From Massilia sp. Se16.2.3 (lineage in GTDB: Bacteria > Pseudomonadota > Gammaproteobacteria > Burkholderiales > Burkholderiaceae_D), in the NCBI RefSeq assembly GCF_014171595.1, contig NZ_CP050451.1:310001-374000 (forward strand): DNA of 64,000 bases, given 5' to 3'. Below the pieces are notes generated by a model. The model had not been told where the DNA came from, ran no database searches, and saw nothing but the letters and a program-made list of their open reading frames with translations. Below are positions 1 through 64,000 of this stretch, piece after piece. Positions within the stretch are counted from its first letter, which is position 1. Each line of letters opens with the position of its first letter. The translations under genes were made by a program, and so were the position numbers.

Positions 1-470
1 AGTTCGTCGAGCCCGATTTCGTCCCCATGACCCAGGAAATCCTGGCCGCCACCGGGGTCGACCCGCATTACCTGAAGTTCGAGCTGACCGAGACGCTGGT
101 GGTCACCGATTTCGCCCATACGGTCGAAACCATGGAAACCCTGCGCCGCCTCGGCATCACCTTCTCGCTCGACGACTTCGGCACCGGCTATTCGTCGCTG
201 GCCTACCTGCGCAAGCTGCCGCTGGACCAGCTGAAAATCGATTACTCCTTCATGCGCGACGTCCTCACCGACCGCAACGACGCCTCGATCGTGCGCTCGA
301 TCATCGCCTTGGGGGACAGCCTCGGCCTGCAGGTCATCGCCGAGGGCGTGGAGACGGCGGGCCAGCGCGACTTCCTGTCCGAGGCGGGCTGCTTCGTCTA
401 CCAGGGCTACCTGTACGAGCCGGCCCTGAGCGGCGAGCGTTTTACCGAGTACGCGGCGAGCCTGCATTAG
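1..470 (+). CDS. EAL-domain cyclic-di-GMP phosphodiesterase, C-terminal part
   Basis: This is the last ~155 codons of a gene that begins upstream of the window; the frame is open from base 3. The residues match the second half of an EAL domain: an ELTET motif, then DDFGTGYSS followed by LRKLPLDQLKID, and AEGVET near the end. EAL domains hydrolyse cyclic di-GMP to pGpG, lowering the signal that favours sessile life. The DDFG and E-G-V-E-T residues used for metal binding and catalysis are present, so this half looks active. Whether a GGDEF, PAS or membrane sensor module lies upstream cannot be seen. It ends 210 bases before the terminator of the convergent ompW. Confidence 0.9.
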   Translation, partial: FVEPDFVPMTQEILAATGVDPHYLKFELTETLVVTDFAHTVETMETLRRLGITFSLDDFGTGYSSLAYLRKLPLDQLKIDYSFMRDVLTDRNDASIVRSIIALGDSLGLQVIAEGVETAGQRDFLSEAGCFVYQGYLYEPALSGERFTEYAASLH

Positions 471-622
471 ACAGCTTCATTACCCGCAATCTGTCGTGTC
501 TCTCGCAGGGCGGGCTCCCCACGCGTGCTTGCCGGTAGTGGGGCTGTTGCCTGTACCGTTCGCGGTATCTTGCGTCCGCGTGGGCGGAGCCCATCCTGCG
601 GGAGAAGCCGCGGACTGCGGAC

Positions 623-658
623 GAAAAAAAGCCGGCAGGGCTTGCACCGTGCCGGCTC
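623..658 (-). terminator. Rho-independent terminator of ompW
   Basis: On the minus strand an 8-base GC-rich stem (AGCCGGCA paired with TGCCGGCT) is followed by a run of seven T. It lies about 20 bases past the ompW stop codon and should end that single-gene transcript. Confidence 0.8.
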
Positions 659-678
659 CATCGACGCTGAACGTCGTC

Positions 679-1365
679 TTAGAACTTGTAGCCCACCGCC
701 AGCACGACCGCCACCGGATCGAGCTTCATGTGCTGGTTCTGGCCGGTCGAGAAGTGCACGTCGGTGCGCAGGCGGCTCTTGTTGACCGTCACGTCGGCGA
801 ACCATTTATCGGTCAGGTTCATCGCCACGCCCACTTGCGCGGTGTAGGTGAACTTGTTGTCGATCTCGAAGGTCGTCGGCGTGCTGCTGCCCGGGTTGGT
901 GAGCGCAGTCAGCTTGCCCGAACCGCGTTCCTTCATGAAGTAGGCATAGGTCGCGCCCAGGCCGACATAGGGACGGAAGGTGGCGCTCGGTGCGAAGAAG
1001 CGGTACTGCGCGAACAGCGTCGGCGGCAGCGCCTCGACGGTGCCCAGTTCGCCGGTGCCGGCGATCGCGCCTGCGCCCATGATCTTGTGCTTGTACGGCG
1101 TACCCAGCGCGCCTTCGAGCGAGATATTGTCGGTCAGGCCGTAGGCGATGATCAGCACCGGCTGGATGTCGCTCTCGACGTCGGCCTTGGTACCCGGCAG
1201 GGCCGGTGCCGAGATGTCGCCGCTGTCGACTTTCGGGCTCAGCTGGTTGAAACCGAACTTGGCGGTCCACTGGCCGGCGGACTGGGCCGAGGCGGTCGAG
1301 GCGCATGCCAGCGCGGCAGCCACCACCAGCGCTTTCATGGCGCTATTGAAACGTACTTTCATCAT
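679..1365 (-). CDS. ompW: OmpW family outer membrane protein
   Basis: A 228-residue protein with a signal peptide (hydrophobic segment at about residues 10-24, cleavage after ASA) and a mature part of alternating beta strands ending in Phe (VGYKF), as expected for an eight-stranded OmpW barrel. Motifs typical of the family are AYGLTDNISLEG, a YVGLGATYAYF strand and the DPVAVVLAVGYKF C-terminus, the last used for barrel assembly. OmpW proteins form a narrow hydrophobic channel for small molecules and often respond to osmotic or oxidative stress. The gene appears monocistronic with its own terminator. The start could also be codon 2, since the protein opens with two Met; the difference is trivial. 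Confidence 0.9.
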   Translation of the reverse strand: MMKVRFNSAMKALVVAAALACASTASAQSAGQWTAKFGFNQLSPKVDSGDISAPALPGTKADVESDIQPVLIIAYGLTDNISLEGALGTPYKHKIMGAGAIAGTGELGTVEALPPTLFAQYRFFAPSATFRPYVGLGATYAYFMKERGSGKLTALTNPGSSTPTTFEIDNKFTYTAQVGVAMNLTDKWFADVTVNKSRLRTDVHFSTGQNQHMKLDPVAVVLAVGYKF

Positions 1366-1450
1366 TTCTCCTGATTCTTATTGGCGCAAGGACCCGGCGG
1401 GCGCGCACGGCAAGTGCGTCATCGGCCCGCGCGGGCAAGCTTTATCGTTT

Positions 1451-2764
1451 TTACAGCCAGCCCTTCTTGGCCATGTCGGCCAGCACGTAGCGGGCAACCA
1501 GCCAGTACTCGTATGGCGTCGGGTGGATGTCGTCGGCGAACATGTAGTGGCTCACGTCAGGACCGGTTGCGTCCTTGATGGTGCAGGTCAGCGACGACTC
1601 GGTGGCGCAAGCCTTGGTGGTCGTGTTGGTCAGGCCATACGGGGCCGGGTTGGTCACCTGGTCCTTGCTCACCGCGTACAGGTCGACATACATCACGCGC
1701 GCGTCGGTACCCAGGCCGGCTTTCAGCTGGGCATTGAAGGTGTTGACCATGGTGTCGATCAGCGGCTGCAGCGCCGGCTGTGCGCGTCCCGACGGGGTGT
1801 TGGCGACGTCCGGCAGGTTGTTGACGATGACGTAGTTGGCACCCTTGGCCAGCAGCTGGGTCTTGACGATGCCGGCCAGTTCGGCGCCGGCCTTGCCCAG
1901 TTCGCCCACCAGGGTCGCAGCGTTGGCAGCGGCGTATTCGCCCGCGGCCTTGGTGCCGGCAGCGGTTGCATCCGTGCCGGCCTTGGTGGCCGCGGCAACG
2001 GCGGCAGCCTGGGTCGCGCCTTGCGACATCGCCACACCCACGGCCGCGTTGACGATCGCGCTCTGGCCGTTGGCGGCGTTGGCGGCGACCGCTTGCTGGA
2101 TGAGCGGCGCGGCGGTGGCCGGGTTCAAGGTGGTTGCTGCCAGGCCGCTGATGAGCAGGCCAGGGAAGGCCTGCTCGCCTGCACGCTTGCCGGCGGCGCT
2201 GACGGCGCCCAGTTGCATCAGCACGTCGTTACCGCCAGCCATGATGGTGACGATTTCGGTGCCGCTGAACTTGCCGCCGGTCTTGGCCAGGTGGTTCGCG
2301 ACCTGGGTCACGACCGGCACGGTCATTTCGCCCAGTTCCGGCTTGACGGCCGGGTTGCCCGGACCGATCGGATTGGTGACGCGGGCACCGCCCTGTGCAT
2401 AGTTGAAGCAGCTCGGGTTGTTGGTCACCGGGACGTTGGTGCCGGCCGTATTGCCCAGCAGGCCAGTCTGGGCGGCGCAAGGCGCCGGCAGCTTCAATTC
2501 GGCCGCCAGCACTTCGGTCCAGTTCAGGCCGGTCAGCACGGAATTCGTCGCGGTGCTGTTGCCGTTGATGGTGAATTTACCGCCGCCGGCGGCCTTGATC
2601 GCGCCGACGTTATAGGTACCGACGTCCGACAGGCTGTCGCCGAACGTGACTTGCTGGCTGAACGCAACCTTGTGCGTTTGGTCGCCACCACTGCTACCGG
2701 TACCGCCGCAAGCGGCGAGCGCCGCTGCGGTCAGCAGCGCGAGCGCAAAATTCTTTTGACGCAT
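1451..2764 (-). CDS. GDSL/SGNH-family esterase-like lipoprotein
   Basis: A 437-residue protein with a lipoprotein signal (hydrophobic stretch, then LAAC with lipid-accepting Cys19, followed by a Gly/Ser linker). SGNH blocks are visible: block I GDSLSDVG near residue 43 with the nucleophile Ser, a GGND block III, and a late block V containing DDIHPTP with the catalytic Asp and His. SGNH hydrolases cleave acyl esters of lipids or polysaccharides. The middle (about residues 195-275) is unusually rich in Ala and Gly, a low-complexity insert between blocks III and V. No beta-barrel autotransporter domain follows, so it is likely lipid-anchored. Exact substrate unknown. Confidence 0.85.
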   Translation of the reverse strand: MRQKNFALALLTAAALAACGGTGSSGGDQTHKVAFSQQVTFGDSLSDVGTYNVGAIKAAGGGKFTINGNSTATNSVLTGLNWTEVLAAELKLPAPCAAQTGLLGNTAGTNVPVTNNPSCFNYAQGGARVTNPIGPGNPAVKPELGEMTVPVVTQVANHLAKTGGKFSGTEIVTIMAGGNDVLMQLGAVSAAGKRAGEQAFPGLLISGLAATTLNPATAAPLIQQAVAANAANGQSAIVNAAVGVAMSQGATQAAAVAAATKAGTDATAAGTKAAGEYAAANAATLVGELGKAGAELAGIVKTQLLAKGANYVIVNNLPDVANTPSGRAQPALQPLIDTMVNTFNAQLKAGLGTDARVMYVDLYAVSKDQVTNPAPYGLTNTTTKACATESSLTCTIKDATGPDVSHYMFADDIHPTPYEYWLVARYVLADMAKKGWL

Positions 2765-3226
2765 TGTGTCTCCTAGGGGATTGGATATTTTTCTGTGAAA
2801 CGAACGCCCGTGCTATTCGTGTCCCAAACTAATATGCCAGTGTTCTTGCTGCTTGTATAGAAATTTATATTGTCATGGTGTCAACCAAAGACAACACCCA
2901 GGCAGCAAGGCCGACAATCTTGCCGATTATAACAAGCATTGTTATGGGCAATATCTCGAAGCGTGGCGGGGGACGCGGAGACGAGGCGCAGGGTGAACGG
3001 CTCCACCATGACGCTCGCATCGCCGCGGCCCGGATGCCGTCCACGCGTTCGCGTGGCTCGTGCATGTGGTAACGGTATTCGGAGAGGAGTTGAACGCGTG
3101 GTCGGCGCAGACGTTCCGTGGACGCTCGCGCCAGGGTTGGAGCCGACCACCCTGCAGGCCGGGCGGGTTCCCCGCCCGGTGGTGATCGAAACGGATGACC
3201 GGCGCACCCCGCGTGGTGCGCCCGCC
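2765..3226. other. Intergenic region with several hairpins, no gene seen
   Basis: The 462 bases between the sua5 stop and the GDSL gene start hold no convincing coding frame. The part next to the GDSL gene is AT-rich and probably carries its promoter. Inverted repeats follow one another: 2929-2945 (ATAACAA / TTGTTAT), 3040-3055, a 9-base pair of arms at 3098-3106 and 3142-3150, a perfect 9-base stem with 3-base loop at 3159-3179, and an 8-base stem at 3201-3222 directly after the sua5 stop. None has a T-run. They could be factor-dependent termination structures, a structured RNA, or decayed repeat elements. Confidence 0.5.
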
Positions 3227-4270
3227 CTACACCGCCGCGTCGCGGTTCAGCAAGCCGTGCACGATCCCGGTCGATCCATGCGCGGCGCGGCGCAGGCGGT
3301 CGTTGACGCCCAGCCAGGCACCATCCTGCGGCGGCGCCTCGACCAGGATCACATCGGCTCCCTTGCCATCCATCGCGCGCAGGGCCGCGTACAGGGCGTG
3401 GGCGAAGCCTTCCGGCGTGGCCGGCAGGCGCAGGCTGGCATGTGCCGCGGGCAAATCCGAATAATGGATGAGGGCGACCTTGCGGCCCGCGTCAATCAGG
3501 CGCGCCAGCGTCTGCGTCAGCGTTGCCGTGTCCTGCATCGCCACCGGCGTATGCGGCGCGTAATGCGATTCCAGCGTGCCGGAAGCGCGCGGCGCCTCCG
3601 CATCTGGTGCGCTCGGCAATTGATCGATGACGGCGGCAATCGCCTCGGCGCTCACGTGGCCAGGACGCAGCAGTACCGGGCCGTGGCTGGCCAGGCGCGA
3701 CAGGTCGACGATGGTCGATTCGATGCCGACATCGGCCGCGCCGCCGTCGAGCACCAGCGCGACGCTGCCGTCGCTGCCGAATTCGTCGCGCACGTGCTGG
3801 GCCGTCGTCGGGCTGACGTGGCCGAATTTATTCGCCGACGGCGCGGCGATGCCGCCCTGCCCGCCCTTGAAGGCGCGCAGCAGCGCGATCGCCACCGGGT
3901 GAGACGGGCAGCGCAATCCCACCGTGTCCTGGCCGCCGCTGACGGCATCCGGAATGTTCGGCGCGCGCTTGACGATCATCGTCAGCGGCCCCGACCAGAA
4001 AGCCTCGGCCAGCGCATGCGCCTGCGGCGGAATGTCGCAGGCCCAGTGGGCGATGTCGGCCCCTGGTGCCAGGTGCACGATCACCGGGTGATCCTGCGGC
4101 CGGCCCTTGGCGGCATAGATGGCGGCCACCGCCGCCGGGTTCTCGGCATCGGCGCCCAGGCCATAGACGGTCTCGGTCGGGAAAGCGACCAGGTGGCCCG
4201 CTTCCAGCGCACGCGCCGCGGCCTCTACCGCTGCCTGGTCGATGGCGCCGTTGGACGATTCGCTGCTCAT
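3227..4270 (-). CDS. sua5: L-threonylcarbamoyladenylate synthase (Sua5 type)
   Basis: A 347-residue protein. The N-terminal YrdC domain (about residues 15-200) has the signature [13 protein letters not shown] and the [11 protein letters not shown] loop; the C-terminal Sua5 domain contains [14 protein letters not shown]. The enzyme makes threonylcarbamoyl-AMP from threonine, bicarbonate and ATP, the first step of the t6A37 tRNA modification. The two-domain length fits Sua5 rather than the short TsaC. I chose ATG 4270 because it overlaps the purK stop as ATGA and gives the normal N-terminus; upstream in the same frame is only purK antisense noise. It is translationally coupled as the last gene of a purC-purE-purK-sua5 series. 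Confidence 0.92.
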
Positions 4271-5472
4271 GGCGCGATCCCGAGGATGGCGCAGGCGGCG
4301 CGCGTTTGCTCTTGCGCCTCCGCCGGGGTCGGCGCCACGAAAGTCACGTGGCCCATCTTGCGTCCACGGCGCGGATCGTCCTTGCCGTACAGGTGCAGGA
4401 AGGCGCCGGGCAGCGCCAGCACGCGCTCCCAGGCCGGTTCGCGCACGGTGTCGCTCGTGCCCTCGAACCAGACGTCGCCCGGGATATTGAGCATGACGGC
4501 CGGAGAGTGCTGGCGGCAATCGCCCAGCGGCAAGCGCGCCATCGCCCGGACCTGCTGGGCGAACTGGCTGGTGACGCAGGCATCCATCGTGTAGTGGCCG
4601 CTGTTGTGCGGGCGCGGCGCCATTTCGTTGACGACCAGCGAACCGTCCTCCAGCACGAAAAACTCGATGCAGAGCACGCCCACGTAGCCGAGCTGGGCCA
4701 CGATGGCGCGGGCGGCGTCCTGGGCGCGTTGCGCGCACTCCGGCGACACGTTCGGCCCCGGCACGGTGGTCGTGAACAGGATGCCGTCGCGGTGCACATT
4801 CTCGGCGATCGGATAGACTACCGACGCGCCGTCATGGCCGCGCGCAGTGAGCACCGACACCTCGTAGGCCAGCGGCAGCATTTTTTCCAGCAGGCAGGTC
4901 ACGCCGTCCATCGCTTCGAAGGCGGCGCGCACCTCGTCGCGCGTTTTGACACGGACCTGGCCCTTGCCGTCGTAACCCATGCGCACGGTTTTCAGGATAC
5001 CCGGCAGCAGATCGTCATCGATGGCATCGATGTCGGCTTGCGTGGCGATCACCTTGTGCGGCGCCGGCATCACGCCGGACCGCGGCGCGCACGCGACGAA
5101 AAAGCGTTTCTCGGCAATTCGGTCCTGGGCGATGGCGACGCAGGCGCCGGCGGGTGCGACGAAACTGCCCTGCGCCAGCAGCTTCATGCTGTCGGCCGGC
5201 ACGTTCTCGAACTCGGTGGTGACGGCGCTGCAGAGCGCGGCCAGCTGGCCCAGCGCGATGCTGTCGTCGTAGCCGGCCTGAACCTGCCGCTCGGCGACCT
5301 GCCCTGCCGGACTGTCGGCGGCCGGCTCCAGCACGGCAACCTTGTAGCCCATCGCCTGGGCGGCGTGGGCGAACATGCGCCCGAGCTGGCCGCCTCCCAT
5401 GACGCCGAGCCAGGTCGGCGGATGGGCGCTGGGGAGGATGGGGGCGGACTGCGGAGTACTCTTGTTGCTCAT
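4267..5472 (-). CDS. purK: 5-(carboxyamino)imidazole ribonucleotide synthase
   Basis: A 401-residue ATP-grasp enzyme. The N-terminal [19 protein letters not shown] motif is the standard PurK opening and [24 protein letters not shown] is the characteristic metal/ATP-binding end of the grasp domain. It carboxylates AIR to N5-CAIR using ATP and bicarbonate in de novo purine synthesis. The gene follows purE by 7 bases and overlaps sua5 by 4, so one transcript is likely. Nothing unusual in the sequence. Confidence 0.95.
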
Positions 5473-5479
5473 AACACCT

Positions 5480-5977
5480 TCAGACAGGCAAGGTCATCGC
5501 TTTGGCGGCGGCGGTCTGCTCAATGCGGAATTGTTCCGGGCGGGCGGCCAGCGCGTCGTCGGTGGCGGCCAGCATGGCCACCGCCGTCAGCGCGGCATTC
5601 GCGGCGCCCGCTTCGCCGATGGCGAAGGTGGATACCGGCACGCCTTTCGGCATCTGCACGATCGACAGCAGCGAATCCTCGCCGCGCAGGTATTTCGACG
5701 GCACCGGCACGCCCAGCACCGGGACGATGGTTTTCGCGGCGATCATGCCCGGCAGGTGAGCGGCGCCGCCGGCACCGGCGATGATGGCGCGGAGGCCCCG
5801 CGCGCGCGCGCTGCCTGCATAGGCGAACATCTCGTCGGGCATGCGGTGCGCCGAAATCACCTGCGCCTCGAAGGCCACGCCGAACTGTTTCAGCATCTCG
5901 CAAGCATGCTGCATCACATCCCAGTCCGACGAGGAACCCATCACCACGCCGACCAGCGGTTTCACTCCATCGCTCAT
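5480..5977 (-). CDS. purE: N5-carboxyaminoimidazole ribonucleotide mutase
   Basis: A 165-residue class I PurE. Motifs include [13 protein letters not shown] near the N-terminus, the [10 protein letters not shown] segment with the catalytic His, and the [11 protein letters not shown] loop. It converts N5-CAIR to CAIR and is the partner of the adjacent purK, which confirms the bacterial two-step route. It starts 2 bases after the purC stop and ends 7 bases before purK. Confidence 0.95.
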
Positions 5978-5979
5978 CG

Positions 5980-6882
5980 TCAGGCCTTCAGCTTTTCGCC
6001 GGTCAGGCGTTCGATGGCTTCGAAGTACTTGGCCTGGGTTTTACTGATGACCTCTTCCGGCAGGTGCGGCGCCGGCGCGGTCTTGTTCCAGTCGGACAGG
6101 GTCTCCAGGTAGTCGCGCACGAACTGCTTGTCGAAAGACGGCGGCGACATGCCCGGCGCGTACGAGTCGGCCGGCCAGAAGCGCGAGGAATCGGCGGTCA
6201 GCACTTCGTCCATCAGGTGCAGCACATTGTTCTCGTCCAGGCCGAATTCGAACTTGGTGTCGGCGATGATGATCCCGCGGGTCGCCGCGTATTCCGCAGC
6301 GGCGGTGTAGAGCTGGATCGAGACCTCGCGCATCTTCGCGGCCAGTTCCGGGCCGATGCGGCTTTCCATGTCGGCGAACGAGATGTTCTCGTCGTGCTCG
6401 CCGATGTCGGCTTTCGCGGCCGGCGTGAAGATCGGCTGCGGCAGTTTATCCGCCTGGCGCAGGCCCGGCGGCAGTTCGATACCGCAGATGGCGCCGTTTG
6501 CCTGATAGTCCTTCCAGCCGGAACCGATGATGTAACCGCGCACCACCGCTTCCACCATGATGGGTTTCAGGCGCTTGGCCACGACGGCGCGGCCGCGCAC
6601 CTGCTCCACCTCACTTGGTGCCACGACGCTGTCGGGTGTCACGCCGGTCAGGTGGTTCGGCACGATGTGGCCGAGCTTCTCGAACCAGAAGTCGCTCATC
6701 TGGTTCAGTACCATGCCCTTGCCCGGGATCGGTTCGTTCATGACGACGTCGAAGGCCGACAGGCGGTCGGTGGTGACGATCAGGATCTTGTCGTCGCCGA
6801 CAGCGTAGTTGTCGCGCACTTTGCCGCGGCCGAGCAGTGGCAGGGACTGGATCGAGGATTGGTAGAGGCTGTTCATAGACAT
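5980..6882 (-). CDS. purC: Phosphoribosylaminoimidazole-succinocarboxamide synthase
   Basis: A SAICAR synthetase of about 300 residues with the [13 protein letters not shown] opening, the [15 protein letters not shown] segment and [10 protein letters not shown] near residue 200. It joins CAIR and aspartate using ATP, the step after PurE. I place the start at ATG 6882 (MSMNSLYQ); ATG 6876 is equally possible and a TTG at 6900 would add six residues with no homology expected. There is no strong Shine-Dalgarno before any of them. It heads the purC-purE-purK-sua5 operon. Confidence 0.93.
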
Positions 6883-6952
6883 GAGGATCAGGGAAACCAA
6901 CTAAGCGGAATCGGCGGAGCAGGTTGCCCTGTCCGCCAGTAAGGACCTCGAA

Positions 6953-7049
6953 AAACCGTAGCGAGCGGCGGCAATGTTGGTCGAGAAGCGCAGCTGTACG
7001 AACAGTACAGCGAGCATCACAGGCCGACAGTGCAACGCGCAGTAGGTTT
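6953..7049 (+). repeat. Dispersed ~97 bp palindromic repeat, copy 1
   Basis: Copy 1 of an element present again at 8211-8306 in the opposite orientation. Both copies begin with AAACCGTAGCGAGCGGCGG and end with GCAACGCGCAGTAGGTTT, with short AAACC/GGTTT inverted ends. The centre forms a hairpin, GCTGTAC-loop-GTACAGC. It lies between purC and fba and does not encode protein. Confidence 0.85.
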
Positions 7050-7103
7050 GTCGCGGTCCGAGAAGCCGGACTACCGTGCGGCAGCCCGTTCGACAACGCT
7101 ATT

Positions 7104-8168
7104 TTACTTGACGACTTGCGCCAGCTCGCCGGCCTTGTAACGCTCGGCCATTTTCTCCAGCGGAATCGGCTTGATCTTCGATGCCTGGCCTTCGCAGCCG
7201 AAGGACAGGTAACGCGCCTTGCAGACTTCCATTGCCGCTTCGCGCGCAGGCTTGTTGTAGTCGCGCGGATCGAACTTCGACGGGTTCTGGAACATGAACT
7301 TGCGGATCGCCGCGGTCATGGCCAGGCGGATGTCGGTGTCGATGTTGATCTTGCGAACGCCGTGCTTGATGCCTTCCTGGATCTCTTCGACCGGAACACC
7401 GTAGGTTTCCTTCATGTCGCCGCCGAATTCGCGGATGATCGCCAGCAGTTCCTGCGGCACCGACGACGAGCCGTGCATCACCAGGTGGGTGTTCGGGATG
7501 CGCGCGTGGATTTCCTTGATGCGGTCGATCGCCAGGATGTCGCCGGTCGGCTTGCGGGTGAACTTGTAGGCGCCGTGCGAGGTGCCGATGGCGATTGCCA
7601 GCGCGTCGCACTGGGTGCGTGCGACGAAGTCGGCAGCCTGGTCGACGTCGGTCAGCAGCTGTTCGCGGGTCATGGTGCCGTCGGCGCCGTGGCCGTCTTC
7701 CTTGTCGCCCTTCATCGTTTCCAGCGAACCGAGCACGCCCAGTTCCGCTTCGACGGTCACGCCGATCGAGTGCGCGAACTTGACGACTTCTTTCGACACT
7801 TCGACGTTGTATTCATACGAGGCGACCGACTTGCCGTCCGCTTCCAGCGAACCGTCCATCATCACCGAGGAAAAGCCCGAACGGATCGCGGCCATGCAGA
7901 CCGCCGGCGACTGGCCGTGGTCCTGGTGCATCACGACCGGGATATGCGGATAGGCTTCGACGGCGGCGTCGATCAGGTGGCGCAGGAAGGCTTCGCCGGC
8001 GTACTTGCGCGCGCCAGCCGAGGCCTGCATGATCACCGGGCTGTTGGTGGCGTCGGCCGCGGCCATGATGGCCTGCACCTGTTCCAGGTTGTTGACGTTG
8101 AACGCCGGCAGGCCGTAGCCGTTCTCGGCGGCGTGGTCCAGCAGTTGACGCAGTGATACGAGTGCCAT
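7104..8168 (-). CDS. fba: Class II fructose-bisphosphate aldolase
   Basis: A 354-residue zinc-dependent aldolase. Recognisable parts are [19 protein letters not shown], the [11 protein letters not shown] motif with the zinc-ligand His and catalytic Asp, and VMHGSSSVP with the phosphate-binding loop. The length and sequence fit the subgroup seen in autotrophs and proteobacteria (FruBisAldo_II_B type). It interconverts fructose 1,6-bisphosphate with DHAP and glyceraldehyde 3-phosphate. ATG 8168 was chosen for its GGAG Shine-Dalgarno and the conserved N-terminus. The gene sits between two inverted copies of the same repeat, downstream of pyk and pgk. Confidence 0.95.
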
Positions 8169-8210
8169 GGTAGTACTCCAAACAATTAAGAAACTGTTCC
8201 AGGAGAGCAT

Positions 8211-8306
8211 AAACCTACTGCGCGTTGCACTTCGCGTTTGCGATGCTCGCTGTACATGCGCACAGCTGTGCTTCTCACCGCGAATTGCCGCCGCTCGCTA
8301 CGGTTT
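8211..8306 (-). repeat. Dispersed ~97 bp palindromic repeat, copy 2
   Basis: Reverse-orientation copy of the element at 6953-7049. The first 23 and last 21 bases of the two copies are identical. In the central hairpin one stem base differs from copy 1 but leaves a G-U pair, so the fold is kept in RNA. It lies between pyk and fba. Confidence 0.85.
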
Positions 8307-8346
8307 CTGTCTCTCCTGCCCGGACTTCGACAACGCGAAGCCGCTT

Positions 8347-9810
8347 TTAATCCTTGTAGGTCTCGCCGACGCGCACGATTTTCAGTGCATTGGTGCCGCC
8401 GGCCTCGCCCATTGGCGAGCCCCAGGTGACGACGATGGTGTCGCCCGGGCTGACCATGCCTTCCTTGATCAATAGTTCTTCCGCCTTGCGCAGCACGGCG
8501 TGGCTGCCGCCTTCCTGCAGCAGGTGGAATGCTCGCACGTTGCGGTACAGGGAGGCCTTGCGCTGCGTCGTTTGTGACGGGGTCAGGGCGAAAATCGGGG
8601 TGTCGATGTTATGTCGGCTCATCCACAGTGCCGTCGAGCCCGACTCGGTCAGCGCGACGATGGCTTTTACGGCCAGGTGGTGCGCCGTGAACAGGGTGCC
8701 GTAGGCAATCGACTGGTCGATGCGGGTGAATTCCACGTTCAGGAAGTCCGCGTCGAGCTTGTTGTATTCGGATTGTTCCGCCTCCAGGCAGATCGCGGCC
8801 ATCATTTCGACGGTCTCGATCGGATACTTGCCCGATGCGGTCTCGGCCGAGGTCATGACGGCGTCGGTGCCGTCCAGCACGGCATTGGCCACGTCCGACA
8901 CTTCGGCGCGGGTCGGGACGGCGTTGACGATCATCGACTCCATCATCTGCGTCGCGGTAATGGCCAGCTTGTTCGACGCGCGTGCCATGCGGATCATGCG
9001 CTTTTGCAGGGCCGGCACGGCGGCGTTACCCACTTCCACCGCCAGGTCGCCACGCGCGACCATGATGCCGTCGGACGCATCGAGAATTTCCTGCAGCACG
9101 GGGATGGCTTCGGCACGCTCGATCTTGGCGATCATCATCGGCTTGTGGCCGTAGGGCTCGCCGGCGATGTTCGCCAGCTGGCGCGCCATTTCCATGTCGG
9201 TCGCGCTTTTCGGGAACGAGATCGCCAGATAGTCGGCCTGGAAGCTCATCGCGGTCTTGATGTCTTCCATGTCCTTGGCGGTCAGCGCCGGCGCGGTGAG
9301 TCCCCCGCCTTGGCGGTTGATGCCCTTGTTGTTCGACAGTTCGCCGCCCACTTTCACCGTGGTGCAGATCTCGTGGCCGACGACCTTGTCGACGACCAGC
9401 ACGATCAGGCCGTCGTTGAGCAGCAGCCGGTCGCCGGGACGCACGTCGCGCGGCAGGGCTTTATAGTCGAGACCGACGCGTTCCTGGTTGCCCAGCTCGC
9501 CGTTTTCGCCCCATTTGGCGTCGAGGATGAACTTGTCGCCATTGTTCAGGAAGATCTTGCCGTCTTCGAATTTACCAACGCGGATCTTCGGTCCCTGCAT
9601 GTCGGCCATGATCGCGACCTCGGTCCCGCATTCGGCGGCGGCGCGGCGTACCAGCGCGGCGCGGTCGATGTGGTCCTGGGCCCGGCCGTGCGAGAAATTC
9701 AGGCGCACGACGTCGACGCCGGCACGGATCATCCGCACGAGGATATCGAAATCGGTCGATGCCGGGCCGATGGTGGCAACGATCTTGGTGGCGTTGTACA
9801 GAGGGCGCAT
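8347..9810 (-). CDS. pyk: Pyruvate kinase
   Basis: A 487-residue enzyme. It opens with TKIVATIGPAS, has VDVVRLNFSHG, the metal and substrate site MIAKIERAEAI (catalytic Lys and Glu ligand), VARGDLAVEVG and the C-terminal domain with MSAETASGKYPIE. It transfers phosphate from PEP to ADP at the end of glycolysis. ATG 9810 gives the normal N-terminus; upstream in-frame codons run into the intergenic hairpin. It lies 57 bases after pgk and upstream of fba, so three glycolytic genes share one direction. Confidence 0.95.
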   Translation of the reverse strand: MRPLYNATKIVATIGPASTDFDILVRMIRAGVDVVRLNFSHGRAQDHIDRAALVRRAAAECGTEVAIMADMQGPKIRVGKFEDGKIFLNNGDKFILDAKWGENGELGNQERVGLDYKALPRDVRPGDRLLLNDGLIVLVVDKVVGHEICTTVKVGGELSNNKGINRQGGGLTAPALTAKDMEDIKTAMSFQADYLAISFPKSATDMEMARQLANIAGEPYGHKPMMIAKIERAEAIPVLQEILDASDGIMVARGDLAVEVGNAAVPALQKRMIRMARASNKLAITATQMMESMIVNAVPTRAEVSDVANAVLDGTDAVMTSAETASGKYPIETVEMMAAICLEAEQSEYNKLDADFLNVEFTRIDQSIAYGTLFTAHHLAVKAIVALTESGSTALWMSRHNIDTPIFALTPSQTTQRKASLYRNVRAFHLLQEGGSHAVLRKAEELLIKEGMVSPGDTIVVTWGSPMGEAGGTNALKIVRVGETYKD

Positions 9811-9837
9811 GTTGGAATCCTTGATTCTGAAATGAGA

Positions 9838-9859
9838 AGCGCAGCCTTGGGGCTGCGCT
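9838..9859 (-). terminator. Hairpin between pgk and pyk, possible partial terminator
   Basis: A 9-base perfect stem (AGCGCAGCC with GGCTGCGCT) and 4-base loop lies just after the pgk stop. On the minus strand only a weak T-rich tail (TCTCATTT) follows. It could attenuate read-through from pgk into pyk or protect the upstream message. Confidence 0.5.
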
Positions 9860-9867
9860 GGCACTGC

Positions 9868-11073
9868 TTACTGGGCCTTACGCTGAAGCAGGATGTCGAC
9901 TGCCGGCAGGGTCTTTCCTTCGAGGAACTCGAGGAAGGCGCCACCGCCGGTGGAGATATAGCCGATCTGGTCGCCGATGTTGTATTTCGCAATCGCGGCC
10001 AGGGTGTCGCCGCCGCCGGCGATCGAGAAACCGTTCGACTTGGCGATCGCCATGGCCAGGGTCCTGGTGCCTTCTGCGAACTGGTCGAATTCGAACACGC
10101 CGACCGGGCCGTTCCAGACGATGGTGCCGGCTTGACTCACCTGCTCGGCCAGCATGGCGGCCGTCTTCGGACCAATGTCCAGGATCATGTCGTCGTCGCC
10201 CACATCGGCGACATCCTTCACGGTGGCGGCGGCCGTTGGCGAAAATTCCCTGGCGCAGACGACGTCGACGGGGATCGGCACCGAGGCGCCGCGCGCGCTC
10301 ATCATGTCGATGATCTGCCTGGCCTCATTCACCAGGTCGTTTTCGACCAGCGACTTGCCGATGTTCAGGCCGACGGCCTTCATGAAGGTGTTGGCAATGC
10401 CGCCGCCGACGATCAAATTATCGACCTTGCCGGCCAGGCTTTGCAGGATGGACAGCTTGCTCGAGACTTTCGAGCCGGCGACAATCGCCAGCAGCGGACG
10501 CGCCGGCTGGCCCAGGGCCTTGCCCAGTGCGTCGAGTTCGGCAGCCAGCAGCGGACCTGCCGCGACGACCGGTGCAAATTTTGCGATGCCATGGGTGGTC
10601 GCTTCGGCGCGGTGGGCGGTGCCGAAGGCGTCGTTGACATAGACGTCGCAGAGCTTGGCCATCTTCTGGGCCAGCTCGTCGGCATTCTTCTTTTCGCCCT
10701 TGTTGACGCGGCAGTTTTCCAGCAGCACGACCTGGCCTGGGGCCACATCGACGCCGTCAATCCAGTTCTGCTTCAGTTCGACCGGTTGGCCGAGCAGCTC
10801 GGACAGGCGCGCGGCGACTGGCGCCAGCGTGTCTTCCGGCTTGAACTCGCCTTCGGTCGGACGTCCCAGGTGCGAGGTCACCATCACGGCGGCGCCGGCC
10901 TTGAGGGCAGCCTGGATCGCGGGAACCGAGGCGCGGATACGGGTGTCTTCGGTAATGTTGCCGGCATCATCCTGCGGCACATTCAGGTCGGCGCGAATGA
11001 AAACGCGCTTGTTTTTCAATGCATCACGATCGATCAGGTCCTGCAGGCGGGTGAAACTGAGAACGGCGTCCAT
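9868..11073 (-). CDS. pgk: Phosphoglycerate kinase
   Basis: A 401-residue enzyme with [15 protein letters not shown] at the N-terminus, the [11 protein letters not shown] substrate loop, [13 protein letters not shown], and the C-terminal nucleotide-binding GGGDTLAAI and [14 protein letters not shown] segments. It makes ATP from 1,3-bisphosphoglycerate. Length and motifs are complete. It is first of a pgk-pyk-fba row on the minus strand. Confidence 0.96.
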
Positions 11074-11114
11074 GTCGGCTCAACAGTGAAATAGTGAAAA
11101 AACGCTATTCTACC

Positions 11115-11459
11115 TTAGGCAGCGGCGCCAAAAACGTGATAAATGCGCAACAGTGTGAAGGCAAGCATCCCGAATACGATGGTTTGCAGCATGTTCCGTC
11201 GCCACAAGTAGAACACCAGCGCTGCGATGCCAGCCAGCAGCTTCGGGTTCCCCAGCTCCAGGTGCACATTCCCGCCCGCGTCCAGCAGCAGGTCCGGTCC
11301 GATGATCGCCGCGAGTGCGCAGGCCGGTGCGTAGCGCAGCATGCCCTGGATGCGCGGCGGAATCGTGACGCGGTGGCCGATCATCCAGAAACTGCTGCGC
11401 GTCAGTACGGTCGACAGCGCCAGCACGACGATGACGGCCCAGATTTCCCATTCAGCCAT
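11115..11459 (-). CDS. azlD: AzlD family branched-chain amino acid export subunit
   Basis: A 114-residue hydrophobic protein with about four membrane segments, starting MAEWEIWAVIVVLALSTVLTR and ending FGMLAFTLLRIYHVF. Size and TM pattern fit AzlD, the small partner of AzlC in export of branched-chain amino acids and analogues. ATG 11459 overlaps the end of azlC by 8 bases, which indicates translational coupling and supports this start over longer in-frame alternatives. Confidence 0.88.
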   Translation of the reverse strand: MAEWEIWAVIVVLALSTVLTRSSFWMIGHRVTIPPRIQGMLRYAPACALAAIIGPDLLLDAGGNVHLELGNPKLLAGIAALVFYLWRRNMLQTIVFGMLAFTLLRIYHVFGAAA

Positions 11460-12201
11460 GACGCGCCTTTCGTTTTTCGATGAGGGCCTCGGCTGCCATC
11501 GCGGCCAGCATGCCGACCACGACAGCCAGCAGCAGGCCAAGTTTATAAGGGAAGCCATAGGCGGCCACCGCCACCGTGCCGGCCACCAGCACGCCACACA
11601 GTGCCGCCCGGTTGATCGTCAGCGGCACCGTGATGCAGAGAATCGCCAGCGTGCCGGCAAAACCCAGGCCCCAGGAAGTCGGAATCGCGCTGCCGAGAAA
11701 GACGCCGATGATCGAGCCGCCCTGCCAGGCCAGCCAGTTCGGGAACATCAAGCCCTGCAGATAGGACAGCTTGCCCGGCTGCCGCGCGGCAGTCGGAAAA
11801 CGCTGCAGGAACAGCGCCACCGTCAAGTCGCCGGAGATATAGCCATAGAACAGGCGCTGGCGCCAGTTCAGGTGCGCGAAGTGCGGCCCCATCAGGGCGG
11901 AAAAGATCACGAAGCGCAGGTTCACCACCAGGCCGGTGGCAAAGATGACCCAGATCGGCGCATGCGCCAGGATCAAAGGCAGCGCTGCCAGCTGGGCCGA
12001 ACCTGCATACACCAGCAAGGTCATGCCGCAGGCCTGCAGCGCGGTCAGCCCGGTTTTGACCATGGCGATGCCGACCACCATGCCCCAGGCGCCGATGCCG
12101 AACAGGGTCGGCAAGCCGGTTGTCAGCCCTTCGCGCCACAGCACGGGGTCATGGCGTTCAGTCATATCGGTGGAGGTTTGCTTAGTGTCCGGCGCGTTCA
12201 T
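11452..12201 (-). CDS. azlC: AzlC family branched-chain amino acid permease
   Basis: A 249-residue inner-membrane protein. GLTTGLPTLFGIGAWGMVVGIAMV opens the domain and LVYAGSAQLAALPLI is the AzlC signature. It works with AzlD to export leucine, isoleucine, valine and related compounds. The start at ATG 12201 follows a GGAG-like site; the longer frame upstream enters the palindromic repeat at 12292-12395 and is not plausible as protein. Confidence 0.9.
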   Translation of the reverse strand: MNAPDTKQTSTDMTERHDPVLWREGLTTGLPTLFGIGAWGMVVGIAMVKTGLTALQACGMTLLVYAGSAQLAALPLILAHAPIWVIFATGLVVNLRFVIFSALMGPHFAHLNWRQRLFYGYISGDLTVALFLQRFPTAARQPGKLSYLQGLMFPNWLAWQGGSIIGVFLGSAIPTSWGLGFAGTLAILCITVPLTINRAALCGVLVAGTVAVAAYGFPYKLGLLLAVVVGMLAAMAAEALIEKRKARHG

Positions 12202-12291
12202 GTCGCGCTCCTGCAACAGACGGGAACGACAAAAACGACGGGGCAAGAACAGCGGAAGAGCATGGAGAAGTAGCGAAGAAGAGTAGCAAAT

Positions 12292-12395
12292 GTAGGGTGG
12301 GCGCCCTGTGCCCACGCGGTGTTCGCAGCCGGATCATCGTGCATGCCATCGTTGACGATCACCATCACCGCGTGGGCACGGGGCGCCCTCCCTAC
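12292..12395. repeat. Palindromic repeat with GTAGGGTGGGC ends, copy A
   Basis: Arms 12292-12321 and 12366-12395 are 30-base inverted repeats with two mismatches, separated by 44 bases. Each arm begins or ends GTAGGGTGGGCGCCC / GGGCGCCCTCCCTAC and contains GCCCACGCGG. A related element lies at 47229-47374. It looks like a miniature non-coding mobile element and fills most of the 307-base gap between azlC and the zinc-finger gene. Confidence 0.85.
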
Positions 12396-12508
12396 GTTGC
12401 CGCAAGCCAACACGGCGGTGAACTCGCCATTCTACCGATCATTCCGAACCGCCGCGCGAATCCGTTAAAATCCTGTCTTTGCCACCTTTCGCTCGACGGA
12501 GAATTTCA

Positions 12509-12703
12509 ATGAACAACAAGACCATGCCTGTGGTGGAACTCGAGGCCAAGGATTTGCCGGCGCACTGCCCGAACCCGTCCATGCCACTGTGGTCGTCGCA
12601 CCCGCGCGTCTTCCTGGATTTCGACCATGAAGGCACCGCCAAGTGCCCCTACTGCGGCACCCACTACCGCCTGGCGCCTGGCGTCGCGTTCAAGCACCAC
12701 TAA
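12509..12703 (+). CDS. Zinc-finger protein of the zf-CHCC (NDUFS6-like) family
   Basis: A 64-residue protein with AHCPNPSMPLWSSHPRVFLDFD and KCPYCGTHYRL. The C-x8-H and C-x2-C residues match the small CHCC zinc-finger proteins related to the complex I accessory subunit NDUFS6. Its bacterial role is not established. The start at ATG 12509 has GGAG seven bases upstream. It is followed 40 bases later by the YheT-type hydrolase on the same strand. Confidence 0.88.
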   Translation: MNNKTMPVVELEAKDLPAHCPNPSMPLWSSHPRVFLDFDHEGTAKCPYCGTHYRLAPGVAFKHH

Positions 12704-12743
12704 GCGTCGCCCATTGACCGCGGCGACAACGCCGCTCCAGACC

Positions 12744-13754
12744 ATGACCTACCGCGCGCCAGCGTGGCTGCCCGGCGGCCACCTGCAAACCATCGTTCCC
12801 GCCACCCTGCTGGCCAAGCCGCCAGTCAGCTACCGGCGCGAGCGCTGGAGCGTGCACGATCCGGTGCTGGGCGAGGACTTCGTCGACGTCGATTTCGTCG
12901 ACGGCCAGCCCGGCAAACCCCTGGTGGTCCTGTTCCACGGGCTGGAAGGTTCGTCGAACAGCCATTACGCCCGTGGCCTGATGGCGGCGCTGGCGGCACG
13001 CGGCTGGTCGGGCGCCGTGCCGCATTTCCGCGGCTGCTCGGGCGAACCGAACCGCACGGCGCGCTTCTACCATTCGGGCGACGCGCTCGAAATCGACTGG
13101 ATCATGGCGCGCCTGCGCGCACGCGCTCCCGGCCCCTTGTACGCGGCCGGCGTCTCGCTCGGGGGTAATGCGCTGCTGCGCTGGCTGGGCGAGTCGGGCA
13201 CGGCCGCCGGTTTCGTGACGGCCGCCGCCGCGATCTCCGCCCCGCTCGACCTGACGCGCGGCGGCGAAGCCCTGTCCTCGGGCTTCAACATGCTTTATAC
13301 CCGCATGTTCCTGCAAACGCTGAAGCCGAAATGCCTGGCCAAGCTGGAGCAGTTTCCCGGCCTGTTCGACCGCCAGGCGCTGCTCGCCGCGCGCGACCTC
13401 TACGCGTTCGATAATGTCGTCACCGCCCCGCTGCACGGCTACCGCGACACCGACGATTACTGGCACCGCGCCAGCGCCCGCCACGTGCTGCACGACATCC
13501 GCGTGCCGACCCCGGTACTGAATGCCCGCAACGATCCCTTCCTGCCGGGCGCCCACCTGCCCGCCAGCGCGTCGAAGGCCGTGACGCTCGAGTACCCGGA
13601 AGAAGGCGGCCACGTCGGCTTCCCGGCCGGGGCCTTCCCGGGCAACAATGCCTGGCTGCCGGCACGCATCCTGTCCTTCTTCGATGGCGTTCCAGGCGCG
13701 CGAACCGGTGCGCCAACGACATCCGAACTATGCGAAGCTGGCACCCATGGATGA
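12744..13754 (+). CDS. YheT-family alpha/beta hydrolase
   Basis: A 336-residue hydrolase. The LPGGHLQTIVPATL opening and FHGLEGSSNSHYARGLM are typical of the YheT/ABHD1-3 family; the nucleophile lies in GVSLGGNALLRWLGE, the acid probably in NARNDPFLP and the His in EEGGHVGF. Family members are esterases or acyl hydrolases of poorly known substrate. ATG 12744 is chosen because the family N-terminus begins right there. The last 8 bases overlap the next gene, suggesting coupling. Confidence 0.9.
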   Translation: MTYRAPAWLPGGHLQTIVPATLLAKPPVSYRRERWSVHDPVLGEDFVDVDFVDGQPGKPLVVLFHGLEGSSNSHYARGLMAALAARGWSGAVPHFRGCSGEPNRTARFYHSGDALEIDWIMARLRARAPGPLYAAGVSLGGNALLRWLGESGTAAGFVTAAAAISAPLDLTRGGEALSSGFNMLYTRMFLQTLKPKCLAKLEQFPGLFDRQALLAARDLYAFDNVVTAPLHGYRDTDDYWHRASARHVLHDIRVPTPVLNARNDPFLPGAHLPASASKAVTLEYPEEGGHVGFPAGAFPGNNAWLPARILSFFDGVPGARTGAPTTSELCEAGTHG

Positions 13755-14352
13755 CATCGTAAAACAGGCAATGGCCAAGTGGCCGAACGTGCCCAACTGT
13801 TATGGTTGGCTGGCACTCGATGCGCGTGGTAACTGGCGCATGCGCGACGAAGCGGCGCAAGCCGCGAACGCGCCCGGCGACCGGCTGAACAACCCCACGC
13901 TGGTCGGCTTCATCAACCGCAACTACGGCCATGACGAGGCCGGCCGCTGGTATTTCCAGAACGGCCCGCAACGCGTCTACGTCAACCTGGAAAGCACGCC
14001 CTATATCGCCCGCACCGATCCGGCCCAGGGTCTGGTGCTGCAGACCGGCGCCGCGCTGGAAACCATCGAGCGCCTGTATCTCCTGGAGAACGGCGAAGCG
14101 ATCGTGCAGGCGGGAGACATCGTCGCCCAGCTCGACGACCGCGACGTGGCGCAATTGTTCGAGGACCTGGAACTGGATGGCCAGCCGGCTGGCGACGAGG
14201 CCTTGCTGGCCTGGCTGGGCGGCGGCGCAGGCACGCTGGTGCTGCGCTGGCGTGGTGCCCGGGTGCCGGTCGAACGCATCGCCCGCGCCTCGCTGGCGCA
14301 GCATTTCGGCTTCGATCCGCTGCCAAGGCCGCCCGCCTCGCCTGCGGGCTGA
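13747..14352 (+). CDS. Conserved hypothetical protein coupled to the YheT hydrolase
   Basis: A 201-residue soluble, acidic protein without signal or membrane segment. It opens MDDIVKQAMAKWPNVPNCYGWLALDARGNWRMRDE and has a middle stretch WYFQNGPQRVYVNLESTPYI with an aromatic-rich pattern, suggesting a beta-rich fold. I recognise the type as a widespread Burkholderiales unknown but cannot assign a function. Its start overlaps the hydrolase by 8 bases, and its stop abuts the stop of the convergent gene with no spacer. Confidence 0.8.
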   Translation: MDDIVKQAMAKWPNVPNCYGWLALDARGNWRMRDEAAQAANAPGDRLNNPTLVGFINRNYGHDEAGRWYFQNGPQRVYVNLESTPYIARTDPAQGLVLQTGAALETIERLYLLENGEAIVQAGDIVAQLDDRDVAQLFEDLELDGQPAGDEALLAWLGGGAGTLVLRWRGARVPVERIARASLAQHFGFDPLPRPPASPAG

Positions 14353-15131
14353 TCAGCCTGCGCCAAAGCTGGCCGCGTCGCGGGCGGCCGCCTCGATCGT
14401 GCGCCGCACCAGCTCGGGTTCGGTAAATTGCGGGAAGTGCCCGCTGCGCTCGGCCACCACCTGTTTGCCCAGCGGCGACAACTTCACCAGTTCGCGTTGA
14501 TGGGCTTGCCGTGCGCGCAGCTGCGCCCCCGGCGTGGCCCAGGCCAGCGCGGGACGCGCGCCGCTGATGACATACAAAGGTAGCGGCGGAAAAGGCGGCG
14601 CGGCATCGAGCTCGGCCAGGCTGGCGTCGAGCTGCTCGGTCTCGGCCCGAGGGGATGAGGCGGCGAAAGGCGCGTGACCAGGCGTTTCAGCCAGCGCTGC
14701 AATGCATGGTCGTGGCGGGGGAGAATGCGCACGTCCTCGGGCGCGGTGGCCTCGACCAGCACGACAGCGCCGACCTCGTCCGGATGGGAGCGTGCGAACA
14801 GGTTGACGACCAGGCCACCGAGCGAGTGGCCGACCAGCACCCAGGGTCGGGGCACCCCGGCGGCCAGCAAAAAGGCGCGCAGGGTGCGCACCATGGCGGC
14901 GGCCGTTTGCGGCGCGTCCGGCTTACTGGACTCGCCGATGCCCGCGCGGTTGTAGGCGAAAACGGTATGCGCCTCCGCCAGTTCTCCAAACACCTTGTAC
15001 CAGCTTTCGACCGGGCCGCCCGCTCCTGCCACCAGCACGATGCCAGGAGCACCCTTGCCGGCCACGATGTATTCCACCGTCACGCCGGCAAACTGCAGCC
15101 GCTGTTTCACTGGCACCATCAAGGGACGCAT
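14353..15131 (-). CDS. Alpha/beta hydrolase, interrupted by a frameshift
   Basis: Joined from two frames. The first (15131 to about 14667) has GIVLVAGAGGP, YNRAGIGESSKPD and the nucleophile elbow VLVGHSLGGLVVNLFARSHP. The second (about 14667 to 14353) continues with a Glu/Ala-rich lid, LPLYVISGARPALAW and SGHFPQFTEPELV with the likely catalytic His. Adding one T to the TTT run at 14666-14668 (minus strand) restores one reading frame of about 259 residues. The substrate is unknown. ATG 15131 lies 4 bases after the upstream protease stop. Either a sequencing error or a recent inactivation. Confidence 0.75.
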
Positions 15132-15135
15132 GCGC

Positions 15136-16728
15136 TTACTTCTCCTTGTCGGCTTCCTTTTCCTCTTTCTGGCGCGCCTTGATGGCACGCTCGCGCGCGT
15201 CGATCACGGACTGGTCGTAGAACGACACATCCTTCGCCTTGCGCGCGAAATTGAGCTGGTCGACGGCGGCCGGCAGAGCCCCGGCCAGCACATACGATTC
15301 TGCCAGCGCCATGTGCTGCAGGGCGATCCTGCCCTGCCCCGAATACGCCTTGGCCAGCAGCTCGTACAGCTTTGGCTCCTCGCGGTACAGCTGCACCTGG
15401 TCGCGCAGGTAGCGCGTGGCCTCGTCGAGCTTGCCGGCATTGATCATCGCGTCGGCATACTGGCGTGCCAGCGCGCGCGACAGCGGGTAGGCGTGCGTGG
15501 CGTTTTCCGCATCCTTCAGGGCCTGCTGCGCGACCTCCTTCGGCTGGCCCGGCGCCAGCTTGATGTCGAGGTCGAGCATGGCGAACATGGCGCCGCCATT
15601 GCTCGCAGGCGTATTCGAGAACACCCCCGGCTTGGGCTGCATGGCGGCACGTGCCTTGTCAAACCAGCTGCGGGCGCCGGCCAGGTCGCCCTCCTTCAGC
15701 GCCAGGAAGGACAGGCCGTACTGCGCCGCCACCTGCTGCTGGCGATGCTGCTGCACCAGTTGCGCCTCGAAGGCGGCGCGCGTTTCGCGGCGGGCGACGG
15801 TGCCGAGATCCTGCAGCACGCGCGCACGTGCCTTGGCCAGGTGGAATTCAATGGTGTCGATACGCTGGCGATACGGCGTTTCGCGAATGCGCGACTGGAT
15901 GTCGACGATGCGCTCGCTCGTCAGCGGGTGGCTGCTCAGGAAAGCCGGGATTTCGCCATACACTTTATTCGCGCTTTGCAGGCGCTTGAAGAAGGCGACC
16001 ATGCCCGAGGTGTCGTAGCCGCCGGCGCCCATGATCTGGAAGCCGACCCGGTCGGCCTCGCGCTCCGCATCCCGGCTGAAGTTCAGCTGGCGCTGCACGG
16101 CCAGGCCCTGCCCGCCCATCAGCACGCCCATCGCCGCGTCGGGACTGGCCTTCGAGGCCAGCGCCGCCAGGATCAGCGTGGCCAGCGGCAGCAGCACGTC
16201 CTGGCGCTGCTGGCCGAGCATCCGTGCGATATGGCGCTGCGAGACGTGGCCGATCTCGTGCGAGATCACCGAGGCCAGTTCCGACTCGCTCTGCGCCGCC
16301 AGCAACAGCCCGGAGTGCACGCCGATGAAACCGCCGGGCAGCGCAAACGCGTTGATGGCGCCGTCGCGCACGGTGAAGAACTCGAAATCGGCGTTGGTCT
16401 CGCCGCGCGTGCCGGGCACCGCGTCGACCAGGGCGCCGCCGAAATTGTTCAGGTATTCGGCAATGCCGTCGTCGTCGAGGTAGTCGCGGTCGCGCCGGAT
16501 CTCGCGCATGATCTCTTCGCCGAGTTTACGCTCGACGATCGGGGACAGGTCTTCGCGCGCGGTATCGCCCAGCGTGGGCAGCCTGGCGGAATTCGGCACG
16601 TTATTCAGCGCCTGGGCACGTGCCGACGCAGGATTGAGCCCGACCGCGGCCGACACGAGCAGGACGGCCAGCGGGACGCGCCAACGGGACGATACGGATG
16701 GCAATGCGGGGGAGGTCATCGGTTTCAC
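15136..16728 (-). CDS. bepA: M48-family metalloprotease with TPR region (BepA/YfgC-like)
   Basis: A 530-residue periplasmic protein: signal peptide at about residues 15-39 (cleavage after ARA), M48 protease domain with zinc motif HEIGH near residue 156 and the downstream [12 protein letters not shown]lu ligand, then a helical repeat region of TPR type ([27 protein letters not shown]). BepA proteins help fold or degrade the LPS-assembly protein LptD and other outer-membrane proteins. The second Met (codon 4) is an alternative start. The basic tail [14 protein letters not shown] is unremarkable. It is divergent from moaC. Confidence 0.9.
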
Positions 16729-16805
16729 GATGCTATGATAACCCCATCCGCCGGCGCCTTCACGCGCCCCGAAACACTTTCTTACCCAGGCATACCGACA
16801 AGACC

Positions 16806-17300
16806 ATGAGCGACTCTCCCTCTTCCCCGCTGACCCACTTCGACACCAGTGGCCAGGCCCACATGGTCGACGTCGGCGCCAAGAACGAGACCCACCGCAT
16901 CGCGGTTGCCGCCGGCACCATCCGCATGCAGCCGGAAACGCTCGGGTTGATCCAGTCGGGTAATGCCAAAAAGGGCGACGTGCTCGGCATCGCCCGCATC
17001 GCCGCCATCATGGGCGCGAAACGCACCAGCGACCTGGTGCCCCTGTGCCACCCGCTGGCAATCACCCGTGTCGCCGTCGATTTCGAAGTCGACGAAAGCG
17101 CCAGCAGCGTGCACTGCCGCGCCCAGGTCGAGACGGTCGGCAAGACCGGGGTCGAGATGGAGGCCCTGACCGCCGTGCAGGTGGGGCTGCTGACGATTTA
17201 CGACATGTGCAAGGCGGCGGACCGGGGGATGGTGATGACGAATGTGCGGGTGCTGGAAAAGCACGGGGGCAAGAGCGGGGACTGGACGGCGGTGGTGTAG
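16806..17300 (+). CDS. moaC: Cyclic pyranopterin monophosphate synthase
   Basis: A 164-residue enzyme with [29 protein letters not shown] and the [23 protein letters not shown] segment that carries catalytic residues. It completes formation of cyclic pyranopterin monophosphate in molybdenum-cofactor synthesis. ATG 16806 gives the standard N-terminus; the longer frame overlaps the divergent protease start region. No other Moco gene is nearby. Confidence 0.95.
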
Positions 17301-17428
17301 CCCCCCTTCCACGCTTGCCGACAAACCGCTACACACGGTGACAATTTTCGAATTGATAATTAATTGCCTCTAACCCATACTTTTGGCCGCGACGTCAATA
17401 CCGCCGTCGCATCCATCATGGGACCCGT

Positions 17429-17773
17429 ATGTGTAGATTTGTTCTGACATTGGCTGTGCTGGCATCGCTGACCGCTTGCGGCGGCGGAGACGACGATTCC
17501 ACTATCCAGGTGTTTAAATCGATGGGTTCGCTGCAATGCAGCGGTGGTGGCATGACGCTGGCCGCACTGCAGGCGCAGCTTACGTCGGCCAATGTCCAGC
17601 CGCGCGCTGCCGCGTGTGGCACGGATGGCGTCGCCACCTCGGCGGTATGCGGCAGCCCTGACGGCAAGATCGGCATTTTCGAGATCGAGGCAAACGAGGA
17701 AAAGACGGCCGCCGCCGCAGGCTTCAAGCCCTTGAGTACGGTGCCGACGGCGAAAGTCATTCCCTGCACCTGA
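17429..17773 (+). CDS. Small putative lipoprotein of unknown function
   Basis: A 114-residue protein with a lipoprotein signal (hydrophobic core then LTAC, lipid Cys17) followed by GGGDDDST, where acidic residues after Cys are usual for outer-membrane lipoproteins or surface export. The rest contains four more Cys (C37, C63, C73, C113), which could form two disulfides. No family recognised. An AT-rich stretch at 17345-17375 probably carries its promoter. Confidence 0.75.
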   Translation: MCRFVLTLAVLASLTACGGGDDDSTIQVFKSMGSLQCSGGGMTLAALQAQLTSANVQPRAAACGTDGVATSAVCGSPDGKIGIFEIEANEEKTAAAAGFKPLSTVPTAKVIPCT

Positions 17774-17915
17774 ACGGCTGCGTGACGATGCTTTTGCGCC
17801 CGGTCGCCCGGATCCTCGCCTTGCGCCGGCAAGCAATCAATTGTCGACGACGTCCCGATGAACATGCTATTTTGCAAGTAATTGCAAGTCTATACATGTT
17901 GATGAAGGAGTCGCG

Positions 17916-18185
17916 GTGAAACTGCTGCATTACGTCCCGGTTGTCTTTTCCTGTCTGCTAACGCTGCTGGTCGGCATCGATGGTTGCCATACACTGGTGC
18001 TTGCCTTCGAACGCCTGCAGGCCGGTACCACTGTCTGGGCGGGCGCGAGCGCCCTGATGTCCGGGTTGCTGAGCCTGGCAGTCGCCTGGTTCCTGCTGCG
18101 CTGGGCGAGCAGCGTGCGCAAGAATGCCCGCATCAGTGTCGAGCTCGCGGAGCAGCGCGCAGCGCAAGCAGGACGCGTTTTCTGA
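17916..18185 (+). CDS. Small membrane protein, two TM segments
   Basis: An 89-residue protein starting at GTG 17916 with a good AAGGAG Shine-Dalgarno. Two hydrophobic segments (about residues 5-28 and 40-62) are followed by a basic, then Ala/Glu-rich cytoplasmic tail (RKNARISVELAEQRAAQAGR). Function unknown. It is the first of three small membrane-protein genes in the same direction (17916, 18232, 18522) ahead of the S9 peptidase. Confidence 0.7.
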   Translation: MKLLHYVPVVFSCLLTLLVGIDGCHTLVLAFERLQAGTTVWAGASALMSGLLSLAVAWFLLRWASSVRKNARISVELAEQRAAQAGRVF

Positions 18186-18231
18186 ATCACGAGGTGGCGC
18201 CGGTTCCACGGCCGCTGCCGGCGCAAGGCAC

Positions 18232-18471
18232 ATGAACGCCCGAACGCTGGTCGGCAGCCTGTTCATCGGCGCTGCGCTTGTCGTCGCACTCTTCGACTAT
18301 CGCCTGTTCGGCCTGCCGTGGTATTGGGGCAGCCTGCTGCTGGGGCTTGCTGGCTATGTCCTCATCCGTGCAGGGCGTACGCGAAACCATGCCGGTTCAC
18401 CAGGCGAATTGATGGAGGACCTGATCGACATCGGTTCCGACCTCGGCGACCTCGACTTCGACGGCGATTGA
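18232..18471 (+). CDS. Small membrane protein with acidic tail
   Basis: A 79-residue protein with two short hydrophobic segments (MNARTLVGSLFIGAALVVAL and WYWGSLLLGLAGYVLI) and a strongly acidic C-terminus, LIDIGSDLGDLDFDGD. No family recognised. It starts 46 bases after the preceding small gene and ends 50 bases before the next, so co-transcription is likely. The Shine-Dalgarno is weak. Confidence 0.6.
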   Translation: MNARTLVGSLFIGAALVVALFDYRLFGLPWYWGSLLLGLAGYVLIRAGRTRNHAGSPGELMEDLIDIGSDLGDLDFDGD

Positions 18472-18521
18472 ACTGCGCGCATACCGCGCCACGCCGCTTT
18501 CCCACTTTTATCCGCTACTAA

Positions 18522-18887
18522 ATGAACTGTTTCAAGCATCCACACAGCAGCGCGCACGGTATCTGCCGCGTATGCTGCAGGGGCGTCTGCCCCGACTGCT
18601 CGGCTGACCTCGGCCATAGCCTGACCTGCCGAGGAGAACATGAAGCTTTGGCAGCGGACATGCATGCGCTGAGCCTGCGCGGCAGCAAAGTCATGAAGAC
18701 CTCGCGCAAAGCGATGCTTCTCGGCCCCATGTTCTTTGCCGTCATGGGCGGCATGTTGCTGTTCGACGGCATGGGCCGGGACGATACCCTGAATTTCGGC
18801 ACCTATGGCGGCGTGGCCTTCATCCTCTTCGCGCTGGCCGTGCTGGTCACCAACCTGCGCGCCCTCGGCGGCAAGGACGCGGGCTAA
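18522..18887 (+). CDS. B-box-like zinc-finger membrane protein
   Basis: A 121-residue protein. The first ~40 residues are Cys/His rich (C3, H6, then CRVCCRGVCPDC and a later C and H), resembling the B-box zinc fingers that sit at the N-terminus of some bacterial membrane proteins. Two hydrophobic segments follow (MLLGPMFFAVMGGMLLF and GGVAFILFALAVLVTNL). It may be a cytoplasmic metal-binding or protein-contact domain anchored to the membrane. Role unknown. Located 134 bases before the S9 peptidase. Confidence 0.75.
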   Translation: MNCFKHPHSSAHGICRVCCRGVCPDCSADLGHSLTCRGEHEALAADMHALSLRGSKVMKTSRKAMLLGPMFFAVMGGMLLFDGMGRDDTLNFGTYGGVAFILFALAVLVTNLRALGGKDAG

Positions 18888-19021
18888 CCCGGGACAGGCC
18901 AGGCGCCTCCCCGCGGTAGCGCCGGCAATGCCTGCCGCGTCTTGCCACGTGTTAAATTGCTGGCTTCCCTGCCCGGCTGTACGGCGGGAGACCAATACCG
19001 GACACGTTTCGAGAGGATGGA

Positions 19022-21071
19022 ATGAAATTACGTTTGCTAATGCTGGGTGCCGCCGTGGCCGCGTCCAGCGCCGTGGCCGCCGCGCGGCTTGACGGTGGAA
19101 GATCTGGTCACGCTGGAACGCGTCGGCAGCCCGGCGGTGTCGCCCGACGCCAGCCGCGTCGTCTATACCGTACGCCGGACCGACATGGACAAGAACCGCG
19201 GCCACACCAGCCTGTGGATTGCCGGCCTGGACGGCAAGGCGGCGCCAGGCGCCCTCGTCAATCACGACAGCAGCAGCACGGATCCGGAATGGTCGCCCAA
19301 GGGTGACGCCGTGTATTTCCTGTCGACCCGCTCGGGCAGCGCCCAGGTGTGGCGCCAGAGCGTCGCTGGCGGCGAGCCGGTCCAGGTGACGAATCTGCCG
19401 CTCGACGTCGACAACTTCCGCGTCTCGCCGCAGGGCGACCGGATCGCCTTCTCGCTGGCCGTGTTCCGCGACTGCGCCGACCTGTCCTGCACGAAGAACC
19501 GTCTCGACGAGCAGGCGAAGAACAAGGCGAGCGGCCGCGTCTATGACCGCCTGTTCGTGCGTCACTGGGACACCTGGGCCGATGGCCGCAATGCCGTGCT
19601 GTTCTCGGCGCCGCTGGACGCGAATGGCCGCGTGAGCGGCACCCCGGTCAGCCTCTCCGGCGCGCTCGACGCCGACGTGCCTTCGAAACCGTTTGGCGAC
19701 CGCGAGGAATACCGGTTCAGCCCGGACGGCAAGACCCTGGTGTTCTCGGCGCGCATCGCCGGCAAGACCGAGGCCTGGTCGACCAACTTCGACCTGTTCA
19801 GCGTGCCGGCCGCTGGCGGTGGCGCGCCGCGCAACTTAACGAGTGACAATAACGCCTGGGATACCAAAGGCGTGTTTTCGCCGGATGGGCGCACCCTCGC
19901 CTACCTGGCGATGTCGCGCCCCGGCTTCGAAGCCGACCGTTTCCACATCGTGCTGATGGATGTCGCGACTGGCAAGAAGCGCCACCTGGCTGAAAACTGG
20001 GACCGCTCCGCCGGCAGCCTGCTCTGGAGCGCGGACGGCAAGACTGTCGTGGTCGATGCCGAAGACGTCGGCCAGCACCGCCTGTTCGCGATCGACCTTG
20101 CCAGCGGCAAGGTCAGTGCCCTGACCGACAAGGGTTCGATCGGCGGTTTCGACATGCGCCGCGATACGATCGCCTACACCCACGCGACGCTCGATTCCCC
20201 GGCCCAGCTCTACAGCACCCGCCTGAAGGGGGGCAAGCCTGCTCGCCTGACCAGCAACAACCAGCAGGCGCTGGCGGACGTGCGCTTCGGCGAATTCGAG
20301 CAGTTCAGCTTTGCCGGCGCCAACGGCGACACGGTCCACGGCTACGTGATGAAACCCTGGAATGCGCAGCCGGGCGCGAAGTACCCGATTGCCTTCCTGG
20401 TGCACGGCGGCCCGCAGGGCAGCTTTGGCAATGCCTGGAGCTACCGCTGGAACCCGCAGGTGTACGCCGGCGCCGGCTATGCCACCGTCTTCATCGACTT
20501 CCACGGTTCCACGGGCTACGGCCAGAAGTTCACGGACGCGATCAGCGGCGATTGGGGCGGCAAGCCGCTCGAAGACCTGCAAAAAGGCCTGGCCGCCGCG
20601 GTGCAGAAGTTCCCGTGGCTGGACCGCGAGCGCAGCTGCGCCCTGGGCGCCTCGTACGGCGGCTACATGATGAACTGGATCGAGGGTAACTGGCCGGACG
20701 GCTTCAAGTGCATCGTCAACCACGATGGCGTGTTCGACGCACGCGGGATGGCCTATTCGACCGAAGAGCAGTGGTTCACCGACTGGGAAAACGGCGGTCC
20801 GTATTTCGCGGTGCCGGACCAGCACGAACGCTTCAACCCGGTCCACCACGTGAACAAGTGGAAAACGCCGATGCTCGTCGTCCAGGGCGACCTCGACTTC
20901 CGCATCCCGACCGCGCAGGCCCTGTCGACCTTCACCGCGCTGCAGCGGCGTGGCATCGACAGCAAGCTGCTGGTGTTCCCGGATGAGAACCACTGGGTGT
21001 TGAAGCCGGCGAATTCGGTGCTGTGGCACCATACCGTGATCGACTGGCTCGACGGCTATCTGAAACGCTGA
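19022..21071 (+). CDS. S9-family dipeptidyl/oligopeptidase, frameshifted after the signal peptide
   Basis: The body (from about 19090) encodes a beta-propeller (SPAVSPDASRVVY, WSPKGDAVYF, FSPDGRTLAYL) and an S9 hydrolase domain with Ser in GASYGGYMMNW, Asp in VVQGDLDFRIP and His in FPDENHWVLK. It should cleave short peptides in the periplasm. A clear signal peptide, MKLRLLMLGAAVAASSAVAAA, begins at ATG 19022 but in a different frame. Removing one G from the GG at 19086-19087 joins them as AARLTVEDLV. Without that correction translation would have to begin at GTG 19047 with no signal peptide. Terminator follows. Confidence 0.85.
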
Positions 21072-21094
21072 TCCGGCGCTTGCCTGTATCGCAC

Positions 21095-21120
21095 AGCCCG
21101 CTCCTGCAGCGGGCTTTTTT
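21095..21120 (+). terminator. Rho-independent terminator of the S9 peptidase gene
   Basis: Stem AGCCCGCT with AGCGGGCT, 5-base loop, directly followed by a T-run. It lies 24 bases after the peptidase stop and before the convergent pilin gene. Confidence 0.9.
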
Positions 21121-21163
21121 CATGCGCGCTGCCTCCCGGCGCAGGTGGCGCGCTCGAAGGTGG

Positions 21164-21604
21164 TCAGGCCCTGCCTTCGCAAATGCCTTTCGGGCCGATC
21201 AGCTTCTGCGGCACGGTATCGGCCTTGCAGCTCCAGGCGCCCGTGTCGGCGTCACGGGTCAGGGTAATGACCTGGTTCTTGACGGTGGTGGGCCCGGCGA
21301 CAATGGTGCAGGTGAGCGTGGTGGCGCTGGCGCCGAAGGTGCAGTTCGCGGTCGATTTATCGGGCGCCGGGAGACCCGCATCCTGCGGTCCGGTCACTTC
21401 TTCGCCATCGTTGATGCGGGTATTGAACCCGACCTTGCCAGCCGAGAGCTCGGCCAGGGCGGCACCGAACTTCGAGCGTGCCATGTAGTCCTGGTAGGCG
21501 GGCATGGCGATGGTGGCCAGGATGCCGATGATCGCGACAACGATCATCAGTTCGAGCAGGGTGAAGCCGGCTTCTGCATGTTTACCAATCTTCATCGATT
21601 TCAT
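21164..21604 (-). CDS. Type IV pilin (third, divergent copy)
   Basis: A 146-residue prepilin with a short leader ending in Gly13, cleavage before Phe in [28 protein letters not shown], and Glu5 of the mature protein. The rest has the beta-sheet region and Cys residues (ANCTFG, LTCTIV, WSCKAD, GICEGRA) that could close one or two disulfide loops. It is less like the other two pilins here: [18 protein letters not shown] is the pilin form seen in many PilA-type major or minor pilins. GGAG lies in front of ATG 21604. No sigma-54 consensus seen upstream. Confidence 0.88.
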
Positions 21605-22036
21605 GGATTCTCCAGATCAGGTTGAATGGTCGCGAACCGGAAGCAGGCCGCGCCTTGCGTGAACGGCTCCGCCATGGAAAATCTGCCTCAAGGCCGAAGT
21701 TGCATAGGGAAAATTGACCGATACATCGTCATTGCCGCAGATCGTCAGGCGAGAAGCGTGCACGCGCTGAGTATGGAGGCGCGTACCGCGAAGACTTTGC
21801 GTTAGTCGAAGCGTGCGCGCAGGAGCGGCATTGACGAGGACGCAACCCCGTACTACGCCCGTGGAAACCGGGCGCAAGGAAGCTGTCGGGCGCAGGCTGC
21901 GATGCAGCTGCACCGGGGGTTGCGCATGAGGCTCTGGGGAAGAGCTAGCGCATCGTTGGAGAGGAGGAGGAAGTGTCGCCGGCCGCGTTGCGCGCGCCTG
22001 GGGCGGAGGGGCCCACCGGCATCGGCGGGAATGCGC
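21605..22036. other. Intergenic region upstream of the third pilin gene
   Basis: No coding frame here has a good start, codon bias or recognisable motif. The part next to the pilin gene must hold its promoter and leader; I could not find a -24/-12 or clear -35/-10 pair. The part near 21960-22030 is G-rich on the plus strand. Confidence 0.4.
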
Positions 22037-22068
22037 TTTTTTTTAAAACCGGCGGGATAGCTCGCCGG
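22037..22068 (-). terminator. Terminator after the second pilin gene
   Basis: On the minus strand CCGGCG and CGCCGG form a stem with an 8-base loop, followed by TTTT. It starts about 20 bases after the stop of the pilin gene ending at 22087. Confidence 0.65.
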
Positions 22069-22086
22069 CCCGTGGATGCCTGCCGA

Positions 22087-22542
22087 TCAGGGGCAGCCGC
22101 CCTGGCCCGGTTTCAGGCCGCGGATGGCGTTGCAGATCGTCCCTGCGGCCGTCCAGCGCATGTCGGCCCTGCCGTCCCCGATGGCCGGGGAAATCGTCGC
22201 GAACACCAGGTTGACGCCTTCGACCGTTGTCGCAGAGGTAGTCGCGCCGGTAATCACGCCGTTGACGACCGTCGGTACTTCGGTAATGAAACTGCTTGCA
22301 GCGATGCCTGGAATGCCTGCGGCGCCGATCCTGCAGTCGGTGAAGCTACCGCTCGCCTGATAGCACTCGGCAATTGCCGTCTTGAGGGAATCGAGTTCGG
22401 CCGCTGCGCCGGCAGCTTTGCTGCGCGAAATATAGTGCGAGTACTGCGGAATTGCGACAGCGGAGAGAATACCGATGATCGCGACGACGATCATGAGTTC
22501 GATGAGTGTGAATCCTGTTGCATGGTTCAGCCTGGACTTCAT
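22087..22542 (-). CDS. Type IV pilin (second copy)
   Basis: A 151-residue prepilin: leader [10 protein letters not shown], then [24 protein letters not shown]. The body is closely similar to the first pilin at 23574-24044 ([50 protein letters not shown]), including the four Cys and the C-terminal disulfide loop. The two look like paralogues separated by the tfpZ gene. ATG 22542 was chosen so the leader has the usual ten residues; upstream in-frame sequence is implausible. It may supply an alternative major pilin subunit. Confidence 0.9.
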
Positions 22543-22724
22543 CGCCGGCACCTTAAAAAATGAAACGTTTGTGGATGAGCGCATGCGCGCTTTCTGGACC
22601 TGTCCGGCGCAGCACGCTGGTCATACGCTTGCCATTCACCAGCAATTGGCGCTTTGTAGAAACGGCATCCGGTAAATGACGGCTGGGTATCCGTACTGGA
22701 CGCCCAGCCGTGGGAGCTGCCGGA

Positions 22725-23486
22725 CTACGAGAACACGACCGGGGCGATGCCGATGAATTTCGCCGACTGGGCATCGATCACGGCCGTGTACTTCAAGGAG
22801 CCGATCTTGACCGGCTGGCATTTGGCGTGCTCGGCCTGTAAGTCGTGCGAGGCCAACCAGCTTGTCAGTTCGTTTGCGATCGCCGGATTTTTCCGGATGA
22901 GATCGACGGCGGGCGTGGCGTTTTTCAGGAGGAGCGCAGCGCTGTCACGGTAGGGTATGTGAAGCTGGGGCAAATGCCCGGCTCCGCCACCGAACGAGGC
23001 CATTGCTTTGGCCTGGTTGATTTCGTATTTGTCGCGCGGGGCGCGCACGCCAACCAGTTCAGGGCCCCACACCGGCAGCGTGGCGTGCGCCTTGTCGAGG
23101 TTACCGTCCGTGACTTCCGATGCCTGGACTACCTGGAACTCGCTGCCGAGCGCTGCAATATAGGCAGGCCTGGCTTCGTACAAGGTACTCACGCCGTAGC
23201 CCAGGGCAGAAATCTGGCACAGCGAAATGACGAGCAGGTCGAATTTCAGGGATTTTTTGGCGGGATTGAAGACAATGAAGGTGCACAGGGGGCCCAGCAC
23301 CACATCGATCCCTATCATCAGGAAGAAGATTTCCTGGCCGCCGAAGGCATCCAGCAGGCCTTCTGGATACCAGATCGTATTCAGGAAGAAAATCAGAGCG
23401 ATTGCGATCAGCAGGGAGATCGCCAAATGGATACCGCAAGCGTAGGCGCGCAGTTTCAAGATGGGTTTGAGGGCGTTGATCTTCAT
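22725..23486 (-). CDS. tfpZ: TfpX/TfpZ family type IV pilin accessory protein
   Basis: A 253-residue membrane protein with three N-terminal membrane segments (about residues 17-37, 53-75 and 84-104), then a periplasmic domain. The segment MIGIDVVLGPLCTFIVFNPAKKSLKFDL and the ARPAYI motif after TM3 mark the family. In Pseudomonas such proteins are encoded just after particular pilA alleles and promote assembly of that pilin. Here it lies between two near-identical pilins, 87 bases after the first, consistent with the same pairing. Confidence 0.88.
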   Translation of the reverse strand: MKINALKPILKLRAYACGIHLAISLLIAIALIFFLNTIWYPEGLLDAFGGQEIFFLMIGIDVVLGPLCTFIVFNPAKKSLKFDLLVISLCQISALGYGVSTLYEARPAYIAALGSEFQVVQASEVTDGNLDKAHATLPVWGPELVGVRAPRDKYEINQAKAMASFGGGAGHLPQLHIPYRDSAALLLKNATPAVDLIRKNPAIANELTSWLASHDLQAEHAKCQPVKIGSLKYTAVIDAQSAKFIGIAPVVFS

Positions 23487-23523
23487 AAAAGAAAACGGCG
23501 CAGTCCTGTCATGGGCTGCGCCG
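23487..23523 (-). terminator. Possible partial terminator between pilin and tfpZ
   Basis: An 8-base stem (CGGCGCAG with CTGCGCCG) is followed on the minus strand by TTTTCTTTT, immediately before the tfpZ start. Such a structure would let the pilin gene be expressed far more than the accessory gene. Confidence 0.65.
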
Positions 23524-23573
23524 GATGATGATGGTTCAGGTAATCGCGATGTACATCGCGACCGGCTCAGCGA

Positions 23574-24044
23574 TTATTCCAGCACGTTACCGCAGCCGCC
23601 TTGACCGTCCTTCAGGCCACGCACGGAGTCGCAGATGGAGCCTTCTGCCCTCCAGATCATGTTGGCTTGACCAGCTGCGGTCGACGGGCGGATGGAGGTG
23701 AACACCAGAGGATCGCCGTCGTTGGTCGTTGCAGCGGTTTCGACATTGCTGATCACGCCGCCATCGATTGCTGGGACACTGGTAATGAACTTGCTAATCT
23801 TGACTTGTGGGATGCCGTTCGTGCCTGGTTCGTTGCAACCAGTGAACGAACCGCTCGTCTGGTAGCATTCAGCAAGCGCGGTCTTCAGCGAGTCGAGTTC
23901 GGCGGCGGCGCCCGAAGCCTTGCTGCGCGACACGTAGTTCGAGTACTGCGGAATGGCGACAGCGGCCAGGATACCGATGATCGCGACAACGATCATCAAT
24001 TCAATCAGGGTGAAGCCGGCTTGGGCTTTCTTAACGAGTTTCAT
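23574..24044 (-). CDS. pilA: Type IV pilin major subunit
   Basis: A 156-residue prepilin with a ten-residue leader ([10 protein letters not shown]), cleavage before Phe, the conserved N-terminal helix [24 protein letters not shown] with Glu5, and a globular domain with four Cys, the last pair (SIC and GGCG) closing the C-terminal loop. Pilins polymerise into pili for twitching, adhesion and DNA uptake. It is the first gene after a consensus sigma-54 promoter, with AGGAGA before the start, and is followed by tfpZ and a paralogue. This promoter makes it the best candidate for the main pilin. Confidence 0.93.
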
Positions 24045-24104
24045 GGTGCATCTCCTGGTAAGGTTGGGTAGTGCTGCGTTTGTTTGGTGCCACGACTCAT
24101 CTAT

Positions 24105-24120
24105 TGCAAGCGCCGTGCCA
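24105..24120 (-). promoter_or_regulatory. Sigma-54 (RpoN) promoter of pilA
   Basis: Minus strand TGGCACG-N4-TTGCA, an exact match to the -24/-12 consensus. The predicted start near 24094 gives a leader of about 50 bases. In other proteobacteria PilR activates pilA from such a promoter. Confidence 0.88.
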
Positions 24121-24276
24121 GCCCGTTATTGCGCATTTTCAATATATTTTCGGCAATAAAGCTGACAAAACTTGTCCATACGTTGTGTCCTGCTGACAAT
24201 TTTTGTCGTTACATGAACAGTTTTTGCCAAAAGTCTGACGCTGATCAACGCCTCAGGTGACAAAATGCGCCAGCAA

Positions 24277-24308
24277 ATAAAAAGGGAAGCCCACAGGCTT
24301 CCCTTTTC
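24277..24308 (-). terminator. Terminator of sucCD
   Basis: Perfect stem of about 12 bases (AAAAGGGAAGCC with GGCTTCCCTTTT), 4-base loop CACA, T-rich on both sides so it could work both ways. It lies 24 bases after the sucD stop. Confidence 0.9.
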
Positions 24309-24331
24309 GCTACGAACAGAACTGTCCGGTA

Positions 24332-25213
24332 TTACAGCATGGCCTTCAGCAGGCGTGCCATTTCCGACGGGTTCTTGGTGGCTTTGATGCCGCACTCTTC
24401 CATGATGTCCAGCTTGGCCTGCGCCGTATCGGCACCGCCCGAGATCAGCGCGCCGGCGTGGCCCATGCGCTTGCCCGGAGGCGCGGTGACACCGGCGATG
24501 AAGCCGACGACCGGCTTCTTCATGTTGTCCTTGACCCAGTGCGCGGCATTGGCTTCGTCCGGACCGCCGATTTCGCCGATCATGATGACCGCGTCGGTAT
24601 CAGGATCGTCGTTGAACATCTTCATGATGTCGATGTGCTTCAGGCCGTTGATCGGGTCGCCGCCGATGCCGACTGCCGACGATTGGCCCAGGCCCAGTGC
24701 GGTCAGCTGGCCGACTGCTTCATAGGTCAGGGTGCCCGAGCGCGAGACGACGCCGATACGGCCCTTGCGGTGGATGTGACCCGGCATGATGCCGATCTTG
24801 ATTTCGTCCGGGGTGATCAGGCCTGGGCAGTTCGGGCCCAGCAGCAGGGTCTTCGAGCCGGCCTTGGCCATGCGGTCCTTCAGGGCCATCATGTCACGGA
24901 CCGGGATGCCTTCGGTGATGCAGATCGCCAGGTCCAGGTCGGCTTCGACAGCTTCCCAGATGGCGGCGGCGGCACCTGCCGGCGGCACGTAGATGACCGA
25001 GACGGTCGCGCCGGTGGCGGCTTTGGCTTCCGACACATTGGCGTAGATCGGGATGCCTTCGAAGTCTTCGCCGGCTTTCTTCGGGTTCACGCCAGCAACG
25101 AAAGCGGCCTTGCCGTTCGCGTAGTCGCGGCACATACGGGTATGGAACTGACCGGTCTTGCCGGTGATACCCTGGGTGATGACTTTTGTGTCTTTGTTGA
25201 TCAGGATCGACAT
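24332..25213 (-). CDS. sucD: Succinyl-CoA ligase alpha subunit
   Basis: A 293-residue CoA-binding subunit. It opens SILINKDTKVITQGITGKTGQFHT, has the LLGPNCPGLITPDE segment, and GKRMGHAGALISGG with the phosphorylated His. With SucC it interconverts succinyl-CoA and succinate with nucleotide phosphorylation in the TCA cycle. It follows sucC by 17 bases. Confidence 0.96.
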   Translation of the reverse strand: MSILINKDTKVITQGITGKTGQFHTRMCRDYANGKAAFVAGVNPKKAGEDFEGIPIYANVSEAKAATGATVSVIYVPPAGAAAAIWEAVEADLDLAICITEGIPVRDMMALKDRMAKAGSKTLLLGPNCPGLITPDEIKIGIMPGHIHRKGRIGVVSRSGTLTYEAVGQLTALGLGQSSAVGIGGDPINGLKHIDIMKMFNDDPDTDAVIMIGEIGGPDEANAAHWVKDNMKKPVVGFIAGVTAPPGKRMGHAGALISGGADTAQAKLDIMEECGIKATKNPSEMARLLKAML

Positions 25214-25230
25214 TTCTTTATTCCTTCGAA

Positions 25231-26400
25231 TTAGGCGTTACCAGCTGCAGCGGCGACCACGGCCTTGGCTGCATCTTCCATCGTATCGGCAGCGATGATC
25301 GGCAGACCGGAGTCGGCCAGCATCTTCTTGCCCAGGTCTTCGTTGGTGCCCTTCATGCGCACGACCAGCGGCACTTTCAGCGACACGGCCTTCGATGCGG
25401 TAATCACGCCTTCGGCGATGACGTCGCAACGCATGATGCCGCCGAAAATGTTGACCAGGATGGCTTTCAGACCAGGGTTCTTCAGCATGATCTTGAATGC
25501 TTCGGTGACTTTCTCAGCCGTCGCACCGCCGCCCACGTCCAGGAAGTTGGCCGGCTCGCCGCCGAACAGCTTGATGGTGTCCATGGTGGCCATCGCCAGG
25601 CCGGCGCCGTTCACCAGGCAGCCGATGTTACCGTCGAGCGAGATGTAGGCCAGGTCGAATTTCGATGCTTCGACTTCGGCTGGATCTTCTTCGTCCAGGT
25701 CGCGGTAGGCCATGATGTCCGGCTGGCGGAACAGGGCGTTGGCGTCGAAGTTGAACTTCGCGTCGAGGGCGATGACCTTGCCGTTGCCGGTCAGGATCAG
25801 CGGGTTGATTTCGGCCAGCGACGAATCGGTTTCCCAGTAAGCCTGGTACAGGCCCTTCAGGTTCTGGCGTGCTTCGGCCAGCGATTCGGCAGGAATGCCG
25901 ATCTTGGTCGAGATGTCGTCCGCTTCGGCATCGGTCAGGCCGACGGCCGGATCGATCGCGATCGAGTGGATTTTTTCCGGGTTGCTGTGCGCGACTTCTT
26001 CGATGTCCATGCCGCCTTCCGACGAGGCCATCAGGACGACCTTCTGCGTGACGCGGTCGGTGACCATCGACACGTACAGTTCCTTCTTGATGTCGGCGCC
26101 TTCTTCGATCAGCAGGCGGCGCACCTTCTGTCCTTCAGGACCGGTCTGGTGCGTAATGAGCTGCATGCCCATGATCTGTTCCGCGTATTCCTTGACCTGC
26201 TCCAGCGACTTGGCAACTTTCACGCCGCCGCCTTTACCACGGCCGCCAGCATGGATCTGGGCCTTGACCACCCAGACCGGACCGCCCAGCTCTTGGGCTG
26301 CCTTGACGGCCTCGTCGACCGACATGCACGGAATGCCGCGCGGAACCGTCACCCCGAACTTTCGGAGGATTTCTTTGCCCTGATACTCATGGATTTTCAT
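25231..26400 (-). CDS. sucC: Succinyl-CoA ligase beta subunit
   Basis: A 389-residue ATP-grasp subunit: [17 protein letters not shown], then [18 protein letters not shown] for nucleotide binding, [21 protein letters not shown], and [15 protein letters not shown]. Forms the nucleotide site of the SucCD complex. First gene of the two-gene operon. Nothing unusual. Confidence 0.96.
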
Positions 26401-26463
26401 GCTGGCTTCCCTTCTTCTGTTACTGATTTGGATAGGTTAATTGAACAACTTCGACATCTAATG

Positions 26464-27027
26464 TTAACCCTGTACGGCCTTGATTACCCAGCGCGGATAA
26501 TACTTTGCCACAGCGGGGCCGTCGGCACGCAGCGCGTGGCAGCGGTCGATCTCGTACGGACGCGCAGCTTCGCTCTCGTTGGCGGCGCTGCGTGTCTCGA
26601 ACTCGTCATCGGCGAAGGCCTGGATTGCCGCGGTGGGCAAAACCTGCGCCAGTTCGGTGAGGTGGGTGCAGCCGAGCACGCCCGACAGGCGGTCTTTCAG
26701 GTGCAGCCGGAAGTGCTTGACCAGCGACAGCCCGATCAGCTTCTTGTAGGCAGGGCCGATCACGTTGCAGTAACCAGGATACGGTACCGCGTCGGACGCG
26801 GCTTCGGCGTCGACGATCTCGAGATCGCGGTTGATGGTCACGCGCAGGCTGAGGTCGTGCACGGCCGTGCCCGCCGGACGCATGCCGGAGGCCAGTTCGA
26901 TGTCGCGTGCCTTGATGTCGCGGATGCGCGCATCGAGATCCCACAAGCCATCGTCGCGCGCGTACGCTTCGACGGTAATGGCGCGCGTGTGCCGGAGCGA
27001 GCGCGGGGAGGGAGGAGACAAAGGCAT
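26464..27027 (-). CDS. DUF2889 family protein
   Basis: A 187-residue soluble protein: TRAITVEAYARDDGLWDLDARIRDIKARD opens the domain, followed by MRPAGTAVHDLSLRVTINRDLEIVDAEAASDAVPYPGYCNVIGP and GCTHLTELAQVLPTAAIQA, typical of DUF2889. Function unknown; members are common in Burkholderiales next to sucCD or recA-recX. I start at ATG 27027 (MPLSPPSP), since the eight extra residues of a longer frame lack support; neither start has a strong Shine-Dalgarno. Confidence 0.88.
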   Translation of the reverse strand: MPLSPPSPRSLRHTRAITVEAYARDDGLWDLDARIRDIKARDIELASGMRPAGTAVHDLSLRVTINRDLEIVDAEAASDAVPYPGYCNVIGPAYKKLIGLSLVKHFRLHLKDRLSGVLGCTHLTELAQVLPTAAIQAFADDEFETRSAANESEAARPYEIDRCHALRADGPAVAKYYPRWVIKAVQG

Positions 27028-27411
27028 AAAAACGTGCCGACGAAGCGGCAATCAGTGGGGCAGCCGGTGTGCCTGGATAGCACGTTACCGCAGCTTCTGC
27101 GGCAACAACCGCTCATGCGGCGCTGCTTGAACCGTGGAAGTTTAGCACAGGCGGGGGCAGGTTGCACCGCAACATGGCGGCTGGCCGAATCATGGCGCCG
27201 ATCTATTCGCTGGTCTTTTCGCCACAAATGTCGTGGCTGCATGCCGAACATCTCGCACCAATCGCTCTGACTTGCCGTTCGTCAACAGTGGGCTTTTCTC
27301 CGCCACGCATGCTGGTCGCTGGCTATGGACGGGAGCCCGGTCATGGGGATGCTGCTACCAGCCTGCGCGTATGCCGCAGGTATTTCTTGTTTGTTGACGT
27401 TTGCAATATGG
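27028..27411. other. Divergent intergenic region, no gene seen
   Basis: Separates the DUF2889 gene from the TPM gene. A small hairpin (CCGCAG/CTGCGG, about 27088-27102) is present. Part may be coding if the TPM gene uses the upstream in-frame ATG at 27325. No other structure seen. Confidence 0.4.
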
Positions 27412-28392
27412 ATGGGAGCCAAACGATTTCTGCTGGGCGCGTTCCTTGCTGGCGTCTCGCTCCTTTGCACTGCATCCGAGCAATACGCTGCTCCACCAGC
27501 GCGTGTGACAGATACGGCAAAGGTGTTAGGGCCGAGTGCAGCCAGCCTGGATCACACGCTGAGGGAGTTCGAGCGCGCGACGGGGCATCAGGTGTTCGTA
27601 CTAACGGTGCAGACAAGCGGGACGCTGCCAATTGACCAGTATGCCGTCGAGGTGTTCCAGAAATGGAAGCTTGGGCAGGCGGGCGTGGACGACGGCGTGT
27701 TGTTTGTCGTCGCCGTGGCCGATCGTGCGGTGCGTATCGAAGTAGGGTACGGTCTCGAGGGCACACTGACTGATGCTCAATGTTCGCGCATCATTCATGA
27801 CATTGTCGCGCCAGCGTTCGAAAAAGGTAGATACGACACGGGTGTCGTATCTGGAGTCGAGGCGATTCTGCGCACCTTGTCGCCGATGCCACCCCCTACT
27901 GCGGTCGTCCAGGAATTACCCGCCGAGCCGAGCCGGCCATCCCCTGCGACCTCGCCCAGAGCCTTGCTGGCGTTCGCTGGCGTCGTGTTGACTGGCCTTG
28001 CCATGCTTACCGTGGGCCTGGGCATCGGTGGGCTATGTCTTTTTTCCGTTGTGGCCCTGCTGTTCTCGGCGGCTCCTGTGCTCGGTGTGTATGGAAAACT
28101 CGTTTTCACGGCTGCCATCGCCGCCTGGCTATGCGCACGGTGGTTTCATATTGCGGAGAACGTCAGGAAGTATCATTTGCCGAGCTCAAAAAACCCTTTC
28201 CTGACCTGGCTTTGGATCTATTTCTGTACGCGAGGATCGGGCGATCCAGCCGATACCGGGCAGCACAGCGCAATGACGTTCACGGTGACCTTCGATAGCG
28301 CGGATGCGCGCGATGATAGGTCCTCCGATGGGGCGGACTGCCCCGGGAATGGCGGAAGGTCGGGAGGTGGCGGCGCGTCGGGACAGTGGTAA
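27412..28392 (+). CDS. TPM-domain (YgcG-like) membrane protein
   Basis: A 326-residue protein: signal peptide MGAKRFLLGAFLAGVSLLC, then a TPM domain (about residues 30-160) with VTDTAKVLGPSAASLDHTLREFERATGHQVFVLTVQTS, WKLGQAGVDDGVLFVVAVADRAVRIEVGYGLEGTLTD. Three hydrophobic segments follow (about residues 185-260) and the protein ends in a Gly/Ser tail (GGGGASGQW), the usual YgcG end. TPM proteins may act in repair or turnover of membrane complexes, with little proven in bacteria. An in-frame ATG at 27325 would add a further hydrophobic N-terminus; I prefer 27412 because the signal peptide then is first. GC is lower than in the neighbours. Confidence 0.82.
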   Translation: MGAKRFLLGAFLAGVSLLCTASEQYAAPPARVTDTAKVLGPSAASLDHTLREFERATGHQVFVLTVQTSGTLPIDQYAVEVFQKWKLGQAGVDDGVLFVVAVADRAVRIEVGYGLEGTLTDAQCSRIIHDIVAPAFEKGRYDTGVVSGVEAILRTLSPMPPPTAVVQELPAEPSRPSPATSPRALLAFAGVVLTGLAMLTVGLGIGGLCLFSVVALLFSAAPVLGVYGKLVFTAAIAAWLCARWFHIAENVRKYHLPSSKNPFLTWLWIYFCTRGSGDPADTGQHSAMTFTVTFDSADARDDRSSDGADCPGNGGRSGGGGASGQW

Positions 28393-28407
28393 TCAGCCCG
28401 ACGTTCG

Positions 28408-28767
28408 TCAGACGCCATCGTCTTTCGCAAAGCAGCTTACGCCTTCGGCATCGAGGCAGATGTCGGCATTGCGCGCCACCCTCGCAGCCCAGATCCCCTG
28501 TCCAGCCTCTGGTTCCGTGCCGTGCCAAACCAGCCCGTAAAAAGCGATATGGGAGCCTGAGCCGCGGGCGGCGTCCCAGCGGCCACGAATCTCGTCCGTG
28601 TTTCTACCGACACCGTCAATTTGGAGCACGTACTCGCCACTTGCGCGCAGGTCGAGAATCATGGTTCTTTCGGGCGTGTCGAACCGGTAGACGCCTCGCG
28701 CATTGATGGGCTGCTCGGTACAGGCTGAACAGGACAGGATCAAAACAAGCGCGAATAATGTTTTCAT
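28408..28767 (-). CDS. Small putative lipoprotein
   Basis: A 119-residue protein with a lipoprotein signal, MKTLFALVLILSCSAC, then TEQPINARGVYRFDTPERTMILDLRASGEYVLQID and RGRWDAARGSGSHIAFYG. The pattern of a small beta-barrel reading as response to a solute is reminiscent of lipocalin-like META or copper-resistance folds but I recognise no family. Start ATG 28767 chosen for the lipobox. Convergent with the TPM gene, 15 bases apart. Confidence 0.7.
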   Translation of the reverse strand: MKTLFALVLILSCSACTEQPINARGVYRFDTPERTMILDLRASGEYVLQIDGVGRNTDEIRGRWDAARGSGSHIAFYGLVWHGTEPEAGQGIWAARVARNADICLDAEGVSCFAKDDGV

Positions 28768-28787
28768 ATTGGCAATTATTTCAACAC

Positions 28788-28866
28788 AAAAAGCGCCAGC
28801 GTGCAGCGTCATCCGGGTTGAGGAATATGCGGGGGCATATCACCGGATGGCGCTCCACGCTGGCGC
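28788..28866 (-). terminator. Long-stem terminator after recX
   Basis: Arms 28793-28816 and 28843-28866 are 24-base inverted repeats with two mismatches. A smaller stem (ATATGC/GCATAT) lies in the loop. On the minus strand TTTTT follows. It should end the recA-recX transcript; the stem is unusually long. Confidence 0.75.
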
Positions 28867-28945
28867 CTGGGCATAGATGGGTATTGGTAACTGCGGGTAC
28901 TGCGTTGACACGGTGGCGGAACCGCCGTCGTGGAAGCGGCGGCCG

Positions 28946-29404
28946 CTAGAACTCGTCCTCTTCCGGCGCACCCTTCAGTGCCGCACGTACGGCATTGCTG
29001 GAAAAACCGCGCGCCATCAGGAAACGCATTTGTTTACTACGCTCGGCCGCGTCCTTGGGGACGGTACCGAACTTGCGACGCCAGACCTCGACCGCGCGTG
29101 CGGTTTCGCTCTCGGCCAGACCGGACTTGAGCTCGGCCAATGCCTCGCCGTTGACGCCATGGCTTTGCAATTCGGCCACGACCCGGGCGTTGCCGAAGCG
29201 GGCGGCCTTGCGGTGAATCAGCGATTCGGCAAAGCGCTCCTGCGACAGCCAGTTGTTCTTTTCAAGGAAATCGAGGAGGGCTTCGACATCGTCGCCCTCC
29301 TCGGCATGGCGCGCCAGCTTGCGCTTGAGCTCGAGCCGGCTGTGCTCCCGCATGGAGAGGAAGCGCAGGGCTCGGGCCTTAAGACTCAATACTGGTTGGC
29401 GCAT
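28946..29404 (-). CDS. recX: Regulatory protein RecX
   Basis: A 152-residue all-helical protein with [21 protein letters not shown] and the [30 protein letters not shown] core, followed by WRRKFG and [18 protein letters not shown]. RecX binds RecA filaments and limits their activity. It follows recA by 45 bases; a 7-base hairpin (29424-29443) in that gap may reduce recX expression, as known for the recA-recX pair in E. coli. Confidence 0.94.
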
Positions 29405-29449
29405 GGCGATACAGCGGATCGGATGGAGCCATGACAGGCTCCAAGCGAT

Positions 29450-30541
<1,092 letters not shown>

Positions 30542-30604
30542 AATTTTCTTTCAGTCTTGGAGGTACCAAGGTGTGGGCACCCGCACGCTTTTCAATAGCC
30601 ACTA

Positions 30605-30620
30605 CTGTATAAAAATCCAG
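30605..30620 (-). promoter_or_regulatory. LexA (SOS) box upstream of recA
   Basis: CTGTATAAAAATCCAG matches CTGT-N8-ACAG in all but one base. It is 64-79 bases upstream of the recA start codon, where it can overlap the promoter. Expected to give SOS induction of recA-recX. Confidence 0.75.
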
Positions 30621-30732
30621 TGGTTTTGGCAAGCGCGAATTTGCCCGACTGTTGGAGAACGCTCGCATTGTTGCGCTAAATCAAACACAATGAGGGCAGC
30701 CGGAAGGTCTAATCGATTTACAAGGTAATGCT

Positions 30733-31437
30733 ATGCGAATTCTACTTGCGGAAGATGACAGTGTACTCGCGGATGGCCTGACGCGGTCGCTCCGCCAGTC
30801 AGGCTACGCGATCGACTGCGTGCGCAACGGCGCCGAAGCCGACACCGCCCTGTCGACCCAGGAATTCGACCTGTTGATCCTCGACCTGGGCTTGCCGAAA
30901 ATGCCAGGCTTGGAAGTACTGCGGCGCCTGCGTGCGCGCGCCTCCCTGCTGCCGGTACTGATCCTCACCGCCGCCGACTCGGTCGAGCAGCGCGTCGAGG
31001 GCCTCGACCTCGGCGCCGACGACTACATGGCCAAGCCCTTTGCCCTGTCCGAACTGGAAGCACGGGTGCGTGCCCTCACCCGCCGCGGCGCCGGCGGCGG
31101 CCCCACCGTGATCCGCCATGGCCCCCTCGTCTACGACCAGGTCGGCCGCAGCGCCTACATCAACGACCAGATGCTCGACCTGTCGGCGCGCGAACTGGGG
31201 CTGCTGGAAATTTTGCTGGCGCGCACGGGGCGCCTGGTGTCGAAGGAGCAGCTGGTCGACCACCTGTGCGAATGGGGCGAGGAAGTGTCGAACAATGCCA
31301 TCGAGGTATATGTGCATCGGCTGCGCAAGAAGATCGAAGTCGGCGGCGTGCGCATCGCCACCGTGCGCGGACTCGGCTATTGCCTCGAGAAATACGCCGA
31401 CGCCGTCCGCGCCGAGCAGGTGGCCGACCACAAGTGA
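30733..31437 (+). CDS. OmpR-family response regulator (TctD/QseB-like)
   Basis: A 234-residue regulator: receiver domain with acidic pocket EDD at residues 7-9, phosphorylated Asp51 in LLILDLGLPKMPG, and the Lys in DDYMAKPFALSEL; then a winged-helix domain with LDLSARELGLLEILLARTGRLVSKEQLVDHLCEWGEEVSNNAIEVYVHRLRKKIEVGGVRIATVRGLGYCL. It forms a pair with the overlapping histidine kinase (GTGA junction). By position it probably controls the DUF4212/symporter genes that follow. Confidence 0.94.
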   Translation: MRILLAEDDSVLADGLTRSLRQSGYAIDCVRNGAEADTALSTQEFDLLILDLGLPKMPGLEVLRRLRARASLLPVLILTAADSVEQRVEGLDLGADDYMAKPFALSELEARVRALTRRGAGGGPTVIRHGPLVYDQVGRSAYINDQMLDLSARELGLLEILLARTGRLVSKEQLVDHLCEWGEEVSNNAIEVYVHRLRKKIEVGGVRIATVRGLGYCLEKYADAVRAEQVADHK

Positions 31438-32971
31438 ACGACCGCGACGCCGGCCTGCTCGCGCCCGATCCCGATCGCTCCCCCGGCGCGGCGCCCGAGC
31501 CGCTCTACGTCCCGCCGAGCCCCGAATCGGAAGAGAACATCCAGCATTCGCTGTTTGGCGAGATCCTCGACTGGATGCTGGCGCCGCTGCTGCTCTTGTG
31601 GCCGATGAGCATCGCGATTACCTACCTGGTAGCAAAATCCATCGCCAACGGCCCCTTCGACCACGCGCTGGAAGACCGGGTGACGGTGCTGGCCCAGCAG
31701 GTCCGCGAGGAAAGCGGACGCATCGTTACGCAGTTGCCGGGCAGCGCGCGCGACATCCTGCGCGCCGACGACGTCGACAGCGTGTATTACCAGGTCGCCG
31801 ATGCGAACGGTCAATTTGTCGATGGCGACCGCGAACTGCCCCGTCCGCGCGAGGATGATGCCGACAAGGACGGCGCCGTCCACTTCCGCCAGGCGGCGCT
31901 GCACGGCAATCCGCTGCGCGTGGCCTACCTGTACGTCAATCTCGATCCCCTGTTACCGCCTGCGGCCAGCCCGCGCAAGGCGCTGGTGCAGGTGGCGGAA
32001 ACGCTCGACAAGCGCGCCCTGCTGGCCAACGAGATCATCAAGGGCGTGATTTTGCCGCAGTTCATCATCTTGCCGATCATCCTGGCCCTGGTCTGGTTTG
32101 CCCTGTCGCGTGGCCTGTCGCCGCTGGCCGAGCTGCAGGAGCGCATCCGCGCGCGCAGCTCGGACGATTTGTCTCCCATCGACTCGCGCCAGGTACCGGA
32201 GGAAATTTCTCCCCTTGTCGGCTCGCTCAACGACATGCTGGGACGGCTTGCCCAGACCATCGACATGCAAAAGCGTTTCATTGCCGACGCCGCGCACCAG
32301 ATGAAGACGCCACTGGCCGGCATGCGCATGCAGTCCGAGCTGGCCCTGCGCCAGGTCGACCCGGACGAGATCCACCGCTCGCTGGAGCAGCTGGCCAAGA
32401 GTTCCGAGTCGGCCACGCGCCTGGTGAACCAGTTGCTGGCACTGGCGCGCGCGGAAAACCAGCCGCATGCGGGCCTGGCCTTCGAGGAAATCGAGCTGGG
32501 CCCGCTGGCGCGCGCGACCGTGCAGGACTGGGTGCAGGCCTCGTTCACGCACGGCATCGACCTCGGCTTCGAGGAGCAGGACGAGAAAGTCAGCATTGCC
32601 GGCCACGCCCTGATGCTGCGCGAGCTGCTGTCGAACCTGATCGACAATGCGCTGCGCTACACCCCACACGGCGGCAGCGTCACGGTGCGGGTAAGGCGCG
32701 ACGGCCCCACGCGCTGCTCGAAGTCGAGGACACCGGCCCCGGCATCGCCCCAAGCGAACGGGCCCACGTGTTCGAACGCTTCTACCGCATCCTCGGCTCG
32801 AGCGCGACCGGCAGCGGCCTGGGCCTGGCCATCGTGCGCGAGATCGCCCAGCAGCACGGCGCCGAGGTCGATATTTTCAACAACCCGCGCAGCCATTCGA
32901 CCAGGTATCCCGGCAGCCTGTTCCGCCTGACCTTCCCGCCACCCGTGATCGAGCCCGACGATGCCGACTGA
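31434..32971 (+). CDS. TctE-like sensor histidine kinase, frameshifted near the end
   Basis: Starts at GTG 31434 overlapping the regulator stop. Two membrane segments (about residues 52-70 and 205-225) flank a periplasmic sensor of the 2CSK_N type; then HAMP, H-box RFIADAAHQMKTPLAGMRMQ with the phospho-His, N-box LLSNLIDNALRYTPHGG. The frame breaks at the CCCC at 32705-32708; inserting one C continues with ALLEVEDTGPGIAPSERAHVFERF and GSGLGLAIVREIAQQHG (D, F and G boxes) to the stop at 32971. The complete kinase would have ~512 residues. The kinase family in other bacteria senses carboxylates. Confidence 0.88.
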
Positions 32972-33287
32972 CGCCATTCCCGTCCCGTCTTCCCCTCCCG
33001 ACTCCGAACTGCGCCAGCAGCGCCGCCTGCTGGCCGCGCGCGCCGCGCACTGGCGCCAGACGCGCCGCCTCACGTTCGCCCTGCTGGCGCTATGGCTGGC
33101 CACCGGCTTCGGCACCGTGTTCTACGCCCGCGAACTGGCCCGGGTGACCGTGTTCGGCTGGCCGCTGTCGTTCTATATGGCGGCGCAAGGAGCAGCCCTG
33201 GTGTGCCTGGCCATCATCGGCGCCTATGCCTGGCGCATGCGCCAGCTCGACCGGGCCTATGCGCACGCGCTGGCGGAGGACGCGTGA
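32961..33287 (+). CDS. DUF4212 protein, small subunit of a sodium/solute symporter
   Basis: A 108-residue protein with two membrane helices (about residues 38-57 and 67-89) and the FALLALWLATGFGTVFYARELARVTVFGWPLSFYMAAQGA signature. DUF4212 genes are almost always found before a VC_2705-type sodium:solute symporter, as here. It overlaps the kinase stop by 11 bases and the symporter start by four. Probably the partner subunit of the transporter. Confidence 0.9.
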   Translation: MPTDAIPVPSSPPDSELRQQRRLLAARAAHWRQTRRLTFALLALWLATGFGTVFYARELARVTVFGWPLSFYMAAQGAALVCLAIIGAYAWRMRQLDRAYAHALAEDA

Positions 33288-35332
33288 GCGCCCGGAAAAG
33301 CTATTTCCGCCGCCTGTCCGGCTATTACGCCTGGTTCTGCATCTGCTTCGCCGGTTTCCTGCTGGCCTTGACGGTGCTGGAAAAGGAGGGCATGCCGCGC
33401 CTGTGGATCGGCCACCTGTTCATGTTCGCCACCATCGTGCTGTATGCCACCATCGGCGTGGTCAGCCGCACCTCGAACGTTACCGAATATTATGTGGCCG
33501 GGCGGCGCGTACCGGCCCTGTTCAACGGCATGGCCACTGCCGCCGACTGGATCTCGGCGGCCAGCTTCATCAGCCTGGCCGGCGGACTCTACCTGTATGG
33601 CTTCGACGCCCTCGCCTACATCATGGGCTGGACCGGTGGCTATTGCCTGGTAGCCTTGCTGATCGCTCCTTACCTGCGCAAGTTCGCCCAGTACACGATT
33701 CCCGACTACCTGGCCACGCGCTATGGCGGCGGCGCAGGTGGGCGCGGCGGGCCGGTGCGGGCGCTGGCGGTCGCTGCCACCATCCTGGGTGTCCTTCGTC
33801 TACGTGGTGGCGCAGATCTACGCGGTCGGGCTGATCGCCTCGCGCTTTACCGGCGTCGATTTTTCGGTCGGTATCTTCCTGGGACTGGCCAGCATCCTGG
33901 TCTGTTCTTTCCTTGGCGGCATGCGCGGCATCACCTGGACGCAGGTGGCGCAGTACATCATCATCCTGGTCGCCTTCCTGATCCCGACGATGTGGCTGTC
34001 GGCCAAGCATGCCGGCAATCCCTTGCCGCAGGTGGCCTACGGTTCCGTGCTGCCGAAACTGGCCGCGCGCGAAGCCGAGCTGGTGCGCGACCCGCGCGAG
34101 CAGCAGGTGCGCGCGCGCTTTCGCCAGGAGGCCGATGACTACGGCGCGCGCCTGGCCTCGCTACCCGGTTCCGGGAAAGCGGGCGCCTTGCCGCCCAGCG
34201 CCGGCTCGACGCGGCGCGCCTGCGCAACTCCTCGCTGGCCGACGTGCGCAGCGCCGAGCGGGCGCTGGCCGCCTACCCCAAGACGGTCGAGGATGCCGAG
34301 CGCCTGTGGCGCGCCCAGCAGGCACGCCTGCTGGCACGGGCCCAGCCGCCGCAGCCGCACGCGGCGCCTTTTCCCGGCGCCACTGAAGCCGAATCGAATG
34401 CCCGGCGCAATAACTTCCTGGCCCTCGTGTTCTGCCTGATGTTCGGCACCGCCGCCCTGCCCCACATCCTGATGCGCTCCTACACCACGCCCTCGGTGCA
34501 CGAAACGCGCGTGTCGGTGTTCTGGACCCTGTTCTTCATCCTCCTGATCTACCTCAGCATCCCGGCGCTGGCCGTCCTGGCGAAGTACGACATCTACACG
34601 AGCCTGGTCGGCAGCGATTTTTCATCACTCCCCACCTGGATTTCCTACTGGGCGAATGTGGACAAGGTCAATCCCCTGATCCGCGTGACCGACATCAACC
34701 ACGATGGCCTGGTGCAGCTGGCGGAAATCGCCATCGATGGCGATGTGCTGGTGCTGGCGACGCCGGAAATCGGCGGTTTGCCCTATGTAATATCGGGCCT
34801 GGTGGCGGCCGGCGGACTGGCCGCGGCCCTGTCCACCGCCGACGGCCTGCTGCTGGCCATCTCGAATGCGCTCTCGCACGACGTCTATTACAAGATCGTC
34901 GACCCGGGCGCCTCGACCCAGAAGCGGGTGACGATTTCGAAGCTGCTGCTGCTGGCGGTGGCCTTCATTGCAGCGTACGCCGCCTCGCAAAAGCCGGCGG
35001 ACATCCTGTCGCTGGTGGGCGCGGCCTTTTCGCTGGCGGCCTCGACCCTGTTCCCGGCCCTGGTGCTGGGGGTGTTCTGGAAACGCGCCAACCACGTCGG
35101 CGCCATTGCCGGCATGGTGGCGGGTTTTCTTGCCTGCCTGTACTACATGATCCGGGTTAACCCCAGCCTGGGCGGGCGCCTGGAGGCGGCCTGGTTCGAC
35201 ATCGCGCCGATGTCGGCCGGCGTATTCGGTGTGCCGGCCGGCATGGCGGCCATCGTCGTGTTCAGCCTGTTGAGCGCGGCGCCGGCGCGTACCAGCAACG
35301 CACTGGTCGACCATATCCGGGCCCCCGAGTAG
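33284..35332 (+). CDS. VC_2705-type sodium:solute symporter, two compensating frameshifts
   Basis: Starts at GTG 33284, GTGA overlap with the DUF4212 gene. Helices with SNVTEYYVAGRRVPALFNGMATAADWISAASFISLAGG mark the SSS family large subunit. Reading moves by one base at the GGG at 33787-33789 (one extra G: ILG then VSFVYVVAQIYAVGLIASRFTG) and back at about 34172 (a missing T: ending LASLPGS, continuing ESGRLAAQ). The two leave the rest in the original frame. With both corrected it is about 680 residues, with a large hydrophilic insert (residues ~260-350) known for the family. Substrate likely a short-chain carboxylate, by analogy; unproven. Confidence 0.88.
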
Positions 35333-35447
35333 CGGTGAGGGAGTAACGCAACAGCAAGCAGCGGTGAGCAGCAGTAAACAAGCCAGGGCAAACAATCGGT
35401 AGTAAGCTGACGGTCGGGTTACCCGTCGCCCTGTCGAAGGAGATCAC

Positions 35448-36668
35448 ATGTCATCTGGCAAGATCCTCGTTGCACAAGGAGGCGGTCCGACCGCCGTCAT
35501 CAACCAGTCGCTGGTCGGCGTTACGCTCGAGGCGCGGCGTTTCCGCAACGTCAACCGCATCTACGGCGCGCTGCATGGCGTGCGCGGCATCGTCGACGAG
35601 GGCTTCCTCGACCTCACCCAGGAAACCAGCCACAACCTGGAACTGGTGGCCGCCACGCCTTCCTCGGCGCTGGGATCCACCCGCGACAAGCCCGACATGG
35701 CTTATTGCGGGCGCATTTTCGACGTGTTGCGCGCACACGAGATCGAACACTTCTTCTACATCGGCGGCAATGACTCGGCCGATACCGTGCGCATTGTCAG
35801 CGAGGAGGCGCGCAAGGCCGGCTACCCGCTGCGCTGCATCCACATTCCGAAAACCATCGACAACGACCTGGTCGGCAACGACCACACGCCCGGTTTTCCG
35901 TCGGCAGCGCGCTTCGTCGCCCAGGCCTTTGCCGGCGCTAATCTCGACAATGCGGCCTTGCCCGGTGTGTATGTCGGCGTGGTGATGGGGCGCCATGCCG
36001 GTTTTCTCACCGCAGCGTCCGCGCTCGGCAAGAAATTCCCGGACGACGGCCCGCACCTGATCTACCTGCCCGAACGGGTGTTCGAGCTGGAGCGCTTCCT
36101 GGCCGACGTCAAGGCCATGGTCGAGCGCCACGGCCGCTGCGTGATCGCGGTCTCCGAAGGCATCCACGACGCAGCGGGCGAACCCATCGTCACCATGCTC
36201 GCCAAGGACATCGAGAAAGATGCGCACGGCAACGTGCAGCTGTCCGGCACCGGCGCGCTGGCCGACCTGCTGTGCGAGGAAATCAAGGGCCGGCTCGGCA
36301 TCAAGCGCGTGCGCGGCGATACCTTCGGCTACCTGCAGCGCTCCTTCATCGGCTGCGTCTCCGACGTCGACCAGCGCGAGGCGCGCGAAGTCGGCGAGAA
36401 GGCGGTGCAGTTCGCCATGTGGGGCGATCGCGACGGCTCGGTCGTGATCCGCCGCACCGGCTTTTATTCGGTCGACTACGAGCTGCTCCCTCTCGACCAG
36501 GTGGCCGGCAAGACGCGCACCATGGAAGACGAATTCATCAGCGAAAGCGGCACCGATGTGACCGATGCCTTCCGCCTCTACCTGCGCCCGCTGCTGGGCT
36601 CGAAAATGCCGGATGCATTCCGCCTGCGCGGGGCACGCGTGCCAAAGGTGCTGCATCCGGGGCGCTGA
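35448..36668 (+). CDS. pfp: PPi-dependent 6-phosphofructokinase
   Basis: A 406-residue PfkA-fold enzyme. In ATP enzymes the motif GGDGS is found; here it is GGNDSADTV, and PGTIDND is PKTIDND, the Lys marking PPi-dependent enzymes. Other conserved segments are GVVMGRHAGFLTAAS and IYLPERVFELERF. It phosphorylates fructose 6-phosphate reversibly using pyrophosphate. The gene follows the symporter by 115 bases and has AAGGAG before its ATG. The Asn within GGND replaces the usual Asp and would deserve a check against the family. Confidence 0.92.
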   Translation: MSSGKILVAQGGGPTAVINQSLVGVTLEARRFRNVNRIYGALHGVRGIVDEGFLDLTQETSHNLELVAATPSSALGSTRDKPDMAYCGRIFDVLRAHEIEHFFYIGGNDSADTVRIVSEEARKAGYPLRCIHIPKTIDNDLVGNDHTPGFPSAARFVAQAFAGANLDNAALPGVYVGVVMGRHAGFLTAASALGKKFPDDGPHLIYLPERVFELERFLADVKAMVERHGRCVIAVSEGIHDAAGEPIVTMLAKDIEKDAHGNVQLSGTGALADLLCEEIKGRLGIKRVRGDTFGYLQRSFIGCVSDVDQREAREVGEKAVQFAMWGDRDGSVVIRRTGFYSVDYELLPLDQVAGKTRTMEDEFISESGTDVTDAFRLYLRPLLGSKMPDAFRLRGARVPKVLHPGR

Positions 36669-36777
36669 AGGCCGGCAGTGACATTTGGATAGCTTCGGCG
36701 CCGCTGACGCCTGCTATCCTCCCCAGGCTGCGGGAAAAATTGCGGCTTCTATTATAAAAATACCTGATCGGGAATTC

Positions 36778-38817
36778 ATGTCCAAACATCCCTTCGCGCG
36801 CCGCCTGATGCGTCACGCGGCGGCCCTGTTCGCGCTTGCCCTGTGCGCTGCCGCCCCGCTATATGCCGCCACCGAAGCTGCGCTGCCGCCCATCGAGCGC
36901 TTCTTCATCAACCCGACCCTGCGTGAAGCCAGCCTTTCGCCGAGCGGACGCTACCTGGCGGCGATTTCCGGCGCGCCCGGGCGCCGCGATTACCTGGCCG
37001 TCATCGACCTGCAGGCCAACTCGGCCAAGCTGGTGGCCGGCTACAAGGATGTCGATATCCGGCAGTTCAGCTGGGTCAACGACAACCGCCTGGCCTTCAA
37101 CGTGAACGAGAACGAAATCGGACCGGGCGGCAAGTTCCTCGCCGCCGGCCTGTACGCGGTCGACCGCGACGGCAGCAACCTGCGCCAGCTCGCGCAACGA
37201 CGCGGCACCGCGTTCGTGGCCGAAGCCGAAGGCCACCTCAAGAGCAAGATCCTGCCCTGGCATACCTTCCTGATGGACCAGCGGGGCGCCCAGGATTCCG
37301 ACGCGATCTACGTCGAAAGCTATGTCTGGGAAGAGCAGAGCTACCAGGTTCGCCACATCAACCTGCTCAAGCTCAATACCGTCACGGGTACCAGCCAGGT
37401 CGTGCAACGCCCTGCCGCCGCCAAGGAGTGGACGCTCGACGCGAAAGGCGAGCCGCGCCTCGTGCGCTCGACCGAAAAAGACACCACCACCCTCCACTAC
37501 CGCGACCCCGCCACGGGGGCATGGCGGGTACTGACCACTTACCCGACCTATGCCTCCAGCAAGGACAGCTATGAGCCACTGGGCTTCGGCGGCGACGGTA
37601 CCCTGTATGCGGTCAGCAATGGCGACCAGGACACGCGCTCGCTGTACACGGTCAACCTGGCAACGGGCAAGCTCAATCCCGAACCAGTCGTGGTTACGCC
37701 AGGCTACGATTTCGATGGCGAACTGGTGCTGAGCGGCAGCCGCCTGCTGGGCATCAAACTGCATACCGATGCAGAGGCCATCGTCTGGTTCGACACGGCG
37801 ATGCAGGAGACACAGAAAAAGCTCGATGCGGCCCTGCCAGGCACCGTCAACCAGATGTCCTTTGGCGCGGCAGGCCAGTCGGACTGGGCGCTGGTGAAAT
37901 CGTATTCGGACAGGCAGCCCGAGAAGTACAACCTGTTCAACCTGAAAACCGGCGCCTTGAACCCGGTTGGCGAATCCTACCCCGGCATCGATCCGAAGCG
38001 CATGGGCCGCCAGGAACCGGTGCGCTACAAGGCGCGCGATGGCCTGGAGATCCCTGCGCTCCTGACCCTGCCCGCGAATGGCGCCAGGAACGCGCCCCTG
38101 GTGGTGCTGGTGCATGGCGGCCCCTACCTTCGGGGAACGAGCTGGGGCTGGCACCCGGAAACCCAGTTCCTGGCCTCGCGCGGCTATGCCGTGCTGGAAC
38201 CGGAGTTCCGCGGCAGCATGGGTTACGGTAACCGCCATTTCCGCGCCGGCTGGAAGCAATGGGGCCTGGCCATGCAGGACGACATCGCCGACGGCGCACG
38301 CTGGGCCATCGCCCAGGGCCATGCCGACCCGAAGCGCATCTGCATCGCCGGTGCCAGTTACGGCGGCTATGCCACCCTGATGGGCCTGGTCAAGGACCCG
38401 GACCTGTACAAGTGCGGCGTCGACTGGGTGGGCGTCACCGACATCAACCTGCTGTACGACGGCCACTGGAGCTTCACGTCCGACCTGTCCGAGCAGTGGA
38501 AACAGTACGGCATGCCGGAGCTGGTGGGCGACCAGGTCAAGGACGCGGCCCAGCTGAAGGCGACCTCGCCGATCACGCAGGCGGCGCGCATCAAGGCACC
38601 GCTGCTGCTGGCCTACGGCGGCGTCGACCGGCGCGTGCCGATGTACCACGGCCGCAAATTCCTCGAAGCGGTCAAGCCCCATAACAAGCAGGTCGAGTGG
38701 ATTTCCTATGACGAGGAAGGCCACGGCTGGCAGGTGCCGGCGAACCGCGTCGATTACTGGAGCCGCGTCGAGAAATTCCTCGACAAGCATATCGGCAGCG
38801 GCGCCAAGCCGAACTGA
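36778..38817 (+). CDS. S9-family prolyl oligopeptidase-type peptidase
   Basis: A 679-residue secreted peptidase. The signal peptide (RRLMRHAAALFALALCAAA, residues 8-27) precedes a beta-propeller of about 400 residues and an S9C-type hydrolase domain: Ser in GASYGGYATLMG, Asp in YGGVDRRVPM and His in DEEGHGW. The HGGPYLRGTSWGWHPETQFLASRGYAVLEPEFRGSMGYG block is typical. It should degrade oligopeptides in the periplasm. ATG 36778 is preferred over 36685 because it starts right before the signal peptide. It differs clearly from the S9 enzyme at 19022. Confidence 0.93.
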   Translation: MSKHPFARRLMRHAAALFALALCAAAPLYAATEAALPPIERFFINPTLREASLSPSGRYLAAISGAPGRRDYLAVIDLQANSAKLVAGYKDVDIRQFSWVNDNRLAFNVNENEIGPGGKFLAAGLYAVDRDGSNLRQLAQRRGTAFVAEAEGHLKSKILPWHTFLMDQRGAQDSDAIYVESYVWEEQSYQVRHINLLKLNTVTGTSQVVQRPAAAKEWTLDAKGEPRLVRSTEKDTTTLHYRDPATGAWRVLTTYPTYASSKDSYEPLGFGGDGTLYAVSNGDQDTRSLYTVNLATGKLNPEPVVVTPGYDFDGELVLSGSRLLGIKLHTDAEAIVWFDTAMQETQKKLDAALPGTVNQMSFGAAGQSDWALVKSYSDRQPEKYNLFNLKTGALNPVGESYPGIDPKRMGRQEPVRYKARDGLEIPALLTLPANGARNAPLVVLVHGGPYLRGTSWGWHPETQFLASRGYAVLEPEFRGSMGYGNRHFRAGWKQWGLAMQDDIADGARWAIAQGHADPKRICIAGASYGGYATLMGLVKDPDLYKCGVDWVGVTDINLLYDGHWSFTSDLSEQWKQYGMPELVGDQVKDAAQLKATSPITQAARIKAPLLLAYGGVDRRVPMYHGRKFLEAVKPHNKQVEWISYDEEGHGWQVPANRVDYWSRVEKFLDKHIGSGAKPN

Positions 38818-39078
38818 GAGGCGGACTGGGGAGCAAGCGCTCGCCGGGGACAAAAGCGGCCAACACACCTTCCAGTCCTGCGTGCATCGTCTTGCCCTAC
38901 GCCTGTCCTGTCGTTGACGACGCGCCCTGTCCTGGAGGGCGGGCGCATCGCGCATGCGGCTCTACCTGTGTCGGCGCTCAAAGTGTGGCATTTCAGCAAA
39001 CAGTGTTGGGTAAATATACCGGTGATGTGATTCCTGTGATTACATGTCACTTTGCAATAATTCTTTCCCCTTGACTCC

Positions 39079-40728
39079 ATGCGTCCACTCCTCCTTTCCC
39101 TCCTTCTGCTATCGACCTTCGCCACCGCCGAGGAAGCCGCGTTCAAGGATACGCCTGCCGGCCGCGCCATGACGGAATTGCTGCAAGCCCGCACGCGCTG
39201 CACCCTGACGCAGATGGAAGGCTGCGCACAGATGGAACAGGCCATCTCCAAAGTGAAGAACGCGGCGAACATGAACCCGTCGCTGGCGCACCAGTTCGTG
39301 CCCTACGAGGTCGACGCCTACCGGGTGTACGGGCTCGAACTGCTAAATGCGGGCAAGAAGGAAGAAGCACGCGTCAAGCTGAACAAGGCTTTCGAGGTGA
39401 TGATGGCCCACTTCGAAAACGGCAAGCACGCCCACGCGCTGCTCGACAGCTACGACCTGCTGGTCGAGCGCGCCCTCGACCATTACCGTTTCGGCGAATA
39501 CGCGAAGGGCGATGGCCTGTTCGGGGAAATGCGCACCTGGTCCGACCGGAGCCTCGAGCGTACGAAGCAGCAGAAAGGCGAGCACGAGGCGTATGCGAAG
39601 CTCTACCGCACTCTCGTGATGGAAAGCGAGCGTGCCGGTCTCGAGTGGGGCAAGTCGCTGTCGACGCGTGCAGCCGAGGCGCGGTTCGCTGGCCGCGCCG
39701 ATGAAGCCGGCAAGCTCGGCGCCGCGGCGGCGCAAGCCTTCGGCGATGCCGCGAAGTGGGCGGGGCTGGCGGAGGAAGAAGGCTATACCGCGTTTGCCGG
39801 CGCCGAGCCGGTACTGCGCCTGGCCTACTACCGCCTGCTGCGCGGCGACGAACTGCTGGAATTGAAGAAGTATGCCGAGGCAGACGCGGAATACGCCGCC
39901 GTGGCCGAAGGCGCCGCGCGCTGGATCGAGACGGCGCCACGCGAGCGCTCCGGCTGGAAGGAAGATGCCTATGGCTACCTGTTCCAGGCTGGCGCAGGCA
40001 AGGCACTGGTGCAGTTCCACACCGGGAAAAAGGCGGCCGCCGCCGAGTCGATCGCGCGCACCGTCAACGAGGCGCGGGCCAAGGCGAAATCGGAGGACAT
40101 CGACGATTACACCCACGCGCGCCTGGCACATGCGGCAGCCCAGGTGGACAAGGGAAGCTGGGACAACGCCGTCCTTGCCTGGAGCCGTTCGGACAAGAGC
40201 ATCAAGCGGCTGCCGGCGGATGTCTACCGGATCAAGCTGGCAAAACAGGGCAAGGCCGCCTGCGACAACGCCAAGGGCAAGACGGCCAGGTCCGGCTGTG
40301 TCGATGGACTGGCGCCCTCGCCCGCCATGGAGGCGCTCGAAGCGCTGGAAACGATCGCGGCGTTCGACGCGCAAGGCAACTACAAACGCTACGAGTTCGC
40401 AGCGCTGCGGCAGCTCGGCCTCGTCGAGCGCCTCCTGCCGAAGATTCCGGAAGGGGAACAGAAGCGGAGCATCGTCAAGGCGAAGCAGGCTTTTCTCGAC
40501 CTGAGCACGCTGTGGGAAGGCGCGCTGACCGATTACGGCGTCAAGACCTTCCTTGTTTATCGTACCCCGCTGCTCGAGAAATACAGCATCGACCGCGCGT
40601 ACATTGCACAGCTCAAGGCCATGGACGAGGATGCGCCGGTCGCCGATGTCGATCTCGGCAAAGTGCTGGTTCCGGTCTTCAAGTACGCCGTCGAACAGAC
40701 TGAACGCGCCCGCAAGCTGTCGAAATAA
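39079..40728 (+). CDS. Secreted helical-repeat protein of unknown function
   Basis: A 549-residue protein with signal peptide MRPLLLSLLLLSTFATAEEA. The mature part is charged and mostly helical, rich in Ala, Glu and Lys, with TPR-like spacing (LLNAGKKEEARVKLNKAFEVMMAH, LRGDELLELKKYAEADAEYAAVAEGAARWIE, KGSWDNAVLAWSRSD). Four Cys in the mature part (C35, C42, C395, C404 approx.). I recognise no family. It stands alone between convergent purM and the S9 peptidase. The two dozen bases before the ATG give no strong Shine-Dalgarno. Confidence 0.8.
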   Translation: MRPLLLSLLLLSTFATAEEAAFKDTPAGRAMTELLQARTRCTLTQMEGCAQMEQAISKVKNAANMNPSLAHQFVPYEVDAYRVYGLELLNAGKKEEARVKLNKAFEVMMAHFENGKHAHALLDSYDLLVERALDHYRFGEYAKGDGLFGEMRTWSDRSLERTKQQKGEHEAYAKLYRTLVMESERAGLEWGKSLSTRAAEARFAGRADEAGKLGAAAAQAFGDAAKWAGLAEEEGYTAFAGAEPVLRLAYYRLLRGDELLELKKYAEADAEYAAVAEGAARWIETAPRERSGWKEDAYGYLFQAGAGKALVQFHTGKKAAAAESIARTVNEARAKAKSEDIDDYTHARLAHAAAQVDKGSWDNAVLAWSRSDKSIKRLPADVYRIKLAKQGKAACDNAKGKTARSGCVDGLAPSPAMEALEALETIAAFDAQGNYKRYEFAALRQLGLVERLLPKIPEGEQKRSIVKAKQAFLDLSTLWEGALTDYGVKTFLVYRTPLLEKYSIDRAYIAQLKAMDEDAPVADVDLGKVLVPVFKYAVEQTERARKLSK

Positions 40729-40768
40729 CAGTACCTGCCTGACTTGGCTACAGGCGCAAACAGGTAGT

Positions 40769-40792
40769 AAAAAAGGCGCCCGCGGGCGCCTT
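40769..40792 (-). terminator. Terminator of purM
   Basis: Perfect GC-rich stem AAGGCGCC-CGCG-GGCGCCTT followed on the minus strand by TTTT, about 25 bases after the purM stop. It may also serve the convergent 39079 gene. Confidence 0.9.
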
Positions 40793-40816
40793 CGTTCTTG
40801 CTGCGGAAGGTTTTGC

Positions 40817-41860
<1,044 letters not shown>

Positions 41861-42165
41861 GGTATTTAGCAGCGGAGGCGGTAAAATAGAAGGCGTAGAC
41901 CTGTTTCTGGTCAATTCGCTATTCTAACAAAACGGCCCGGCCTTCAACGCTAAACCGCCGCCAAACTGCTGCCACATCGAGATAACAATAAAAACATGCC
42001 CTCTTTTCCGCCATCCAGAGCTCATACCAGCGACCCGCGCGCCGGGGCTCATGGCGGCATCCATCGCGTCCCGCTCCGCAAGGCCAGGTCTCCCGTTTTC
42101 ATTGCCGGCGCGTCAGCTTTTATAATGCTGTATGCGTATGAATTTTCCACAGTGAACCGAACGCC
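41861..42165. other. purM-hda divergent intergenic region
   Basis: 305 bases with promoters for both genes and no convincing gene. A frame beginning at ATG 41996 (57 codons) runs to the hda start but has no Shine-Dalgarno or recognisable sequence; I reject it as coding. Confidence 0.5.
42097..42126 (+). promoter_or_regulatory. Putative sigma-70 promoter of hda
   Basis: A perfect -10 TATAAT at 42121-42126 with TTTCAT 18 bases upstream (42097-42102). The predicted start is near 42133, about 33 bases before the hda start codon. Confidence 0.6.
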
Positions 42166-42864
42166 ATGAAACAGCTGGTGCTCGATCTCGGCGCCGACCC
42201 GGCGCACAGCCTCGATACCTTCCAGGTCGGGGAAAATGCCGAACTGGCGCACCTGATGCACCAGTTCGCGCAGCGTGCATCGCGCGAGCATTTCGCCTAC
42301 CTGTGGGGCGACACCGGTGCCGGCAAGACCCACCTGCTGCAGGCCCTCGCAGCCACGCCGAATTCGCGCTATATCGCGTTCGATGCGCCCGCCGCCGATT
42401 TTGTCTTTACGCCAGGCATTAGCCTTTACCTGCTGGACGACTGCGACCGCCTGAGCCCGAACGCCCAGATCGACGCCTTCGCCCTGTTCAACCAGGTGCG
42501 CGAGCACGATGCCTACATGGTCTCGACCGGCCCGGTGCCGCCGGCCGTGCTGCCGGTGCGCGAAGACCTGCGTACGCGCATGGGCTGGGGGCTGGTCTAC
42601 CTGATCCATGGCCTGTCGGACGACCAGAAGATTGCCGCGCTCACCCAGGCGGCGGAAGCGCGCGGCCTGACCCTGTCGGCCAGCGTGCTACCCTACCTGC
42701 TGTCGCACTTCAAGCGCGACATGCGCTCGCTGGCCACGATGCTCGACGCCCTCGACCAGTATTCGCTGGAGACCCAGCGCCCCGTCACGCTGCCCCTGCT
42801 GCGCGACCTGCTGCTCCAGGCCAGCCCGCAGTCGGAGTCCACGCTGTCGGAACAAAAAAAATGA
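42166..42864 (+). CDS. hda: DnaA regulatory inactivator Hda
   Basis: A 232-residue AAA+ protein homologous to the DnaA ATPase domain: Walker A GDTGAGKTH (about residue 46), Walker B YLLDDCDRL, and sensor II region SHFKRDMRSLATMLDALDQYSL. An N-terminal clamp-binding motif, QLVLDL, lies at residues 3-8. Hda with the beta clamp triggers DnaA-ATP hydrolysis after initiation. First in a plus-strand series with 4-base overlaps. Confidence 0.94.
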   Translation: MKQLVLDLGADPAHSLDTFQVGENAELAHLMHQFAQRASREHFAYLWGDTGAGKTHLLQALAATPNSRYIAFDAPAADFVFTPGISLYLLDDCDRLSPNAQIDAFALFNQVREHDAYMVSTGPVPPAVLPVREDLRTRMGWGLVYLIHGLSDDQKIAALTQAAEARGLTLSASVLPYLLSHFKRDMRSLATMLDALDQYSLETQRPVTLPLLRDLLLQASPQSESTLSEQKK

Positions 42865-43550
42865 CCACGCTTGCCCTGTTTGACCTCGACCATACCCTGC
42901 TGCCGATCGACTCGGACTACGAGTGGGGCCAGTTCCTGGTGCGCATTGGCGCGGTCGACGCCGCCGCCTACGCGCGCCGCAACGACGCATTCTTTGCCCA
43001 GTACCAGGCCGGCACGCTCGACCCGGTCGAATACCTGGAATTTGCGCTCGGCACGCTGGCACGCTTTCCGCGCGGCGAACTCGACGCCATGCACGCGCAG
43101 TACATGCGCGAAGTGATCGAACCGAACGTCCGCCCGCAGGCGCTTGCGCTGGTGCAGCGGCACCTGGACGCCGGCGACCTGGTGGCGATCATCACCGCCA
43201 CCAACGATTACGTGACCGCGCCGATCGCGCGCCTGTTCGGCGTCGCGCACCATCTCGCCGCCATGCCGGAAGCCGATGCCGCTGGCCGCCTGACGGGCAG
43301 GCTGGCGGGGACGCCGACCTCGGGCCCCGGGAAGGTGGTGCACATGCACGCCTGGCTCGAGCGCCTCGGCCGGCCGTTCGCGTCCTTCGAGCGCAGCTAT
43401 TTCTACAGCGATTCGCACAACGACATTCCGCTGCTCTCGACCGTGTCGCACCCGGTTGCCACCAATCCCAGCAGCACCCTTGCCTCTTTTGCACACGCCC
43501 AAGGCTGGCCTTTACTCCATCTCTTCAATGATCAAAAAATTCATTCGTAA
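42861..43550 (+). CDS. HAD-IB family phosphatase
   Basis: A 229-residue HAD hydrolase with motif I FDLDHTLLPID, motif II IITATND, and motif III/IV YFYSDSHNDIPLLSTV. Size and motifs match the SerB-like HAD-IB group; the substrate may be phosphoserine or another small phosphate. ATGA overlap with hda, and its 3' end overlaps pcnB by 23 bases. Confidence 0.92.
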   Translation: MTTLALFDLDHTLLPIDSDYEWGQFLVRIGAVDAAAYARRNDAFFAQYQAGTLDPVEYLEFALGTLARFPRGELDAMHAQYMREVIEPNVRPQALALVQRHLDAGDLVAIITATNDYVTAPIARLFGVAHHLAAMPEADAAGRLTGRLAGTPTSGPGKVVHMHAWLERLGRPFASFERSYFYSDSHNDIPLLSTVSHPVATNPSSTLASFAHAQGWPLLHLFNDQKIHS

Positions 43551-44931
43551 AATCCTTGGCGTGAAAGACGAGCGCGACCCGACCGAGCCAAGGATCCTCG
43601 GGCCGGAAGAACATGGCATCGACCTGAAACTGGTGTCGCCCAACGCGATCCGCCTGACGCAAACCCTGCAGGAAGCCGGCTTCAAGGCCTTCGTTGTCGG
43701 CGGCGCCGTGCGCGACCTGCTGCTGGGCGTGAAACCGAAGGACTTCGACATCGCCACCGATGCCACGCCCGAGCAGGTGAAAAAACTGTTCCGCCGCGCC
43801 TTCATCATCGGCCGCCGCTTCCAGATCGTGCACGTGATGTTCGGCCAGGAGCTGCTGGAAGTGACGACCTTCCGCGGCAAGGGCAGCAACAACGCGCCGA
43901 AGGACGAACACGGCCGCGTCCTGCGCGACAACAACTTCGGTCCCCAGCACGAGGATGCCGAGCGCCGCGACTTCACCATCAACGCGATGTACTACGATCC
44001 GGCCAATCAAACCGTGCTGGACTACCACGGCGGCATCGAGGACATCCGCGCCAAGACCCTGCGCATCATCGGCGTGCCGGAAGCGCGCTACCGCGAAGAC
44101 CCGGTGCGCATGCTGCGCGTGGTGCGCTTCGCGGCAAAACTCGGCTTCACCATCGAGCCGGCTACCCGTGCGCCGATTCCCGTGATGGCGCCCCTGATCG
44201 ACAACGTGCCTGCCGCGCGCGTGTTCGACGAGATGCTCAAACTGCTGCTGTCGGGCCATGCGCTGGCCTGCCTGCAGGAACTGCGTTCGGCCGGCCTGCA
44301 CCACGGTTTGCTGCCGCTGCTCGACGTCGTGCTGGAGCAGCCGATCGGCATGAAGTTCGTGACGCTGGCGCTGGAATCGACCGACGGCCGCGTGAAAGCC
44401 GGCAAGGGCGTCTCGCCCGGCTTCCTGTTCGCCTCGCTGCTGTGGCACCGGGTGCTGGAAAAATGGACGGCCTACCGCGCCGCCGGCGAAGCGCCGATCC
44501 CAGCCCTGCACCTGGCGGCCGACGCCGTGCTGGACACGCAAACCGAGAACCTGGCCCTGCAGCGCCGCATCGCCACCGACATGCGCGACATCTGGGCGAT
44601 GCAGCCGCGCTTCGAGCGCCGCACCGGCCGCGCGCCTTATAAATTGCTGGAAAACCCGCGCTTCCGCGCCGGCTACGACTTCCTGCTGCTGCGCTGCGCT
44701 TCGGGCGAACTGGAGAGCGAGATCGGCGAATGGTGGACGGCCTTCTACGACGCCGAATCCGGTGAGCGCGAGCGCCTCGTGACCCGGGCAAACGCGCGTC
44801 CGGCCAGCGGCGAGAAGCGCAAGCGTGCGCCGCGCCGCGGCCCGCGTCATCGCAACGGCGAAGGCGGTGCCGAAACCGGTGAACGCAGCGCCAGCGCGGG
44901 CGAGGCAAGCGCGGGCGGCAACGACGAATGA
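43528..44931 (+). CDS. pcnB: Poly(A) polymerase I
   Basis: A 467-residue nucleotidyltransferase: FVVGGAVRDLLLGVKPKDFDIATDATPEQV (with the GG and DxD catalytic residues), RRFQIVHVMFG, RRDFTINAMYYDP, and RYREDPVRMLRVVRFAAKLGF, the PcnB signature. It adds poly(A) tails to RNA and so speeds decay. The C-terminus is basic and Gly/Glu-rich (GEKRKRAPRRGPRHRNGEGG). ATG 43528 within the HAD gene end is the only start giving the normal N-terminus. Confidence 0.94.
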   Translation: MIKKFIRKILGVKDERDPTEPRILGPEEHGIDLKLVSPNAIRLTQTLQEAGFKAFVVGGAVRDLLLGVKPKDFDIATDATPEQVKKLFRRAFIIGRRFQIVHVMFGQELLEVTTFRGKGSNNAPKDEHGRVLRDNNFGPQHEDAERRDFTINAMYYDPANQTVLDYHGGIEDIRAKTLRIIGVPEARYREDPVRMLRVVRFAAKLGFTIEPATRAPIPVMAPLIDNVPAARVFDEMLKLLLSGHALACLQELRSAGLHHGLLPLLDVVLEQPIGMKFVTLALESTDGRVKAGKGVSPGFLFASLLWHRVLEKWTAYRAAGEAPIPALHLAADAVLDTQTENLALQRRIATDMRDIWAMQPRFERRTGRAPYKLLENPRFRAGYDFLLLRCASGELESEIGEWWTAFYDAESGERERLVTRANARPASGEKRKRAPRRGPRHRNGEGGAETGERSASAGEASAGGNDE

Positions 44932-45401
44932 TCGCGGCGATCGGCATCGGCGCCAACCTGGGCGATGCGCGTGCGAACGTGCGCGACGCCCTGGCGCGCC
45001 TGGCCGACCTGCCTGGTGCGCGGCTCCTGGCCGCGTCCAGCCTCTGGCGCACCGCGCCAATCGATTCCTCGGGCGACGACTACATCAATGCCGCTGCCCT
45101 GCTCGACACGGACCTCGACGCCCATGCCCTCCTGGCGGCGCTGCAGGCGATCGAACTGGCCCATGGCCGCGAGCGCCCTTACCGCAACGCCCCGCGTACG
45201 CTCGACCTCGACCTGCTGCTCTACGGCGATGAAGTCATCGCCACGCCCGACTTGACGGTACCGCACCCGCGCATGCATGAACGCGCCTTCGTGCTGGCGC
45301 CGCTGCTGGAAATCGCTCCCGGCATCACTGTCCCCGGCCACGGCCCCGCGGCAAACCTGCTGCCGCGCGTCGCCGGCCAGGCCATCGTTCGCCTCGACTG
45401 A
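44928..45401 (+). CDS. folK: 2-amino-4-hydroxy-6-hydroxymethyldihydropteridine pyrophosphokinase
   Basis: A 157-residue HPPK with AIGIGANLGDARANV, the SLWRTAPID loop and RPYRNAPRTLDLDLLLYGD (the magnesium-binding DLD). It makes the pyrophosphorylated pterin for folate synthesis. Overlaps pcnB by ATGA; the next gene starts one base after its stop. Confidence 0.95.
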   Translation: MIAAIGIGANLGDARANVRDALARLADLPGARLLAASSLWRTAPIDSSGDDYINAAALLDTDLDAHALLAALQAIELAHGRERPYRNAPRTLDLDLLLYGDEVIATPDLTVPHPRMHERAFVLAPLLEIAPGITVPGHGPAANLLPRVAGQAIVRLD

Positions 45402-45402
45402 C

Positions 45403-45750
45403 ATGCAGATTCCCGTTTTCTTCCAGACCGCCGGTTTGCTGGTCCTGTCGAACATCTTCATGACCTTTGCCTGGTATGGCCACCTGAAAAGCCTGAACAC
45501 GCGCGCCTGGTACGTGGCGGCGCTGGTGAGCTGGGGCATCGCCCTGTTCGAATACCTGCTGCAGGTGCCGGCCAACCGCATCGGCGCCACCCAGTACAGC
45601 CTGGCCCAGCTGAAGATCATGCAGGAAGCAATCACGCTGGCCGTGTTCGTGCCTTTCGCTATGTTCTACATGAACCAGCCGTTCAAGCTCGACTACATCT
45701 GGGCGGCGCTGTGCCTGGTCGGCGCGGTGTACTTCATCTTCCGCAGCTGA
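45403..45750 (+). CDS. DUF486 (DMT-type) small membrane protein
   Basis: A 115-residue protein with four membrane helices: FFQTAGLLVLSNIFMTFAWYGHLK, AWYVAALVSWGIALFEYLLQVPANRIG, QYSLAQLKIMQEAITLAVFVPFAMFYM and YIWAALCLVGAVYFIFRS. The segment QVPANRIG-QYSLAQLKIMQE marks DUF486. Possibly a small drug/metabolite-type transporter; role unknown. Start ATG 45403, one base after folK. Confidence 0.9.
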   Translation: MQIPVFFQTAGLLVLSNIFMTFAWYGHLKSLNTRAWYVAALVSWGIALFEYLLQVPANRIGATQYSLAQLKIMQEAITLAVFVPFAMFYMNQPFKLDYIWAALCLVGAVYFIFRS

Positions 45751-45824
45751 CAAGGCGGTTCCGGCAGGATTTCCGGCGCCGCATTACACTATTCCCTCGC
45801 ATTTTCTGATTTCAAAGGATCACC

Positions 45825-46685
45825 ATGAGCGCTTATTTGCAGGGCAAGGACATGACGGGCACCAACGCGCCGGCGGTGCCTGCCAAGCCGGTCGCCAAGG
45901 CCGTCACCATCCCCGCATTGCAGGCGATGCGCGCGGCCGGCCTGAAAATCTCCATGCTGACCTGCTACGACGCCAGCTTCGCGTCCCTGATGGACCGCTG
46001 CGGCGTCGAGATGCTGCTGGTGGGCGACTCGCTCGGCATGGTCTGCGCCGGCCATTCGTCGACGCTGCCGGTGACGCTCGACGAGATGGTCTACCACACG
46101 GCCTCGGTGGCACGCGGCAACAAGAACGCGGTGCTGGTGGCCGACCTGCCCTTCGGCAGCTACCCGACCAGGGAAACGGCGTTCGCAAGCTCGGCGGCCC
46201 TGATGCGCGCCGGTGCCCACATGGTCAAGATCGAGGGCGGCGCCTGGCTGGCCGAGATCGTCGCCTTCCTGGTCGAGCGCGGCATCCCGGTGTGCGCCCA
46301 CATCGGCCTGACCCCGCAGTTCGTGCACCAGCTGGGTGGCTTCAAGGTGCAAGGTAAAACCGATGCCGGCGCCGAGCGCCTGAAAAACGACGCGCTCGCC
46401 CTGCAAGCGGCGGGCGCGGCGGTCGTGCTGCTCGAAGCGGTGCCGGCAGCGCTGGGCAAGGAAACGACGGAACTGTTGCAGGTGCCGACGATCGGCATCG
46501 GCGCAGGTCCCGACTGCTCGGGCCAGGTGCTGGTGATGCACGACATGCTGGGCGTCTTCCCCGGCCACAAGGCGAAGTTCGTGAAGAATTTCATGGAAGG
46601 GCAAACCAGCATCGAGGGCGCCGTCAGCGCCTACGTCGGCGCCGTCAGGGACGGCAGCTTCCCCGGCATCGAACACTGCTTCTGA
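45825..46685 (+). CDS. panB: 3-methyl-2-oxobutanoate hydroxymethyltransferase
   Basis: A 286-residue enzyme with [54 protein letters not shown] and [12 protein letters not shown]. First step of pantothenate synthesis from ketoisovalerate. The first ~25 residues are a non-conserved Ala/Pro/Lys-rich extension; ATG 45852 (MTGTNAPA, ten codons on) is a possible alternative start. No panC follows. Confidence 0.95.
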
Positions 46686-46696
46686 AGGAGACCGCG

Positions 46697-47233
46697 ATGG
46701 ACAGCGCCCCCACGAGTGTTCCCACTACGCGCCTGTTCGTCGCCCTCTGGCCCGAGCCCGGCATCCGCCACGCCTTGCGCGAGCGCCGCGATGCCTGGGA
46801 CTGGCCACGCGGTGCTACGCCCGTCCACCCGGAAAAACTACACGTAACGCTGCACTTCCTGGGCGGCGTGCCAACCGGACGCGTGCCGGAGCTGCGCGCC
46901 GGGCTCGCCGTTCCGTTTTCGCCGTTCACGCTGTCCCTGGGTGTGCCGAAGTTGTGGTCGCACGGCATTGCCGTGCTCGAACCGCACAGCGAACCGCCCG
47001 AATTGCTGCGGCTGCACGCCGACCTGTCGCTCGCCCTGGTCGCACTCGGCTTGCAGCCAGAGACACGCAAGTTCCGCCCCCACGTCACGTTTGCCCGTCG
47101 CGCGAATGGCGCTGTCGTGCCGTCCGAATCCGAGCCGCTCACCTGGCAGATCGACCGCTATGCGCTGGTCGAATCGAAGCCGGGCAATGGTGGCGGCTAC
47201 ACGGTGCTGCAGGAGTATGGCTGCATTTCGTAG
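46697..47233 (+). CDS. thpR: RNA 2',3'-cyclic phosphodiesterase
   Basis: A 178-residue 2H phosphoesterase with TTRLFVALWP, first H motif HVTLHFLG (about residue 50) and second HVTFARR (about residue 130). Opens 2',3'-cyclic phosphates. GGAG precedes the ATG. Its stop codon lies inside the left arm of the palindromic repeat at 47229-47374. Confidence 0.92.
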   Translation: MDSAPTSVPTTRLFVALWPEPGIRHALRERRDAWDWPRGATPVHPEKLHVTLHFLGGVPTGRVPELRAGLAVPFSPFTLSLGVPKLWSHGIAVLEPHSEPPELLRLHADLSLALVALGLQPETRKFRPHVTFARRANGAVVPSESEPLTWQIDRYALVESKPGNGGGYTVLQEYGCIS

Positions 47234-47374
47234 CGTGGGCTCCTGAGCCCACGCGGTCGAACACGTGCACCTCGAAACATGGCAAACAACTTCCACCTGC
47301 ATGCGTGGATCAATATTCTCCAGCCTTGCGAGACGCGACAGTACGTCCGCGTGGGCTCGAGAGCCCACCCTACG
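47229..47374. repeat. Palindromic repeat with CGTAG-GTGGGCTC ends, copy B
   Basis: Arms 47229-47256 and 47345-47374 are near-perfect inverted repeats (RC of the left matches the right save a few bases). Each arm is itself a small hairpin: GTGGGCTC and GAGCCCAC. It shares the GTAGGGTGGGC end and GCCCACGCGG motif with copy A at 12292-12395, but the ~88-base centre is unrelated. It separates thpR from the convergent glutamine-synthetase gene. Confidence 0.85.
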
Positions 47375-47400
47375 TATGGCGACTCATTTCCGGCCAGGCA

Positions 47401-48738
47401 TCACACCAGCAGCATCAGATGCTCGCGCTCCCACGAGCTGATCACGCGGCTGAAGGTGGCAAATTCCAGTTCCTTCACTTCGCAGAAGGCCTGCACGAAC
47501 AGCTCGCCAAGCAAGTTCGACAGCGCCGGACAGCCGCGCATGCGCAGGATCGCGTCTTCCAGGTTGCGCGGCAGGTCGTCGTGGATGTGTTCGGCGCTGT
47601 CCTGGGTCGGTTCGCCGGGCGCAAGGCCCTCGACCATGCCCAGGTAGCCGCAGCTGAGCGTAGCGGCCATGGCGAGATAGGGGTTCACGTCCACGCCCGG
47701 CACCCGGTTCTCGACGCGGCGGTTCTCGGGCGTCGAATTCGGCACGCGGATGCCGCAGGTACGGTTGTCATAGCCCCAGTGCACATTCGTCGGTGCCGAC
47801 TGGAAGCGCGACAGGCGCCGGTAGGAATTCACGTGCGGAGCAAACATCAGCAAGGCCGAGGGCACGTATTTTTCCAGGCCGCCAATGAAATGGAAGAACA
47901 GGGTACTGGGCCCGCCATCCTCGTTCGTAAAAATGTTGCGGCCGCTGCGGGGGTCGACCACGCTCTGGTGCACGTGCATGGCGCTGCCGGGTTCGGTTTC
48001 CATGGGCTTGGCCATGAAGGTGGCGAAGATTCCATGGCGCATTGCCGTCTCGCGCACGGCGCGCTTGAACAGGAAGACGCGGTCGGCCAGCTCGAGCGCA
48101 TCGCCATGGGCGAAATTGATTTCCATCTGGCCGGCGCCCGCTTCGTGGATCAGGGTCTCGACACCCAGCTCGTGCAGCTTGGAAAAGCTGGACAGCTCGA
48201 GAAAGAAAGGGTCGAAGTCGTTGACGGCGTCGATGGAGTACGACTGGCGCCCCAGTTCGGCCATGCCGGTGCGTCCCATCGGTGGGGTCAAGGGGACGTG
48301 CGGGTCGGTATTGCGGGCGACCAGATAGAACTCCATCTCGGGCGCCACCACCGGCCTCCAGCCGCGCTCGGCGTACAGGCGCAGCACCCGGCGCAACACC
48401 GCGCGTGGGGCGAGCTCGACCGGGCTACCGTCGAAGTTCTCGCAGTCGTGGATGACCAGCGCCACCGCCTCGGAGGCCCAGGGCACGACGCGCATCGTGG
48501 CCGCGTCCGGCACGCAGACCATGTCGGGATCGGTGGCGCCCACATACGGTAAATTGTTCGGCTGCTCGCCGTTGACGGTGTTGAGCAGCACGCTTTTCGG
48601 CAGCCGCATGTGCTCGCCGCCGAGGAACAAATCCTTGGGCAGGATCTTGCCGCGGGCGATACCGGTCATGTCGGTGATCACGCACTCGACTTCGTGGATG
48701 TGATGCTCACGCAAGAATTCGCGCATTGCCTCGTGCAT
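47401..48738 (-). CDS. Glutamine-synthetase-family protein (gamma-glutamylputrescine synthetase type)
   Basis: A 445-residue GS-fold enzyme: ECVITDMTGIARGKILP, then PVVAPEMEFYLVARN, GQMEINFAHGDALELADRVFLFKRAVRETAMRHG, ETEPGSAMHVHQSVVD and NRRVENRVPGVDVNPYLAMAATLSCGYLG. Residues match the PuuA/SpuI group that glutamylates putrescine or related amines. One of two such enzymes in the locus, with the other at 53464. ATG 48738 has AGGAG ahead of it. It is separated from the rest of the locus by the 48938 gene and the repeat island. Confidence 0.9.
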   Translation of the reverse strand: MHEAMREFLREHHIHEVECVITDMTGIARGKILPKDLFLGGEHMRLPKSVLLNTVNGEQPNNLPYVGATDPDMVCVPDAATMRVVPWASEAVALVIHDCENFDGSPVELAPRAVLRRVLRLYAERGWRPVVAPEMEFYLVARNTDPHVPLTPPMGRTGMAELGRQSYSIDAVNDFDPFFLELSSFSKLHELGVETLIHEAGAGQMEINFAHGDALELADRVFLFKRAVRETAMRHGIFATFMAKPMETEPGSAMHVHQSVVDPRSGRNIFTNEDGGPSTLFFHFIGGLEKYVPSALLMFAPHVNSYRRLSRFQSAPTNVHWGYDNRTCGIRVPNSTPENRRVENRVPGVDVNPYLAMAATLSCGYLGMVEGLAPGEPTQDSAEHIHDDLPRNLEDAILRMRGCPALSNLLGELFVQAFCEVKELEFATFSRVISSWEREHLMLLV

Positions 48739-48937
48739 GCCGTTCTCCTGCCAGGTCGGAATGGTCAATCTACCATGGCTTGAGGGAGGGGCCGCGCGCC
48801 GGCGGCCGTGGGCAGGGGCAGGCGTATCGACGGCGATCGATCTACTTGCCACGATATCAACCTCTTCTTACACTGGGCTTTTCCCGTTCGCCCCAAGCAC
48901 ACACCATCCAAAAAAGCTCGTTGATCGGACCAGGACC

Positions 48938-49330
48938 ATGACCAAGGACACTGTTTATCTGTACGCCGACGGATGCGATCTTCAGGATTCGGAAGCGGCG
49001 CTGACGGCTGCGTTCGCTAAGCTGGCCAGCCAATGCGCTCAGCCTTCCCTATTGCTGGTCAACGATAGAAAAACTGACAACGACACCGGTCATCCTGACG
49101 ATTTGTCCGAATGGTCGTTGGGACTACATGTCGATGCCAATGCTTTGTCCAAAGACGACATCGACCTGCTGTTCCACTTTGCCAAAGATCTGGCAGCGCA
49201 AACAGGCCATGAATTCGTGTTTGGATTGGCTGACCGGCAGAAGAAGCTTACCGAAGACCTGTGCTTCATCAATGCAGACGCGGGCGAGAGGGAACGATTG
49301 CTGATGCTGACGGCGATTGCATGGCAATGA
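48938..49330 (+). CDS. Hypothetical soluble protein
   Basis: A 130-residue acidic protein: MTKDTVYLYADGCDLQDSEAALTAAFAKLASQ, then LSEWSLGLHVDANALSKDDIDLLFHFAKDLAAQTGHEFVFGLADR. No signal or TM. Alternating strands and helices suggest a small alpha/beta fold. Codon use is less GC-rich than in the flanking metabolic genes, so it may be a later arrival. I do not recognise it; the size and context beside a repeat island recall small immunity-type proteins but nothing proves that. Confidence 0.7.
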   Translation: MTKDTVYLYADGCDLQDSEAALTAAFAKLASQCAQPSLLLVNDRKTDNDTGHPDDLSEWSLGLHVDANALSKDDIDLLFHFAKDLAAQTGHEFVFGLADRQKKLTEDLCFINADAGERERLLMLTAIAWQ

Positions 49331-49383
49331 CAGTCCTCGCTCTCAAAAATGCCCCGGTCTCACCGGCGCCATGGGCTGTGTTC

Positions 49384-49648
49384 GCAAGCTGGGGTCACGC
49401 AAGCTGGGGTCAGGTCTGACATTTGGACACGAGCTCAGCTAAAAACGGTGGCAGTCCTTGTTCATTCGCAAACTGGGGTCAGGTCTGACATTTGGACACG
49501 AGCTCAGCTAAAAACGGTGGCAGTCCTTGTTCAAGAGTGAGCCATGGATAATGCGTTTCCCCCACAGCAGGGTGTAGCGTGGAATAACTGCTGAGGCCGT
49601 GTCCGAATGTCAGACCTGACCCCAGCAGTACGCCTCAGCAGTACGCCT
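49384..49648. repeat. REP-like element with tandem and inverted ends
   Basis: A 61-base unit beginning CTGGGGTCAGGTCTGACAT occurs at 49404-49464 and 49473-49533 (period 69). A partial third start is at 49390. The same end sequence returns inverted at 49599-49625, differing by one base in 27. A short direct repeat (GCAGTACGCCTC-type) follows to 49648. The GGGGTCAGGTCT ends resemble the flanks of REP-associated tyrosine transposase genes, but no transposase lies here, so this is a transposase-less remnant. Confidence 0.8.
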
Positions 49649-49676
49649 GCCCGAGCCGGTTTTGCGCCAGGGCGGC

Positions 49677-49972
49677 TCAGCCACCCTGAATCCAGGTCGT
49701 CTTCAGCTCGGTATATTTATCGAAGGCATGCAGCGGCTTGTCGCGCCCGTTGCCTGACTGTTCATAGCCGTCGAAGGGTACGGTGAGATCGTCGTTGTCT
49801 ACTGGTTGACGTGGACTGTGCCAGCACGCAGACCCCGTGCCGTGCGGATGGCGCGGCTCAGGTTGGCCGTCCGGATGCCTGCCGCCAAGCCGTTAGCCCG
49901 GCGGCCGTCGATGAAAGCGCGGCCGTCGATGCACAGTGTGGCGGCAGCGTCGTGCCATTGTGTTGTTGGCAT
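49677..49972 (-). pseudogene. puuC: Remnant of gamma-glutamyl-aminobutyraldehyde dehydrogenase
   Basis: On the minus strand the first ~25 codons (TLCIDGRAFIDG) match the start of a PuuC-type aldehyde dehydrogenase and run straight into the C-terminal segment (GLAAGIRTANLSRA, GLRAGTVHVNQ). After a stop at 49799-49801 the next frame continues (NDDLTVPFDGYEQSGNGRDK, KYTELKTTWIQGG) to the stop at 49677. So about 400 codons, including the catalytic Cys, have been deleted and one base is also missing at the VNQ-Y-DND junction. It cannot be active. It lies in a putrescine pathway locus where a functional copy is expected. Confidence 0.85.
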
Positions 49973-50106
49973 GCCAGTGTTCCTCCCATATTGAGTAAAA
50001 AACACGACAAAAAGCAGGAGCGATGCGATCCAGAAGCGAACTTATGCCGCTATAATCGCCGATTTTCCGCCCGATAATATCTGCCCCTTCCGGAGCCTTC
50101 CACACC

Positions 50107-51567
50107 ATGAACTACACCTTGATCACTTGCGTCGTGCTCTACCTGCTGGGCACGCTGGCGCTGGGCGTTTGGGCGGGCTCGCGCATCAAGAACACCAGCG
50201 ACTTCGCCGTCGCAGGACGCAGCCTGCCCCTGGTCATGGTCATCACCACGACTTTCGCCACCTGGTTCGGCGCGGAGACCGTGATGGGCGTGCCCGCCCG
50301 CTTCGTGCAGGGCGGCCTGAACGCCGTCATCGAGGATCCGTTCGGCGCCGGCACCTGCCTGATCCTGGTCGGCCTGTTCTTCGCCACCAAACTGTATAAA
50401 CTCAACCTGCTGACGATCGGCGACTATTACCGCGAGCGCTACGGCAAGGGCATCGAGATCTTCTGCTCGGTGGCGATCATCCTCAGCTACCTCGGCTGGG
50501 TCGCGGCCCAGATCACGGCGCTCGGCCTGGTGTTTTCGGTGCTGACGAATGGTGCGATGGAGCCCTGGGTGGGCATGGTGATTGGCACCCTTGCCGTGCT
50601 GATCTACGTGGTGGTCGGCGGCTTCCTGGCCGTCGCCCTGACCGACTTCATCCAGATGATCGTGCTCGTCATCGGCATGTCGATCATCGCCTTTTTTGCT
50701 GCCGACCTGGCCGGCGGCGCCGACAAGGTGCTCGGCATGGCCCAGCAGGCGAATTTGTGGCGCCTGCTGCCGGAGCCAAGTTTTAACAGCATCATCTTCT
50801 TCATCGGCGCGGCCATCACGATGATGTTCGGCAGCATTCCGCAGCAGGACGTGTTCCAGCGGGTGATGTCGGCCAAGGATGCACCGACGGCGCGTACCGG
50901 TGCCGTGATCGGCGGCGCCAGCTACATCCTGTTCGGCTTCGTGCCGATGTTCATCGTCGCCGCGGCCGTCGTCGTCATGGGCGACCATGCCCTCGACATC
51001 GCCAAGAACGATTACCAGCGCCTGCTGCCGACCTTCGTGATGACGAAAATGCCGCTGGTAATGCAGATCCTGTTCTTCGGCGCCCTGCTGTCGGCGATCA
51101 AGAGCACTTCGTCGGCCACCCTGCTCGCGCCGTCGACCAGTTTTACCGAAAACATCCTCAAAAACCTCCGTCCGGGCATGAGCGACAAGCAGCAGCTGCT
51201 GGCGATGCGCATTACCATCGTCGTCTTCGCCACGCTGGTGCTGATTTACGCGATTGCGATGGAAGGCACATCGATCTATGAGCTGGTGTCCTCGGCCTAT
51301 CAGGTGACCCTGGTTGCGGCCTTCGTGCCGCTGGTCATGGGCCTGTACTGGAAGCGCGCCACCACCCAGGGTGCGATCGTCTCGATCGCCGCCGGCATGG
51401 TCGTCTGGATCCTGTTCTTCCCGCAGCTGTCGTCACTGGGCGAACACTTCCCGGGCCAGCTGGCCGGTTTGCTGGCGGCGTTTGCCGGCATGTTTATTGG
51501 TTCGCTGGCACCGCAGGTGTTCAAGAACCGGACCGAGCCGACGAAACATATCGCGGCGAATGTGTGA
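50107..51567 (+). CDS. Sodium:solute symporter family transporter
   Basis: A 486-residue inner-membrane protein with about 13 helices. SSS hallmarks: SRIKNTSDFAVAGRSLPLVMVITTTFATWFGAETVMGVPARFVQGG, and LLSAIKSTSSATLLAPSTSFTENI with the sodium-binding Ser/Thr region. It is embedded in the putrescine locus with divergent aminotransferase, so an amine or amino acid substrate is plausible but unproven. It is unrelated in detail to the symporter at 33284. Confidence 0.9.
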   Translation: MNYTLITCVVLYLLGTLALGVWAGSRIKNTSDFAVAGRSLPLVMVITTTFATWFGAETVMGVPARFVQGGLNAVIEDPFGAGTCLILVGLFFATKLYKLNLLTIGDYYRERYGKGIEIFCSVAIILSYLGWVAAQITALGLVFSVLTNGAMEPWVGMVIGTLAVLIYVVVGGFLAVALTDFIQMIVLVIGMSIIAFFAADLAGGADKVLGMAQQANLWRLLPEPSFNSIIFFIGAAITMMFGSIPQQDVFQRVMSAKDAPTARTGAVIGGASYILFGFVPMFIVAAAVVVMGDHALDIAKNDYQRLLPTFVMTKMPLVMQILFFGALLSAIKSTSSATLLAPSTSFTENILKNLRPGMSDKQQLLAMRITIVVFATLVLIYAIAMEGTSIYELVSSAYQVTLVAAFVPLVMGLYWKRATTQGAIVSIAAGMVVWILFFPQLSSLGEHFPGQLAGLLAAFAGMFIGSLAPQVFKNRTEPTKHIAANV

Positions 51568-51582
51568 GCGGCAGGATCGGCC

Positions 51583-51897
51583 ATGATGACTGGTCCGGGC
51601 GATCAACACTCTTTCGGTAGCCGCGTCATACAGATTAGCCTGAACGACGTAAGGAATGTGTTTCAGGACGTCCTGCATCACCGCATGACGAGGGAAGCCG
51701 CCGACCGCTGGGCGTACTCGATCATGCAGGCGTCAGAAGGAAAGTCGCTGGAATATGTACCGCCCAGTGAGCAGGACCGGATATGGGCTGGCGTCATGTT
51801 TCTCTTGGGTGCTGACTTGCAAGAATCACCTGGCCAGTACTTGTTCAGTGACGAAGCTATCCACGACTGTATGCTGAAGGCGTGCGGCGACGCCTGA
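51583..51897 (+). CDS. Hypothetical protein
   Basis: A 104-residue soluble protein: VIQISLNDVRNVFQDVLHHRMTREAADRWAYSIMQASEGKSLEYVPPSEQDRIWAGVMFLLGADLQ. The helical pattern with conserved-looking Trp and R-A-x-RWA recalls small uncharacterised proteins found beside contact-dependent or other toxin systems, though no toxin is near. GC is lower than the neighbours. It starts 15 bases after the symporter stop; the second Met (51586) is an alternative start. Confidence 0.7.
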   Translation: MMTGPGDQHSFGSRVIQISLNDVRNVFQDVLHHRMTREAADRWAYSIMQASEGKSLEYVPPSEQDRIWAGVMFLLGADLQESPGQYLFSDEAIHDCMLKACGDA

Positions 51898-51925
51898 AGC
51901 CTCACCGCGTTCGCCTAAACATCCG

Positions 51926-53374
51926 CTACATCCATCCTCGTGCACGCACATCGGCCTGCGTCAAATCCAGGCACGCCCAAATCCGCGCCGCCATCGCATC
52001 GATCTCCGATTTCGTCATCACCAGCGGCGGCGCCACGATCATCCTGTCGCCCACGGCGCGCATGATCACCCCCTGCTCGAACATGTGACCTCGGCACAGC
52101 ATGCCGACATGCAGCGCGCGCTCGAAGGGCATGCAGTCGTGCAGCGTCGGCCCCTTTTCCCTGACCAGGTTCAGGCCCGCCACCATGCCGCAGCTGTCGG
52201 CGTAACCCACCAGCGGGTGCTGCGCGAGCTTGCTGAAGGCCGCCGCCAGGTGCGGCCCGGTTTCCAGCGCCACCTTTTCTATCAACCGCTCCTCGCGCAG
52301 GATGCGCAGGTTCGCCAGCGCCGCCGCGCAGGCCACCGGATGGCCGGAATACGTAAAACCGTGATTGAAGTCGCCGCCCTTTTCGATCAGCGCATGGGCC
52401 ACACGCTCGCCGACCAGCACGCCGCCCAGTGGCACGTAGCCGGAGGTGACGCCCTTGGCAAAGCTGATCAGGTCGGGTTGAAAACCCATCAGTTCGCAGC
52501 CGAACCAGGTTCCCAGTCGCCCGAAGCCGCAGATCACTTCGTCGGCGACGAGCAGGATGCCGTACTTGTCGCAGATGCGCTGCACTTCCGGCCAGTAGGT
52601 CGCGGGCGGAATGATGACGCCGCCCGCGCCCTGCACCGGTTCGCCGATGAAGGCGGCGACGTTCTCCGGGCCGACGGCGAGGATTTCTTCTTCCAGCCAG
52701 CCCGCCGCCAGCAAACCGAAGGCGTTCTCGCTCATGCCCTGGCCGTGTTCGCCGTAATGGGGCTGGCCGATGTGGCGGATGCCCGGGACCGGCAACCCGC
52801 CCTGGGCATGCATGCCAGCCATGCCGCCCAATGAGGCCCCGGCCAGCGTGCTGCCGTGGTAGGCGTTGTGGCGACTGATGATGACCTGGCGATCCGGCTG
52901 GCCGAGGATGTCCCAGTAGCGCCGCACCATGCGCACGACGGTGTCGTTTGCCTCGGAGCCGGAGCCGGTGAAGAACACGTGGGAAAACCGCGGCGGGGCG
53001 AGCGCCACCAGTTCGGCCGCCAGCTGCACGGCCGGAACATTGGTCGTGTTGAAGAAGCTGTTATAGAAAGGCAGGGTTTCCATCTGCCGGTAGACGGCTT
53101 CGGAAATGGCCGTGCGCCCGTAGCCGGCGTTCACGCACCAGAGGCCCGACATGCCGTCGATGATCTGGCGGCCGTCGGAGTCCCATAGATACACGCCTTG
53201 CCCGCGCACGATCACGCGCGCACCCTTGTCACGCAAGGCCGCGTGGTCGGTGAAGGGATGCAGGAAGTGGGCCGCATCGAGTTGTTGAAGGGCACGCGTG
53301 TCGAAGGTTTCTGCTTCGGGCACGCGCAAGGAGGCCAAGCTGGCGGCAATCACCGCCGTGTCATCGGTTGCCAT
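51926..53374 (-). CDS. spuC: Class III aminotransferase (putrescine--pyruvate type)
   Basis: A 482-residue PLP enzyme: GVYLWDSDGRQIIDGMSGLWCVNAGYG, FFTGSGSEANDTVVRMVRRYW, ISRHNAYHGSTLAGASLGG, ILLVADEVICGFGRLG and the PLP-Lys in LISFAKGVTSGYVPLGG. The sequence and its neighbours (GS-like, PuuD) fit SpuC, which transfers the amine of putrescine or its relatives to pyruvate. Its start ATG 53374 lies 90 bases after the GS-like gene stop. The same gene set in related genomes normally includes the now-lost puuC. Confidence 0.9.
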   Translation of the reverse strand: MATDDTAVIAASLASLRVPEAETFDTRALQQLDAAHFLHPFTDHAALRDKGARVIVRGQGVYLWDSDGRQIIDGMSGLWCVNAGYGRTAISEAVYRQMETLPFYNSFFNTTNVPAVQLAAELVALAPPRFSHVFFTGSGSEANDTVVRMVRRYWDILGQPDRQVIISRHNAYHGSTLAGASLGGMAGMHAQGGLPVPGIRHIGQPHYGEHGQGMSENAFGLLAAGWLEEEILAVGPENVAAFIGEPVQGAGGVIIPPATYWPEVQRICDKYGILLVADEVICGFGRLGTWFGCELMGFQPDLISFAKGVTSGYVPLGGVLVGERVAHALIEKGGDFNHGFTYSGHPVACAAALANLRILREERLIEKVALETGPHLAAAFSKLAQHPLVGYADSCGMVAGLNLVREKGPTLHDCMPFERALHVGMLCRGHMFEQGVIMRAVGDRMIVAPPLVMTKSEIDAMAARIWACLDLTQADVRARGWM

Positions 53375-53463
53375 GATGGCACCTCGTTTTTAGTGTGGAG
53401 ATCCCTGGTTCTGCTGCGGTGCTGCGGTGCTGCGGTGCTTCCGTGCTTCGGTAAAAAACCTGT

Positions 53464-54834
53464 TCAGACGTGCAGCAGCAGGTGTTCGCGTTCCCACGGG
53501 CTGATGACGGTCATGAATTCCTGGTGTTCGAGCTCCTTGATCGCGGAATACACGTCGATGAAGCGCTGGCCCAGCACCTCGCGCACGCGTTCCTCGGCGC
53601 GCAGCAGGGTCAATGCCTCGGGCAGGCCCTGGGGCAGTTCGACCGGCATGTTGTAGGCGCTGCCTTCGACAATGGGCGACGGTTCGATCGCATGCACCAT
53701 GCCGAGGTAGCCGCAGGCCAGCGTGACGGCCAGCGCCAGATACGGATTGGCGTCGGCGCCGATGATGCGGTTCTCGACGCGGCGGTCTTGCGCGCCGGAG
53801 ACGGGGACGCGGAAGCCCACGGTGCGGTTGTCGATTCCCCACTGCAGGTTGATCGGGGCGGCCGTGTGGCGCACGATGCGGCGGTAGGAATTCACATAGG
53901 GGGCGACGATCGCCATCGCCGACGGCATGTAGCGCTGCAGGCCGCCGACGTAATGGTGGAACAGCGCCGACGCGGTCCCGTCGGCGTTACTGAAGATGTT
54001 CTGGCCGGTTTCGGCATCGACCACGCTCTGGTGCACGTGCATGGCCGAGCCCGGTTCGCCCGCCATCGGCTTGGCCATGAAGGTGGCGTACATGTCGTGC
54101 TTCAGGGCCGCTTCGCGCAGCGTGCGCTTGAAATAGAAGACTTTATCGGCCAGGCCCAGCGGGTCGCCGTGCTGGAAATTGATTTCCATCTGGCCGGCGC
54201 CGATCTCGTGGATCAGGGTGTCGACGTCGAGGTTCATCAGGTCGCAATAATCGTAGATGTCCTCGAACAGCGGGTCGAACTCGTTAACCGCGTCGATGCT
54301 GTAGACCTGGCGGCTGGTTTCGGCGCGGCCGCTGCGGCCGATCGGCGAGGCCAGCGGCAAGTCGGGGTCGATGTTCTTGGCCGTCAGGTAGAACTCCAGT
54401 TCCGGCGCCACCAGCGGCTTCCAGCCCTTTTGCTGGTAGAGCTTGAGCACACGGCGCAGCACCGTGCGCGGGGCGAAATCGACCAGCTCGCCATTGGCGA
54501 AATAGCAGTCGTGAATCACCTGCGCGGTAGGATCGACCGCCCACGGCACCATCGTGATGGTGGTGGGGTCGGCCTTCAGGATCATGTCGCGGTCGGTGCT
54601 GGAAATGGCGCGGTCGTAGGCATCGTCGCGGGTGGGCGAGTTGCCGGTGACGGTCATGCCGAGCACGGCTTCCGGCAGGCGCATGCCGCGCTCTTCGGTG
54701 AATTTCACGCGCGGCAGGATCTTGCCTCTGGCAACGCCGGTCAGGTCGGGGACCAGGCATTCGATTTCAGTGACGCGCTTGGCATTGAGCCAGTCGTCCA
54801 TGTCGTTGTAAGAAAAATTCTCGCGGATTGCCAT
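53464..54834 (-). CDS. puuA: Gamma-glutamylputrescine synthetase family protein
   Basis: A 456-residue GS-fold enzyme, a paralogue of the one at 47401: EIECLVPDLTGVARGKILPRVKFTEERGMRLPEAVLGMTVTG, LVAPELEFYLTAKN, GQMEINFQHGDPLGLADKVFYFKRTLREAALKH, AGEPGSAMHVHQSVVDAETGQNIF, NRIIGADANPYLALAVTLACGYLGM. It should ligate glutamate to putrescine. It follows puuD by 123 bases, and is the second gene in a puuD-puuA-spuC minus-strand row. Confidence 0.92.
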   Translation of the reverse strand: MAIRENFSYNDMDDWLNAKRVTEIECLVPDLTGVARGKILPRVKFTEERGMRLPEAVLGMTVTGNSPTRDDAYDRAISSTDRDMILKADPTTITMVPWAVDPTAQVIHDCYFANGELVDFAPRTVLRRVLKLYQQKGWKPLVAPELEFYLTAKNIDPDLPLASPIGRSGRAETSRQVYSIDAVNEFDPLFEDIYDYCDLMNLDVDTLIHEIGAGQMEINFQHGDPLGLADKVFYFKRTLREAALKHDMYATFMAKPMAGEPGSAMHVHQSVVDAETGQNIFSNADGTASALFHHYVGGLQRYMPSAMAIVAPYVNSYRRIVRHTAAPINLQWGIDNRTVGFRVPVSGAQDRRVENRIIGADANPYLALAVTLACGYLGMVHAIEPSPIVEGSAYNMPVELPQGLPEALTLLRAEERVREVLGQRFIDVYSAIKELEHQEFMTVISPWEREHLLLHV

Positions 54835-54957
54835 GTTTGCCTCTCGTTCTGTTCAGTCTTCGCAGGCGCGCATTGATGCGCCCTGCACGGGTGCGGAGAG
54901 AACGAGGCAGCTAGGGGACGGCGCCAACCGCCCACATGCGGGATGTGTCCCGGGCAG

Positions 54958-55716
54958 TCATGTGTTTCCCGATTTCTTGGCTCGGTAATCGCGGCAAGCC
55001 TGGCCGAAGGCACCGAACATCTTCATGGAATACGGATTGTGCGTGATGCGCCATTCGGGATGCCATTGCACTGCCAGCGTGAAGCCGGGTGCGGCGGCGA
55101 CCGAAAAGGCTTCCACCAGGCCATCCTCGGCGGTGGCTTCGACCACCAGGCCGGGCGCCAGTTCGGCAACCCCCTGCCCGTGCAGCGAATTGACGGGAAT
55201 TTCGTCGGCGCCGACGATCTCGCGCAGCTTGCCGCCCGGGGTCAGCATCACCTTGTGGGCGTCGCCGTATTGCTCGTCCATGCCAAGCTCGGGTTTTTCG
55301 CGGTGGTCGAACTTGCCTTCGACCAGTTGCACCGCCTGGTGCAGGGTGCCACCGAGGGCCACGTTCATCTCCTGGAAACCGCGGCAGATCGCAATGATCG
55401 GAATGCCGCGCCCGACCGCCGCCCGGATCAGTGGCAGGGTCGTTTCGTCGCGCGCCCGGTCCTGGGGCAGCGAGGGGTCGAGCACTTCTTCGGAGTAATA
55501 GCTGGGGTGAACATTCGACGCCGAACCGGTCAGCATGATCCCATGGCACAGCTGCAGCATCGTCTCCAGGTCGAGCGCCGGCCCGAGCGAGGGCAGGATC
55601 ATGGGAGCGCAGTCGGCGCCGAGGACAACGGCGTCGACATATTTGTGCTGGGCAGCGTGATACGGATGTTCGCCGAAATCACGCGTGCAGGCTGGAACGA
55701 TGACGATGGGGCGCAT
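54958..55716 (-). CDS. puuD: Gamma-glutamyl-gamma-aminobutyrate hydrolase
   Basis: A 252-residue class I glutamine amidotransferase-like enzyme: RPIVIVPACTRDFGEHPYH, CHGIMLTGSASNVHPSYYSEE, ICRGFQEMNVALGGTLHQ (nucleophile Cys near residue 113) and WHPEW with the catalytic His. It removes glutamate from gamma-glutamyl-GABA. ATG 55716 chosen; the earlier frame has no N-terminal homology. First gene of the row. Confidence 0.93.
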   Translation of the reverse strand: MRPIVIVPACTRDFGEHPYHAAQHKYVDAVVLGADCAPMILPSLGPALDLETMLQLCHGIMLTGSASNVHPSYYSEEVLDPSLPQDRARDETTLPLIRAAVGRGIPIIAICRGFQEMNVALGGTLHQAVQLVEGKFDHREKPELGMDEQYGDAHKVMLTPGGKLREIVGADEIPVNSLHGQGVAELAPGLVVEATAEDGLVEAFSVAAAPGFTLAVQWHPEWRITHNPYSMKMFGAFGQACRDYRAKKSGNT

Positions 55717-56115
55717 GGAAACTCTACCTTGTCGTGGGCGCACTGAGACCATCATACGAGCTATCTGGTCCGAGCGCGAGTGGCCATTAATCCAGATCAA
55801 ACACTCAGCGTTTATGTCACACGCATGGCGCCGATCTGCTACTCAATCCGCGGTTTCATGGCAAAAGCTTATCGGTAACGCGCCGACCATGCCAACACGA
55901 ATAGGCTGGGCAATACGGCTGCCGCGCATCGCCGCAGCGGGTGGCCGCCTGCCGCTGAAGCTGGAGGCTTCCTGTCGAAAAATTTTACATGTGCAGTAGC
56001 TGTTGATCCGGCACAAACTATAAGTACTTGAAGGAAATGACTATTTCTTTTATGGCATGATAATTGCTTATACTAAATCAGAGCGTATGTCCGCGACAAT
56101 AATCAATGTAAGCCC
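55717..56115. other. Divergent intergenic region between puuD and PEP-CTERM gene
   Basis: A 399-base region. It holds the sigma-54 promoter at 56053-56068 for the rightward gene and presumably a promoter for puuD. The last 120 bases are AT-rich. No coding frame looks real. Confidence 0.5.
56053..56068 (+). promoter_or_regulatory. Sigma-54 promoter of the PEP-CTERM gene
   Basis: TGGCATG-N4-TTGCT, matching the -24/-12 consensus with GG and GC correctly spaced. Predicted start near 56079, 37 bases before the ATG. PEP-CTERM genes in other betaproteobacteria are activated by the PrsK/PrsR pair from such promoters. Confidence 0.82.
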
Positions 56116-56970
56116 ATGAACGTCCTGAAAAAAATCATCACTTCCGCAGTCCTCACCCTTGGCATCACGGGCGCCGCCCACGCAACCTTCCTGTCGGGCG
56201 CCTACATCACGACCGGCGATCCCTACAACTTCACGCTGCAATTTGCGCAACAGGCCAATACCCGGATCGAGTCGGCCAAACTGTCCCTGTATTTTTCCGA
56301 TCCGATCGATTACTGGTTCAAGACGAGCGAAACGCTGACGGTCAAGCTCGACAACACGGTGGCCGGCATCATCCGCAACGTCGACGCCGACGGCGACAAA
56401 TACGTGTTCAACGTCCTGCCTTCGCTGCTGAGCGACGGCAAGCTGAAGGTGTCCCTGAGCCTGGGCTGCACGACCGACTACGCCTGCGTCTGCATCGGCC
56501 AGGATGTCTGGCTGAACGACGTGCTGCTGGCAATCAGCCGGGTCTCGACGGTACCGACCGTGCCTGTCAAGCCGGTCACTCCGGCGACCCCGGCGACCCC
56601 GGCAAACCCTGGCAGCACGACGCCGGTCACGCCGCCTGCACCGACCACGCCACCGATCGTGACGCTGCCGCTGCCGCCGACGGCGATCGATCCAGCCGTA
56701 CCGAAGGTGCCAACCGAGCCGGCGCCTGCCGACACCACCCCGCCGCTCGTCACCCTGCCGCTGCCGGTCACGCCGTTCGAGCCGTCCCTGCCGAACGTGC
56801 CGACCATGCCTGACCAGCCGGCCGTGCCAAGCCAGCCAGGCATTCCGGCCGACCTGCCGACCGAGCACGCCGGCAACCCGGCCGCACCGGTCGACGTGCC
56901 GGAGCCAGGCACCCTGCTGAGCCTGGGCCTCGGCCTGCTGGGCCTGGCCGCCGTGCGCCGTCGCACCTGA
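56116..56970 (+). CDS. PEP-CTERM sorting domain protein with Pro/Thr-rich repeats
   Basis: A 284-residue secreted protein. Signal peptide to AHA (residue 23); a globular beta-rich domain (about 24-145) with three Cys (C118, C124, C126); a Pro/Thr/Val-rich linker including two copies of a 30-residue repeat (177-206 and 207-236, each opening TTPPIVTLPLP or TTPPLVTLPLP); and the C-terminal sorting signal VPEPGTLLSLGLGLLGLAAVRRRT. Exosortase cleaves at the PEP motif and the protein is displayed or released with exopolysaccharide. Function unknown. It has its own sigma-54 promoter. Confidence 0.93.
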   Translation: MNVLKKIITSAVLTLGITGAAHATFLSGAYITTGDPYNFTLQFAQQANTRIESAKLSLYFSDPIDYWFKTSETLTVKLDNTVAGIIRNVDADGDKYVFNVLPSLLSDGKLKVSLSLGCTTDYACVCIGQDVWLNDVLLAISRVSTVPTVPVKPVTPATPATPANPGSTTPVTPPAPTTPPIVTLPLPPTAIDPAVPKVPTEPAPADTTPPLVTLPLPVTPFEPSLPNVPTMPDQPAVPSQPGIPADLPTEHAGNPAAPVDVPEPGTLLSLGLGLLGLAAVRRRT

Positions 56971-57376
56971 TTCGGTACTCCAGTCGCCATACCGGGCGCC
57001 TCGTGCGCCCGGCACAGTCTCTTTCGCCCTTCCCCACCCTCGCGCTACGCTTCCTTTCGGCCTGCGCACGGGCGGCCGCTACGCGCCGCCATGCCCGCTC
57101 CCGCCAACATGCGCGGATTGCCCGGGTTGTCAAGACCGCCCGTACGCCAACCATCTCCTGCCTCGACGCCAGCGCAGTACCCAGTCCGACCTGGCACTTG
57201 TGTCTGTTCCTCGCCGTTCAATTACCCGCTATGATCGATCCGGCAAGATCGATCGGCCTGCCGTTCGCCCGCGACAGCACCACGCTGACCGGAATTCCCT
57301 CCGGCAGCCGGCGCACATGCACGCACGGCCCGGCCGCCGTTCTCGACCATCACATGAACAATCCAGGAGACACGCA
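56971..57376. other. Intergenic region, no gene supported
   Basis: 406 bases between the PEP-CTERM gene and the carboxylesterase. A frame from 57003 to 57380 lacks a Shine-Dalgarno and has Arg/Ala/His composition typical of random GC-rich frames. The end provides the AGGAGA Shine-Dalgarno for the esterase. Confidence 0.5.
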
Positions 57377-59101
57377 GTGAAAATGGAAGCGTCAACACAC
57401 GCGCAGCGGATCAGGCTATCGCTGGCATCGGGCATCATGCTGCTGCTCGCCGGTTGCGGCGGTTCGGACTCGGGGCCGCAGCGCGCCCTGGACGTCGTCC
57501 AGACTGCCGGCGGCGAGGTCAAGGCCGTCGACCGCCTCGGCATGCGCAGCTACTTTGCCATTCCCTTCGCCGCGCCACCGGTGGGCGAATTGCGCTGGAA
57601 AGCGCCGGCGCCGGCGCAGAAATGGACCACGGCGCTGGCGAACACCAGGTCGGCGGCACCCTGCCTGCAGACCAGTGCCAGCCCGTTCCGCCTGGGCGGC
57701 GACAGCGAGGATTGCCTGTATCTCGACGTGCACGCGCCGACCGGAGCGGGCCCCTTCCCGGTCATGGTCAACCTGCATGGCGGCGCCTTCAATACGGGCG
57801 GCACGATGGTGTATGCCGACCCGTCGCCGCTCGTCAGCAAGGGCGTGATCGTGGTCAATGTGGCCTACCGGCTCGGCGCGATGGGCTTTCTCGCGCACCC
57901 GGCGCTGGCCAGTGAGGGCGCCGCGGGCAATTACGGCATCATGGACCAGCAGGCGGCATTGAAGTGGGTGCAGGAGAACATCACGGCTTTTGCCGGCGAC
58001 AAGAACAACGTGACGATCTTCGGCGAGTCGGCCGGCGGTTTCAGCGTGATGACCCATCTCGCTTCGCCCGGTTCGCGCGGCCTGTTCAGCAAGGCGATGG
58101 TGCAGAGCGGGAACTACGGCAACGACCGCCAGCTGAGCGCCGCGCAGATGGGCGCTACCAGCAGCACCATCGTCGACAGCGCGATCAATGCAGCAAGGAC
58201 GGCCGGCATCACCGGCATCGGCTGCGATCCCGGCGCGGTGAGTGCGGCCTGCCTGCGCAGCCTGCCCGATCCGGTCATCCGCATCTACCTGGCCAATGCC
58301 ATCAGCACTGCCCTGCCGATCATGGTGCCCTCGGTGGACGGCAAGGTCTTGCCGAAATCGGTCAAGGCGACCTTCCTCGCCGGCGAAAACACCAAGGTAC
58401 CGCTGGTGAACGGCACCAACCAGGACGAATACGCGCTCTACATCGCCATCAACGAGGCCGGCCGCCGGGCAGCCGCCACGCCGCCCAACTTCGATCCAGC
58501 CAACACCAGCTTCGCCCTCCCGGCCGCCGGCTATGCGCCGACCGTGGCGGCCCTGACGGCGGGCAGCGGCGCCAACGTCAACGACATCGTCACGAAGTTC
58601 TATCCGTTGGCCAACTTCGGCACGAATCCGGCCATCCAGCCGAGCCTGGCGGCGTCCAGCATGGCAACGGACCTGGGCTTCTCCTGCCCGGCCCTGCGTA
58701 CCTCTCAGCGCGCCGCCGCCCAGGGGAGTCCGGTCTGGATGTACGAATTCCGCGACCAGACGGCGCTACCCACGGTCGGCATGGCCAACGGCAGCTATTA
58801 CCTCAGCTTCCCGCAGGGCGCCGCCCACTCCTACGACCTGCAATACCTGTACAACATGGGCGACCTGGGCAACGAGGAACGGCGCCAGCTGCAAACAGCG
58901 ATGACGCGCTACTGGACCAACTTCGCCAGGACCGGCAACCCGAACAGCGGCGGCGAGGCACCGGCGGCCTGGCCGGCATTTACGGGACCGGACAAGGTAT
59001 TGGGGCTGGACGTGGCTTCAGGCGGGGGAATCGCGCAGGTGAGCAACTTCGACGCGGCCCACCAGTGTTCGGCGGCGTGGGGCAGCATCGTCGCTTTTTA
59101 A
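57377..59101 (+). CDS. Type-B carboxylesterase lipoprotein
   Basis: A 574-residue esterase: lipoprotein signal (LSLASGIMLLLAGC), then RSYFAIPFAAPPVGELRWKAP, EDCLYLDVHAP, VMVNLHGGAFNTGG, the nucleophile elbow TIFGESAGGFSVMTHLASPGSRGLFSKAMVQSG, Glu in GTNQDEYALY and His in GAAHSYDLQYL. It should hydrolyse esters or amides outside the inner membrane. GTG 57377 follows AGGAGA by five bases; ATG 57383 two codons later is an alternative. Confidence 0.92.
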   Translation: MKMEASTHAQRIRLSLASGIMLLLAGCGGSDSGPQRALDVVQTAGGEVKAVDRLGMRSYFAIPFAAPPVGELRWKAPAPAQKWTTALANTRSAAPCLQTSASPFRLGGDSEDCLYLDVHAPTGAGPFPVMVNLHGGAFNTGGTMVYADPSPLVSKGVIVVNVAYRLGAMGFLAHPALASEGAAGNYGIMDQQAALKWVQENITAFAGDKNNVTIFGESAGGFSVMTHLASPGSRGLFSKAMVQSGNYGNDRQLSAAQMGATSSTIVDSAINAARTAGITGIGCDPGAVSAACLRSLPDPVIRIYLANAISTALPIMVPSVDGKVLPKSVKATFLAGENTKVPLVNGTNQDEYALYIAINEAGRRAAATPPNFDPANTSFALPAAGYAPTVAALTAGSGANVNDIVTKFYPLANFGTNPAIQPSLAASSMATDLGFSCPALRTSQRAAAQGSPVWMYEFRDQTALPTVGMANGSYYLSFPQGAAHSYDLQYLYNMGDLGNEERRQLQTAMTRYWTNFARTGNPNSGGEAPAAWPAFTGPDKVLGLDVASGGGIAQVSNFDAAHQCSAAWGSIVAF

Positions 59102-59189
59102 CGGCAGGAGCACGCGGGTGATCGAGGCCGGAAGCCTCGATCGCCCCGCGGGGCTGGGACTGGAAGGTGTGGCTGCGCAAGGACGCGCT

Positions 59190-59564
59190 TCAGGCGTCCT
59201 TGTACTCGTGGTACTTGCGCGCGTCGCCGCGCACCTTGTCGGCCGGGTATTTGGCGCGATTCAAGACCATTTTCTCTTCGACCGCCGCCATCAGGTCGAC
59301 ATCGAGTTTATCGGCCAGGCGAACCAGGTAGACCAGCACGTCGGCCATCTCGTGCCGTACTTCGATCAATTTGTTGGCACCGAGCTCCTCGGCGCGGCCG
59401 TTCTGCAGCCACTGGAAGTGTTCCAGCAGCTCGGCCGCTTCCACCGACAGGGCCGAGGCCAGGTTCTTCGGCGTGTGGAACTGGTCCCAGTCGCGCTCGT
59501 CGACGAACTCGCGCACGAGCGCGCGCAGGCGGGCCAGTTCGCCCTGCCCCGCGTCAGTGTTCAC
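59190..59564 (-). CDS. MazG-like nucleotide pyrophosphohydrolase
   Basis: A 124-residue all-helical protein: TPKNLASALSVEAAELLEHFQWL and EVRHEMADVLVYLVRLADKLDVDLMAAVEEKM, with the E-x2-E and E-x3-D metal ligands of the MazG/RS21-C6 group. It cleaves modified or normal dNTPs (dCTP in relatives) to monophosphate. Overlaps the can stop by 4 bases. Confidence 0.92.
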   Translation of the reverse strand: MNTDAGQGELARLRALVREFVDERDWDQFHTPKNLASALSVEAAELLEHFQWLQNGRAEELGANKLIEVRHEMADVLVYLVRLADKLDVDLMAAVEEKMVLNRAKYPADKVRGDARKYHEYKDA

Positions 59565-60238
59565 CCTGCTTCCCCGTTGCCGCGGTAGCCGCTCAACACC
59601 ACCTCGAGCTTCGGCGCGATTTCCTCGAAGCTGCTGACCGTGATGCCGAGGTCGCGCAGGCGGCCGTCGTGCACGCCGTAGACCCAGCTGTGGATGGTCA
59701 GCGGCTGGCCGCGTTCCCAGGCGTCGCGCACGATGGTCGTGTGGGCGACATTGATGACCTGCTCGGCTACGTTGAGTTCCACCAGGCGGTTGGTGGCGGC
59801 CTGGCCCGCCACGTTGCCGAGATAACGGCCGTGCTTGTCGCGCACGTCGCGCACGTGACCGAGCCAGTTGTCGGCCAGTCCCACGCGGGTATCCGTCAGC
59901 GCCGCATGCACGCCGCCGCAGCCATAGTGACCGCAGATGATGATGTGCTTGACCTTCAGCACGTCGACGGCGAACTGCATCACGGACAGGCAGTTCAGGT
60001 CCGAATGCACGACCACGTTGGCGATATTCCGGTGGACGAACAGCTCACCCGGCGCCATGCCGACCAGTTCGTTGGCCGGCACGCGGCTGTCCGAGCAACC
60101 GATCCACAGGTATTCCGGGGCTTGCTGCGAAGCGAGGTCTTTGAAGAAATTCGGATCCTCTTCGACCATCGACGCCGCCCAGGCGCGGTTGCGTTCGAAC
60201 AGGTCGGCGGCGGTCAGGCCGGTCGGGGTCTTTGCCAT
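59561..60238 (-). CDS. can: Beta-class carbonic anhydrase
   Basis: A 225-residue enzyme with CSDSRVP (zinc Cys and Asp) and HYGCGG (zinc His and Cys), plus NIANVV and WVYGVHDGRL. Interconverts CO2 and bicarbonate, supplying PurK and other carboxylases. ATG 60238 has GGGAGAA before it. It lies after dnaJ with a terminator between, so it is probably transcribed alone with the mazG-like gene. Confidence 0.95.
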   Translation of the reverse strand: MAKTPTGLTAADLFERNRAWAASMVEEDPNFFKDLASQQAPEYLWIGCSDSRVPANELVGMAPGELFVHRNIANVVVHSDLNCLSVMQFAVDVLKVKHIIICGHYGCGGVHAALTDTRVGLADNWLGHVRDVRDKHGRYLGNVAGQAATNRLVELNVAEQVINVAHTTIVRDAWERGQPLTIHSWVYGVHDGRLRDLGITVSSFEEIAPKLEVVLSGYRGNGEAG

Positions 60239-60326
60239 CTGGTTCTCCCTGCTGTGGACGACACTCGCAGCATCGTCCGTGGTTTTCTTGAGTGTCCGGC
60301 ATTGTAAACCGAACAATTTAACGGCG

Positions 60327-60362
60327 AAAAAAAACCGCCGAGGGCGCGTGCCGCTCGGCGGT
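60327..60362 (-). terminator. Terminator of dnaJ
   Basis: A 9-base stem (ACCGCCGAG with CTCGGCGGT on the plus strand, 11-base loop) followed on the minus strand by eight T, about 13 bases after the dnaJ stop. Confidence 0.9.
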
Positions 60363-60374
60363 GAGTAGTCAGCT

Positions 60375-61503
60375 TTACTCGAAGAAGTCTTTTACTTTAT
60401 CCATCCAGCCCTTGCTCTGCGGGCTGTGCTTGGCGCCACCTTCCACCGTCAGGCGGTCGAATTCGCGCAGCAGGTCTTTCTGCTTGTCGGTCAGCTTGAC
60501 CGGGGTTTCGACGATCACGTGGCAGAACAGGTCGCCCGAGTAGCCCGAACGCACGCCCTTGATGCCCTTGCCCTTCAGGCGGAAGGTTTTACCGGTCTGC
60601 GTGCCTTCGGGCACCGTGAACGAGACCTTGCCGATCAGGGTCGGCACCTCGATTTCGCCACCCAGGGCCGCCTTCGAGAACGAGATCGGCATTTCGCAAT
60701 GCAGGTCGTCGCCTTCGCGCTGGAACACGGCGTGCGGCTTGATGTGGATTTCCACGTACAGGTCGCCCGACGGGCCGCCATTCGTGCCCGGCTCGCCGTT
60801 GCCGGTCGAGCGGATGCGCATGCCGTTGTCGATACCGGCCGGGATCTTCACTTCCAGCGTCTTGTTGCGCTTGATGCGGCCGGCGCCGCTGCACGATGGG
60901 CACGGTTCCGGGATCATCTTGCCGCTGCCGTGGCACTTCGGGCAGGTCTGCTGGATGCTGAAGAAGCCCTGCTGCATGCGCACCTGGCCGTGACCGTGGC
61001 AGGTGGTGCAGGTGACGGGTTGCGTACCCGGCTTGGCACCGCTGCCGTGGCAGGTGTCGCACTTGTCCCAGCTCGGCACGCGGATGGTGGTATCGAAGCC
61101 GTTGGCAGCCTGTTCGAGCGTGATCTCGAGGTTGTAGCGCAGGTCGGCACCGCGGTAGACCTGGGGTCCGCCGCCGCCGCGGACCGCCACGGCCGCCGCC
61201 GAAGATGTCGCCGAAGATGTCGCCCGGGTCGCCGAATCCACCGGCGCCGAAACCGCCGCCACCGCCGCCCATGTTCGGATCGACGCCGGCGTGACCATAG
61301 CGGTCATAGGCCTCGCGCTTTTCCGGATTGGTCAGCATCTCGTAGGCTTCCTTGACCTCCTTGAACTTCTCTTCCGCTTCCTTGTTGTCCGGGTTGCGGT
61401 CAGGGTGGTACTTCATCGCCAGCTTGCGATAAGACTTCTTGATCTCGTCTTCCGACGCACCCTTTGCGACCCCAAGGATCTCGTAAAAATCACGCTTTGC
61501 CAT
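60375..61503 (-). CDS. dnaJ: Chaperone DnaJ, frameshifted in the Gly-rich linker
   Basis: J domain with HPD at residues 33-35 and a Gly/Phe linker ending FGGGRGG; then the frame shifts near 61181-61182 (one extra base before the next Gly run) to [31 protein letters not shown], four CxxCxGxG zinc motifs ([32 protein letters not shown]) and a complete C-terminal domain. Corrected it has about 375 residues, normal for DnaJ, the co-chaperone of DnaK. As dnaJ is so important here, a sequencing error in a GC-rich homopolymer-like run is more likely than a real break. Confidence 0.92.
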
Positions 61504-61543
61504 TTGGCACCTTGCTGTTATCTACTGAACGTACTGTCTGAGC

Positions 61544-61585
61544 AAAAAAACCGAGCCGCGAACCCTGGTGGTCACATCGGCTCGG
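61544..61585 (-). terminator. Terminator between dnaK and dnaJ
   Basis: An 8-base stem (CCGAGCCG with CGGCTCGG) and loop, then TTTTTTT on the minus strand, about 20 bases after the dnaK stop. It probably reduces rather than abolishes read-through into dnaJ. Confidence 0.85.
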
Positions 61586-61605
61586 CCATTTTTACGCGTT
61601 ACGAA

Positions 61606-63549
<1,944 letters not shown>

Positions 63550-63591
63550 GATTTATTTTCCTTTTAATACTGAAATATTTGAATGATTCGG

Positions 63592-63619
63592 ATATTGGGA
63601 AAAAATGCGTGCTTTCAAG
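63592..63619 (-). promoter_or_regulatory. Sigma-32 heat-shock promoter of dnaK
   Basis: Minus strand CTTGAAA-N13-CCCAATAT, close to the E. coli consensus CTTGAAA-N11-16-CCCCATNT. Predicted start near 63585, about 35 bases before the dnaK start codon. Confidence 0.82.
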
Positions 63620-63662
63620 GGGCCGGCCATCCTAGTTTTGCCGGGCAGCACATTCATTTTTC

Positions 63663-64000
63663 TTATTTCGGCTGTGCCGCCGTCACGATGGCCGGACGCA
63701 GCAGGCGGTCGGCGATCATGTAGCCCTTCTGCAGCACGGTGACCACGGTATTGGCTTCCTGGTCGGCCGGGACCACCGCTACGGCCTGGTGCTTCATCGG
63801 ATCGAGCTTGTCGCCTGGCTGCGGCATCACTTCGACCAGGCGATTCTTCTCGAACGCGGTGGTGAGCTGCTTGAGCGTCATCTCGACGCCTTCCTTGATC
63901 GACTCGACGGTCGGCGCTTCGACCTTCAGCGCCATTTCCAGGCTGTCGCGTACCGGCACCATGGCCTCGGCGAAGCTTTCGATGGCGAATTTATGGGCCT
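63663..64000 (-). CDS. grpE: Nucleotide exchange factor GrpE, C-terminal part
   Basis: The last ~112 codons of grpE; the start lies beyond the window's right edge. [22 protein letters not shown], then [70 protein letters not shown], typical of the dimer helix end and beta-wing domain. It exchanges ADP on DnaK. Upstream of dnaK in the same direction, completing the grpE-dnaK-dnaJ series. Confidence 0.93.

Follow-up and report, generated by a model that had tools for sequence, protein, structure and literature searches.

The minus-strand segment 49677-49972 of the window is a true, old pseudogene of a puuC/kauB-type aldehyde dehydrogenase, located in a gamma-glutamyl-amine catabolic locus whose other genes are intact. 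Loss of this dehydrogenase is recurrent in the genus, while the rest of the module stays together. The window, as the whole stretch of 64,000 nucleotides that was analyzed is called here, belongs to a genome designated G000, which consists of one 5.35-Mb contig and is 98.8% complete. It was compared with genomes sampled from the genus, making a set of 61 with G000 included, of which 50 carry the module as judged by the presence of the aminotransferase. The nearest named records to the window aminotransferase were from Massilia species, in a comparison from which the window's own record was possibly left out. The features of the region are the following.

47401-48750, minus strand: GS2, an intact glutamine-synthetase-like ligase (PF00120, 326.7 bits)
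48753-49676, no strand: about 0.9 kb between the end of puuC and GS2, without counterpart in G023 and G010
48938-49330, plus strand: orphan open reading frame of 130 amino acids within that stretch
49398-49626, no strand: cluster of three REP-like elements, two direct and one inverted
49677-49894, minus strand: C-terminal stump of about 70 codons, in frame with the N-terminal stump and then thrown out of frame by one base near 49800
49895-49972, minus strand: N-terminal stump of the puuC/kauB-type gene, 26 codons (68% identity over 25 amino acids to the PuuC of G023, with the start and the upstream bases aligned)
50107-51567, plus strand: intact sodium:solute symporter (PF00474, 154.8 bits; TIGR00813, 188.9 bits, cut-off 184)
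51583-51897, plus strand: open reading frame of 104 amino acids matching no Pfam or NCBIfam family
51926-53374, minus strand: intact SpuC-like class III aminotransferase (NF005682, 736.5 bits, cut-off 510)
53464-54834, minus strand: GS1, an intact glutamine-synthetase-like ligase (PF00120, 353.3 bits)
54958-55725, minus strand: intact PuuD-like gamma-glutamyl hydrolase (PF07722, Peptidase_C26, 224.6 bits; ICRG and WHPE motifs)
56971-57419, no strand: inferred site of the gabD-bearing block of relatives, which is absent here

The full-length PuuC of the relative G023 (495 residues) was used as the tblastn query against the whole window and aligned in three collinear pieces, all of them minus-strand. 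Residues 1-27 aligned to 49972-49892 (63%, 36.6 bits), residues 417-454 to 49903-49802 (68%, 48.5 bits) and residues 456-495 to 49799-49680 (85%, 77 bits), and the last two combined had an E value of 2e-25. A chance match was ruled out, since 20 windows shuffled in two-base blocks reached at most 27.7 bits; outside these pieces, the real window itself gave no more than 23.9 bits. The first two pieces are in the same frame, from which the loss of one base displaces the remainder. Thus, the original prediction that both ends of a PuuC-type gene had been joined by an internal loss of about 400 codons, with a further single-base loss breaking the frame, held in all its parts. Fewer than 100 of the 495 codons are left. 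The missing stretch includes the catalytic residues Glu264 and Cys299 (G023 numbering), whose positions in the G023 protein we took from what are presumably the active-site motifs; with both residues inside the deletion, the locus does not encode a functional dehydrogenase of the KauB/PuuC type. The C-terminal stump matched positions 394-428 of PF00171 with an E value of 2e-4 and 21.7 bits, narrowly below the curated cut-off of 23. Inspection of the deletion junction by eye showed no clear repeat.

An origin of the two ends from different dehydrogenases was ruled out. Identity of the last piece is 85% with PuuC versus 38% with GabD, the N-terminal piece shares its 68% identity with the G023 PuuC, and the alignment with related genomes placed a full-length puuC at the same spot, adjoining the symporter, in G023, G067, G074, G019 and G010. 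The gene order in G023 is hydrolase, GS1, aminotransferase, symporter (opposite strand), full-length puuC, GS2, thpR and panB, and the window follows it except for the puuC stump and the extra 0.9 kb before GS2. Both ends therefore belong to one gene, at the position where relatives have the intact copy. An assembly error, in which a full-length puuC exists and was collapsed, is highly improbable. Another aldehyde dehydrogenase of G000 (G000:C1:3792527-3793907) is also split over frames, with a stop and pieces 37-40% identical to GabD, which counts in favor of such an error. However, the retained piece of puuC carries nine private nonsynonymous changes where six relatives agree, and a mis-joined intact gene is unlikely because this C-terminal piece has itself decayed. 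Moreover, the deleted middle part did not turn up at any other place in the one-contig assembly, where the best PuuC match (E 1e-94) is at the level of a two-domain paralogue that is 41% identical.

The DNA between puuC and GS2 is variable. The two genes are also apart, separated by other DNA, in G067 and in one contig of G025, and GS2 was not seen next to the puuC-symporter pair in G074, which keeps puuC and lacks GS2 at this place (L077 14652-14791). In G029, GS2 is gone from this place along with most of puuC (L046 12240-12304), and in G033 genes resembling a histidine kinase and a response regulator lie between puuC and GS2 (L062 3991-5811). Among ten stretches inspected, four puuC-less ones keep both of these genes and one has both truncated; the kinase and regulator names, like those of the GlcG-like and HIUase-like genes, were assigned by eye. 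The orphan open reading frame of the window had matches in three of the 61 genomes, namely G000 itself and two at 34% identity, and its longer reading, 48809-49327, had no Pfam or NCBIfam match. The REP-like element occurs at 92 sites in G000 when up to 3 mismatches are allowed, compared with none for the reversed pattern, and its copies are often clustered in direct and inverted orientation. Copies at 487267, 487317 and 488290 surround a match to the Y1-type transposase family PF01797 (G000:C1:487462-487785), an arrangement that we take to be a REP-associated tyrosine transposase system.

The remaining genes, which had been described as intact, have open reading frames and keep their active-site motifs. 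These include the SFAKG lysine motif of the aminotransferase and, in GS2, what we presume to be the glutamine synthetase motifs. A GS-like ligase, a class III aminotransferase and a gamma-glutamyl hydrolase are clustered as in a Spu/Pau-type module, and structures in the PDB related to the aminotransferase include 6gwi (entry name putrescine aminotransferase) and 9j4z (polyamine:pyruvate transaminase). The description of a putrescine locus was correct as regards the gamma-glutamyl-amine gene set. Putrescine as the substrate is a guess, because GS1 and GS2 score 178.3 and 183.5 bits with the gamma-glutamylputrescine synthetase model NF045547 (cut-off 650) and the hydrolase, although its Peptidase_C26 domain is recognized, scores 192.7 bits with the PuuD model NF008471 (cut-off 266). 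The label PuuC-type is right for the dehydrogenase; the intact G023 relative reached 652.3 bits with the NCBI PuuC equivalog NF007352 (cut-off 850) and is nearest to KauB among solved structures (6b4r, 686 bits; 4lih, a gamma-glutamyl-gamma-aminobutyraldehyde dehydrogenase, 639 bits).

A full-length puuC was found in 40 of the 61 genomes, all of them among the 50 with the aminotransferase. The ten that carry the module without puuC are G000, G006, G007, G012, G013, G029, G065, G069, G075 and G078. G006 (83% complete) and G078 (87%) both belong to one puuC-less group of four on the tree; in G006 the puuC place itself was seen and the gene is absent, and in G078 the contig stops inside the aminotransferase. 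GS1 is present in all 50 module stretches (partial in G006), and the hydrolase and the symporter are each present in 49, the gaps being stretches cut off in G006 and G078; in G072 the module is divided between two contigs. GS2 was detected in at least 28 of the 50. When the state of puuC was mapped on a tree of four retained genes, seven changes were needed, six of them forced by starred branches, and sister genomes with and without puuC, respectively, were G001 and G007, G014 and G065, and G074 and G029. Stumps were also found in G029 (78 codons) and weakly in G006 (18 residues, E 0.005). Because stumps remain, the direction of change can be called a loss in G000, in G029 and, weakly, in G006, and for the other puuC-less genomes loss is the simplest reading. 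G025, a fragmented metagenome-assembled genome that is 84% complete and has two differing copies of the region (L044 and L155), was excluded from the neighbor counts; one copy was among the six puuC comparisons and the L044 copy was used in the tree. Its two different copies of the puuC start and symporter (L044 1-1729; L155 6449-8842) suggest that G025 may mix two populations.

The age of the loss was approached through the changes private to G000. In these counts, which are rough because the comparison taxa differ (six for the stump, three for GS2), the C-terminal stump has 9 nonsynonymous to 3 synonymous changes in 69 codons, against 8:23 for the intact genes, summed over six relatives (one-sided Fisher p 0.005). 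In the G000 lineage the counts were 13:43 for GS2, 10:24 for the symporter and 10:19 for GS1, and the stump differed from these three pooled (p 0.002) and from all five retained genes (p 0.008). The test has limited power, since the aminotransferase (26:28, p 0.08), the hydrolase (10:11, p 0.12) and panB, which served as a control from outside the locus (23:18, p 0.20), could not be separated from the stump. The hydrolase (p 0.03) and panB (p 0.003) changed faster in G000 than in relatives, and the aminotransferase not clearly so (p 0.09). Part of the raised nonsynonymous ratio is therefore a property of the G000 lineage, and single-gene counts are weak. Pairwise dN/dS values of the five retained genes were 0.08-0.16, and those of the relatives among themselves 0.08-0.15; the codon alignment of the esterase gene carE was dropped after an obviously bad result (dN/dS near 0.9). 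The stump decays as if neutral, while in this lineage purifying selection has acted on the ligases and symporter. These counts suggest that the dehydrogenase died well back on the G000 branch and that at least the ligases and the symporter would have been kept since.

The same figures bear on the idea that the whole locus is decaying, the route being dead in this lineage and its other genes simply unbroken so far. The disappearance of both puuC and the gabD block, the repeat-bearing insertion between puuC and GS2, and the raised nonsynonymous share of the hydrolase are what decay would leave. Nevertheless, we consider it quite unlikely: the stump looks neutral and GS1, GS2 and the symporter do not, five genes remain open with their motifs present, panB is raised likewise outside the locus, and the module is kept in other puuC-less genomes too.

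The check for another PuuC/KauB-type dehydrogenase in the genome gave a negative answer. A PF00171 scan and searches with PuuC, GabD and ExaC found no KauB-type dehydrogenase anywhere in G000. The 13 matches of the scan fall at nine places, including the stump. Curated models assigned one of the enzymes to MmsA and one to AstD, and the rest, judged by eye, resemble PutA, ProA, a PaaZ-like enzyme, a ketoglutarate-semialdehyde dehydrogenase (without an NCBIfam match at E 1e-60), the broken gene mentioned above and a two-domain enzyme. The last, at 2026956, was set aside as a KauB substitute on account of its position in a deoxynucleoside-type operon, which we take to be purine phosphorylase, deoB, deoC, the dehydrogenase, deoA and cdd; promiscuity is possible. 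Overall, the other aldehyde dehydrogenases of G000 look dedicated to other routes. G000 has only five PuuC matches at E 1e-30, and the six other genomes of the 61 with five all lack the module.

GabD and ExaC are missing as well. In G023, gabD lies beyond the hydrolase (831.2 bits, NCBI cut-off 828), and G000 has no match at E 1e-120. The hydrolase-esterase stretch of G029 that includes gabD (L046 1138-6331) has no counterpart at the corresponding place in the window; anywhere in the window, it matches only 158 nt within a response-regulator gene (30944-31099). As gabD is missing in 10 of the 50 module-bearing genomes, including the near relatives G025 (84% complete) and G074, its loss may be old and shared rather than specific to G000. 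No link between puuC loss and gabD was found across the tree, in counts that excluded G006 because of a partial match. ExaC (919.8 bits, cut-off 900) occurs in 35 of the 61 genomes and was absent from G000 in a genome search. Its presence in nine of the ten puuC-less genomes versus 24 of the 40 with puuC is a trend only (p 0.13; independent pairs, median p 1), and ExaC was rejected as the compensating enzyme in G000. Three genomes, G000, G007 and G013, lack PuuC as well as GabD, and G000 alone among the module-bearing 50 is without PuuC, GabD and ExaC together. The molybdopterin aldehyde-oxidase-type domain gave eight matches in G000, corresponding to about seven genes, which are candidates for the aldehyde step.

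These results bear on the three outcomes originally proposed: another dehydrogenase acts, the route stops at or diverts from the aldehyde, or the locus is re-purposed. The first is favored because puuC loss is recurrent in the genus and the module outlives it; that no such enzyme was found in G000 keeps some probability on the other two. We consider it probable, if only just, that a dispensable linked dehydrogenase has been lost repeatedly and that an enzyme whose gene lies outside the locus oxidizes the aldehyde, as in Pseudomonas. The locus would be a Spu/Pau-like module composed of a symporter, one or two GS-like ligases, a class III aminotransferase and a gamma-glutamyl hydrolase, to which the linked KauB/PuuC-type dehydrogenase would be dispensable. 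Amines would be imported, glutamylated and transaminated as in relatives. Since no dedicated replacement was found in G000, the oxidizing enzyme is proposed to be one of broad range, either a molybdopterin aldehyde oxidoreductase or a promiscuous aldehyde dehydrogenase such as that of the deoxynucleoside-type operon or AstD. For SAR11, it has been argued that multifunctional enzymes take part in polyamine use (PMC8437039).

A re-purposed, oxidation-free module would send no carbon to succinate and would serve amine uptake, glutamate capping for detoxification or storage, and/or the recovery of a single amino group through transamination, with some other fate for the aldehyde. The joint absence of PuuC, GabD and ExaC while the ligases and symporter are constrained fits such a module, as does the rarity of the usual gabT, a candidate rejected because it was found (TIGR00700, E 1e-120) in three genomes and is missing from 58 of 61. 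We regard it as unlikely, however, because the free aldehyde is toxic, the hydrolase is kept even though its known role comes after oxidation, and other possible oxidizing enzymes remain in G000. A broader form, in which glutamylation and transamination work without a dedicated aldehyde dehydrogenase (selected for amine detoxification or nitrogen scavenging) or are coupled to a molybdopterin aldehyde oxidoreductase, is conceivable but doubtful. If true, G000, without PuuC, GabD and ExaC, would be the clearest example free of such a dehydrogenase among the 50 module-bearing genomes.

The case is mostly one of ordinary gene loss, and the loss is real. Should the module function in the absence of PuuC, then predicting putrescine use from puuC or gabD in genome sequences would give false answers for some members of the genus, and the missing oxidation step would be a concrete target for enzyme discovery. 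The six to seven separate puuC changes with the module kept offer natural comparisons. A literature search did not find Massilia, putrescine and glutamylputrescine together, and the matches for puuC, pseudogene and putrescine all had E. coli in the title.

Compared with the E. coli Puu system (PuuA-D, PuuE, GabD), relatives of G000 similarly pair a PuuC-type dehydrogenase with a PuuD-type hydrolase and GS-like ligases. The window locus differs in having an aminotransferase, in the lack of a PuuB-like gene among those identified, and in its ligases and hydrolase falling under the synthetase and PuuD model cut-offs. Two independent enzyme sets lead from putrescine to succinate in E. coli, according to PMC10606097. 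The Pseudomonas spu/pau system, with its SpuA hydrolase and its gene order, offers the other comparison. The window has a sodium:solute symporter where Pseudomonas has an ABC transporter, and 40 of the 50 sampled module-bearing genomes keep a KauB-type gene with the module, while G000 has none. The two are alike in their GS-like ligases and SpuC-type aminotransferase and, as described in PMC9397018, KauB/PauC lies outside the SpuI/SpuC cluster in Pseudomonas; in P. aeruginosa it is PA5312, far from SpuI (PA0296) and SpuC (PA0299). Since the Pseudomonas dehydrogenase is thus unlinked to SpuI and SpuC, a module without its own dehydrogenase is not strange by itself.
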